Shown here piece after piece: positions 1 through 40,694 of a DNA stretch of 40,694 bases. Origin of the DNA: Sphaerobacter sp. (lineage in GTDB: Bacteria > Chloroflexota > Chloroflexia > Thermomicrobiales > Thermomicrobiaceae); NCBI RefSeq assembly GCF_019683595.1, contig NZ_JADGHZ010000014.1, positions 1 through 40,694 on the forward strand. The letters run 5' to 3'. Below the pieces are notes generated by a model. That model saw only the letters and a list, made by a program, of their open reading frames with translations. It ran no database searches and was not told where the DNA came from. Within the stretch, counting starts at the first letter, position 1. The number at the start of each line of letters is the position of its first letter. Both the position numbers and the translations under genes were made by a program.

Positions 1-231
1 ATCGGCGACCAGTCCCAGGGCAGGCCGGTCCAGGTCTTCGACCGCGGCAACGACCGCGTCAAGCTCGGCGCGCGTTCCCAACGGGTAGGTGGGAACCTCC
101 AGATCGCGGCAGATATCCAGCGCGGCGATGGCGGCTCCCGCACGCGCCAAGGCGAGGCAGTGCTCGCGCCCCTGCCCCCGTGCCGCGCCTGTCACCAGGG
201 CGACCTTGCCCTCGAGGTTCGGCGTAGCCAC
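1..231 (-). CDS. SDR-family dehydrogenase, mycofactocin-coupled type (C-terminus outside the window)
   Basis: This is the first 77 residues of a short-chain dehydrogenase/reductase, cut by the window edge. The N-terminus reads LEGKVALVTGAARGQG (residues 6-21), the Rossmann TGxxxGxG dinucleotide-binding motif. An acidic residue at the end of strand 2 (D39, in ALDICRD) points to NAD(H). The LDICRD stretch followed by a Pro-Tyr-Pro-Leu-like segment resembles the SDR subgroup thought to work with the redox peptide mycofactocin. The start is the GTG at 231, because the following reading frame matches the family from its first residues. A larger open frame to 433 on this strand is in another frame and is not coding. 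The gene diverges from the HTH-GAF regulator at 427, which may control it. The catalytic YxxxK lies outside the window, so the substrate is unknown. Confidence 0.85.
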   Translation of the reverse strand, partial: MATPNLEGKVALVTGAARGQGREHCLALARAGAAIAALDICRDLEVPTYPLGTRAELDAVVAAVEDLDRPALGLVAD

Positions 232-330
232 CGGTACCCTCCGGCACTCTGCGGCATCCGCCGCCATCCCCCGGCGACGCAACTGCGTCCGATCCGTTTC
301 GACGCGCCTCTGGAACTAACAAGAAATCGC

Positions 331-349
331 TGCTACAGTATCGATAGCA
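331..349. promoter_or_regulatory. Possible operator in the SDR/regulator divergent region
   Basis: A small inverted repeat, TGCTA (331-335) and TAGCA (345-349), encloses the perfect palindrome TATCGATA (339-346). It lies between the divergent SDR gene (start 231) and the HTH-GAF gene (start 427). It is the only AT-rich palindrome in the interval and would suit a dimeric MerR-type regulator. No convincing -35/-10 pair could be fixed on either strand, so this is a candidate only. Confidence 0.3.
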
Positions 350-426
350 CTCATGACATGGAGCCGCAAATCGATTTTGTGGAGATCTCGCGTCGTTTGC
401 GGTCAGAGAGAACCAGGAGGGAGCCG

Positions 427-1164
427 ATGGCACGACGAGGCCGGCGACTCCTGACCGTAGGGGAAGCGTGCCAGTACCTCGGGGTCAGCCGCATGACGTT
501 GCTGGCGGCCGAAGAGTCGGGGCTGCTGGCGCCGTCGCGGACACCGGGCGGGCATCGCCGCTACGACCCGGCAGAGCTCGACCGATTTCTGAACCGGGGA
601 CGCCCGTCGCCCGCCAGCGTCCCCGTCGCCGGTGGCCCGCCATCCAGGCAGAACGGACCGGTGCCGGTCACCGGGTCGTCACGCCTGCTCCTGCGCGAGG
701 CAATCCGCCGGTTGACCCTCCTGCTCCGAGCGGACGCCGCCGGGCTCTACCTCCTGGACGAGCGGCAGGAACTGGGGTGGTGCACCTCGTTCGGCATCCC
801 CCAGTGGCGCACCGCGCAACTCGCCCAGAGCGCGCCGCCCCGAGCCGTCGTCCGCGCGCTGATGAAGCGTCAGTGCGAGCTATTCGAGTCGAGTTCTGAG
901 CGGTTCCCGCTGCCCACCGCTCGCGGCAGCGGGGCAGCCGTCCCGCTGGAGACCGGGGACGAGCCGCTGGGGGTGGTTGTGGTCACCGTGGGCCAGGACC
1001 GGCACCTGCTCCCGAGCGAGATCGAGATCATTGAGACCGCCGCCTTCTACATCGGCGTGCTGGTCCGTCAGCAGCGGCGCCTCGAGACCCTGGAGACCCG
1101 GCTCGCGTCGATCCACGACCTCACAGCCGGCACACACTCACCGGGAGTTCACGGCACGGTGTGA
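427..1164 (+). CDS. HTH (MerR/excisionase-type) plus GAF-domain transcriptional regulator
   Basis: The protein has 245 residues. Residues 8-56 form a MerR/excisionase-type winged helix: VGEACQYLGVSRMTL (recognition helix), then TPGGHRRYDPAELDRFL, the wing and the RY motif typical of this fold. After a Pro/Arg-rich linker (about 57-80), residues 85-225 resemble a GAF domain, with the pattern LLLRADAAGLYLLDE and a final hydrophobic strand LGVVVVTVGQ. It is therefore probably a ligand-sensing DNA-binding regulator. The start is the ATG at 427, with AGGAGG at 415-420. The frame stays open upstream to 160, but no ribosome site supports that extension. The likely target is its own divergent promoter region and the adjacent SDR gene. 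The effector cannot be deduced. Confidence 0.85.
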   Translation: MARRGRRLLTVGEACQYLGVSRMTLLAAEESGLLAPSRTPGGHRRYDPAELDRFLNRGRPSPASVPVAGGPPSRQNGPVPVTGSSRLLLREAIRRLTLLLRADAAGLYLLDERQELGWCTSFGIPQWRTAQLAQSAPPRAVVRALMKRQCELFESSSERFPLPTARGSGAAVPLETGDEPLGVVVVTVGQDRHLLPSEIEIIETAAFYIGVLVRQQRRLETLETRLASIHDLTAGTHSPGVHGTV

Positions 1165-1167
1165 GTT

Positions 1168-1186
1168 CCCGGCGGGAGACGCCGGG
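1168..1186 (+). terminator. Hairpin directly after the HTH-GAF gene
   Basis: CCCGGCG (1168-1174) pairs with CGCCGGG (1180-1186) across a GGAGA loop, four bases after the stop codon. No T-run follows. Position and symmetry suggest a weak or Rho-assisted terminator. Confidence 0.45.
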
Positions 1187-1266
1187 TTCCGCGCGATTGC
1201 GTTGTCCTGCACCTGGATCGGCCCGGTCCTGACGCGCCGGTCAGGCCCACCGGCCGCGCTCCGCAC

Positions 1267-1347
1267 TCAGTTGCTTCGCTCCTGCAAGACCAGGATGCCG
1301 ATAGCGATGAGAAACGTCAGCGCCACGCCCACGATCGGGTCGATCAC
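1267..1347 (-). CDS. Possible 26-residue single-pass membrane peptide
   Basis: Starting at a GTG (1347-1345) with GGGGGAG about eight bases upstream, the frame encodes 26 residues. They read as a short polar start (IDP), a hydrophobic core IVGVALTFLIAIGILVL, then a charged end QERSN. The layout resembles KdpF-like or other one-helix small proteins, but no kdp or other partner gene is near. It sits alone between the HTH-GAF gene and a repeat element. Evidence is limited to the ribosome site and the clean hydrophobic helix, so chance is possible. Confidence 0.3.
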   Translation of the reverse strand: MIDPIVGVALTFLIAIGILVLQERSN

Positions 1348-1587
1348 GCCCGCAGCTCCCCCTTCGCCGTTCGAATCCCGCCCACACACGACCTGACCGG
1401 CAGCGGGATGCTCCCCATTACCGAGCCATCGCCCGCCATGTCGGTCATCATTGATGGTAGTCCATCTCACCTGTCCAAATCGAGGCCCCAACCGCGCCAG
1501 GAGCCATCGACTGCGGCGCACATAGTGACGCCACGCCTGCACGGCGCAGCGGCAGGTGGCGGCGAGGCTTCCCGCGCTGTGGTTTGG

Positions 1588-1663
1588 GTCCGGGGGTTAT
1601 TGGAGGTTGGCAAATTGCATGGGTGTCCGCAGTCGGCACGTGCCCGGGGGTTCACCCCCGGGC
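1588..1663 (+). repeat. Dispersed short repeat unit ending in a 9-bp hairpin
   Basis: The stretch runs from GGGGGTTATTGGAGGTTGG through GGGTGTCCGC to a perfect hairpin, GCCCGGGGG (1642-1650) with CCCCCGGGC (1655-1663) and loop TTCA. The same order of words (GGGGTTAATGGAGTTTGATG, then GGGTGTCCGC, then CGTGCCCGGGGG) recurs at 12558-12618. It is a member of the unit family described at 12558-12668 and 12973-13109. Confidence 0.65.
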
Positions 1664-1744
1664 TGACAACGGAAGCCGGCTAGAGCCGGCTGGGGTGGCG
1701 ATCGGCCGGGTCGTGGGTGGTGCGAGGATCCCCGCGCCGCAGCC

Positions 1745-1908
1745 CGTGCCCGGGGCTAAAGCCGCCGGGCTGATATGGGGTAAGCCCACTGAAGGGGCTG
1801 CGATGGCCACGCCTGGGCGGAGCCGGTCTGGCCTCCCATCGGATACAGCGTCCCCAGCCCCTTCAGTGGGCTTCGCCTCCTAGCCCGGCGGCTTGAGCCC
1901 CGGGCACG
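1745..1908. repeat. MITE-like palindromic element, copy 1 (about 55-bp inverted arms)
   Basis: The left arm (1745-1800) and right arm (1855-1908) are near-perfect inverted copies. Three matched blocks, CGTGCCCGGGGCT, AAGCCGCCGGGCT and AAGCCCACTGAAGGGGCTG, are separated by short unmatched spacers, and a 54-base unpaired centre lies between the arms. No transposase or long frame lies inside. A second copy is at 12660-12810, and both copies share flanking sequence (GGTGGTGCGAGG at 1717-1728 and 12525-12536). It may be a non-autonomous mobile element, or a very long hairpin that terminates the minus-strand operon ending at 2017. Confidence 0.8.
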
Positions 1909-2016
1909 CGACGAATGGCGGGCCCCCAACGCCGGCATGTGAACGCTTTTCCCCCGGCCGCTCTAGCTGACCATTTTCGGGATGATAGCCGACCGAGTCC
2001 CGGGGCAGGGTTCCCG

Positions 2017-3195
2017 TCAATCGAGCTGGTACAACTCGCGCGCGTTGCCGGAGAGGATGAGCCCGGCGGCCTCCTGCGCCTCGGCCTCGGAGAGCATGTT
2101 GTCGGTCACGAGGTCGGTAAGCACCTGGCCGAGCGACTGCTTGCCCAGCTTGGCGCTGGTGTAGTTGATCTCGGGCAGCGCGTAGCCGTCCGACCCGTAC
2201 ACCACTTTGGAGATGGGCGCCATCTCCAGCACCTCGCTGAAGATGCGGCGCGCAGCGTGCCCGGCGAAGGGGATTCCCTCGCTGACGTCGCAGTAGACCC
2301 GTGGCAGGACGTTGGCCATGTAGGCCGCCTCGCCGTGGTAGGGGTAGCCCGTGTGCACCAGCAGCACCCGGCAGGCGCGGTAGGCCGGGAAGCGCAGCAA
2401 CTCCATCAGGTAGGCCGGCCGGCAGTAGACCAGGTTGACTTCGAAGTCGCCCATGCCGGTGTGGATCTGCATCGGCACGTCGTACCCGATACACAGCTCC
2501 AGCGCCCGGCAGAGCAGATGGTCCCGCAGCTTCTTCATGCTGCCACCCCCCAACCCCCGGCGGATGGCGTCCAGCGCCTGGTAGCCCTGGTCAGGGGTAC
2601 GGCTCAGGGGCGAGATATCCAGCCCGGTGCGATAGGCGATGATCGACTTGACCCCCTTGTAGCCCTTGTGCTGGAGCGCGTCGGCGATCGTGTCGTCATA
2701 GCGCTGGCGGAACTCCGACCAGGTCAAGTCCATCGCCAGCAGGTCGACGATCAGCGGCTCGATCCGGAAGATGGGCACGATCTCGACCGGCAGCTCGGCC
2801 CGCACCGCCTCGATGTCGAGCATCGGCAGCGGGAAGCCGAAGTCGGTCACCAGCGTGGTCAGCCCGGCGTTGGCGTAGAGCCGGCGCACGTAGCCGGTGT
2901 AGTCCTCCTCGACGGCGCGGTTGCGGTGGGCCAGGACCGTGTCGAGGTCGGGCGCGCAGCCGAAGAAGGCCGCCAGGTCGCGCAGCATGCGCCGGAAGTA
3001 GAGCGTGTCGCGCTTGAGGCGCTGCAGCTCGGCATGCACCGCATCAGTGACCGTGACGCCGCCCTCCTCTAGGTACTGGCGCGAACCGCCACCGAAGGCG
3101 GTCAGGTCGGTGAACTGCTCGGCGTCCACCGGCCCCCGGTTCAGGAAGGGGTGGCAGTGAACGTCGACCACGGGGAGCTGTGCCAGATCCAACAT
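2017..3195 (-). CDS. Amidohydrolase_2-family metal hydrolase (FluG/NodGS N-domain-like)
   Basis: This 392-residue TIM-barrel amidohydrolase has all expected metal-site landmarks: VDVHCHP (H13, H15), GVKSIIAYRTG (K183), MQIHTGMGD (H245), VLLVHTGYP (H281) and VVYGSDGY (D336). The start is the ATG at 3195, two bases after the stop of the upstream glutamine-synthetase-like gene, with GGAGG in that gene's end. It is the last gene of the Liv-aminotransferase-M20-GS operon. In fungi FluG and plant NodGS, an amidohydrolase of this type is fused in front of a GS-I-like domain. Here the two are adjacent and translationally close, in the opposite order. It probably hydrolyses or decarboxylates a product linked to the gamma-glutamyl ligase. 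The substrate is not known. Confidence 0.85.
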   Translation of the reverse strand: MLDLAQLPVVDVHCHPFLNRGPVDAEQFTDLTAFGGGSRQYLEEGGVTVTDAVHAELQRLKRDTLYFRRMLRDLAAFFGCAPDLDTVLAHRNRAVEEDYTGYVRRLYANAGLTTLVTDFGFPLPMLDIEAVRAELPVEIVPIFRIEPLIVDLLAMDLTWSEFRQRYDDTIADALQHKGYKGVKSIIAYRTGLDISPLSRTPDQGYQALDAIRRGLGGGSMKKLRDHLLCRALELCIGYDVPMQIHTGMGDFEVNLVYCRPAYLMELLRFPAYRACRVLLVHTGYPYHGEAAYMANVLPRVYCDVSEGIPFAGHAARRIFSEVLEMAPISKVVYGSDGYALPEINYTSAKLGKQSLGQVLTDLVTDNMLSEAEAQEAAGLILSGNARELYQLD

Positions 3196-3197
3196 GA

Positions 3198-4556
3198 CTA
3201 CACGACCTCCAGGTAGGTGTCTCGCTCCCACGGGTGGACGTGGACGTCGTACTGCTCCAGCTCGTGGCGCTTGACCAGCAGGAAGTGGCGCAGCGCCTCG
3301 TCACCCACCGCCCCCGCGACCACCTCGTCCGCCTCCAGCGCCGCGAGCCCCTCTTCCAGCGAGCGGGGCAGGAAGCCGAGGTTCAGGCGTTCGATCTCGT
3401 GCAGCGTCAGGTGCCCGACGTCGCCGTCGAAGGGGTCGCCGGGGTCGATCTGATTGCGGATGCCGTCGAGCCCGGCGGCGAGCAGCCCGGTCAGGAACAG
3501 GTAGGGCTGGCAGGAGTTATCACCGGAGCGGTACTCGATGTGCCGCCGCGTGCCGACGCCAGGGATGCGGATCACCGCTGAGCGGTTGCCGTAACCCCAG
3601 TAGGGGTTGGCCGGCGCCCAGGAGCCTGGCTGCAGCCGCTTGTAGCTGTTGACGGTCGGGGAGCCGAGCCCGGTCAGTGCCGGAGCGTGCCGCAGCAGCC
3701 CACCCATGAACCAGCGCCCCAGGTCGGAGAGCGAGGTGTTGTCCGCGCTGGAGGGGGTCAGGTCCGTCTCCCCGGCGGCATCCCACAGGCTCAGGTGGAC
3801 GTGGAGGCTGGAGCCGGCCCAGTCGGCGTAAATCTTGGGCATGAACGACGCCACGTAGCCGGAGGTGCGCGCCGCGTCGCGAATCACGTCTTTGAGCGTC
3901 AGGTAGTCGTCGACCGCCTTAATCGGCGGGCCGTGGTAGGTCGAGACCTCGTACTGCCCCGGCCCGTACTCCTTGCCGAACTGGGGAATCCGCCGTCCCA
4001 TCAGCTCCAGGTCGTGCATGATCCGCTGGACCAGGTTGATCTCAGCCGCCAGCCCATCCCGCGTCATCATGCGCGTGGGGTTCACCGGGTGGTACTCCCC
4101 GTCCGGCCCCTTGTTCAACAGGTAGAACTCCGGCTCGAAGGCGCACTGGACGCTGAACCCGGCCTGTGCCAGCTCCGCCACGACCTTATCCAGCCGGGTC
4201 CGCGGGCAGCCCTCCCACACCGAGCCGTCGGTTGCCCGCATCCAGGCGTACATCCGCGCCGTCTTGGGCGCGACCGGCACCACCGCGTAGCTGCGCGGGT
4301 CCGGCACGGCCAGGAAGTCGCCGGTGTTGGCCAGCAGGGTGGCGCGCGGCGGCTGGTGGTCGACGATGTCCATGTTGAGGTTAGCCAGCGCGAAGACCAC
4401 GCCCTCGGTGAGCGCCGTCTCGAACGACGCGCGCGGCACCGTCTTGGCCATGGCCCGCCCGCTGTAGTCGTGGTACACCACCCAGAGGTGCTCGATCCCG
4501 TCCCGCTGCAGGCGCTCGAGCATGGCTGGAACGTCGGTCGTCGCTTCGGTGCTCAC
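3198..4556 (-). CDS. Glutamine-synthetase-like gamma-glutamyl ligase (GS-I fold)
   Basis: The protein has 452 residues and the full catalytic core of the glutamine synthetase superfamily. The landmarks are FEPEFYLL (E141, E143), GPGQYEVS (E203), SSLHVHLSLWD (H252/H254), NSYKRL with NRSAVIRIP (N303, then R325 and R330) and HIEYRSGDNSCQPYL (E341, R343). The YDYSGRxxxK-like N-terminal segment is closer to PuuA/FluG/NodGS-type enzymes than to housekeeping GlnA. The Tyr adenylylation segment of GlnA is not apparent. It probably joins glutamate to an amine using ATP. The start GTG at 4556 overlaps the M20 stop (GTGA), which indicates translational coupling. The context is an amino-acid-type importer, an aminotransferase and an M20 hydrolase. 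This argues for amine or amino-acid catabolism rather than ammonia assimilation. Confidence 0.85.
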   Translation of the reverse strand: MSTEATTDVPAMLERLQRDGIEHLWVVYHDYSGRAMAKTVPRASFETALTEGVVFALANLNMDIVDHQPPRATLLANTGDFLAVPDPRSYAVVPVAPKTARMYAWMRATDGSVWEGCPRTRLDKVVAELAQAGFSVQCAFEPEFYLLNKGPDGEYHPVNPTRMMTRDGLAAEINLVQRIMHDLELMGRRIPQFGKEYGPGQYEVSTYHGPPIKAVDDYLTLKDVIRDAARTSGYVASFMPKIYADWAGSSLHVHLSLWDAAGETDLTPSSADNTSLSDLGRWFMGGLLRHAPALTGLGSPTVNSYKRLQPGSWAPANPYWGYGNRSAVIRIPGVGTRRHIEYRSGDNSCQPYLFLTGLLAAGLDGIRNQIDPGDPFDGDVGHLTLHEIERLNLGFLPRSLEEGLAALEADEVVAGAVGDEALRHFLLVKRHELEQYDVHVHPWERDTYLEVV

Positions 4557-5722
4557 ACCAGCCTCCCTCCGCGGTCGCCGATCGCCTGGATCAACCGGGC
4601 GAGCAGCGCCGTGCGCGGCACAATGCTGCTGAGCAGGATGTACTCGTCCGGGCCGTGGTCCAGGCCGCCGATCGGCCCCAGCCCGTCCAGCCCCGGCGTA
4701 CCCTGGTGACCCGCGAAGCTGATGTCCGACCCGCCACCGGTTGCCGCCCCGCGCAGCGAAAAGCCCAACTCCCGGGCGATGGCGACGGCCATGTCTTCCA
4801 GGGCCGCCACCCCCGGCGTCCGCTCCATCGCCGGGCAGTCCGAGCCCGGCTCAAGCGCCATGGTCATAGTGACGCCGGGAACCCACTCCGTGTCCACCAG
4901 CGTCCGCAACCGCCCGGCCAGGGCGTCGAGGTCGGCCGTGCTCCAGGCGCGCAGGTCGAAGCGGACCGAGGCCCGGTCGACCACCACGCTCGGATTGCCG
5001 CCACCGCGGATCTCGCCGGGGTTGACGGTCAGGCCCCGCGCCAGGTCGTTCAACCCGTCCGCCTGGACGATCAGGTGGGCCAGCGCGAGGACGGCACTGC
5101 GCCCCTTCTCGGGTTCGACCCCGGCATGGGCCGCCTTGCCCCGCGCCTCGACCGTGTACCAGCGCACGGCCTTGCGCGCGGTCACGATGTCGCCGTTCTC
5201 CCGCGCCGCTTCCAGCGTCAGGATCGCGTCGTGCGCGGGCCCCTCCGCCATCAGCAGCGGGATGGAGTGCCGCTCGGCGATCTCCTCGTCGGAGACGACG
5301 ACGTAGCTGAGGGTGCCGACGTTGTCCCACTCCACGTGGTCGAGCGCCGCCACCGCGTACAGCCCCGTCAACAGCCCGGCCTTCATGTCGCAGGTGCCGG
5401 GCCCGAGGACGCGGTCGCCGTCGATCGTCATCGGCCGCTCGGCGGTCGTCCCGCGGGGGAACACGGTGTCGGTATGGCCCAGCAGCATGATCCGGGCGCT
5501 GCCGCGGCCGTGACGGCGGGCGACCAGGTCGTCCCCGTGCCGCTCCTGCTGGTGGCGGGTCACGGTGAAGCCCAGCGACGCCAGCCGATGCGCGAGCCAG
5601 TCGTTGACGGCGTCGACCCCCGCCTTGTCGTCGCTGCCGGAGTCCTGGTTGACGAGCGACTCCAGGTCGCGCAGGTAGTCCGGGAGACGCTCGTGCAGGT
5701 AGGCGACGATCGGATCGCTCAC
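4553..5722 (-). CDS. M20-family metallopeptidase, glutamate carboxypeptidase (CPG2)-like
   Basis: The protein has 389 residues. The dinuclear zinc site of the M20 family is visible: LGHTDTVFP (H83, catalytic D85), GPGTCDMKAG (bridging D112), VVSDEEI (general base E146, ligand E147), E171 and a late LDHGPDEY (His ligand). The dimerisation lid carries EARGKAAHAGVEPEKGRSA. The HTDTVFPxGT and GPGxCDMKAG wording is that of carboxypeptidase G2 relatives, which release C-terminal glutamate from N-acyl or pteroyl conjugates. The start is a GTG (5722) with AGGAGG, nine bases after the aminotransferase stop. Next to a gamma-glutamyl ligase, a hydrolase that removes a glutamyl or amino-acid unit is a sensible partner, but the specificity is inferred only from family resemblance. 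Confidence 0.88.
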   Translation of the reverse strand: MSDPIVAYLHERLPDYLRDLESLVNQDSGSDDKAGVDAVNDWLAHRLASLGFTVTRHQQERHGDDLVARRHGRGSARIMLLGHTDTVFPRGTTAERPMTIDGDRVLGPGTCDMKAGLLTGLYAVAALDHVEWDNVGTLSYVVVSDEEIAERHSIPLLMAEGPAHDAILTLEAARENGDIVTARKAVRWYTVEARGKAAHAGVEPEKGRSAVLALAHLIVQADGLNDLARGLTVNPGEIRGGGNPSVVVDRASVRFDLRAWSTADLDALAGRLRTLVDTEWVPGVTMTMALEPGSDCPAMERTPGVAALEDMAVAIARELGFSLRGAATGGGSDISFAGHQGTPGLDGLGPIGGLDHGPDEYILLSSIVPRTALLARLIQAIGDRGGRLV

Positions 5723-5731
5723 CCCGGCCTC

Positions 5732-7087
5732 CTACCAGCCCGCGAAGCGGGCGACGGCCGCGTCGCTGACCCGACCGGCCAGCACGTCGGCGAACGCCTG
5801 GTCGAGCAGCGCGACACCCTCGTCGATCTCCTCCCGGCTGAGGATGAGCGGGGGCGTGATCTCCAGCACGTTCGACCAGTTGCCGGCGTAGTAGAGAATG
5901 AGACCCAGCTCCCAGGCCCGGTAGACGATCTTGGCCGCGGCCGACTGGTTCGGCGCCTTGCCGGCCCGGTCGGTAACCAGCTCGACCCCCTGGATCATGC
6001 CCAGGCCGCGGACATCACCGACGATGTCGTAGCGCCCGAGGGTTTCGACCAGCCGCTGGTGGAGGTACGCGCCGTTGGCGGCCGCCCGCGCGACGAGCCC
6101 CTCACGCTCGATCACCTCCAGCGTGGCCAGCCCCGCGGCACAGCTGGTGGCATTGCCCGACACCGTGAACAGCGCCACCCCGGTTCCGGCATCCAGGATC
6201 TCCTGCCGCCCGACGATGGCGCTGAGCGGCAGCCCACCACCCAGCGACTTGCCGAGCAGCACCAGATCAGCAACGATGCCCCCGTGCTCGTAGGAGAACA
6301 TCGTGCCGGTGCGACCCAGCCCGACCTTGATGTCGTCGACCACCAGCAGGATGCCGTGGCGGTCGCACAGGGCGCGCAGCTTCGGAAGGAAGTCCGGCGG
6401 CGGGACGATGTCGCCGCCGTCGCTCTGCACCGCCTCGACGAAGATCGCGCCGACGTCGCCCGGCGGGCAGATGGTGGTAAAGAGATAGTCCTCCAGGAAC
6501 CCGAGGCACTGGTCCGTCACCCGGCCGGCATCTCCGCCGAACGGGTTGCGATAGGGGTTCGGGTAGGGCACCTTGGTGACGTGGGCACCCCCGACCACGT
6601 CGACGAAGGCGGTGTGCCCCGAGAGCGCCATGGTGGCGTCGGTCGTGCCATGCCAGCTCCCGACGAACGAGATCAGGCGCCGCTTGCCCGTTGCCATCCG
6701 GATCAGGCGCTGCGCCGCCTCACTCGCATCCGACCCCGACAGCCCGAACCAGGCCTTCTTCGGGAAGTCGCCCGGCACCAGCTCCACCAGCTTCTCCGCC
6801 AGATCGAGCGCCGGTTGGTTGATGGCGGAGACCAGTCCGGCAAACATCGTCTTTTCGAGCTGGGCGGCGACCGCGCGGCGCACGTGCGGGTTGCTGTAGC
6901 CCAGGTGCGCCAGCGACCAGCTCGCGCCGAAGTCGAGGTAAGCGCGGCCCTCGATGTCGTAGATGCGGCCGCCCTCGGCGCGGTCGATCACCAGCGGGTT
7001 GTAGCGGATCTTGATCGCGTCCGCGATGAGCCGCGCGTCGCGCTCGAATGCCTCCTGCACCGCGGTACCGGTCGCCTGCGGTTCCAT
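5732..7087 (-). CDS. Class III PLP-dependent aminotransferase
   Basis: The protein has 451 residues with fold type I landmarks: GSDASEAAQRLIR (phosphate-binding region, about 118-130), SWHGTTDATMALSG (about 144-157), VVDDIKVGLGRTG (D251) and LLGKSLGGGLPLSAIVG, where K280 forms the Schiff base. The usual DEVQTGxGR segment reads DDIKVGLGR here, changing both the Glu and the Gln around the pyridine ring. This suggests a distinct subfamily among omega-amino-acid aminotransferases. An in-frame ATG lies at 7093, but GAGGG is six bases from the ATG at 7087 and abuts the other, so 7087 is preferred. It lies 12 bases downstream of livM and upstream of the M20 gene. It probably deaminates the imported amine or amino acid, or the freed product. 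Confidence 0.88.
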   Translation of the reverse strand: MEPQATGTAVQEAFERDARLIADAIKIRYNPLVIDRAEGGRIYDIEGRAYLDFGASWSLAHLGYSNPHVRRAVAAQLEKTMFAGLVSAINQPALDLAEKLVELVPGDFPKKAWFGLSGSDASEAAQRLIRMATGKRRLISFVGSWHGTTDATMALSGHTAFVDVVGGAHVTKVPYPNPYRNPFGGDAGRVTDQCLGFLEDYLFTTICPPGDVGAIFVEAVQSDGGDIVPPPDFLPKLRALCDRHGILLVVDDIKVGLGRTGTMFSYEHGGIVADLVLLGKSLGGGLPLSAIVGRQEILDAGTGVALFTVSGNATSCAAGLATLEVIEREGLVARAAANGAYLHQRLVETLGRYDIVGDVRGLGMIQGVELVTDRAGKAPNQSAAAKIVYRAWELGLILYYAGNWSNVLEITPPLILSREEIDEGVALLDQAFADVLAGRVSDAAVARFAGW

Positions 7088-7099
7088 GGTCATCCCTCA

Positions 7100-8209
7100 C
7101 TACCCGGCACGCTCGGGCGTCGGCTCGACGGCGGCGGGGCGGTCGAGCTTCGGTCCGAACGGCCAGCGAATCTCCCTGCCCCGCGTCAGGCCGGACGGGC
7201 GCAGGATCAGCACGGCGATCATCGCCAGGGCGATGACGATCTCGGTGAAGCCGACGAGCTGGAAGGGGATCACCTGGCCCAGCGCCGTCTGCGCCGCCCG
7301 CTGGAGGTTGAGCCAGTTCTCAACACTGCGCAGCGCCTCGGAGGTCAGGGAGACAGCGACGGCGCCGATGACCGCGCCGCTCACGCTGCCGCTCCCGCCG
7401 ATGATGAGCATCGCGACGATCAGGAACGTCTGGCGCAGGTAGAAGGAGTTGGGCGAGAAGGTGGTGATGAAGTGCGCCCACAAGCCTCCGGCCACGGCGG
7501 CGACGAAGATGCTGAAGACCCAGGCGACCCAGCGCACCCAGGCGCTACTGATGCCGATGCTCCAGGCGGCCGCCTCGTCGTCGCGTGCCGCACGCAGCTT
7601 CAGGCCGAGCGGCATCTCGCGGAACAGGAACGCCAGCGCCACGAAGAGGAGCATCCAGCCCGTGGCCGTCCAGAGACCCGTGTACTGGGGGATGCCGAAG
7701 ACGGTGCGCGAGCCGCGGGTCAGTGCGTCCCACTGCAGCGCGACGCTGTGGACGATGATCAGCCAGGCAAACGAGGCGATGGTGAAGGAGGCATCACGCA
7801 GGCGGAGTAACGGCACCCCCAGCACCGCACCGACCGCCGCGGCGATCAGCCCGGCGGCGAGCAGCGCCGGGATGAAGGGAAAGTGCGCCTGGTGCAGCAG
7901 CCAGGTCTCCGGCATGTCGGGCAGGGTTAGCCGCTTCTCCCGCGGGCTCAGCGAGAACCAGATCGAGCCGTAGGCGCCGATAGCCATGAAGGCCACGTGG
8001 GCGAACGACATCAGGCCGGAGTTCCCGGTGAAGATCTGGAGCGCCACGACCAGGATCACGTTGATGAACATCACGGTGACAACGCGCTGAAACACACGCC
8101 CGGCAAAAAGCTCGGTGCCGGCCGCGATCACGAGCAGCCCGACGACGAGCACGATGAGCGGGAATGCACGTTCGACCCAGCGCGGTACGTGCAGCGCCCT
8201 GGCGTTCAC
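7100..8209 (-). CDS. livM: Branched-chain amino acid-type ABC transporter permease (LivM)
   Basis: This is a 369-residue polytopic inner-membrane permease. The LivM signatures are present: LQIFTGNSGLMSFAHVAFMAIGAYGS near residue 65, the cytoplasmic loop MPLGLKLRAARDDEAAAWSIGI that contacts the ATPases (about 215-236), and the last helix EIVIALAMIAVLILRPSGL. The start GTG at 8209 overlaps the livH stop by four bases (GTGA). With LivH it forms the channel of the first importer. The family carries branched-chain and other hydrophobic amino acids, amides, urea and aromatic acids, so substrate identity rests on the operon's enzymes. Confidence 0.93.
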   Translation of the reverse strand: MNARALHVPRWVERAFPLIVLVVGLLVIAAGTELFAGRVFQRVVTVMFINVILVVALQIFTGNSGLMSFAHVAFMAIGAYGSIWFSLSPREKRLTLPDMPETWLLHQAHFPFIPALLAAGLIAAAVGAVLGVPLLRLRDASFTIASFAWLIIVHSVALQWDALTRGSRTVFGIPQYTGLWTATGWMLLFVALAFLFREMPLGLKLRAARDDEAAAWSIGISSAWVRWVAWVFSIFVAAVAGGLWAHFITTFSPNSFYLRQTFLIVAMLIIGGSGSVSGAVIGAVAVSLTSEALRSVENWLNLQRAAQTALGQVIPFQLVGFTEIVIALAMIAVLILRPSGLTRGREIRWPFGPKLDRPAAVEPTPERAG

Positions 8210-9099
8210 CGGGCCTCCCTTGCGTAGGTGCCACCGATCAGCCCCTGGGGCCGGATCAGGAGCAGCACGATCACGATGCTGAAGGTGACGGCCTGCCGGT
8301 AATCGAGCAGGCTCTGGGGCAGGACCGATTGCAGGCCGACGGTGAGGAAGCCCAGGAGGTAGCCGCCGAGGACCGCCCCCTTCAAGCTCTCCATGCCGCC
8401 GACAACCGAGGCGATGAAGGCGATCAGGACCGGCTGGAGCCCAACCGCCGGCTCGACCAGCGAGGAGCGCCCAATCCAGAAGAGCGACACGATCCCCGCC
8501 ATGAAACCGCTGATGGCGAAGGCGAGGGCGATCACCCCGTTGGCCCGCACCCCGAGGAGCCGCGCCATGGTGAAGTCGTCCGCCGATGCGCGCAGCGCCA
8601 TGCCCATGATCGTGCGACGCAGGAAGACCGTGAGCACGCCGAGCAGGATCAAGCTGACCGCCAGGCTGATGAGGTCGACCGCCTTGACCCGGAAGCCGCC
8701 GATGGTCAGGGTCTGCACGAAGAAGCCGGGCAGGCGGACGGCCTGCGGCCGGGGCGACACGGTCAGCAAGGCGATGTTCTGCAGCAGGGCGCTGATGGCG
8801 AACGAGGTGATGAGCATCGTGGTCGGGGAAGCGTTGCGCACCGGGCGGAACCCGACCCGCTCCATCAGCACGCTCGCCAGCACCGCCATCGCGACGCTCA
8901 ACGCCGCCACGAAGATCCAGGGCCAGACGGTCTTCCCGAGGATCAGCAGGGAGTAGCCGCCGACCATCACCAGCTCGCCATAGGCGAAGTTGATGAGTCG
9001 CAGGATGCCGTAGACGATGACGAGCCCGAGCGCCATCAGGGCATACAGCCCCCCGAGCGAGAGCGACGAGACGACGAACTGGACGATGTCATTCACCAT
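8206..9099 (-). CDS. livH: Branched-chain amino acid-type ABC transporter permease (LivH)
   Basis: The permease has 297 residues and about eight membrane segments. LivH hallmarks are SLGGLYALMALGLVIVYGIL at the start, INFAYGELVMVGGY, the EAA-like loop MGMALRASADDFTMARLLGV and the end VLLLIRPQGLIGGTYAREAR. The ATG at 9099 has AGGAG five bases upstream. It pairs with LivM, encoded immediately after it with overlapping stop and start codons. The gene order in this operon is K-G-F-H-M, unlike the K-H-M-G-F order of the second importer at 31.6-36.6 kb. Confidence 0.93.
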   Translation of the reverse strand: MVNDIVQFVVSSLSLGGLYALMALGLVIVYGILRLINFAYGELVMVGGYSLLILGKTVWPWIFVAALSVAMAVLASVLMERVGFRPVRNASPTTMLITSFAISALLQNIALLTVSPRPQAVRLPGFFVQTLTIGGFRVKAVDLISLAVSLILLGVLTVFLRRTIMGMALRASADDFTMARLLGVRANGVIALAFAISGFMAGIVSLFWIGRSSLVEPAVGLQPVLIAFIASVVGGMESLKGAVLGGYLLGFLTVGLQSVLPQSLLDYRQAVTFSIVIVLLLIRPQGLIGGTYAREAR

Positions 9100-9126
9100 G
9101 CACGCTCCTGTGCCGCTCGGCGGCGC

Positions 9127-9864
9127 CTAACCCGGCCCGGCCTCGGGGCCGGGACCGTTGTGGCGCCCCAGGTAGGCGCTCTCGATGTCCGCATGCTCGC
9201 GCAGGGTGCGGGGCGGCCCGGCGAACTCCACCCGGCCGGCGTTGAGCAGGTACGCCCGGTCCACCAGCGCCAGCGTCTTCTCCACGTTCTGCTCCACCAG
9301 CAGGATCGTCGTACCGAGGTCGCGGAGTTCGCCGATGAGGGCAAACACGTCATCGACCAGCTTGGGCGACAGCCCGAGCGACGGCTCATCGAGCATCATG
9401 AGCGCCGGACGTGCCATCAGCGCCCGCGCGATCGCCAGCATCTGCTGCTGCCCGCCGGAGAGGGTCCCGGCCGGACGCCGCAGGCGCTCACCCAGGATCG
9501 GGAAGAACGCGCACCAGCGCTCCATGTCGCGCTGGATCTCGGCCCGGTCCTTCCGCACCGCCGCTCCCAGGCGCAGGTTCTCCTCGACGGTCAAGCCCGG
9601 AAAGATCCGTCGGCCTTCGGGGACGAGGGCGATGCCTCGCCGCACGATCGCTTCCGGCGGCTGGCCCAGCAGCGACACGTCGCGGAACCGGATCGCCCCC
9701 CGCCAGGGGCGGACGATCCCCGCGACGCTGCCCAGCGTCGTGCTCTTCCCGGCACCGTTGACGCCGATGAGGCCGACGATCTCCCCCTCCTCGACGCGCA
9801 GGGAGATGCCGTTGAGCGCGTTGATCGCCCCGTAGCGGACGTGGAGGTCCTCAACCACCAGCAT
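9127..9864 (-). CDS. livF: ABC transporter ATP-binding protein (LivF)
   Basis: This is a 245-residue cytoplasmic ATPase. Walker A is GVNGAGKST, the ABC signature is LSGGQQQMLAIARAL, and Walker B is LMMLDEPSLGLSP, followed by the H-loop region with VEQN. The EPSLGLSP wording and the compact length identify LivF rather than LivG. The start is the ATG at 9864, one base after the livG stop. The frame is open further upstream into livG, but that extension lies inside a conserved gene and is rejected. With LivG it forms the mixed ATPase pair of the first importer. Confidence 0.93.
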   Translation of the reverse strand: MLVVEDLHVRYGAINALNGISLRVEEGEIVGLIGVNGAGKSTTLGSVAGIVRPWRGAIRFRDVSLLGQPPEAIVRRGIALVPEGRRIFPGLTVEENLRLGAAVRKDRAEIQRDMERWCAFFPILGERLRRPAGTLSGGQQQMLAIARALMARPALMMLDEPSLGLSPKLVDDVFALIGELRDLGTTILLVEQNVEKTLALVDRAYLLNAGRVEFAGPPRTLREHADIESAYLGRHNGPGPEAGPG

Positions 9865-9865
9865 C

Positions 9866-10627
9866 TCAACCTGCCTCAGCCGATGCGCCGAGATACGCCT
9901 CGATGACCGCCGGCTCGCGGCGGACCTCGTCGGGCGTTCCTTCGGCAATCGTGCGCCCGTAGTTCAGCACGTGGATGCGGTCGCACAGCCGCATAATCAG
10001 GCGCATGTCGTGGTCGACGATCAGGATGCCGCAGCCCAGATCCCGGCGGATGGTCGAGAGCGTCGCCAGGAGCGTCTCGACCTCCGGCTCGGTGAGCCCG
10101 GCGCCCGGCTCGTCCAGGAGCAGGAACTCCGGCGCGGTCGCCAGCGCGCGAGCGATCTCGACGCGGCGCTCCTCGCCCTGCGGCAGCGCCGCGGCCGGCC
10201 ACGGCGCCAGGTGCGCGATGCCGACCCGCTCCAGGGCCTCCCAGGCGCGCGCTGTCGCCTCCCGCCGCGGGATGCGGCCGGAGCTGAGAGCCGCGACCTC
10301 CACGTTCTCCAGCACGCTGAACTCGTGGAAGAGCCGCACCACCTGGAAGGTGCGGGCAAGCCCAACTCGCGCGATCCGGTGCGGCGGCCACCCGGTGATG
10401 TCGGTCCCGTTGACCCAGACCTCCCCAGCCGTGATGCGCAGCATCCCGGTGAGGACGTTGATCAGCGTCGTCTTGCCGGAGCCGTTCGGCCCGATCAGCC
10501 CCAGGATCTCGCCGCGGTTGAAGGTCAGGCTGACGCCGTCGACCGCGCGCAGCGCGGCGAAGGTCTTGACCACCCCTCGTGCGACCAACGATGCGGTCGC
10601 TCCGGGACCGTCGGTGGGTGACGTCAT
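9866..10627 (-). CDS. livG: ABC transporter ATP-binding protein (LivG)
   Basis: The ATPase has 253 residues with Walker A GPNGSGKTT, the LivG insertion GLARTFQVVRLFHEFSVLENV, a degenerate signature LPQGEERRVEIARAL and Walker B LLLDEPGAGL, then VDHDMRLIMRLCDRI (H-loop). The LPxGxxRxxEIARAL form is normal for LivG. It follows the binding-protein gene after 89 bases that hold a two-stem hairpin, and its stop is one base from the livF start. Confidence 0.93.
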   Translation of the reverse strand: MTSPTDGPGATASLVARGVVKTFAALRAVDGVSLTFNRGEILGLIGPNGSGKTTLINVLTGMLRITAGEVWVNGTDITGWPPHRIARVGLARTFQVVRLFHEFSVLENVEVAALSSGRIPRREATARAWEALERVGIAHLAPWPAAALPQGEERRVEIARALATAPEFLLLDEPGAGLTEPEVETLLATLSTIRRDLGCGILIVDHDMRLIMRLCDRIHVLNYGRTIAEGTPDEVRREPAVIEAYLGASAEAG

Positions 10628-10655
10628 GGGAACTCGCTCTCCAGCCGACCATGCC

Positions 10656-10696
10656 GCCCGGCCTCGCCGTCATCGGCAACGACGGCAAAGCCGGGC
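10656..10696 (-). terminator. Two-stem GC hairpin between livK and livG
   Basis: The outer stem is GCCCGGC (10656-10662) with GCCGGGC (10690-10696). The inner stem is GCCGTC (10666-10671) with GACGGC (10681-10686), with a 3x3 internal loop between them. It lies in the 89 bases between the binding-protein stop and livG. With no T-run it is better read as an attenuator or a 3'-end stabiliser that lifts binding-protein mRNA above that of the permease and ATPase genes. Confidence 0.55.
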
Positions 10697-10716
10697 GACA
10701 CCGAGCCGCCCCGCCG

Positions 10717-11979
10717 CTACGTCGGCGGGACGTACTCCGGCTTGATCTTCTTGACGAAAGTCGGCTCGCCGTTCTTGACCTCGAGGATGAAGGCCTCCTT
10801 ATCCGGGGCATGACCGGATGCGGCATCGGACCAGGTCAGGCTGCCGCTCAGGAGGTCGAAGGTCACCCCCTCCATCGCCTGGGCGAGTGCCGGTCCGTCG
10901 GTGGACCCCGCCCGCTCGATCGACTGCGCGATGATGTTGACCGTATCCCAGCCCATCACCGCGAAGGCCGTCTCCGGCGGTCCGCCGTACTCTGCCTCGT
11001 AGAGTTCGAGGAACTCGTCCATCGCCGGCCCCACGCCGGGCCCCACGAAGCTGTGCGTCGAGATGAAGATATTGTTGCCCGCGTCCGGACCGACCGCGGG
11101 ATAGAACTCGACCGTATCCATGGCGTCGCCGCCCATGAGCGGGGTGTCGAAGCCGGCCGCGCGGAGCTCGCGCACCATCATGGCGTAGTCCGGCATGTTG
11201 GTGGAGAGCAGGATTACCTGCGGCGGCTCCGGCAGGCCCTGGAGACGCTGGATCTGGGCGTCGATCTGCATGTCGCCCTGGAGATAGGTGTCCTCGTTGA
11301 CGATGGTGCACCCCATCTCCTGGAACGCGTCGACGAAGTACTCGCCCAGCGACTGGGTGTACTCCGTGGTCGTGTCGACAATCGTGGCGCCCGTCGTCCA
11401 ACCCATGTCCTTACAGGCGAACTGGGCTGCCGCGGCGGACATCGTCTGGTTCCACATCGAGACGGTGAACTGCAAGTCCCCGAGCGCTTCCGAGCCGTAG
11501 AGCGGGGACGAGGCGCAGGTCGACAGACCGACGATCCCGGCCTCCTGCGCGGCGCGGCCGACCGGCGCGCCGAAGTCGAAATCGCAGGGGGCGATCATGA
11601 CCTCGGCGCCCTGCTCGATCAACTGGATGGCTGCGTTGCCGACCGTCGCCTGATCGGTCTTCCCATCCAGCTCGATCAACTGCAGCGGCCGGCCAAGCAC
11701 GCCGCCCGCCTCATTGATCTGCTTGACCGCGAGCCGGGCGCCCATCAAGGGCGGGGTGTCGTAGGCAGCCATCCAGCCGGTTCGGGGCACGGCCGCGCCG
11801 ATGATGATCGGGTTCTCCGCGCCGGCACCCGGCGACGACGGGGCGGGCGCCGCCCCGGACCCCGCACCGCCTGCCGGCGCGGTCGCCGTGACAGCCGCCT
11901 CCGTTCCACCGCACGCGGCCAGGACCAGGGCAAGGAGGCTCAAAAAGGTCAGTAGGCGCAAAGGCATGCGTGGCGTCAC
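10717..11979 (-). CDS. livK: ABC transporter substrate-binding lipoprotein (LivK-type)
   Basis: The protein has 420 residues. A short Sec lipoprotein signal (MPLRLLTFLSLLALVLAAC) puts the lipid-anchored Cys at about residue 22, followed by a Gly/Ala/Pro linker. The mature part is a type I periplasmic-binding fold: PIIIGAAVPRTGWMAAYDTPPLMGARLAVKQINEAGG-like opening and ELDGKTDQATVGNAAIQLI. The start is a GTG at 11979, with a GGGGGAG site about eight bases upstream. An in-frame ATG at 11997 precedes it, but the ribosome site lies inside that extension. It heads the operon and should capture the ligand outside the membrane for LivHMGF. Confidence 0.9.
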   Translation of the reverse strand: MTPRMPLRLLTFLSLLALVLAACGGTEAAVTATAPAGGAGSGAAPAPSSPGAGAENPIIIGAAVPRTGWMAAYDTPPLMGARLAVKQINEAGGVLGRPLQLIELDGKTDQATVGNAAIQLIEQGAEVMIAPCDFDFGAPVGRAAQEAGIVGLSTCASSPLYGSEALGDLQFTVSMWNQTMSAAAAQFACKDMGWTTGATIVDTTTEYTQSLGEYFVDAFQEMGCTIVNEDTYLQGDMQIDAQIQRLQGLPEPPQVILLSTNMPDYAMMVRELRAAGFDTPLMGGDAMDTVEFYPAVGPDAGNNIFISTHSFVGPGVGPAMDEFLELYEAEYGGPPETAFAVMGWDTVNIIAQSIERAGSTDGPALAQAMEGVTFDLLSGSLTWSDAASGHAPDKEAFILEVKNGEPTFVKKIKPEYVPPT

Positions 11980-12381
11980 GGTATCACTCCCCCCCATTGG
12001 ACGGTGGGTACACCACAGAACCGGAACGCACGGCTGCCAGCCAACCCGGCCAGGCTCGTCCCGCGTGGGGGCGCCCGTGGCGCCAGCCGCACGGCAGGCC
12101 GCGTCCTCCCTCGGTTGTCGCGACCACCTCCTCCCACCAGCCCGGCGCCGCCGGCCTCACGCGCGAGCAGCGTTCAGCACAGGTCACGGTCCAGCGCAAC
12201 CAGCCGCGTCGTGTGCCCACGAGACCACAGGCCCGAGCGTGACACCGGCCATAGCGCGCAGTTCTCCGGCGCCTATATCACACCACTCTGCCATGACAGG
12301 GGCGTATCTGGGGACCATAACGGACCCATTACCCAGCGATATTTCCGCAAACCGCAGTTCGGCGTGGAGACTCTGCAGCCG
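11980..12381 (-). other. Long untranslated leader of the first Liv operon
   Basis: If the promoter at 12382-12411 is used, the transcript carries nearly 400 bases before livK. I could not recognise a riboswitch, T-box or leader peptide here, and no protein-like frame is convincing. Confidence 0.35.
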
Positions 12382-12411
12382 ACTATAGGGGGCGGGTAGA
12401 GACGGTGTCAA
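12382..12411 (-). promoter_or_regulatory. Sigma-70-type promoter for the livK-amidohydrolase operon
   Basis: Reading the minus strand, TTGACA (12411-12406) is followed after 18 bases by TATAGT (12387-12382). The -35 is perfect and the -10 is close to consensus, in otherwise GC-rich DNA upstream of livK. It should drive the nine-gene minus-strand operon down to 2017. Confidence 0.65.
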
Positions 12412-12557
12412 GACATAATGTTTCATTCTCAGTGCACAGCGGTTTCGTGCCACCGCGGTACGCCACGGGAGAGACCTCCTGGTGAAGGTCACCCCCGGTC
12501 ACCACGGTCCGTGCCAGGGATGAGGTGGTGCGAGGGTCCCCGCTCCGTGGTCTCGGC

Positions 12558-12668
12558 CAGGGGTTAATGGAGTTTGATGAATTGTGCGGGTGTCCGCTGG
12601 TCGGCCCGTGCCCGGGGGTTGTGGGGTTTGACGAATGATGTGGGTGTACGGGCTCTGCCGGTGCTCGG
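12558..12668 (+). repeat. Two tandem short repeat units
   Basis: Unit 1 (12558-12618) and unit 2 (12609-12668) share the word order GGGGTTnnTGGnGTTTGA(C/T)GAAT, GGGTGTnCG and GTGC(C/T)CGGGG. They lie directly left of the palindromic element at 12660 and match the unit at 1588. A remnant (TTTGACGAATT) sits at about 12817-12827. The units are degenerate and touch each other, so this is not a CRISPR array. Confidence 0.65.
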
Positions 12669-12810
12669 GGCTGAAGCCGCCGGCTGATAGTTTGGTAAGC
12701 CCACTGAAGGGGCTACGATGGCCACGCCCCGGTGGATCCGATCCGGCATCCCGCTGGGCGCCCAGTCCCCAGCCCCTTCAGTGGGCTTCGCCTTCTCAGC
12801 CCGGCGGCTT
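12660..12810. repeat. MITE-like palindromic element, copy 2 (right end altered)
   Basis: The left arm has GGGGCT-GAAGCCGCCGGCT and TAAGCCCACTGAAGGGGCT up to about 12713. The right arm, AGCCCCTTCAGTGGGCTT (12771-12788) and AGCCCGGCGGCTT (12798-12810), is its inverse. The outermost GTGCCCGGGG block of the right arm is missing and is replaced by ATGAACTTTGACGAATT, so the right end is truncated or recombined with a neighbouring unit. The 55-58 base centre begins with CGATGGCCACGCC, as in copy 1. Confidence 0.75.
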
Positions 12811-12864
12811 ATGAACTTTGACGAATTAATCCGGTAAACGCGACAGCCGTCCGCGCCCCCGCGT

Positions 12865-12937
12865 TGTCATCCTTCGCTGCGTGGCCGGTCCGACGCGAGA
12901 TCCTTCGCTCCGCCGGCCGGCTCCGCTCAGGATGACA
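12865..12937. repeat. Second palindrome family with 9-bp terminal arms
   Basis: TGTCATCCT (12865-12873) and AGGATGACA (12929-12937) are perfect inverted ends. Between them, CCTTCGCTGCGTGGCCGG and CCTTCGCTCCGCCGGCCGG are near direct copies. It resembles intergenic repeats scattered in GC-rich genomes and holds no gene. Confidence 0.55.
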
Positions 12938-12972
12938 GCCGTGCCGGAACGGGTGGCGGGAAGACGAGAATA

Positions 12973-13109
12973 CTTCGTCAAACTCCATCAGCCCCGGGCA
13001 CGGGCCGAGCGCGTACCCCCATTCGGTTCGTCAATTTCCATTCGTCCCAGGCACGCACCGACTGCGTGGACTGCAACGCATGCGTCAAACCACAATAGCC
13101 CTGGGCACC
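12973..13109 (-). repeat. Three inverted, decayed copies of the short repeat unit
   Basis: Read on the minus strand, three successive units begin with GTGCCCGGGGCTGATGGAG-like, GTGCCTGGGACGAATGG-like and GTGCCCAGGGCTATTGTGG-like words. Each leads to TTGACGAA or TTTGACGCA. They run opposite to the units at 12558-12668, so the palindromic elements are bracketed by units in both directions. From 13110 to 13354 I see nothing definite. Confidence 0.55.
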
Positions 13110-13354
13110 AACCATTTTGTTAGACGCGGTATGATCCGGGTGAGCCCTTTCCCGTAGCCCGTTGCAGCGGGTTTTCGTGGTCAGCCCAGCGCCTTCTGCG
13201 CCGGGCACGGCGGGTCGCCCGCGTCACACCCAATGGAGAAGCGGACGAGCCACAGAAGCCCAAGACCTTGACCGTTGCATGAGCCGGGGCGGGCAGCGCC
13301 GCAGTGTTGGGGGCGGTAGTCGGGGGAGCGCACAGACCGAACGGAGGACAGACG

Positions 13355-14344
13355 ATGACCGTGGCGGTGGATATTCGCGTTCCGATGGGGTTGCCGCTTC
13401 CGGCCTTGATCGACTTCATCCGCGGCTGTGAGCAGGCCGGCTTCCACGGCGTCGGACTCCACGACCACCACCACATCGGCCGCGACTGCTACGTGGTACT
13501 GGGCATCGCCGCTGCCAGCACGTCGCGGCTGTCGCTCTACCCAGTCACGTCCAACACGGTCACCCGCCACCCGCTCGTGCTCGCGGCCCTGGCCAACTCC
13601 CTGGCAGAGTTCGCCCCCAGGCGAACCTGCATCACCCTCGGCCCCGGCTTCCTCTCGGTCGAGGCCGCCGGGGAGTCGCGCGCGACGATCGACGACTTGC
13701 GCCGGGCCGTGCGCGCCATCCGGGCACTGCTGGCCGGGGAGACGGCTGAGTTCAAGGGCGTTCCGGTACGCCTCCGCAACCACCCGTCTGGGAAGCTGCC
13801 GGTACTGCTGACCGCATCTGGGCCGCGCCTGCTCGAACTCGCCGGGGAGGTCGCCGACGGCGCGGTCATGCTGGTGGGGCTCGACCCGCAGATGGTCGCC
13901 GCCGCCCGGCGCCACCTGGCCGCCGGCGCCGAGCGCGCCGGGCGCAACCCGAAGGATCTCTTGGAGATCTTCATCACCCCGATCGCGGTCGGCGACCGGG
14001 CGGTGATGTGCCAGTGGCCGCGACAGTGGTTCCGCCCCGGGCAGCCCTGGCTCGAGTACCCGAGCCGCTCGAACCTCCACTGGCTGCGGTACGCCGGGAT
14101 CGACCTGCCGCCGGGACACAACCCGGCGTCGATCTCCGAGGCCCAGGCCGAGGCGATCTGCGATCGGCTCGGCCTGTTCGGCCCGGCCGAGTACTGCGCC
14201 GAGCGGCTGCTGCGGGCGCAGGAAGAGGCCGGGGTCGAGCGCGTCTTCCTCTTCCCGGCGCACACCGCGGCGACGAGCTACGAGCTGCCCTGGGCCGAGG
14301 TGGAAGCGTTCCGCCGCGTGATCGGCCCCCGCCTGCGCGCCTGA
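13355..14344 (+). CDS. Luciferase-like (LLM) flavin/F420-dependent oxidoreductase
   Basis: This 329-residue TIM-barrel protein belongs to the bacterial luciferase/MER superfamily. Landmarks are the opening LPALIDFIRGCEQAGFHGVGLHDHHH, STSRLSLYPVTSNTVTRHP (flavin-side strand and loop), the ALANSLAEFAPRRTCITLGPG segment and KLPVLLTASGPRLLELAGEVADGAVML. These match the branch that includes F420-dependent methylene-tetrahydromethanopterin reductase-like enzymes. The start is the ATG at 13355, with GGAGG seven bases upstream. The gene stands alone, after repeat-rich DNA and convergent with the Gfo/Idh gene, so its pathway is open. Whether it uses F420 or FMN cannot be told from sequence reading alone. 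Confidence 0.85.
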   Translation: MTVAVDIRVPMGLPLPALIDFIRGCEQAGFHGVGLHDHHHIGRDCYVVLGIAAASTSRLSLYPVTSNTVTRHPLVLAALANSLAEFAPRRTCITLGPGFLSVEAAGESRATIDDLRRAVRAIRALLAGETAEFKGVPVRLRNHPSGKLPVLLTASGPRLLELAGEVADGAVMLVGLDPQMVAAARRHLAAGAERAGRNPKDLLEIFITPIAVGDRAVMCQWPRQWFRPGQPWLEYPSRSNLHWLRYAGIDLPPGHNPASISEAQAEAICDRLGLFGPAEYCAERLLRAQEEAGVERVFLFPAHTAATSYELPWAEVEAFRRVIGPRLRA

Positions 14345-14360
14345 GCGGGTACAAGCAGCG

Positions 14361-14387
14361 GGCGGCCGCGGCCACGTGGCGGCCGCC
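14361..14387. terminator. Bidirectional hairpin between convergent genes
   Basis: GGCGGCCGC (14361-14369) pairs with GCGGCCGCC (14379-14387) across a nine-base loop. It lies 16 bases after the LLM stop and about 110 bases beyond the end of the convergent Gfo/Idh gene. It lacks a T-run. Confidence 0.5.
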
Positions 14388-14497
14388 GAACTCGCAGATG
14401 ATCGCCGTGCGGTGACCCGCTGCAGTCAACGTGGCGAGCGCGGCACTCGTGGGACGTCAGGCCGGGGTACGCGGGGCCGCCACTATCCTGGCGCAGG

Positions 14498-15511
14498 CTA
14501 CAGCACCTCAGCCAGGGCAACAGGTCGTCCCTCGGCGACCGATCGTTCGATGGCCACCAGCGTCGCCGTGTTCATCAGCCCATCGTGGCCGGTGATCGAC
14601 GGGCGCGTACCGCTGACGACACAGTCGATAAAGTAGTCAATGGACGTCCCGCGGGCCATGACCGCGGAGCGTGCCCCCAGCGGTACCTCGAGGCCGGTCT
14701 TGGTCGTCTTCTGGATAACGTTGTTCGGCGCCTGATTCACGCGCACGCACTCATTGGCGCCATACAGCTCCATGTTCAGCTCGATGACCGCGATCTCACC
14801 CTCCGGCAGCACCCAGGAATTCTCCATCTGAATGCAGGCGCCGTTGTCGAATTCCAGGGTCGATTGGAAGAAGTCGGGAGTCGGGACGCCGCGCGACTCC
14901 AGGACGCCCCGACGGGAGACGGCGAACACGCGGGTGACCTCGCTGTCCAGAATGAATCGGAGCAGATCCAGCGTATGGGTGCCCAGGAACCACAGGACAC
15001 TCGACCGGCCGGCCCAGGACAGCATCTGCGTCGGCACGCGCTGGCTGTTGCTCATGCGGATGTGCCCGTGCACGACGCGGCCAAAGCTCTCCGAGTGCAC
15101 CGCCGCACGGGCCTCGGCGAACCCGATGCCCCACCGGTGTTGGAAGTCGACCATCAAGTAGCGCCCCGACCGCTGTTCGGCCTCGACCATGGCCTTACAG
15201 TCCTCGACGGTGGTCGCCATCGGCTTCTGCACCAGGACGTGCTTCCCGGCGTCGAGCGCGCCGACGACGGCTTCCCGGTGGGCAAAGTCGGGCGTCGCCA
15301 CACCGACGGCATCGATCCCTGGGTGCCGGAGCAGTTCCTCGAGGTTGTCGTAGTACGCCTTCGCCCCAAACTGCTCGGCGATCTGCTTGGCAACATCGCC
15401 GTTCAGGTCACAGACAGCCTCAATGCGTGCCTGCGAGTGCGCCCGAAACCGGGTGAGCATGACCTGCCCCCAGGTGCCACACCCAACCTGGGCCATCCCG
15501 ACGGATGCCAT
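14498..15511 (-). CDS. Gfo/Idh/MocA-family NAD(P)-dependent oxidoreductase
   Basis: The protein has 337 residues. The N-terminal Rossmann domain has VGCGTWGQ (residues 9-16) for NAD(P), D35 after the second strand, and HVLVQKPMATT, where the family's usual EKP motif is QKP (Q95-K96-P97). Lys96 is normally catalytic. The C-terminal domain contains FLGTHTLDLLRF, holding the conserved His/Asp pair that acts on sugar-type alcohols. It is the last gene of the operon PLP lyase-oppA-oppB-oppC, 64 bases after oppC. It probably oxidises or reduces a polyol, sugar or hydroxy-acid intermediate. The Glu-to-Gln change is unusual but occurs within the superfamily. Confidence 0.88.
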   Translation of the reverse strand: MASVGMAQVGCGTWGQVMLTRFRAHSQARIEAVCDLNGDVAKQIAEQFGAKAYYDNLEELLRHPGIDAVGVATPDFAHREAVVGALDAGKHVLVQKPMATTVEDCKAMVEAEQRSGRYLMVDFQHRWGIGFAEARAAVHSESFGRVVHGHIRMSNSQRVPTQMLSWAGRSSVLWFLGTHTLDLLRFILDSEVTRVFAVSRRGVLESRGVPTPDFFQSTLEFDNGACIQMENSWVLPEGEIAVIELNMELYGANECVRVNQAPNNVIQKTTKTGLEVPLGARSAVMARGTSIDYFIDCVVSGTRPSITGHDGLMNTATLVAIERSVAEGRPVALAEVL

Positions 15512-15575
15512 GCGGTTCCCCTTTCCTCAATTACAGGTCATCTGACGCCAGATCGACCACGTTCCTGGCCTACTC

Positions 15576-16514
15576 CTAGAGCCGCGTGTGGGGATCAAGC
15601 ACATCGCGCAGGCCATCTCCGAGCAAGTTGAAGCCGAGCACCAGGCATGAGATGAAGAGGCCTGGGTACAGCGACATCCAGGGCGCATCGCGCAGGAAGG
15701 TGCGCGAATCGCTCAGGATACTGCCGAGGGTTGGCACCTCGGGGGGAACGCCCACCCCCAGGAAGTTGAGGCTCGACTCCGCCAGGATGGCCGCGGCAAG
15801 AATGAAGGTCTGCTGCACCAGCACTGGTGTCATGCTGTTCGGTACCAGATGGCGGATCATGATCCGGAAGTCACTCAACCCGAGCGACCGGGCCGCCTGT
15901 ACGTAGTCCAGCTCGCGCAAGGACAGGACTGTCGCACGCGCCACACGCGCGCAGCGCGGCGTGTACACGATCCCCAGGGCGATGATGATGTTCAGCAGCC
16001 GCGGCCCGAGGATGGCCATGATACCGATCGCCAGGAGGATTGCCGGAAAGGCCATCAGGGCATCCATGACCCGCATCAATGGACTATCGAGCCGGGGATA
16101 GTAGGCGGCAAGGGTACCAACGGTGAGTCCGGTAACCCCGGTGAGCACCGCGATGACGAAGCCGACCAAGATCGAGATGCGGCCGCCGTAGAGAACGCGC
16201 GTGAAGATGTCGCGGCCGAAGTCGTCGGTGCCGAACGGGTGCTCAGCCGACGGTCCCTGGAGAATGGCGGTCGGCGACATCGCGTTCGGCGGGGTATCGG
16301 TCAACAGCGGCGCGCCGAGCGACAGCACCACAATCAGGAGTGTCAACGCCAGGCCGATGAGCGTCGATCGACTGCGCCGCAGCCGCCGAAGCAACCGGCG
16401 GCGGGGGGAATGAGCCGGCCACGTGGTCCTGACCGACGGTGCGGTTGCACTGCTGGTGGCTCTGGCAGTCATGCGCTCCCTGCCTTCCCGCTCTCCCCTC
16501 TCCACACCGGTCAT
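15576..16514 (-). CDS. Dipeptide/oligopeptide-type ABC transporter permease (DppC/OppC)
   Basis: This is a 312-residue permease. After an Arg-rich cytoplasmic N-terminus (RRRLLRRLRRSRSTLIGL, about 38-55) come an extracellular segment with HPFGTDDFGRDIFTRVLYGGR, the DppC hallmark, and the EAA loop YVQAARSLGLSDFRIMIRHLVPNSM. The C-terminus LGFNLLGDGLRDVLDPHTRL is also typical. The ATG at 16514 overlaps the upstream permease stop (ATGA). A second ATG at 16472, also with a GGGAG site, would shorten it by 14 residues. The substrate class includes peptides, nickel and glycosides. Confidence 0.9.
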   Translation of the reverse strand: MTGVERGEREGRERMTARATSSATAPSVRTTWPAHSPRRRLLRRLRRSRSTLIGLALTLLIVVLSLGAPLLTDTPPNAMSPTAILQGPSAEHPFGTDDFGRDIFTRVLYGGRISILVGFVIAVLTGVTGLTVGTLAAYYPRLDSPLMRVMDALMAFPAILLAIGIMAILGPRLLNIIIALGIVYTPRCARVARATVLSLRELDYVQAARSLGLSDFRIMIRHLVPNSMTPVLVQQTFILAAAILAESSLNFLGVGVPPEVPTLGSILSDSRTFLRDAPWMSLYPGLFISCLVLGFNLLGDGLRDVLDPHTRL

Positions 16515-17455
16515 GAGTAGCGGATGCGCGGGTCGATCCAGCCGTAGAGAAGGTCAACCACCAAGTTTACGAACAGGTACAGCATGGTGACCAACAGGAT
16601 GCCGCCCTGCACCACGGGGTAATCCCGGCGGTTGACCGCATCGATCACGAGCCGGCCGACACCCGGGAGGTTGAAGACCGTCTCGGTGATGACGCTTCCC
16701 GAGAGCAACTCACCCGCCGTGAGTCCGAGGATGGTGGCAATCGGAACGAGCGCGTTGCGGAAGGCATGGCTCAGGATCACCACCCGCTCGCGCAGGCCCT
16801 TGGCCTGTGCGGTCCGCATGTAGTCCTGCCGGAGCACGTCGAGCATGCTCGAGCGCGTCATGCGCGCGATCAATGCGGTGTACGCCAAGCCGAGTGCGAA
16901 GCCGGGCAATGCAAGGTGCCGCAGGAACGCGCGCGGCCCTTCCGAGAGTGGAGCGTACCCACCGGTCGGAAACCAGCCGAGCTTGACAGAGAAGAAGAAG
17001 ATCATGTTGAGAGCCAACCAAAAGATGGGGATTGAGATGCCGAGAATGGCGAGCAGCATGATGCCCCAGTCGGTGAACCGGCCATGCCGCACGCTGGCGA
17101 TAACGCCGGCGGTGATCCCGATGGTCGCGGCCACCACCAGCGCAAATGCGGACAGGCTTAGCGTCACGGGCAGCCGCTCGCGGAGTGCCTTCGACACCGG
17201 CTGGTGAAGGAAATACGACTGCCCGAGGTCGCCACGCAGTGCGTCGGAGTACCAGTTCACCAGGCGTTGCAGCAGCGGCTGATCCAGGTTGAGCTCCTCC
17301 CGGAGCTTCTGCGTCGCTTCAGCGGTTGCTTCCGGGCCCAGCATGGTCGCCACCGGATCCCCGGGGATCAGATAGATCATGAAGAAGATGAGCAGCGATA
17401 CGACCAGCAGGGTCGGGATGAAGGCCGCCAGCCGCCGTGCGATGTAGATCGCCAT
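16511..17455 (-). CDS. Dipeptide/oligopeptide-type ABC transporter permease (DppB/OppB)
   Basis: The permease has 314 residues and opens with ARRLAAFIPTLLVVSLLIFF and LIPGDPVATMLG, the OppB/DppB start. It continues with LGISIPIFWLALNMIFFFS and the EAA loop DYMRTAQAKGLRERVVILSHAFRNAL, and ends VVDLLYGWIDPRIRYS. It follows the binding-protein gene after 85 bases that contain an 11-bp hairpin, and it overlaps the oppC-type gene by four bases. No DppD/DppF-type ATPase is encoded anywhere in the window. Confidence 0.92.
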   Translation of the reverse strand: MAIYIARRLAAFIPTLLVVSLLIFFMIYLIPGDPVATMLGPEATAEATQKLREELNLDQPLLQRLVNWYSDALRGDLGQSYFLHQPVSKALRERLPVTLSLSAFALVVAATIGITAGVIASVRHGRFTDWGIMLLAILGISIPIFWLALNMIFFFSVKLGWFPTGGYAPLSEGPRAFLRHLALPGFALGLAYTALIARMTRSSMLDVLRQDYMRTAQAKGLRERVVILSHAFRNALVPIATILGLTAGELLSGSVITETVFNLPGVGRLVIDAVNRRDYPVVQGGILLVTMLYLFVNLVVDLLYGWIDPRIRYS

Positions 17456-17487
17456 TCAGTGCGTCCTTCCCGCTCACGAGCGGTGCA

Positions 17488-17533
17488 CGCGGCGCGGGTT
17501 CGCGGTACGCTTCCTCATCCATCCCGCGCCGCG
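17488..17533 (-). terminator. 11-bp GC hairpin between the Opp binding protein and its permeases
   Basis: CGCGGCGCGGG (17488-17498) pairs perfectly with CCCGCGCCGCG (17523-17533) around a 24-base loop, just after the binding-protein stop at 17541. No T-run follows. Like the hairpins at 10656 and 33049, it may set high binding-protein and lower permease mRNA. Confidence 0.6.
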
Positions 17534-17540
17534 CGCCAGC

Positions 17541-19274
17541 CTAGTCTTCCCGCCAGCAGGACCAGAAGCGGGAGGTGTTGTACCAGGGCTTGTAGCCCTT
17601 GATGTCCGAGCGGATTGCCGCCAGGCCAAAGGTGTCGACCGTCTTGATACCGGTGACGTCCTCGTACCAGATGCGCTGGACCTCCTCGAAGGCCTTCTTG
17701 CGATCCTCCAGTGTCGTTGCCTGCATGGCGTCCTGGAACGCCTTGGTCATGTCTGGGTTGTTATAGCCTGCCCCCGCATCGGCCCCGCCGCCTCCGTAGA
17801 AGGCGGCAAAGGCGTCCGGCGCGAACATGCCCTGGGACAGGTAACCGGTGACACTCAAATGCCAATCCGGCTCCTTCCAGCGGGCCTGCTGCGCCGGCCA
17901 GTCGAGGATGTCAACCCGCGTGTTCATCCCGATCGCCTTGAGCTGCTCGGCCGCAGTCACGATGCACTTGTACATGTAGTCGTAATTGCGGTTGGTGAGG
18001 AGCACCACCTCTTCACCGTTGTAGCCCGCTTCCTGGAGGAACTGCTTCGCCTTCTCGGGGTTCTTCTGGTTGTACAGCTCGGCGCCGACCTCGGTGTGCC
18101 ACGGTGACGAGCTGAACCAGAGCGAGGGCTGCACGCGATAGAACTCCTTGCGCCCGTTCGTGATGGCTTGGCCCAGCGCGTCGATGTCAAGCGCCGCCTG
18201 AACCGCCCGGCGGAACGCCAGGTTGCTCGTGAGCGGATTCCGGAAGTTGAACAGGATCACGACCCACCGCTGGTCCTCGATAATGTAGGGTGTGATGTCC
18301 GGGTTCTGGTCGAGCCGGTCATAGTCAGTGGTTGGAGGTGCCGCGGCGTAGTCGTACTCGCCCGTCTCCAGCCCGGCCACACGCGCGGCCGACTCGGGCA
18401 CCGGGTAGAGATAGATCTCGTCGAAGTACGGGATCTTCCCACCGCCAAGGCCATCGACTTCTGTCCCGAGCGGCTGGTAGTCCTCGAAGCGCACCACCTT
18501 CAGGTACTGGTCGGGCTTCCACTCCGCGAACTTGTATGGTCCGGTGCCAATCATGTCGGCGTCGGTGAGCTTTCCTGCCTCCTTCCCCTCGATGACCTCC
18601 TTGGGGAAGATGACCAACGTGCCGACCGGATAGGCCAACGCGTCGAGCAGGGTCATGGTCGCGTAGGAGAGCCGGAACACGACGGTGTAGTCGTCCGGCG
18701 CCTCGTACGACTCGATCATCTCAAAGGAACTCTTGCGGGCAGTCACGGCAAGGAAGCGCTCGGTAGAGGCAAGAACGTCCTCACTCGTCATCTCCTTGCC
18801 GTTGTGGAACTTGACGCCCTTCCGCAGCGCGAAGGTGTAAGTGAGCCCGTCGTCGCTGACTTCCCAGCGCTCGGCCAGAACGGGGATGATCTCGTAGTTC
18901 TCGGCATATGCGACCAGGGTCTCGTGCCAGAACAGTACTGCCTCGCGCGCTGCGGCAGCCAGGGTGATGGCCAGATCGAGCGTCGGCGGCGCACTCTCTA
19001 CCGCGGCCCGGAACACGCCCCCGTACTTCCCGGGGCCGACCTGCTCAGTCTCCCCAGAACCTGCCTCCGGGGTCCCGGCAGGTTCGGTCGTTGCGGTCGT
19101 CGACCCGGCTCCCGCCCCGCCCGAGGTAGCCTCGGCGGTGGGAGCGCCCTCGCTCGTGCCCTCGCCACCACATGCAGCCAGGAGGGTAGTGGCTGCCGAC
19201 GCGACCACGCCCACACTTCCGAGCTGGAGCAGTCTCCGACGCGTCATTCGAGCCCGCTGTCGATCTCCCGTCAT
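17541..19274 (-). CDS. ABC transporter substrate-binding lipoprotein (Opp/Dpp family 5, Tat-type signal)
   Basis: The protein has 577 residues. The N-terminus TRRRLLQLGSVGVVAS leading to LLAAC is a twin-arginine-type lipoprotein signal. A Gly/Ala/Thr/Glu-rich linker follows. The SBP_bac_5 core is clear: LAERWEVSDDGLTYTFALRKGVKFHNGKEMTSEDV, GTGPYKFAEWKPDQ and NPLTSNLAFRRAVQAALDIDAL. The start is the ATG at 19274, with GAGGAGG six bases upstream; a longer frame to 19301 lacks support. It lies between the PLP lyase and the two permeases and should deliver the pathway substrate. Export in folded form by Tat is inferred from the RR motif. Confidence 0.9.
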   Translation of the reverse strand: MTGDRQRARMTRRRLLQLGSVGVVASAATTLLAACGGEGTSEGAPTAEATSGGAGAGSTTATTEPAGTPEAGSGETEQVGPGKYGGVFRAAVESAPPTLDLAITLAAAAREAVLFWHETLVAYAENYEIIPVLAERWEVSDDGLTYTFALRKGVKFHNGKEMTSEDVLASTERFLAVTARKSSFEMIESYEAPDDYTVVFRLSYATMTLLDALAYPVGTLVIFPKEVIEGKEAGKLTDADMIGTGPYKFAEWKPDQYLKVVRFEDYQPLGTEVDGLGGGKIPYFDEIYLYPVPESAARVAGLETGEYDYAAAPPTTDYDRLDQNPDITPYIIEDQRWVVILFNFRNPLTSNLAFRRAVQAALDIDALGQAITNGRKEFYRVQPSLWFSSSPWHTEVGAELYNQKNPEKAKQFLQEAGYNGEEVVLLTNRNYDYMYKCIVTAAEQLKAIGMNTRVDILDWPAQQARWKEPDWHLSVTGYLSQGMFAPDAFAAFYGGGGADAGAGYNNPDMTKAFQDAMQATTLEDRKKAFEEVQRIWYEDVTGIKTVDTFGLAAIRSDIKGYKPWYNTSRFWSCWRED

Positions 19275-19449
19275 TGGCGTCCTCCTCAGCTCGCTCCTCA
19301 CTGCTCACCGGACGATCTCAATAGCTCCCCACCCGCACGCCGCTCGCGCACACTACTCGCACCCTGACCGGCACCCCCTTTCACGTCCTCCAGGAGGGGC
19401 AATCGAAGGTTCACCCTGACGGTGGCACCCAAGGCACCTCATGAGATGC

Positions 19450-20721
19450 CTAGCTGTACATCGCTTCTCTCCCGGCGCCGTCGATCTGGCCCCTGTCGAC
19501 GAGATCCACCACCGCACGCAGGTCCGCCAGGTAGGTATCGATGAACGCGTCGTGGCCGGGAGAGAGCATGACGTGGATACCCGGCGGCCGACGCTGCGGA
19601 TGGACGAACCAGCCGCGCGCTTCCATACCCGCGGCGACGGCAGCCATGTCGCGCTCCGGCGACCCGAACGCGAACACGCTCATCACCGGCTCGCCAAAGA
19701 CCTGGAAGCCGGGGATCGCCCGGATGCCCGCTTGCAGCCGGGTGGCAGCGCGCATGGCCTGCTGGGTCAGCCGCACATACCCCTCTTCACCGAGGTACTG
19801 CATGACCGCCCACCCAGCGGCTATCGCCCCGCCCGGCCGGGACCCGGCTAGCGTCGGAGTCGAGTAGATCCCCGAGGGCCAATCGGTAAACCGCACCCCC
19901 TGGTACTGATAGATGTCCGCATCGCGGCAGAGTAAGACGGAGGCACCCCGCGCCGCGAAGCCGAACTTGTGCAAGTCCGCCGAGATCGTCGTGACCCCGG
20001 GAACGCGAAAGTCGAAGGGCGTAATCGGGGTGCCGAGGCGTTCGAGAAACGGCAGGAAGTAGCCACCGACGCAGGCGTCCACGTGGAAACTGATGCGCCG
20101 CTCGGCCGCGATTTCCGCCATCTCCGAGATTGGATCGATCATCCCAAAGGGGTAATTCGGCGCAGAACCGACGAGGAGCACGGTGTTGTCGGTGACGGCG
20201 TCTCGATAGGCGTCGAGATCGAGCTGGAAGTCTGGCCCGACCGGGGTGCGGATCGCCTTCAGCCCCAGGTAGTGCGCGCCCTTATTGAACGCGGGATGCG
20301 CGGTCTCGGGGAGGACGATTTCGGGCTCAGTGATCTCGGGATGCTCGGCCCGGGCCTTGTCACGGGCGATCTTGAGCGCAAGGATGATGCTCTCTGTGCC
20401 GCCGGAGGTGATGTTCCCCAACGCGTGTTCGCCGTGGAGCAAAGCGGCAGTCATCGCGACTACCTCGCGCTCAAAGCGGTCGATGCTGGGGAACGCACGT
20501 GGCGACAGGCCATTCTCCGAGAAGAAGCGCAGGTAGGCTTCCTTGGCCACGGCCACCACGTCGTCGCCGGGGAGATAGACCAGGGCTGCCACCCGGCCCT
20601 GCTGCCATTGCACATCCGCCTGCCGGGCTTCGTCCATCGTGGCCCAGATGGCGCTCGGACTGCGCCCAGCCTTCGGAAGCTGGACGGACGCCGCCGCGTG
20701 GGCTGGAGAAACCTGCCGCAT
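19450..20721 (-). CDS. Group II PLP-dependent lyase/decarboxylase (sphingosine-1-phosphate lyase-like)
   Basis: The protein has 423 residues. The fold type I core shows GNITSGGTESIILALKIAR (about 102-120), H142 (stacking on the pyridine ring), FHVDACVGGYFLPF (D215) and ISADLHKFGFAARGASVLL, where K252 binds PLP after H251. This order and the DLHKFGF-A-RGAS wording fit sphingosine-1-phosphate lyase and the related glutamate/tyrosine decarboxylase group. It may break a C-C bond (retro-aldol) or decarboxylate. The start is the ATG at 20721, with AGGAGGG seven bases upstream. It is the first gene after the promoter at 20959-20988 and leads the opp-Gfo operon, so it probably performs an early step on the imported compound. 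Confidence 0.85.
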   Translation of the reverse strand: MRQVSPAHAAASVQLPKAGRSPSAIWATMDEARQADVQWQQGRVAALVYLPGDDVVAVAKEAYLRFFSENGLSPRAFPSIDRFEREVVAMTAALLHGEHALGNITSGGTESIILALKIARDKARAEHPEITEPEIVLPETAHPAFNKGAHYLGLKAIRTPVGPDFQLDLDAYRDAVTDNTVLLVGSAPNYPFGMIDPISEMAEIAAERRISFHVDACVGGYFLPFLERLGTPITPFDFRVPGVTTISADLHKFGFAARGASVLLCRDADIYQYQGVRFTDWPSGIYSTPTLAGSRPGGAIAAGWAVMQYLGEEGYVRLTQQAMRAATRLQAGIRAIPGFQVFGEPVMSVFAFGSPERDMAAVAAGMEARGWFVHPQRRPPGIHVMLSPGHDAFIDTYLADLRAVVDLVDRGQIDGAGREAMYS

Positions 20722-20958
20722 GCCTGCTCCCTCCTGCTCCACGCAATGGCCATCAACTCAGCCCTCAGCGACTCGACCACCAACGGGGTGACCGAGAGGG
20801 CGACCCGACAGCAAAGCCCGCCCGCAACGAGTGGCAGGCTGACCGCACCGGCGGGAGGCATCTCCCTCAGCCGCCCGCGCCATGCGACGACGAACGTCGC
20901 GGTGCCGAGTAGACGGTCTTGCGTTCCCTGGAGCAACACGGTTACACTTGGCAACGGC

Positions 20959-20988
20959 AGTATAGAGCGGAGTCAACAGCGTTGTCAA
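20959..20988 (-). promoter_or_regulatory. Sigma-70-type promoter for the PLP lyase-opp-Gfo operon
   Basis: On the minus strand TTGACA (20988-20983), an 18-base spacer and TATACT (20964-20959) form a near-consensus promoter about 230 bases before the lyase start. Within the spacer a second TTGACT lies 12 bases after the first TTGACA, and CAAC-N3-GTTG is a short palindrome. This would suit binding by the divergent IclR regulator. The rest of the 344-base intergenic region shows no gene. Confidence 0.65.
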
Positions 20989-21065
20989 TGCCCGCGACGG
21001 GTACACCGGCCACCCCGGCGCGGTGTCCCGCCGTGCATGGAGAGGGAGGAAGACGGGGTTCAGCG

Positions 21066-21887
21066 ATGGGCGACACCGAGAGAGACGCGTTCGTGACCGA
21101 TGACAACTCCATGGTTTACACCGGCGTCACTGCGGTCGAACGCGCGATGCTGATCATTGAACTACTTTCACGCTCCCCACATGGGGCAACCGTAACGGAC
21201 CTCAGCAGGGCACTGGGAACCAACAAGGGGGTCGTACATCGCATCCTGGCCAGCCTGGGGACCAATGGCTATGTCTCAAAAGATGACCGCACTCAGCACT
21301 ATCGGCTCACGAGCAAGCTGCTCGGTCTGGCATTCCGGCACGTGCGCTCGATGGAGATGTACGACCTGGTTCAGCCGATCCTGCGGAGGCTGGCGCAGGA
21401 GTCGGGGGAGCTGGCCGAGTTGAACTGGGTACAGCACGGGCGCTTGGTACTGGTGGCCAAGGCCGAGAGCCCACGGCGCGTAAAGGTGGTCGACTACTTC
21501 GGAGAAGAGCTCATCCTCCACGCCACGGCCGGCGGCAAGGCGTGGCTCGCCAATCTGCCGGAGGAGGAAGCCCTCCGCATTCTGCTTGAGCGGGGTACGC
21601 CGAAGCTCGGGGAACACACCATCACCGACTTGACTGAGCTGCAACGCGAGTTCCGCAAGATCCGCGAGCAGGGCTACGCGGTGAATGACCAGGAGTCTGC
21701 CGATGAAGTCGTGGCGGTGGCCGCGCCCGTCTGGGTCAACAGCCCCAAGCGCCAGGTGGTCGGGGCAGTCAGCGTCGTATCACCCGCCTACCGGGCCGTC
21801 CACCGGAACCCGCGGATCATCGAGTTGACCATCGCCGCTGCCAATGAGATCGGCGACGTGTGGCCGTTCGTCGGGTTGGAGCACTGA
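21066..21887 (+). CDS. IclR-family transcriptional regulator
   Basis: The protein has 273 residues. A winged helix at about 18-80 (AVERAMLIIELLSRSPHGATVTDLSRALG, then KGVVHRILASLGTNGYV) precedes the IclR effector domain. That domain has LILHATAGGKAWLANLPEEEA, YAVNDQESADEVVAVAAPV and GAVSVVSPAYR, all standard. The ATG at 21066 is chosen because the upstream frame lacks family resemblance; the ribosome site is weak and a GTG at 21094 is possible. It lies between divergent operons and ends 25 bases before the phosphotriesterase-family gene. It probably controls both units in response to the pathway substrate, as IclR proteins usually do for catabolic clusters. Confidence 0.9.
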   Translation: MGDTERDAFVTDDNSMVYTGVTAVERAMLIIELLSRSPHGATVTDLSRALGTNKGVVHRILASLGTNGYVSKDDRTQHYRLTSKLLGLAFRHVRSMEMYDLVQPILRRLAQESGELAELNWVQHGRLVLVAKAESPRRVKVVDYFGEELILHATAGGKAWLANLPEEEALRILLERGTPKLGEHTITDLTELQREFRKIREQGYAVNDQESADEVVAVAAPVWVNSPKRQVVGAVSVVSPAYRAVHRNPRIIELTIAAANEIGDVWPFVGLEH

Positions 21888-21912
21888 CCGGCGCGAGAGA
21901 GGGAGGTTGCCC

Positions 21913-22830
21913 ATGGGCGGCACGGTCATGACCGTCCGAGGTCCGGTCTCGGGGAGCGACCTGGGGATCACGCTCCCTCACGAGCACCTTCAGATCGACC
22001 TGTATCGCATGAGCCGGAATCGGGATGGCTACGTCGATGACCTCGGCCTCGCGATCATCGAGGCCCGGCAGTTCGCCGAAGCGGGCGGCCGCACCATGGT
22101 CGACCTCACCACCGACTGCATCGGGCGCGACCCCCTGATGCTCCGCCAGGTCGCGGAGGAAACTGGCCTCAACATCATCATGGGCTGCGGCTACTACCGC
22201 AACCCGTACATCGACGAGTCAGTCAACAAGACATCCGTGCGAGCCATCACCCAGTGGATCGTCGATGAGATTGAGCATGGCGTCCGGGATACCGGCATCC
22301 GGCCCGGTGTGATCGGCGAGTGCGGCGTTGAACGCGAGTGGGTGACCCCACTGGAAGAGCGCGCGCTGCGTGGAGCAGCCCGGGCGCAGCGCATTACCGG
22401 GCTCCCGATGTCGCTCCATGCCACCCGCTCACCAATCGGGTTGGAGCTGCTCACCATCCTCGAGGAAGAAGGCGCCGACCTGCGACGGGTGGCTCTCTCC
22501 CACTGCGACAACTATCCCCACCCCGACTTTCACGAGGCAGTCGCCAAGCGCCAGGCATACGTCGAGTTCGACCGACACGACCCGCGCTGGCCGTGGGAGC
22601 AAGAGCGGCGTGTCGCCAACATCCGAGAACTGGCCCGGCGTGGCTACCTCCATCAGATCCTCATCTCTCACGACATCTGCCACATCTCAGAGCGGGCGGC
22701 CTATGGCGGTCCGGGGTACTGCTACGTCCTCGAGGGGGTTGTCCCGATGCTGCGGGACGCCGGTTTCTCCGAGGAAGAGATTCACATCATCCTCGTCGAG
22801 AATCCCAGGCGATGGCTCACGGGGGAATGA
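21913..22830 (+). CDS. Phosphotriesterase-family metal-dependent hydrolase (PHP/lactonase-like)
   Basis: The protein has 305 residues and a binuclear TIM-barrel. Metal ligands are visible in order: LPHEHLQID (H23, H25), GVIGECG (E136), SLHAT (H169), LSHCDN (H197) and ISHDICH (D254). Classical phosphotriesterase has a carboxylated lysine bridging the metals. Here the aligned residue is Glu136, as in the E. coli phosphotriesterase homology protein. Related enzymes are lactonases or esterases. The start ATG has GGGAGG six bases upstream. The context of aminotransferase, transketolase and amidase suggests hydrolysis of a lactone or amide intermediate. Confidence 0.85.
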   Translation: MGGTVMTVRGPVSGSDLGITLPHEHLQIDLYRMSRNRDGYVDDLGLAIIEARQFAEAGGRTMVDLTTDCIGRDPLMLRQVAEETGLNIIMGCGYYRNPYIDESVNKTSVRAITQWIVDEIEHGVRDTGIRPGVIGECGVEREWVTPLEERALRGAARAQRITGLPMSLHATRSPIGLELLTILEEEGADLRRVALSHCDNYPHPDFHEAVAKRQAYVEFDRHDPRWPWEQERRVANIRELARRGYLHQILISHDICHISERAAYGGPGYCYVLEGVVPMLRDAGFSEEEIHIILVENPRRWLTGE

Positions 22831-22906
22831 ATCGGTCGCGGCGTCGCAGCAGGGCGACACCGCCGGAGCCCTGGCGCGGGGCATGTGCTGAGGAGGTACG
22901 GGGCTC

Positions 22907-24145
22907 GTGCAAACGCATACCTATACGCGCAATGCCACGCTCGTAGGGAGAGCCAAGCGCGTCGTGCCGGGCGGCGTATACGGCCACCAGTCAGCCGCGC
23001 GGCTGCCGGACGGCTTTCCGCAGTTCTTCGCGCGCGGCGAGGGAAGCCGGGTCTGGGACGTCGACGGAAACGAGTACATCGACTACATGTGCGCGTTCGG
23101 GCCGATCGTGCTCGGGCACCGGCACGAGGCGGTCGAGCGCGCAGTCGACGAGCAGCGACGTGCCGGCGCGTGCTTCAACGGACCAACGGAGTACTGGGTG
23201 CACCTGGCCGAGTTACTCGTCGAGATCACCCCGCACGCGGACTGGGCGTGGTTCGCCAAGAACGGCACGGACGCGACCACGTTCGCGGTCATGCTCGCAC
23301 GGGCACACACGGGCAAGAAGCAATTGCTGCGCGCGCGCGGTGCCTACCACGGGTCAGCCCCGTGGTGCACGCCGAGGTCGGCGGGTGTGACGCCCGAGGA
23401 CCAGGCCAACCAGATCTTCTACACGTACAACGACCTCGACAGTGTCCGCCAGGCGGTCGCGCAGGCCGGCGACGACCTGGCCGCCATTATCGTCAGCCCC
23501 TTCCGCCACGACGCCTGGTTCGATCAGGAAGAGGTCGATCCGGCGTTCGCCCGCGGCGTGCGGGAGTTGTGCGACGAAACCGGCGCGGTCCTCATCCTCG
23601 ACGACGTGCGCGCCGGTTTCCGCATCGACCTCGGAGGGAGCTGGGTACCCATCGGCGTCGCGCCAGACGTCTCCGCCTACTCCAAGGCCATCGCCAACGG
23701 CTATCCCCTCGCGGCCGTTGTCGGCCGCGAGGAGCTGCGGGCCGCGGCGGAGGAAGTGTTCATGACCGGTTCATTCTGGTTCGCCGGCGCGGAGATGGCG
23801 GCAGCCGTTGCCACGATCCAGACGCTGCGCGCTACCAACGCCATCGCGCACATGAAGCGCATCGGGCAGATGCTGCGGGACGGACTCGACGCACAGGCCC
23901 GGGCGCACGGTCTGCGCATCCGTCAGACCGGGCCGGTTCAGATCCCATTCCTCACCTTCGTGAGCGACCAGCACTTCGAGCGGTCTTTCACCTTCAGTTC
24001 CGAGGCAGCCAAGCGAGGCGTCTACCTGCACCCGTGGCACAACTGGTTCTTGTCCGCTGCCCACACGGAGGAAGATGTGGCGGCCACGCTGGAGATCACT
24101 GACATCGCGTTCCAGGTGGTGCGGCAGGTCCACGGCGAGGGATGA
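22907..24145 (+). CDS. Class III aminotransferase, glutamate-1-semialdehyde mutase-like
   Basis: The protein has 412 residues. Landmarks are VVPGGVYGHQS at the start, KNGTDATTFAVMLARAHTGK (about 118-137), GAYHGS (145-150), LILDDVRAGFRIDLGGS (D232) and SAYSKAIANGYPLAAVVG, with K260 as the PLP lysine. The N-terminus and the DDVRAGFR segment resemble glutamate-1-semialdehyde 2,1-aminomutase relatives. Many of these are catabolic transaminases and have no role in haem synthesis. No hem gene is near. The start is a GTG at 22907, with AGGAGGT nine bases upstream. It is co-directional with the phosphotriesterase-family gene (76-base gap) and the transketolase. Confidence 0.88.
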   Translation: MQTHTYTRNATLVGRAKRVVPGGVYGHQSAARLPDGFPQFFARGEGSRVWDVDGNEYIDYMCAFGPIVLGHRHEAVERAVDEQRRAGACFNGPTEYWVHLAELLVEITPHADWAWFAKNGTDATTFAVMLARAHTGKKQLLRARGAYHGSAPWCTPRSAGVTPEDQANQIFYTYNDLDSVRQAVAQAGDDLAAIIVSPFRHDAWFDQEEVDPAFARGVRELCDETGAVLILDDVRAGFRIDLGGSWVPIGVAPDVSAYSKAIANGYPLAAVVGREELRAAAEEVFMTGSFWFAGAEMAAAVATIQTLRATNAIAHMKRIGQMLRDGLDAQARAHGLRIRQTGPVQIPFLTFVSDQHFERSFTFSSEAAKRGVYLHPWHNWFLSAAHTEEDVAATLEITDIAFQVVRQVHGEG

Positions 24146-24244
24146 CCTCCCCGGGGAGGGGCGACTCAATGGTCAACCACGGAGAAGCTGAGGACGGGAA
24201 CGGGCGTGCACCGAAGTGAGCACAATTCGAGAGAAGGTGAAGCG

Positions 24245-26251
24245 ATGTCCGACCGGGACACCACCTTGCCGTCTGGGCTGACGCGCTCTCAGCTCCTGGA
24301 GATCCTGCAGAACCGGGCGCAATTCGTACGCACCGAGACCCTGCGACTGATCGCGATCGCTAAGAGCGGGCACTATACCAGCGTCTTCTCCTGCGCCGAA
24401 CTCTTCGCCGCGCTGTACTACCACACCCTGCGGATCCGCCCGGAAGACCCGGCGTGGCCCGACCGCGACCGTTTCCTCCTCGGCAAGGGCCACGTCGCCG
24501 TGGGGTTGTACCCCATCCTGGCCGACCTGGGATATTTCGACCCAGCACTGCTGGACAGCTATACGCGCGTCGGCAGTCCCTTCGGCGATCACCCGGACAT
24601 GAAACTCATACCCGGCATCGACTTCTCGTCCGGGTCGCTCGGGCACAACCTCTCCGTGTCAGTGGGGATGGCGCTCGCCGCCGTCATGGACGGCCGCGAT
24701 TACCGCGTGTTCTGCCTGCTCGGCGACGGCGAGATGAACGAAGGTCAGGTCTATGAGGCCATGATGGCGGCCGGCAACTTCCGGCTGAACAACCTCATTG
24801 CCATCGTCGACCGCAACCAGATGTCGCTCGACGGCTTCACCGAGGAAGTGATGCCGATCGAGCCGCTGGCCGCGAAGTTCGAGGCCTTCAACTGGGAGGT
24901 GTGGGAAGTCAACGGGCACGACCTCGATACCCTGATCAGCACCTTCGACGCCCTCGATCGTCGCACCGACCCGCGGCCGCTCGCCATCATCGCCCACACC
25001 CGCAAGGGATATGGTCTGTCCTTCATGGACCTCTCGCGGGAGTGGCACCTCGGGCTCCTCGTCGGTGCCGACTACGAGCGCGCCATGGCGGAGCTGCTGG
25101 CAGGCAAACCGGCTCCGACGTACTACCAGTACCGCGAGCAGGTTGCGGCGCACCGCGCAGTGCAGAACGCACGTCCGCGCCCCGCGGCCACCGGCTCGGT
25201 CGCGCCGCGCCCACCGCGCGGGGACCGGGCTCATCAGGGCATCACCCGTCGGGGACCAGCGCCGATCGAACTGGAGGACCCGGCCTCCTGGAACCTGCTC
25301 ACCTCCGCCCGGTTGTCCTCCGAGGCCGTCGCCGGCCGGGTCCTCGCCGGCCTCGCCGCCAGCCACCCAGACATCGTCGTCCTCACCGCCGACCTGAAGT
25401 ACTCCAACCGACTCAACGACTTCGCCGAGGAGTGGCCCGAACGCTTCGTCAATCTCGGTATTGCCGAGCAGAACATGGTTTCCGTCGCCGCCGGACTTGC
25501 CGCATGCGGCAAGATTCCCTTCATCGGCACCTTCGCCGCCTTCGTGGGCCTGCTGTGCGCGGAGCACATCCGCACCGACCTGGCCTACAACAACCTGCCG
25601 GTGCGCGTGCTGGCGCACCACGCCGGCATCACGATGGGCTACTACGGCACCAATCACCACGCGCTCGAGGATCTGTCGATCACGCGCACCATGGCGAACC
25701 TGACCGTCTTCTGCCCCGCCGATGCGCCGAGCATCCGGGCCGGCATCGAGGCCTCGTTGACCTGGCCGGGCCCCATCTACTTCCGCCTCGGACGCGGCCG
25801 GGAGCGGGTGGTCTACGAAAACGGACTCCCCGATTTCCAGTTCGGCAAAGCCATCGTCTTCCGCGACGGCCGTGATCTGACCGTCATCACGCACGGCCTC
25901 ACGATGCGGGCCGCGGTCGACGCCGTGGAGGCGCTCGCGCGGGAGGGACTGGACTGTCGCCTGATCGACATGCACACCATCAAGCCGCTCGACCGTGAGG
26001 CGATCATCGCCGCCGCGCGCGAGACGGGCGGTATCTTCGTCGTTGAGGAGCACAACATCACCGGTGGCCTGGGCAGCGCCGTCGCCGAAGTCCTCGCTGA
26101 GGAAGCGATCGCGATCCCCTTCCACCGACACGGTATCCGCGACGAGTTCGCACTGATCGGCCCGCCGGCCGCGCTCTACGCCCACTATCACCTCGACGGC
26201 CCGGGCATCGCACACGAGATCCGCCAGTGGTGGGAAACGATCACCGGCTGA
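24245..26251 (+). CDS. Transketolase, fused form of the split-subunit type
   Basis: The protein has 668 residues. The N-terminal half holds the TPP site GDGEMNEGQVYEAM (161-174) and IAIVDRNQ. The C-terminal half holds the pyrimidine/PP domain with NLGIAEQNM (E408, the glutamate that activates TPP) and a transketolase C domain. Sequence and domain sizes resemble the two-gene N- and C-subunit transketolases, joined here by a Pro/Arg/Ala-rich linker at about 305-345. The linker lacks the structured connector of classic single-chain TktA. The ATG at 24245 has AAGGTGA upstream; an extended frame to 24206 is not supported. In a catabolic operon it may act on a special ketose or ketoacid donor and not in the pentose-phosphate cycle. 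Confidence 0.9.
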   Translation: MSDRDTTLPSGLTRSQLLEILQNRAQFVRTETLRLIAIAKSGHYTSVFSCAELFAALYYHTLRIRPEDPAWPDRDRFLLGKGHVAVGLYPILADLGYFDPALLDSYTRVGSPFGDHPDMKLIPGIDFSSGSLGHNLSVSVGMALAAVMDGRDYRVFCLLGDGEMNEGQVYEAMMAAGNFRLNNLIAIVDRNQMSLDGFTEEVMPIEPLAAKFEAFNWEVWEVNGHDLDTLISTFDALDRRTDPRPLAIIAHTRKGYGLSFMDLSREWHLGLLVGADYERAMAELLAGKPAPTYYQYREQVAAHRAVQNARPRPAATGSVAPRPPRGDRAHQGITRRGPAPIELEDPASWNLLTSARLSSEAVAGRVLAGLAASHPDIVVLTADLKYSNRLNDFAEEWPERFVNLGIAEQNMVSVAAGLAACGKIPFIGTFAAFVGLLCAEHIRTDLAYNNLPVRVLAHHAGITMGYYGTNHHALEDLSITRTMANLTVFCPADAPSIRAGIEASLTWPGPIYFRLGRGRERVVYENGLPDFQFGKAIVFRDGRDLTVITHGLTMRAAVDAVEALAREGLDCRLIDMHTIKPLDREAIIAAARETGGIFVVEEHNITGGLGSAVAEVLAEEAIAIPFHRHGIRDEFALIGPPAALYAHYHLDGPGIAHEIRQWWETITG

Positions 26252-26332
26252 GATGGACGGCCAAGGTGGCCGTGCGTGGCTTCCAGGGCGGGATGCTACG
26301 CCGTTAGACCGCGAGAAGGGAGAGGATCACCG

Positions 26333-27742
26333 ATGGCGAGCGACCTGTGCTTTACCCCAGCCACCGAACTCCGCGAGCTGATCCGGGCTCGACAGCTCTC
26401 CCCGGTCGAGCTGCTGGACGCCGTGCTCGCCCGCTGCGAGGAGGTCGAGCCGACCATCCACGCCTTTGTCACCATCGACGCCGAGGGCGCTCGTGCCGCG
26501 GCTCGCGCCGCGGAGGAGGCCGTCATGCGCGGTGACGAGCTCGGGCCGTTGCACGGCATCCCCGTCTCGATCAAGGACCTGTTCGCCACAGCCGGGATGC
26601 GCACCACCTACGGCTCCAAGTTCTTTGAGGACTTCGTCCCCGACTACGACGCGGTCGCGGTCGAGCGAATCCGTCGGGCGGGCGGGATCATCTTCGGCAA
26701 GACCAACACACCAGCATTCGGCCACAAGGACATGTGCGACAACCTGATCATGCCGGCCACCCGGAATCCCTGGAATCCCGACCGGACATCTGGTGCCTCC
26801 AGCGGCGGCGCGGGCGCCGCGGTCGCTGCCGGGGAGGGGCCGCTCGCGCTGGGTTCGGACGGCGCGGGGTCGATCCGGATCCCCTCAGCGCTGTGCGGTA
26901 TCTATGGGCTGAAGCCGTCGCTCGGGCGCGTCCCGTTCTGGCCCAGCCAGGACTACTGGACGACCCGGTCGCACATCGGCCCGATGACGCGCACCGTGCG
27001 CGACGCAGCGCTGCTCCTGTCCGTCATGGCAGGACCGGATCGGCGCGACCCGATCTCCATCGACGAGCAACCGGATGACTACCTCGCCGCCTGCGACGGC
27101 GATCTCCGGGGATTGCGGGTTGCCTGGAGCGCCGATTTCGGGTATGCCCCAGTCGATCCAGAGGTGCGCGCCCTCACCGAGGCGGCTGCCCGCCGGTTCG
27201 AGGAACTCGGGTGCGTGGTCGTCGAAGCCAATCCACAGTGGGACAACCCGGCTGAGTGGCACGCGATCCTCTACCGGGCGGGAATCGCCGCCAAGTATGG
27301 GCCTCAGGTGGAGTCACGCCCGGACTGGGTAGACCCGAGTCTCGCCATCCTCATCGAGCTGGGGAAGCGCATCAGCACGGAGGAACTGCTGCACGCCCTG
27401 ACGGCCCGGGCCCGATTCTACGATCAGGCGCGGGAGTTCATGGACCAGTTCGACCTGCTCCTGACACCTGCGATGCCCTGTGTTGCCTGGCCGTATGACG
27501 GGCAGCCGGGCGAGGTCGACGGATCGCGCATCCAGGAGACCCCAGGCGGCCGCTGGGCGCTGATGTTCCCCTGGAACGTGACCGGATTCCCGGCTGCATC
27601 GGTCCCGTGCGGCATGACTTCCGAGGGACTACCGGTCGGACTGCAGATCATTGCCCCGTGGCATCAGGACGCACTCTGCCTGCGGGCCTCTGCAGCCTTC
27701 GAAGCCCTCCAACCATGGGCCGATCGACGCCCTCCGCTCTAG
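26333..27742 (+). CDS. Amidase-signature family amidohydrolase
   Basis: The protein has 469 residues with the complete Ser-cisSer-Lys triad: SIKDLF (K81), TSGASSGGA (cis-Ser S156) and GSDGAGSIRIPSALCG (nucleophile S180). The length and the late segment TGFPAASVPCGMTSEGLPVGLQII are standard for the family. GatA is unlikely because no gatB/gatC is present and the gene lies in a catabolic operon. It is the last gene of the iclR-side unit, 81 bases after the transketolase, with GAGG seven bases before the ATG at 26333. It should hydrolyse an amide from or to the pathway intermediate, releasing ammonia or an amine. The substrate is not determined. Confidence 0.9.
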   Translation: MASDLCFTPATELRELIRARQLSPVELLDAVLARCEEVEPTIHAFVTIDAEGARAAARAAEEAVMRGDELGPLHGIPVSIKDLFATAGMRTTYGSKFFEDFVPDYDAVAVERIRRAGGIIFGKTNTPAFGHKDMCDNLIMPATRNPWNPDRTSGASSGGAGAAVAAGEGPLALGSDGAGSIRIPSALCGIYGLKPSLGRVPFWPSQDYWTTRSHIGPMTRTVRDAALLLSVMAGPDRRDPISIDEQPDDYLAACDGDLRGLRVAWSADFGYAPVDPEVRALTEAAARRFEELGCVVVEANPQWDNPAEWHAILYRAGIAAKYGPQVESRPDWVDPSLAILIELGKRISTEELLHALTARARFYDQAREFMDQFDLLLTPAMPCVAWPYDGQPGEVDGSRIQETPGGRWALMFPWNVTGFPAASVPCGMTSEGLPVGLQIIAPWHQDALCLRASAAFEALQPWADRRPPL

Positions 27743-27764
27743 GCCCGTTCGGACCATCCCGCGA

Positions 27765-27792
27765 CCCGGGGTCGCCGAGAGGCGACCCCGGG
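27765..27792 (+). terminator. 12-bp perfect hairpin after the amidase gene
   Basis: CCCGGGGTCGCC (27765-27776) pairs with GGCGACCCCGGG (27781-27792) across a GAGA tetraloop, 22 bases after the amidase stop. It is the end of the iclR-amidase transcription unit. No T-run follows. Confidence 0.65.
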
Positions 27793-27922
27793 GTCCCTCC
27801 AGCCGGCCACGCGTCATTCTTCGAACTCGAACCAAAGTCCTGGGCTGCGCCCTTTCCGTGTGGGCGTGTGCCGTGTTAGGGTTCCGCCAGCGTGCGTGAG
27901 ACCGCGTGGGCGAGTGGATCGC

Positions 27923-28624
27923 ATGAGTGCCGCCTCTGAACGTACCAGGCCGATGGATCAGGACGAGCTACCGTTCTTACTCTTCGTCGGCAACGTGACC
28001 GTTGAAGTGCCGACGACGGGCAACACCATCAGCCTTCCTGTCGAGGTCGACCAGCGGCTTACCGATCGGGACAAGATCGTCGTCGTACCCGGCAAGGGTG
28101 CGGTCGAACTGGGCCGCATCACCGGCACCAAGGTGACCGTCGTCATCTCCCGCACGCTGGCGGTACCACTGGTTGCCACCGCCGTGGTCGACCGGACGCT
28201 ACCCGGCACGCCCGCGCGTGTCGTACTCCGGCGAATCACCCCCTGGCGACCTCGGCAGCGGCGCGAGGCCGTGCGCCTTGACATCGAGATCCGCCCCAAG
28301 TCCATCGCTCGCATCACGCCGGACGGCGAGGAGCCCATCGAGGCGCTGATCGTCGACCTCAGCGCGACGGGCGTGCGGCTCGAAGCGACGACGCGCCTCG
28401 ACCCGGGAGAGCGCCTGCACCTGGTCTTCTCGCTTCCCACGATGCCCACGCTCTTCGACACCGTCGCCGAGGTGATCCGCTGCCAAGAGCGCACCTACAA
28501 GTCTCAGCCCTTCTTCCATCTCGGCTGCCGATTCGTGGACCTCGATCCACGGGTGAGCGATGAGATCTTTCGCTTCATCTTCCAGGAACAGCGCCGCCGG
28601 CTGCGGCTGCAACGCGCTCGTTAG
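27923..28624 (+). CDS. PilZ-domain c-di-GMP receptor, YcgR-like
   Basis: The protein has 233 residues. Residues 15-105 are beta-rich and resemble the YcgR-N/flagellar-brake-type domain. The C-terminal PilZ domain has RQRREAVR (R113, R114, R118) and IVDLSATGVRLE (D145-S147-G150), the two c-di-GMP binding motifs, both intact. It may control motility, surface or secretion functions. No flagellar or diguanylate cyclase gene is in the window. The start is uncertain. ATG 27923 has a weak GAGTGG site; ATG 27953 is the alternative and would still keep both domains. It stands alone and is convergent with the exported C15-like gene. Confidence 0.82.
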   Translation: MSAASERTRPMDQDELPFLLFVGNVTVEVPTTGNTISLPVEVDQRLTDRDKIVVVPGKGAVELGRITGTKVTVVISRTLAVPLVATAVVDRTLPGTPARVVLRRITPWRPRQRREAVRLDIEIRPKSIARITPDGEEPIEALIVDLSATGVRLEATTRLDPGERLHLVFSLPTMPTLFDTVAEVIRCQERTYKSQPFFHLGCRFVDLDPRVSDEIFRFIFQEQRRRLRLQRAR

Positions 28625-28797
28625 GCCAGACCCGCTCGGCCGCGACGGCGATCGGGGTGGCCCCGTGGCCCTTCCTCTCCGCCTACATCGGCCCGCGCCG
28701 CTACTCACCCCGTCTGAATGTCGCCCGCGATCACCGGGCTGGCCGTGGGCGGGTGCGCCCTGGTCGGCTCGTGGAGAAGTGCAGGTGGCAGTATGCG

Positions 28798-28830
28798 GCG
28801 CCGGTCTCACCGTTGCGATGAGGCCGGCGC
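28798..28830. terminator. Hairpin between the convergent PilZ and C15-like genes
   Basis: GCGCCGGTCTCA (28798-28809) pairs with TGAGGCCGGCGC (28819-28830), with one T-G wobble and a nine-base loop. It lies 27 bases past the 3' end of the minus-strand gene and 173 bases past the PilZ stop. The stem is strongest in plus-strand RNA. Confidence 0.5.
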
Positions 28831-28856
28831 GGTGATGGCCGGATGTTGATGAACGG

Positions 28857-30179
28857 TCAGCGGACGGCGCGCGCCGCGGCGGCGACCAGGGCGACGGTCT
28901 GGTCGACGATCGCCTTGCGGTACTCCTCGAACACCGGGTCGGTGATCGCGGCCCGGTCCTCCGGGTAGACCAGCGATGCGATATGCAGGTGCCCGCCGGG
29001 GAGGTCATGCCGGCCGAGCGCCAGCCGCAGGCGGTTGGAGCGGTACATGCTCTCGTTGGAGAGGTAGTTGCCGCCACCGCCGGCGCAGGCGGCGTCGCCC
29101 GGATGCGGGCCGTCCTCGCGGGTGATGCAGGAGCCGACACCGGGGTTGCTCGGGTCGGGCCAGACGCGCACGCGCGTGTTCAGGAAGACGGGCCAGGGAC
29201 CGGTGCCGGCGTCGATCATGGCCTGGTAGGGCAGCGTTGTCTCGATGAACCAGGTCGGCTCCGGGGTCTGCGGCCAGTTCGCGGCCAGCGGGATCATGCC
29301 CTGGCTGCTGACGTCGTTGTTGTCCAGGCTGCCGCCGCGCCAGTTGCCGGCCCACTGCTCGATGGCCATCTGGCGCGCCCCGCCCTGGCTGATCGTCATC
29401 ATCAGATCGACCTGCCGCGGCCCCTCCATGAGGTGAGGGCCGAAGGCGTCCTCGACGATGCCCTCCTCGAAGGCACCCCAGAGCACCGGGAAGATCACCG
29501 CCTGGACGAAGGCCGGGCCGCTGTCGGTCTTGATGAGCAGGCCGTCGAGCTGCAGCGCGCTGGCGCCGGAGGGGTTGGAGCGGCGCGGCTCCTGGTTCAG
29601 GGTGTAGGGATCGAAGCCGCTGACAAGTACGCGCTTGACCCCCGCGCCGGCCGGGAAGTCGACCGAGGTGATGCCCCGCGAGGTGTACTCGAGCAACTTG
29701 ATCAACTCAGCACGCGCCTCGTCGCTGAGTGGAAAGGCCGGCGCCCACTGCCGCAGTGCCCGGGTCATGCTCAGGCGCGCCCAGTAGAGCGGCCGGTCGT
29801 CGTAGCGGTCGAGGGCGCCGTGGGCGGGGCCGCGCCCCTGAGCGCGGTCGACCGCCGCCCGCCACAGCGCCGTGCCCTGCGTGCGGACCATGTTCTCGGC
29901 CTGCTGCAGGTTCGGCGCCCGGCAGAGGCTGGTGATGAACTGGTCCACGAAGCGATCGAACCCACTGCGGGCAAGGATCTGCTGCGAGGCGGGCTCCGTC
30001 CCGCCCTCCGGAATCGCCTCCAGGCGCGTCTCTTCAACCGTCACGGGCAAGCTCTCGTCGAAACACTGGGCTGCTACCGGCCCCGAAGGGGCAGCGACCG
30101 CAGTCGCCGCGAGGGAGAGTACCAGACTCATGACAAGGAGGATAGTCCACACCGTCGCGCGGAATCGGGAATGCGCCAT
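28857..30179 (-). CDS. Exported pyroglutamyl-peptidase (C15)-like protein with Cys-to-Ser active site
   Basis: The protein has 440 residues. Residues 1-30 form a Sec signal (VWTILLVMSLVLSLAATAVAA). An extra region of about 150 residues follows. The C-terminal half then follows peptidase C15 order: KRVLVSGFDPYTLNQEP (183-198, compare GFEPFGG), SQGGARQMAIEQWAGN (E274 where the triad Glu stands), NYLSNESMYR (371-380) and GGHLHIASL (H399). The catalytic Cys of the YxCNxxxY motif is Ser374 here, while the Glu and His positions are kept. Pyroglutamyl peptidases are normally cytoplasmic and about 215 residues long. It may be a serine variant or a non-catalytic binding protein. The ATG at 30179 has GGGGAG upstream. 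Confidence 0.7.
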   Translation of the reverse strand: MAHSRFRATVWTILLVMSLVLSLAATAVAAPSGPVAAQCFDESLPVTVEETRLEAIPEGGTEPASQQILARSGFDRFVDQFITSLCRAPNLQQAENMVRTQGTALWRAAVDRAQGRGPAHGALDRYDDRPLYWARLSMTRALRQWAPAFPLSDEARAELIKLLEYTSRGITSVDFPAGAGVKRVLVSGFDPYTLNQEPRRSNPSGASALQLDGLLIKTDSGPAFVQAVIFPVLWGAFEEGIVEDAFGPHLMEGPRQVDLMMTISQGGARQMAIEQWAGNWRGGSLDNNDVSSQGMIPLAANWPQTPEPTWFIETTLPYQAMIDAGTGPWPVFLNTRVRVWPDPSNPGVGSCITREDGPHPGDAACAGGGGNYLSNESMYRSNRLRLALGRHDLPGGHLHIASLVYPEDRAAITDPVFEEYRKAIVDQTVALVAAAARAVR

Positions 30180-30343
30180 CGATCTCCCCTTCCCTCATCG
30201 TTGAAACCACGGTCGATCGGGGACGACGGCTACGCCGTGCCCGTAGGGGAGTCCGTCCCTCCTTTCGCAATGGTTGCTGTGAGACGACACGCCGATCAGA
30301 CCCTGCTGGCCTCAGAGGGCATGAGTTGGAAGCGTGTGAAGAC

Positions 30344-30372
30344 AGCATAGGGATTGACGGGATATCGTACAA
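30344..30372 (-). promoter_or_regulatory. Candidate promoter of the exported C15-like gene
   Basis: On the minus strand TTGTAC (30372-30367), a 17-base spacer and TATGCT (30349-30344) lie about 165 bases before the start at 30179. The match is moderate, but it stands in the most AT-rich part of the 517-base intergenic region. Confidence 0.4.
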
Positions 30373-30472
30373 GATCCTGGCTACTTGCCTAACCCAAATT
30401 ACCTAGGAAGGCATAGCCTGAAGGTCCTGGCGACGGTCCGGTGAGGCGGGGAAGCACTGCCGGGCCGTCGCA

Positions 30473-30521
30473 GCACCGCGTTGTTCGCGTCTTGACGGCT
30501 TTCGCGACGCGGTGCTATTCT
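30473..30521 (+). promoter_or_regulatory. Strong promoter with overlapping inverted-repeat operator for the DUF1445-Liv-Hyu operon
   Basis: TTGACG (30492-30497), an 18-base spacer and TATTCT (30516-30521) form a near-consensus promoter. A perfect inverted repeat, GCACCGCGT (30473-30481) and ACGCGGTGC (30507-30515), brackets the -35 and ends right before the -10. This is the usual position for a repressor operator. It leaves a leader of about 170 bases before the GTG at 30697. Confidence 0.65.
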
Positions 30522-30696
30522 GGGACAGGCCTAACAATCGAGTGATTCCTGCGCGTTCGGCACGTCCTACCGTTTCCGTTACCCATCCAAGCCTTGCGGT
30601 CCACGCTGCCGCGCCGTGTAGAGGGCTTCCGAGCCCCATCCGACCGTTTCCGGCGTGACCGGGCGCGCGGGTGGATCAGGTAGAGGAGCTCCAAGC

Positions 30697-31494
30697 GTGG
30701 CATCATCGACGCAGCCGCTCGCGACACCCAGCGAGGCCCGCCAGGCGATCCGCTCCGGTCAGATGCGCGGCCATACGGCCGCGGCCGCGCCAGGCTACGC
30801 GCAGGCAAACCTCGTCGTCCTGCCACGCGACCTCGCCTACGACTTCCTCGTCTTCTGCCATCGCAACCCCAAACCGTGCCCGCTGCTCGACGTGACCGAC
30901 CCCGGCTCCCCCGAGCCGGCTCGCGTCGCCCCCGGGGCCGACCTGCGAACCGACCTGCCGCGCTACCGGGTCTACCGGCACGGGGAGCTGGTCGAGGAAC
31001 GAGACGACCTGCTCGACCTCTGGCGCGACGATCTGGTGGCCTTCCTGCTGGGGTGCTCCTTCACCTTCGACGCCCTGCTGGTCGAGGCCGGGGTACCGGT
31101 GCGACACCTGGGCTGCGGCAGCAACGTGCCGATGTACCGGACGAATCAGGAGTGCGTCCCGGCGGGGCGCTTCGCCGGGCCGCTGGTCGTCTCGATGCGG
31201 CCGATCCCGCCGGAGCACCTCGTGCGGGCGGTGCAGGTGACCTCACGCTTCCCGTCGGTGCACGGCGCGCCGGTGCACATCGGCGACCCGGCAGTGCTCG
31301 GCATCACCGATCTGGCACACCCGGATTGGGGAGACCCGCCGGTCATCGAGCCGGGGGACGTCCCGGTCTTCTGGGCGTGTGGGGTCACCCCGCAGGCGGT
31401 GGCGATGAACGCCAGGCCGGAACTGATGATCACCCACGCGCCCGGGCACATGTTCATCACCGACGTTCCCGTCACGTCACTCGCGGTGTTCTGA
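30697..31494 (+). CDS. DUF1445 family protein (D-glutamate cyclase / YcsI-like putative hydro-lyase)
   Basis: The protein has 265 residues, the normal length of PF07286 proteins. The family opening [32 protein letters not shown] and [21 protein letters not shown] is unmistakable, as are [22 protein letters not shown] with VSMRPI, and the ending [11 protein letters not shown]. The start is the GTG at 30697, with GAGGAG eight bases upstream. The family is annotated as D-glutamate cyclase, forming 5-oxo-D-proline, by relation to the mammalian enzyme. Bacterial YcsI proteins often stand next to oxoprolinase or hydantoinase genes. The same link is seen here, with hyuA and hyuB in the same operon. 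The reaction in this organism is an inference. Confidence 0.85.
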
Positions 31495-31570
31495 GGCCGG
31501 CACTTCAGGAGTACAGAAGATCCCGAGCGGTTCGATTGGTCCGGCAGACGACCTAGAGCGAGGAGGGACG

Positions 31571-33031
31571 ATGGACCACGAGCGTGCGACCCAGGGGATC
31601 GGAGACAAGGCGCTCGACGGGCGGCTTTCGCGGCGCCGGCTGCTGCGCCTGTTCGCGGCCGGAGCAGCGGTGCCGGCCATGAGCCTGCTGGCGGCCTGCG
31701 GTGAGGCCTCGGTCGGAGAGAGCGGCGGCAGCAGCGGTGGTCAGGCGGCTCCGACGGCGACCACGGCCGGCTCCGGCGCGTCCTCGGGCGGCAGTCCGGC
31801 CGCGTCGCCCACCAGCCAGGGTGGTACCTCCCCGTCGGGGCCGGTGCGCATCGGGGTGATCCTCCCGCTCAGCGGCGTGGCCGCCAGCGTCGGAGCCGAT
31901 GAGAAGGTCGCGGTGGAACTCGCCGTGAAGATCGTCAACGAGGAGACGCCCGACCTGGCCCTGCCGCTGGCAGCCACGGCGGGGCTGCCCAACCTGGGCG
32001 GGGCCACGGTCGAACTGGTCTTCGCCGACAGCCAGGGCAAGGCAGAGGTCGGCCAGTCGGAGGCCGAGCGGCTGATCAACCAGGAGAACGTCATCGCCCT
32101 CTTCGGCTGCTACCAGAGTGCCGTGACCAAGACGGCCAGCGCCGTCGCCGAGCGGGCCGGCATCCCCTTCATGAACGGTGATTCGTCGTCCCCGGCACTG
32201 ACCGAGAGCGGCTACCAGTGGTTCTTCCGCACCTCGCCCCACGACGGCGACTTCTCCAAAGCCATTATGGCGTTCATCCGGGCCATGGCCGATGAGAAGG
32301 GTGCGGACGTCAGCACCGTGTCGCTGCTGTACGAGGACACCGACTTCGGCGTGAACAGCGCCAAGGCCCTCACCGATGAGGCCGAGGCGCACGGCCTCCA
32401 GATCGTCGGTGAGGTGAAGTACAAGGCCAACACCACCGCGCTGACCAGCGAGGTGCAGGCCCTGCGCTCGCAGGGCGCCGACGTGCTGTGCCCGGCCTCC
32501 TACACCAACGATGCGATCCTCACCATTGAGACGGCCCGGCAGCAGGGGTACCTCCCGAAGATGATCGTGGCCCAGGACGCCGGCTACACCGACCCGGCCT
32601 TCATCGAGGGAGTCGGCGCCGCCTTCGCCGAAGGCATCGCCAGCCGCTCGGCCTTCTCGATCGACATCACCGAGATCAAGCCGGCCGCGGCCAAGGTCAA
32701 CGAGATGTACCGGGAGATGGCGGGAAAGGACATGTACGACGGGCCGGCACGCTGCTTCACCGCCATGATCGTGCTGCTCGACGCCATCAACCGGGCCGGA
32801 TCGACCGAGCCGGACGCGATCCGCGAAGCGCTGGAGGCGACCGACCTGGGGGCGGACGACACGATCATGCCCTGGCAGGGGGTCCGCTTCGACGAGAAGC
32901 ACCAGAACATCCTGGGGGGCGGCATCATCGTGCAGATCCAGAACGGCGAGTACCGCACCGTGTATCCCTTCGAGGTCGCCACGGTGGAACCGAGCTACCC
33001 CCTGCAGCCGTGGGATCAGCGCGGCGCGTAG
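31571..33031 (+). CDS. ABC transporter substrate-binding lipoprotein (LivK-type, Tat-type signal)
   Basis: The protein has 486 residues. LSRRRLLRLFAAGAAVPAMSLLAAC (about 19-43) combines a twin-arginine motif with a lipobox. A Ser/Gly/Thr/Pro linker reaches residue 90. The type I binding fold begins PVRIGVILPLSGVAASVG, with ALFGCYQSAVTKTASAVAERAGIPFMN and LLYEDTDFGVNSAKAL as landmarks. It should bind the operon's substrate outside the cell. The ATG at 31571 has GGAGG four to five bases upstream. It follows the DUF1445 gene by 76 bases and is separated from livH by a hairpin. Its long linker and Tat signal differ from the Sec-type LivK of the first operon. Confidence 0.92.
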   Translation: MDHERATQGIGDKALDGRLSRRRLLRLFAAGAAVPAMSLLAACGEASVGESGGSSGGQAAPTATTAGSGASSGGSPAASPTSQGGTSPSGPVRIGVILPLSGVAASVGADEKVAVELAVKIVNEETPDLALPLAATAGLPNLGGATVELVFADSQGKAEVGQSEAERLINQENVIALFGCYQSAVTKTASAVAERAGIPFMNGDSSSPALTESGYQWFFRTSPHDGDFSKAIMAFIRAMADEKGADVSTVSLLYEDTDFGVNSAKALTDEAEAHGLQIVGEVKYKANTTALTSEVQALRSQGADVLCPASYTNDAILTIETARQQGYLPKMIVAQDAGYTDPAFIEGVGAAFAEGIASRSAFSIDITEIKPAAAKVNEMYREMAGKDMYDGPARCFTAMIVLLDAINRAGSTEPDAIREALEATDLGADDTIMPWQGVRFDEKHQNILGGGIIVQIQNGEYRTVYPFEVATVEPSYPLQPWDQRGA

Positions 33032-33048
33032 CAGCTTAGAGACATGCT

Positions 33049-33068
33049 GGGGCGGGACACCCCGCCCC
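33049..33068 (+). terminator. Hairpin between the second LivK-type gene and livH
   Basis: GGGGCGGG (33049-33056) pairs with CCCGCCCC (33061-33068) across loop ACAC, 17 bases after the binding-protein stop and 37 before livH. It is the third example in the window of a hairpin at this position in an importer operon. Confidence 0.6.
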
Positions 33069-33105
33069 GGCCGATCCAACGGTTCCCAGCGGCGGAAGGA
33101 CTCGA

Positions 33106-33990
33106 GTGGATACGACGCTCCTCCTGCAAGCGCTCACCAACGGCCTGCTGATCGGGATGGTCTACGCGCTCATCTCGGTCGGCCTGACGCTGATCTTCGG
33201 GCTGATGGAGATCGTGAACTTCGCCCACGGCGAGTTCCTGATGCTGGCCATGTACGCGGCATTCTGGGCCAGCGTGCTCCTCAACCTCGACCCGATGGTC
33301 TCGCTCCCGCTGACGGTCGGCGGGCTGGCCTTGCTCGGGCTCGTGACCTACCGGGGCATCATCGCCCAGATCCTGAACGCCCCGATGCTGGCGCAGATCT
33401 TCGCCACCTTCGGCCTGGGCCTCTTCCTGCGCGGTCTGGCGCAGTACCTCTGGTCGCCCAACTTCCGCACCATCGAGCGTCCCTGGCTCGGCCAGATCTC
33501 GGGCGGCACGGTCAACCTCGGCGGCGTCTTCCTCGGCGTGCCGCAGATCGCCGCGGCGATCCTGGCCGGCGTGGCCTTCGCCGCGCTCTACCTGTTCATC
33601 AGCCGGACACGCATCGGCCTCGCGCTCCAGGCGGTGGCGGAGGACAAATCGACCGCGGAGCTGATGGGGATTGACAGCCACCGGATGTTCGCCCTCGGCT
33701 GGGTGCTGGGCGGAGCCTGCGTCGGGGTGGCCGGCGCGGTGCTGGCCAGCTTCTACCCGATTACCCCGACGGTCGGCATCCTCTTCGCGCTCATCGCGTA
33801 CATCGTGGTGGCGCTCGGCGGCTTCGGCAGTGTGCCCGGAGCGCTGGTAGCCGGGCTCCTGGTCGGCCTGGTGCAGGAGGCGAGCCCGATCCTCTTCGGC
33901 GTCCCGACGACCTACAAGTACGCGGTCGTCTTCGCGCTCTACCTGGTCGTCGTCCTGATCCGGCCGCAGGGCCTGTTCGGCCGCTTCTGA
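33106..33990 (+). CDS. livH: Branched-chain amino acid-type ABC transporter permease (LivH)
   Basis: The permease has 294 residues. It starts ALTNGLLIGMVYALISVGLT and LIFGLMEIVNFAHGEFLML, the LivH opening. The loop RIGLALQAVAEDKSTAELMGID touches the ATPases, and the end VLIRPQGLFGRF is standard. The GTG at 33106 is preceded by GGAAGGA. It forms the second importer's channel with LivM, encoded 24 bases later by the preferred start. Confidence 0.93.
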   Translation: MDTTLLLQALTNGLLIGMVYALISVGLTLIFGLMEIVNFAHGEFLMLAMYAAFWASVLLNLDPMVSLPLTVGGLALLGLVTYRGIIAQILNAPMLAQIFATFGLGLFLRGLAQYLWSPNFRTIERPWLGQISGGTVNLGGVFLGVPQIAAAILAGVAFAALYLFISRTRIGLALQAVAEDKSTAELMGIDSHRMFALGWVLGGACVGVAGAVLASFYPITPTVGILFALIAYIVVALGGFGSVPGALVAGLLVGLVQEASPILFGVPTTYKYAVVFALYLVVVLIRPQGLFGRF

Positions 33991-34014
33991 GTCACGGGGA
34001 GGATGCAGGCATTC

Positions 34015-35112
34015 ATGACCACCGCGACGGCCCGCCCCATCAGGGCCATCCCGCGCTCCTGGATCGCGCTCGGCGTGCTTGCGCTCGCGTTGCTGGCACT
34101 CCCGCTGGTGCTGCGCAGCGACTCGCGTCTGAACATCGCGATCCTGGTCCTGGTCTACGCGGCCCTGGCGCAGGCGTGGAACATCCTGGGGGGATTCGCC
34201 GGGCAGATCTCCCTCGGCAATGCGGCCTTCTTCGGGATCGGCGCCTACACCTCGACGGTGCTGCTGTCACGCTGGGAGGTCACGCCCTGGTTGGGTATGC
34301 TGGCCGGCGCGCTCGTGGCGGCCATCTTCGCCGTCATCATCGGCTACCCGGTGTTCCGCCTGGGCGGCCACTACTTCGCCATCGCCACCATCGCCCTGGC
34401 AGAGATCGTCTATACCATCTTCAACGACTGGGAGTGGGTCGGCGGTGCCACCGGGATGCTCATCCCCTTCGCGCGGGACATCGAGACCGGGCGCCCCACC
34501 AACTCGCTCTACTACCTTCAGTTCAACCTGGGGAAGGCGCCCTACTTCTACATCGCCCTGGCCCTCGTCGTCCTGGTGACGGTCGTCACGGTCATCGTCG
34601 ACCGCTCCAAACTCGGGTACTACTTGCGGGCGATCAAGAACGATCAGGACGCGGCGCGGGCGCTTGGTGTCCACGTCCTGCGCTACAAGCTCATCGCCAT
34701 CGCTATCTCGGCCGCGTTCAGCGCCGTGATCGGCACCTTCTACGCGCAGTACCTCCTCTACATCGACCCGGAGACGACGATGCGCCTGGAGCTGTCGGTG
34801 CTCATCGCGCTGGTGGCCATCCTGGGTGGGGTCGGCACGGTGGCCGGGCCGCTCGTGGGCGCGGCGGTGCTCATTCCCGCCGCCGAGTTGACCCGGCAGC
34901 AACTCGGCGGCAGCGGCAACGCCATCGACCTCATCCTGTACGGCGCCCTGATCGTCCTGATCTCCATCTTCCAGCCCAACGGCCTCATGGGCCTGGTGCA
35001 GCGGCTGCGCCACCGCGGTGGCCCGCGCCCGACCGCGACCCCCACCGAGCAGCAGGCGACCGCGCGAGAGGAAGCACCGATGCTCGGCGGCTACGAGGAG
35101 GAGCGAGGCTGA
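34015..35112 (+). CDS. livM: Branched-chain amino acid-type ABC transporter permease (LivM)
   Basis: This permease has about 365 residues, with LAQAWNILGGFAGQISLGNAAFFGIGAYTS, the cytoplasmic loop KLGYYLRAIKNDQDAARALGV and the C-terminal VLISIFQPNGLMGLVQRL, all LivM hallmarks. Two starts compete. ATG 34003 directly abuts GGGGAGG, and ATG 34015 lies 12 bases after it. The second is preferred because a ribosome cannot use a site with no spacing. The end overlaps the livG ATG by one base (TGATG). Confidence 0.92.
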   Translation: MTTATARPIRAIPRSWIALGVLALALLALPLVLRSDSRLNIAILVLVYAALAQAWNILGGFAGQISLGNAAFFGIGAYTSTVLLSRWEVTPWLGMLAGALVAAIFAVIIGYPVFRLGGHYFAIATIALAEIVYTIFNDWEWVGGATGMLIPFARDIETGRPTNSLYYLQFNLGKAPYFYIALALVVLVTVVTVIVDRSKLGYYLRAIKNDQDAARALGVHVLRYKLIAIAISAAFSAVIGTFYAQYLLYIDPETTMRLELSVLIALVAILGGVGTVAGPLVGAAVLIPAAELTRQQLGGSGNAIDLILYGALIVLISIFQPNGLMGLVQRLRHRGGPRPTATPTEQQATAREEAPMLGGYEEERG

Positions 35113-35858
35113 TGGCGCTGCTGGAACTCGACGCCATTACCAAGCGGTTCGGCGGCCTGGTCGCGAACCACGAGGTGACCTTCCAGGTCGATCGCGGCGA
35201 GATCGTCGGGCTGATCGGCCCCAACGGCGCCGGGAAGACCACCCTCTTCAACTGCATTTCCGGCTTCTTCCCGCCGACGAGCGGGACCGTGCGCTTCGAC
35301 GGAACGGACGTGACCGGTTGGCCCGCCGAGCGCCTGGTGCACCAGGGGATGGTGCGGACCTTCCAGGTCGTACGCACCTTCCCGGACCTGACCGTCCGCG
35401 AGAACGTCATGATCGGCGCGTTTGCGCGGACCAACAGTGCATCCACCGCCCGGAAGATCGCCGACGAGATGCTGGAGTTCACCGGGCTGGCGCCGCGGGC
35501 GGACGTCCTGGGGGCGAACCTCCCCATCGCCCAGAAGAAGCGGGTGGAGCTGGCCCGCGCGCTGGCGACCGGCCCGCAGCTCCTCATGCTCGACGAGGTG
35601 ATGGCCGGGCTGACGCCCGCCGAGCGCGTGCAGGCGGTCGAGTTGATCCGCGCCATTCGGGCGCGCGGCATCACGGTGCTGCTGGTCGAGCACGTGATGG
35701 AGGTCGTCATGCCGATCTCCGACCGGGTGATCGTGCTTGACTCGGGCAGGAAGATCGCCGAAGGACCACCACAGGCGATTGTCGAGAACCCGGAAGTGAT
35801 CGCGGCCTACCTCGGCGAGAAGTACCGGCCGCGCCGGGAGGAGACAGGGGAGGGCTAA
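35112..35858 (+). CDS. livG: ABC transporter ATP-binding protein (LivG)
   Basis: The ATPase has 248 residues: Walker A GPNGAGKTT, the LivG insert GMVRTFQVVRTFPDLTVRENVMIG, signature LPIAQKKRVELARAL, Walker B LLMLDEVMAGL, and H-loop LVEHVMEVVM. LDEV in place of LDEP in Walker B is common in LivG. Its ATG overlaps the livM stop and its TAA overlaps the livF ATG, so the set is translationally coupled. The frame is open far upstream inside livM and that extension is not coding. Confidence 0.93.
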   Translation: MALLELDAITKRFGGLVANHEVTFQVDRGEIVGLIGPNGAGKTTLFNCISGFFPPTSGTVRFDGTDVTGWPAERLVHQGMVRTFQVVRTFPDLTVRENVMIGAFARTNSASTARKIADEMLEFTGLAPRADVLGANLPIAQKKRVELARALATGPQLLMLDEVMAGLTPAERVQAVELIRAIRARGITVLLVEHVMEVVMPISDRVIVLDSGRKIAEGPPQAIVENPEVIAAYLGEKYRPRREETGEG

Positions 35859-36565
35859 TGCTCCTCGAGGTGCGCCATATCGCCGCGTCGTACGACGGCG
35901 TGCCCGCGCTCCACGACGTCAGCTTCACCGTGGACGAGGGCGAGGTCGTGACGATCATCGGATCGAACGGCGCGGGCAAGACGACGACCATCCGCACCAT
36001 CTCCGGCCAGCTTCGGCCCGACCGGGGCGAGATCCTGTTCCGCGGCACCCGGATCGACGGGCTCCCCGCCCACCGGATCGCCGAAATGGGCATCGCCCAC
36101 GTGCCGGAGGGACGACGGCTGTTCAACCGGCTGACCGTGCTGCAGAATCTCCTGGTCGGCTCATTCACCCGCCGCGCCCGCGCCGAAGAGGACGCGATGC
36201 TGGAGCGGGTCTTCACGCTGTTCCCCCGGCTCAAAGAGCGGGCGAATCAGCGGGCGGGTACCCTCTCCGGCGGGGAACAGCAGATGCTCGCCATCGGGCG
36301 GGGCCTGATGCTGCAGCCGGTGATCTTGATGCTGGACGAGCCGTCGCTGGGACTGGCGCCGATGCTGGTGGATGAGATCTTCAACACGATCCGCCAGATC
36401 GCCCGGGAGGGCATGACGATCCTGCTCGTCGAGCAGAACGTGCGCGAGTCGCTGGAGCTCTCGGACCGTGCCTACGTCCTCCAGACCGGGACGACCGTCG
36501 CGGAGGGAACCGGGGCCGAGTTACTCGAATCCGAGATGGTGCGCCGGGCCTACCTCGGCCTCTAG
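35858..36565 (+). CDS. livF: ABC transporter ATP-binding protein (LivF)
   Basis: The ATPase has 235 residues: Walker A GSNGAGKTTT, signature LSGGEQQMLAIGRGL, Walker B LMLDEPSLGLAP, and VEQNVRESLELSDRAYVLQTG. The short length and the EPSLGLAP motif identify LivF. It closes the second importer. The 188 bases before hyuA hold no gene that I can recognise. Confidence 0.93.
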   Translation: MLLEVRHIAASYDGVPALHDVSFTVDEGEVVTIIGSNGAGKTTTIRTISGQLRPDRGEILFRGTRIDGLPAHRIAEMGIAHVPEGRRLFNRLTVLQNLLVGSFTRRARAEEDAMLERVFTLFPRLKERANQRAGTLSGGEQQMLAIGRGLMLQPVILMLDEPSLGLAPMLVDEIFNTIRQIAREGMTILLVEQNVRESLELSDRAYVLQTGTTVAEGTGAELLESEMVRRAYLGL

Positions 36566-36753
36566 CCGCCTTCCGATCCCGCCGGGAGTCCCGGATGCAA
36601 GCGAGAGCCGGCAAGTCACGCCGCCCGGGAGCGGATCTCTATGCGCTCGCAGGCGTCATGCGTCATCACCACCGCGGCCTGCTCCCTCGACGGCCAGGGA
36701 TGGCGCCGCAGGCGGGCCGCACAACGGTCGCGGGAGCACGCGAGGAGTAGGGA

Positions 36754-38832
36754 ATGGACCGGAGACTGCGCGTCGGTATCGATATCGGGGGGACCTTCAC
36801 CGACCTGATCGTGGTCGATGACCAAACCGGCACCTTCTGGGTCGCCAAGACCCTGACCACCCCCGACGACCCGGCGGTCGGCGTGCGCCGCGCCCTGATC
36901 CAGGGGCTGGAACTCGCCGGGGCGCCGGCCGAGCAGATCCAGGCCGTCATCCACGGCACGACGCTGGTCACCAACGCGATCATCGAGCGCAAGGGGGACA
37001 AGACGGCGCTGGTGACCACCAAGGGTTTCCGCGACGCCATCGAGATCGCCCGCGAGCACCGCTTCGACATGTACGACATCTTCATCGAGCGGCCGAAGCC
37101 GATCGCGCCCCGGCGCCTGCGCTTCGAGATCGACGAGCGGCTGCTGGCCGACGGCACCGTCTACCGCCCGGTCGACCCCGCCGAGGTCGAGGCGCTGGCC
37201 GAGCGGCTGAAGCGCGAAGGGGTCGAGGCGGTCGCGATCTGCTTCCTGCACAGCTACCGCAACCCCGAGCACGAGCGGCAGGTCGCCGCCATCCTGGCCG
37301 AGCGCCTGCCCGGCGTCCGCCTCTCCCTCTCCTCGGAGGTGGTGGGCGAGATCCGGGAGTACGAGCGCACCTCGACCACGCTGGCCAACGTCTACGTGCA
37401 ACGCATCGTCGAGGGCTACCTGGACCGCCTTCAGCGCACCTTGACAGAACTCGGATCACAGGCACGGCTGCTGATCATGCTCTCGTCGGGTGGCATTTGC
37501 ACGGTCGAGACGGCCCGCCGCTTCCCGGTACGGCTAATCGAGTCGGGCCCGGCGGCGGGGGCGCTCGCGGCGGCTTACACCGGGCGGCTCGTGGGCACGC
37601 CGAACCTGCTGGCCTTCGACATGGGCGGCACGACCGCCAAGGTCTGCCTGATCGACAACGGCCGCCCGATGATTACGACCGAATTCGAGGTCGATCGCGT
37701 CTACCGCTTCAAGAAGGGGAGCGGCCTGCCGATCAAAGCCTCGTCGATCGAGATGATCGAGATCGGCGCGGGCGGCGGCTCGATCGCCCACATCGACCAG
37801 TTCGGCCTCATCAAGATCGGGCCGGACAGCGCCGGCTCGCAGCCCGGCCCCGCCTGTTACGGCCTGGGCGGCACCCGTCCGACCGTCACCGACGCCGACC
37901 TGGTGCTCGGCTACCTCGACCCGGACTTCTTCCTCGGCGGCGAGATGCGCATCAGCCGCGAGGCGGCCGAGGAGGCGATCGAGCGCGAGATCGCCCGGCC
38001 GCTCGGGATGTCGGTCGTGGAGGCGGCCTGGTCGATCCACCAACTGGTGAACGAGAACATGGCGAGCGCGGCCCGCATCCACGCGGTCGAGCACGGCAAG
38101 GACGTGCGCGCCTACCCGCTGTTCGCCTCCGGCGGCGCCGGGCCGGTGCACGCCTACCGGGTGGCCGAGATCCTGGGTGTGCGGCAGATCATCTGCCCCT
38201 TCGCCGCGGGCGTCGGCTCGACGATCGGCTTCCTGGCGGCGCCGCTGGCCTTCGACTTCGTACGCAGCGCCTACGCCCGGCTCGACCAGGTCGACTGGGA
38301 CACGATCAACACGCTGTACGCCGAGATGGAGGAGGAGGGCCGCGCGCTGCTCGCCGCGTCGGGCGTCCCGGCGGATCAGGTGACCGTGACCCGCACGGCC
38401 GACATGCGCCTGCTCGGCCAGGCGCACGAGATTAGCGTGCCGATCCCCCTCGGGGTGCTCGGCCCCGAGCGGGAGGAGGAGGTGCTGCGTGCCTTCGAGG
38501 AGGTCTACCGCGACCTCTACAAGCGGGCGCGGCCTGGCGTGCCGATCGAGATCATGAGCTGGCGGGTGCTGGTGTCCGGACCTGAGCCGGAGCTACGCCT
38601 GCGGCAGCAGGAGCAACTGGGCGGCCCACGCCAGAAGGGCGAGCGGCCGGTCTATTTCCCCGAGCTGGGCGGCTTCCACCCGACGCCGATCTACGACCGC
38701 TATCAACTTCGTCCCGGCGACTGCGTCGACGGCCCGGCCGTCGTCGAGGAGCGCGAGTCAACCGTCGTCGTCGGCCCCCGCGGCCACGCCACGGTCGACG
38801 AGCACTTGAATCTGGTGATCCGGTTGGGGTGA
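36754..38832 (+). CDS. hyuA: Hydantoinase A / 5-oxoprolinase-family subunit (HyuA)
   Basis: The protein has 692 residues and is the ATP-using half of the hydantoinase/oxoprolinase family. The ASKHA-type nucleotide motifs are VGIDIGGTFTDLIVVDD (phosphate 1, about 7-23), HGTTLVTNAIIERKG (about 69-83), LAFDMGGTTAKVCLID (phosphate 2, about 287-302) and FASGGAGPVHAYRVAEILGV (adenosine region). AAGVGSTIGFL and a beta-rich C-terminus follow. Members open 5-oxoproline, hydantoins, caprolactam or related lactams with ATP, or carboxylate ketones, as A/B pairs. With HyuB downstream and DUF1445 upstream, a lactam such as 5-oxoproline is the best guess. The start ATG has GGAG nearby. Confidence 0.9.
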   Translation: MDRRLRVGIDIGGTFTDLIVVDDQTGTFWVAKTLTTPDDPAVGVRRALIQGLELAGAPAEQIQAVIHGTTLVTNAIIERKGDKTALVTTKGFRDAIEIAREHRFDMYDIFIERPKPIAPRRLRFEIDERLLADGTVYRPVDPAEVEALAERLKREGVEAVAICFLHSYRNPEHERQVAAILAERLPGVRLSLSSEVVGEIREYERTSTTLANVYVQRIVEGYLDRLQRTLTELGSQARLLIMLSSGGICTVETARRFPVRLIESGPAAGALAAAYTGRLVGTPNLLAFDMGGTTAKVCLIDNGRPMITTEFEVDRVYRFKKGSGLPIKASSIEMIEIGAGGGSIAHIDQFGLIKIGPDSAGSQPGPACYGLGGTRPTVTDADLVLGYLDPDFFLGGEMRISREAAEEAIEREIARPLGMSVVEAAWSIHQLVNENMASAARIHAVEHGKDVRAYPLFASGGAGPVHAYRVAEILGVRQIICPFAAGVGSTIGFLAAPLAFDFVRSAYARLDQVDWDTINTLYAEMEEEGRALLAASGVPADQVTVTRTADMRLLGQAHEISVPIPLGVLGPEREEEVLRAFEEVYRDLYKRARPGVPIEIMSWRVLVSGPEPELRLRQQEQLGGPRQKGERPVYFPELGGFHPTPIYDRYQLRPGDCVDGPAVVEERESTVVVGPRGHATVDEHLNLVIRLG

Positions 38833-38835
38833 GCG

Positions 38836-38936
38836 GCCCTCACCCCCTGACCCCTCTCCCAAAGTTGGGAGAGGGGGACGGAGACGACGAGACACTCCCC
38901 TCTCCCAGAGTTGGGAGAGGGGCCGGGGGTGAGGGC
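38836..38936. repeat. 101-bp compound palindrome between hyuA and hyuB
   Basis: Outer arms GCCCTCACCCCC (38836-38847) and GGGGGTGAGGGC (38925-38936) are perfect. Inside are two consecutive hairpins, CCCCTCTCCCAA (38851-38862)/TTGGGAGAGGGG (38865-38876) and CCCCTCTCCCA (38897-38907)/TGGGAGAGGGG (38912-38922). It is two head-to-head copies of a unit found again after hyuB. It may slow transcription into hyuB or protect hyuA mRNA. Confidence 0.8.
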
Positions 38937-38956
38937 AGATAACGAATGAGGAGCCC

Positions 38957-40666
38957 ATGGCGCACGCATCGATCGACCCGCTGACGCTCGAAGTCTTCTG
39001 GAGCCGGCTGATCGCCGTGGTCAACGAGCAGGCGACCTCGCTGATCTGGAGCGCCTTCAGCCCCTCGGTCGCCGAGGCCGGGGATATCTCCGCCTGCGCC
39101 TTCGACAGCCGCGGCTACATGATTGCCCAGGCGGTGACCGGGACGCCCGGCCACATCAACTCGATGGCCCGCTGCATCCAGCACTTCCTCGACGCCTACC
39201 CGCTGGAGACGCTGGAGCCGGGTGACGTCCTGATCACCAACGACCCCTGGAAGACCTCGGGCCACCTGCACGACGTCACCATCGTCACGCCGATCTTCCG
39301 CAACGGCGAGGTCGTTGCCTTCTTCGGCAACATCTGCCACCTGGCCGACATCGGCGGGCGTCCCTTCTCGGCCGACGCGCGGGAGCTCTTCGAGGAGGGG
39401 CTGTTCATCCCGATGACGAAGCTCTTCATGGCCGGCAAGCCCAACGAGGAACTGCTCAAGATCATCCGCGCCAACGTCCGCGAGCCGGAGGCGGTCGTCG
39501 GCGACCTCTACGCCATGACCGCCGCCAACGATGTCGGCGGCGAGCGCCTGCTGGAGTTCATGGACGAGTTCGGCATGGAGCGCATCGAGCCGCTGGCCGA
39601 CGAGGTCATCAACCGATCGGAGCGCGCCATGCGCGAGGCTATCGCGCGCATCCCGGACGGGGTCTACCGCCACCAGGTCACCATGGACGGCTACGACCAG
39701 CCGGTCACGCTGGCGGTCGCGATCACGGTGCGCGGGAGCGACATGTTCATCGACTACACCGGCACCTCGCCCGAGAGCGACTACGGCATCAACGTGGTGA
39801 TGAACTACACAGAGGCCTACACCACCTTCGGCATCAAGTGCGCCCTGGTGCCGGACGTGCCGAACAACGAGGGCAGCTTCCGCCCGGTCCACATCACCGC
39901 GCCGGAGGGAAGCATCCTGAACTGCCGGCCGCCCGCGCCGGTGGCGGGGCGCCACATCATCGGGCAATGGCTCCCCGGCGTCGTGCACGGCGCACTGGCC
40001 CAGGCCATGCCCGACCGCGTGCTCGCCGAAGGGTCGCTCAACCTGTGGAGCACCCAGTTCACCGGCGTCGACCGCGACGACCGCCCCTTCACCATGCTCT
40101 TCTTCAACTCAGGCGGCATGGGCGCCCGGCCCAACAAGGACGGGCTCTCCAGCACCGCCTTCCCCTCCGGGGTAATGGGCACACCGGCCGAAATCGTCGA
40201 GGCACGCTCGCCCCTGATGATGGTCCGCCGCGAGTTCCGCACCGACTCCGGCGGCCCCGGCACCTACCGCGGCGGGCTGGGTCACTGGATGGTGATCCGG
40301 GGCGTCAATGCGGGCAAGCCCTACCGCTTCTCACCCTTCTTCGACCGGACCACCAACCCGGCAAGCGGATACCAGGGCGGCAAGAACGGCGCACCCGGCG
40401 TCTACGAACTGAGCGACGGTCGGCGGCCAAACCCCAAGGCGACGATCTGGGTCGATCCCGACACCGACATCATCATGGGCCTGCCCGGCGGCGGGGGCTA
40501 CGGCGACCCACTGGACCGCGACCCGCAGGCCGTCCGCGACGACGTGCTCGACGAGCTCGTCTCCCCCGAACGCGCCCGCGACGACTACGGCGTCGTCCTC
40601 ACACCCGACCTCGAGGTCGACTGGGAAGCGACCAACCGGCTGCGGGCCGAGCGGCGGGCGGGGTGA
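38957..40666 (+). CDS. hyuB: Hydantoinase B / 5-oxoprolinase-family subunit (HyuB)
   Basis: The protein has 569 residues. It follows the HyuB pattern from the start: DPLTLEVFWSRLIAVVNEQATSLI, SPSVAEAGDISACAFDSRG, NDPWKTSGHLHDVTIVTP (about 96-113), DYTGTSPESDYGINV, and the Gly-rich DSGGPGTYRGGLG and LPGGGGYGDP near the C-terminus. It works with HyuA in ATP-dependent opening of a lactam or hydantoin-type ring. The ATG at 38957 has GAGGAG close upstream, beyond the palindrome. The C-terminal segment VLTPDLEVDWEATNRLRAERR is complete, so the gene ends inside the window. Confidence 0.9.
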   Translation: MAHASIDPLTLEVFWSRLIAVVNEQATSLIWSAFSPSVAEAGDISACAFDSRGYMIAQAVTGTPGHINSMARCIQHFLDAYPLETLEPGDVLITNDPWKTSGHLHDVTIVTPIFRNGEVVAFFGNICHLADIGGRPFSADARELFEEGLFIPMTKLFMAGKPNEELLKIIRANVREPEAVVGDLYAMTAANDVGGERLLEFMDEFGMERIEPLADEVINRSERAMREAIARIPDGVYRHQVTMDGYDQPVTLAVAITVRGSDMFIDYTGTSPESDYGINVVMNYTEAYTTFGIKCALVPDVPNNEGSFRPVHITAPEGSILNCRPPAPVAGRHIIGQWLPGVVHGALAQAMPDRVLAEGSLNLWSTQFTGVDRDDRPFTMLFFNSGGMGARPNKDGLSSTAFPSGVMGTPAEIVEARSPLMMVRREFRTDSGGPGTYRGGLGHWMVIRGVNAGKPYRFSPFFDRTTNPASGYQGGKNGAPGVYELSDGRRPNPKATIWVDPDTDIIMGLPGGGGYGDPLDRDPQAVRDDVLDELVSPERARDDYGVVLTPDLEVDWEATNRLRAERRAG

Positions 40667-40670
40667 CCAC

Positions 40671-40694
40671 CCCTCACCCCCTGACCCCCTCTCC
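40671..40694 (+). repeat. Start of another copy of the hyu-associated repeat, cut by the window edge
   Basis: CCCTCACCCC-CTGACCCCCTCTCC repeats the left half of the 38836 element, with one extra C, five bases after the hyuB stop. The rest lies outside the window. Confidence 0.7.

Follow-up and report, generated by a model that had tools for sequence, protein, structure and literature searches.

The window, by which we mean the whole stretch of 40,694 nucleotides of Sphaerobacter sp. analysed here, carries on its minus strand an ORF that opens with ATG and encodes P0001, a protein of 440 residues, in divergent orientation to an operon of transporter and hydantoinase/oxoprolinase-type genes (Table 1). 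A large antisense ORF at 28983-30350 (+) overlaps the gene and looks like a high-GC shadow frame. Comparison with a second genome of the genus yielded a dN of 0.010 and a dS of 0.080 (dN/dS ~0.13), indicating that the gene is under purifying selection. A preliminary description of this DNA had proposed that the motifs of pyroglutamyl peptidase I (Pcp; family C15) occur in P0001 in the correct order, preceded by an export signal and an extra N-terminal part. These features are all found in the 440-residue ORF: residues ~9-30 are hydrophobic and signal-peptide-like (core ~11-29; judged by eye), a helical domain of 140 residues follows, and GFDPY (188-192), NPSG (202-205), E274, TLP (315-317), YLSNESMY (372-379) and GHLH (396-399) succeed one another in this order.

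Table 1. Features of the exported gene and of the divergent operon, in window positions.
Feature	Position	Strand	Basis
Exported serine-type C15-like protein P0001, 440 aa	28857..30179	(-)	ORF, family, predicted structure
Signal-peptide-like N-terminus, residues 1-30	30090..30179	(-)	Translation judged by eye; pLDDT low at 1-30
N-terminal helical domain, residues 38-176	29652..30068	(-)	Alignment and separate model
Cys39, predicted disulfide partner of Cys86	30063..30065	(-)	Co-occurrence in the 50-member family alignment
Cys86, predicted disulfide partner of Cys39	29922..29924	(-)	Co-occurrence in the family alignment
C15-fold domain, residues 179-440	28860..29645	(-)	VIA-align and hhalign
Glu274, counterpart of the Pcp catalytic Glu (E79 of L119)	29358..29360	(-)	Profile alignment; invariant 50/50
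Ser374 (TCC), where Pcp has its nucleophile Cys (C142 of L119)	29058..29060	(-)	Profile alignment; invariant 50/50 and in all loci checked
His399, counterpart of the Pcp catalytic His (H166 of L119)	28983..28985	(-)	Profile alignment; invariant 50/50
D-glutamate cyclase family gene (PF07286, YcsI-like), divergent neighbour	30655..31494	(+)	Pfam E 6.7e-68
Liv-type periplasmic binding protein	31571..33031	(+)	Pfam E 1.5e-55
Two Liv-type permeases	33106-33990, 34003-35112	(+)	Pfam
Two Liv-type ATPases	35115..36565	(+)	Pfam, NCBIfam
Hydantoinase/oxoprolinase-type ATP-dependent lactamase, subunits A (36754-38832) and B (38957-40666)	36754..40666	(+)	Pfam, NCBIfam

Taken alone, the match of P0001 to the Peptidase_C15 model (PF01470) was marginal: it covered residues 182-289 only, with an E value of 0.0027 and 18.2 bits, and fell below the curated cut-off of 22.7 bits. 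Examination of the family gave a clearer picture. The model was matched by 46 of the 50 members of our family alignment (best E 1.6e-7), and a distant member encoded on pOXA436 scored 33.7 bits with it. Profile-profile alignment (hhalign) of the 50-member alignment with a profile built from ten canonical C15 proteins was colinear across residues 181-400 (E 1.7e-10) and paired S374 with C142, E274 with E79 and H399 with H166 of Pcp (L119 numbering), indicating that Ser374, Glu274 and His399 had correctly been assigned to the catalytic positions in the preliminary description. The NPS, DN and TLP motifs of Pcp also lined up in this alignment, and the Cys at the nucleophile position was invariant in the ten canonical rows. 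An AlphaFold2 model built on the family alignment reached a pLDDT of 92.5, and the comparison with Pcp structures that had been proposed as a check found the C15 fold. The best PDB match in VIA-align was 5z48, the Deinococcus pyrrolidone carboxyl peptidase bound to pyroglutamate (Z 20.8, rmsd 2.8, 202 residues aligned); the first 22 rows were all Pcp with Z of 17.1-20.8, and the next fold had a Z of 10.2. In Foldseek, the Deinococcus pyrrolidone carboxylate peptidase alone was matched with E <0.001 (E 6.6e-11, prob 1.00). In the model, S374 begins helix 373-387 and H399 lies near the end of strand 395-400. Searching the PDB sequences with the single protein (phmmer) returned nothing useful, while the family profile recovered Pcp weakly.

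The relation to C15 is secure by the family-level evidence, i.e. PF01470 in 46 of 50 members, the profile-profile alignment and the fold matches, and residues 179-440 are predicted to adopt the pyroglutamyl peptidase I fold. Since P0001 misses the PF01470 cut-off and lacks the defining Cys, we did not file it as a C15 cysteine peptidase; it is a serine-type branch of the C15 fold. With pyroglutamyl peptidase I (MEROPS C15, clan CF, PF01470) it has in common the fold, the Glu, the His and the NPS/DN/TLP/YL-x-N motifs. It differs in its exported-type N-terminus, its ~140-residue helical domain, longer inserts and a length of 440 residues, whereas canonical C15 proteins are single domains of about 200-220 residues without an export signal, and in all family members examined Ser replaces the nucleophilic Cys.

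Scanning one genome per species revealed at least 577 confirmed genome stretches that match the family (search alignment: P0001 and eight plasmid relatives), a count that could be biased because one of the two patterns used contained the Ser (the DDRxLYW pattern did not); the best 80 of these stretches were kept for locus work. Profile searches of Actinomycetota and Bacilli genomes that did not select for Ser recovered Ser members only. The eight relatives had been detected by tblastn against plasmids, with identities of 28-46%; they belong to Actinomycetota, Betaproteobacteria and Bacteroidota or lie on a Shewanella-type segment of an Enterobacter plasmid, and the nucleophile position is Ser (YLSNE) in all eight. 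Invariant in the 50-member alignment are S374, N375, E376, E274, H397, H399, N202, P203 and G205 as well as the motif D127-D128-R129...L131-Y132-W133.R135; E376, R380, H397 and DDRxLYW.R are family-specific invariants that the canonical C15 proteins do not all share. The question of whether the Ser is fixed, raised with the preliminary description, was thus answered by its presence together with Glu and His in 50 of 50 rows of a widespread form. By these alignments Ser374 is a rule of the family and no local mutation. It is refuted in practice that the ORF is decaying or spurious and resembles C15 by chance: the single-sequence Pfam score under the cut-off would fit, but the structure, the profile alignment, the size of the family and the low dN/dS all argue against it.

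The family was present in ~2% of the genomes sampled in each of two groups, with 6 of 296 Actinomycetota and 6 of 300 Bacilli genomes positive (the centre genome counted in each). Among the Chloroflexota genomes searched, the gene was found in two genomes of the window's genus only, with proteins 98% identical; other Chloroflexota matches were short chance matches and were rejected. No member was detected in the virus contigs searched, and the window's own genome carries no canonical C15 gene above cut-off. Bacillota rows are nearest to P0001 in the tree, which is consistent with lateral transfer; the placement of plasmid rows is unreliable due to their long branches. One Bacilli member (L132/L133, G944:C3:142234-142522) consists of two pieces in different frames, with YLSNESHY and GHLH, and is a frameshifted copy or a sequencing error. 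Some members are already named 'pyroglutamyl peptidase' in databases. Among the open-licence papers searched, none remarks on the Ser of the family, on its export or on its link with 5-oxoproline genes, and none on a serine-type pyroglutamyl peptidase was found there.

The N-terminal helical domain, modelled alone, reached a pLDDT of 94.1 and contains invariant W106, DDR (127-129), LYW (131-133), R135 and R168. Searched by itself it matched no Pfam family and gave no convincing PDB match in Foldseek (best E 0.93); the VIA matches, to designed helical proteins, reached a Z of 8.6 at most, and no assignment was made. Cys39 and Cys86 are both present in 40 of the 50 rows, and none of the rows with letters at both sites carries one Cys alone. 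This pattern makes a Cys39-Cys86 disulfide likely, and in an exported protein with such a bond the co-occurrence is as expected. The oxidising surroundings in which an exported protein with a disulfide would work are a plausible reason for a Ser where Pcp has its nucleophilic Cys. Canonical Pcp is not known to stay active when its catalytic Cys is changed to Ser, so that the scaffold would have to differ for Ser to work. E376, R380 and DDRxLYW.R are candidates for making Ser work on a Pcp-like scaffold, and the N-terminal domain may cover the active site or govern specificity. Cys-free mutants of Pyrococcus furiosus Pcp (e.g. 1x12, with YLSN at the catalytic site) carry an engineered Cys-to-Ser change on the same fold.

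The starts of the exported gene and of the divergent cyclase-family gene are separated by 475 bp. The latter also matches NCBIfam PRK05463, 'putative hydro-lyase', with 425.6 bits, over the cut-off, and a promoter scan of the region placed a single sigma-70-like site ahead of this operon. The LivG-like ATPase is encoded in the 3' portion of ORF 34176-35858, with an approximate start, and the LivF-like ATPase at 35858-36565. Subunit A of the lactamase matches PF05378, PF01968 and PF19278. The best NCBIfam models for the A/B pair were caprolactamase alpha and beta, at 557.7 and 225 bits, far under their 1000-bit cut-offs; by its sequence matches the pair is an ATP-dependent lactamase of the 5-oxoprolinase superfamily. 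The operon lacks PxpABC, and PxpA is found on another contig of the same genome. The Liv-type binding protein is a candidate for binding 5-oxoproline or a similar lactam; it has a homologue (E 5.9e-92) in a pxp-containing locus (L033), in which the Liv homologue sits between PxpA and PxpBC. Over the part compared, gene order in this region is colinear between the two genomes of the genus.

PxpABC is a 5-oxoprolinase, and C. glutamicum needs PxpT, of the YcsG family, for growth on 5-oxoproline (PMC13274462). We searched the loci of relatives with a marker set of PxpA/B/C, YcsG/PxpT and D-glutamate cyclase (E <1e-15) and found one or more of the markers within ~6 kb at 23 of 80 genome-contig loci, in at least seven gene arrangements. 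Control DNA taken from four genomes that carry the family (400 kb) contained none of them. PxpA has ~1.2 matches per genome of ~6 Mb, giving a chance expectation of ~0.3% of loci. In Fictibacillus the exported gene lies between PxpA and cyclase (YcsI-like)-YcsG-PxpC-PxpB, in Streptoalloteichus and Pseudokineococcus it precedes YcsG-PxpA-PxpB-PxpC on one strand, and in Blastococcus it follows the same four genes. The Plantactinospora locus reads PxpA-exported gene-Liv system-PxpB-PxpC, its Liv system being homologous to that of the window. In Umezawaea PxpA is immediately upstream of the exported gene, and in the Lentzea group it is ~2.9 kb off on the opposite strand. The gene names at these loci rest on phmmer against the Fictibacillus proteins, with PxpA confirmed by PF03746 at the genome level; the Fictibacillus proteins themselves were assigned by sequence recognition and by comparison with the set pxpA-ycsG-ycsI-pxpBC of B. 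subtilis. On the tree, the marker label makes 11 changes, confined to the clade of P0001 and Bacillota, and the Streptomyces-type clade (31 genome loci) has no pxp neighbours. We set aside the LivF matches seen at certain Streptomyces loci, since generic ABC ATPases gave matches in the control DNA too. In one Streptomyces genome that carries the exported serine form, a canonical Cys C15 gene lies ~2.5 kb from PxpA (G463 contig C107, 278010-281868, L107), so that either form may be found close to 5-oxoproline genes. At 16 loci (L033, L059-L085; Lentzea group and Plantactinospora), PxpA and the exported gene have a gene for a GntR-like regulator nearby, identified by sequence look in the part of the neighbour clustering that was examined; it recalls PxpR, which senses 5-oxoproline in C. 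glutamicum.

Relatives of P0001 are found inside or beside clusters of the type of pxpTABC of C. glutamicum and pxpA-ycsG-ycsI-pxpBC of B. subtilis. In the window, the divergent neighbour of the exported gene is a YcsI-like cyclase gene. In comparison with pxpTABC, the window has a Liv transporter in place of PxpT and a Hyu-type lactamase in place of PxpABC; the C. glutamicum system as described in PMC13274462 is without an exported peptidase. The link to pyroglutamate that the preliminary description had suggested from the DUF1445-Liv-Hyu operon is borne out by the PF07286 neighbour, the Liv-type transporter, the lactamase and the loci of relatives.

We consider it probable that P0001 is an exported hydrolase with a serine nucleophile (Ser374, His399, Glu274) that releases pyroglutamyl ends and frees pyroglutamate for import and ring-opening. 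The protein would strip N-terminal pyroglutamate from blocked peptides outside the membrane via an acyl-enzyme at Ser374, with His399 acting as the base and Glu274 orienting His399. The freed 5-oxoproline would be imported by the Liv-type transporter in the window, and by YcsG/PxpT or Liv elsewhere, and an ATP-dependent lactamase, the Hyu pair in the window and PxpABC in other genomes, would open it to glutamate. Several points count against this reading: a Cys-to-Ser change is not known to leave canonical Pcp active, the window operon is without PxpABC, its Hyu pair is nearest to caprolactamase and under the cut-offs, the Streptomyces-type clade has no pxp genes nearby, and others have described YcsG as an importer of Mn2+ (PMC10448178).

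The preliminary description had left two readings side by side, a serine-nucleophile variant and a binder or sensor. That Ser is fixed along with both Glu and His speaks for catalysis rather than for binding alone. It is quite unlikely that P0001 is an exported pseudo-enzyme that catches pyroglutamyl ends or free 5-oxoproline for a transporter or regulator: a swap of Cys for Ser commonly inactivates Cys peptidases, and GntR-like regulator genes were seen near relatives, but a binder offers no evident reason for invariant Ser, Glu and His across Actinomycetota, Bacillota and Chloroflexota, and the adjoining transporter has a binding protein of its own. Also unlikely, though slightly less so, is an active serine hydrolase of the C15 fold that serves lactam or glutamate catabolism with another lactam-ended or amide substrate, such as a D-pyroglutamyl peptide, a pyroglutamyl ester or amide, or another omega-amide. 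The fixed triad fits such an enzyme, and so does the presence of E376, R380, H397 and DDRxLYW.R, which are not invariant in canonical C15; the D-glutamate cyclase family gene and the caprolactamase-like pair of the window suggest that the lactam need not be L-5-oxoproline. The retention of the NPS, DN and TLP motifs of the Pcp fold and the partnership at many loci with PxpABC, a 5-oxoprolinase, speak against a different substrate.

Many peptides owe their protection from ordinary aminopeptidases to a pyroglutamate cap, and the enzyme known to remove it in bacteria is a cysteine peptidase of the cytoplasm. If the family is active in the release of pyroglutamate as we favour, it supplies an exported deblocking enzyme for pyroglutamyl peptides, completes a salvage route with known uptake and ring-opening steps, and offers a natural Cys/Ser pair on one scaffold for studying the change of nucleophile; new peptidase and Pfam entries would be called for, as the members examined match the C15 model weakly. 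Because pyroglutamate-consuming genes adjoin the gene in many bacteria, this large and little-studied exported family probably harvests pyroglutamate as a nutrient outside the cell. Natural waters have been assayed for pyroglutamyl aminopeptidase activity (PMC5845674), and among the open-licence papers searched none names an exported bacterial enzyme as responsible. Clan CF is described as consisting of one family, C15, with a Glu-Cys-His triad (PMC12445089). On balance we lean slightly towards the view that P0001 represents a serine pyroglutamyl peptidase, i.e. a natural Cys-to-Ser change of nucleophile in this single-family clan, fixed in an exported, disulfide-bonded branch of several phyla with an attached domain without recognised fold, and that it would perform the extracellular first step of a full pyroglutamate salvage (deblocking, uptake, ring-opening).

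Two distant members are found in other genetic settings. On a plasmid of Tenacibaculum finnmarkense (CP116296.1; L020, 3389-5173) the serine C15-like part and a DDRPLYWAR helical domain form the C-terminal part of a 594-aa protein. Its gene directly follows those for TssD and a phage baseplate protein V, which suggests that the protein may be cargo of a contractile injection system; E274 is replaced by Asp. A published listing of PVC-SS and polymorphic toxin domains includes domains of the C15 type (PMC3482391). Together with the Tenacibaculum gene order, this listing is in line with an antagonistic or peptide-inactivating exoenzyme that deblocks pGlu-protected peptides of competitors, with nutrient salvage as secondary. 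We regard such a role as very improbable for P0001, since the Tenacibaculum member belongs to a distant branch with Asp for E274, and the window gene has no secretion-system neighbours and lies beside a catabolic operon. The second setting is that of blaOXA genes. A 'peptidase C15' orf beside blaOXA-48-like genes of Shewanella, mentioned as a gene-context label in PMC3480492, is a branch of the same serine family. The member adjacent to blaOXA-436, known by this name in the Shewanella contexts, reads YLSNEISY and is ~30% identical to P0001, and its locus is without 5-oxoproline genes; it is a 'hypothetical protein' carried with blaOXA-436 on the conjugative plasmid pOXA436 (L021, 3839-4996, NZ_KY863418.1).
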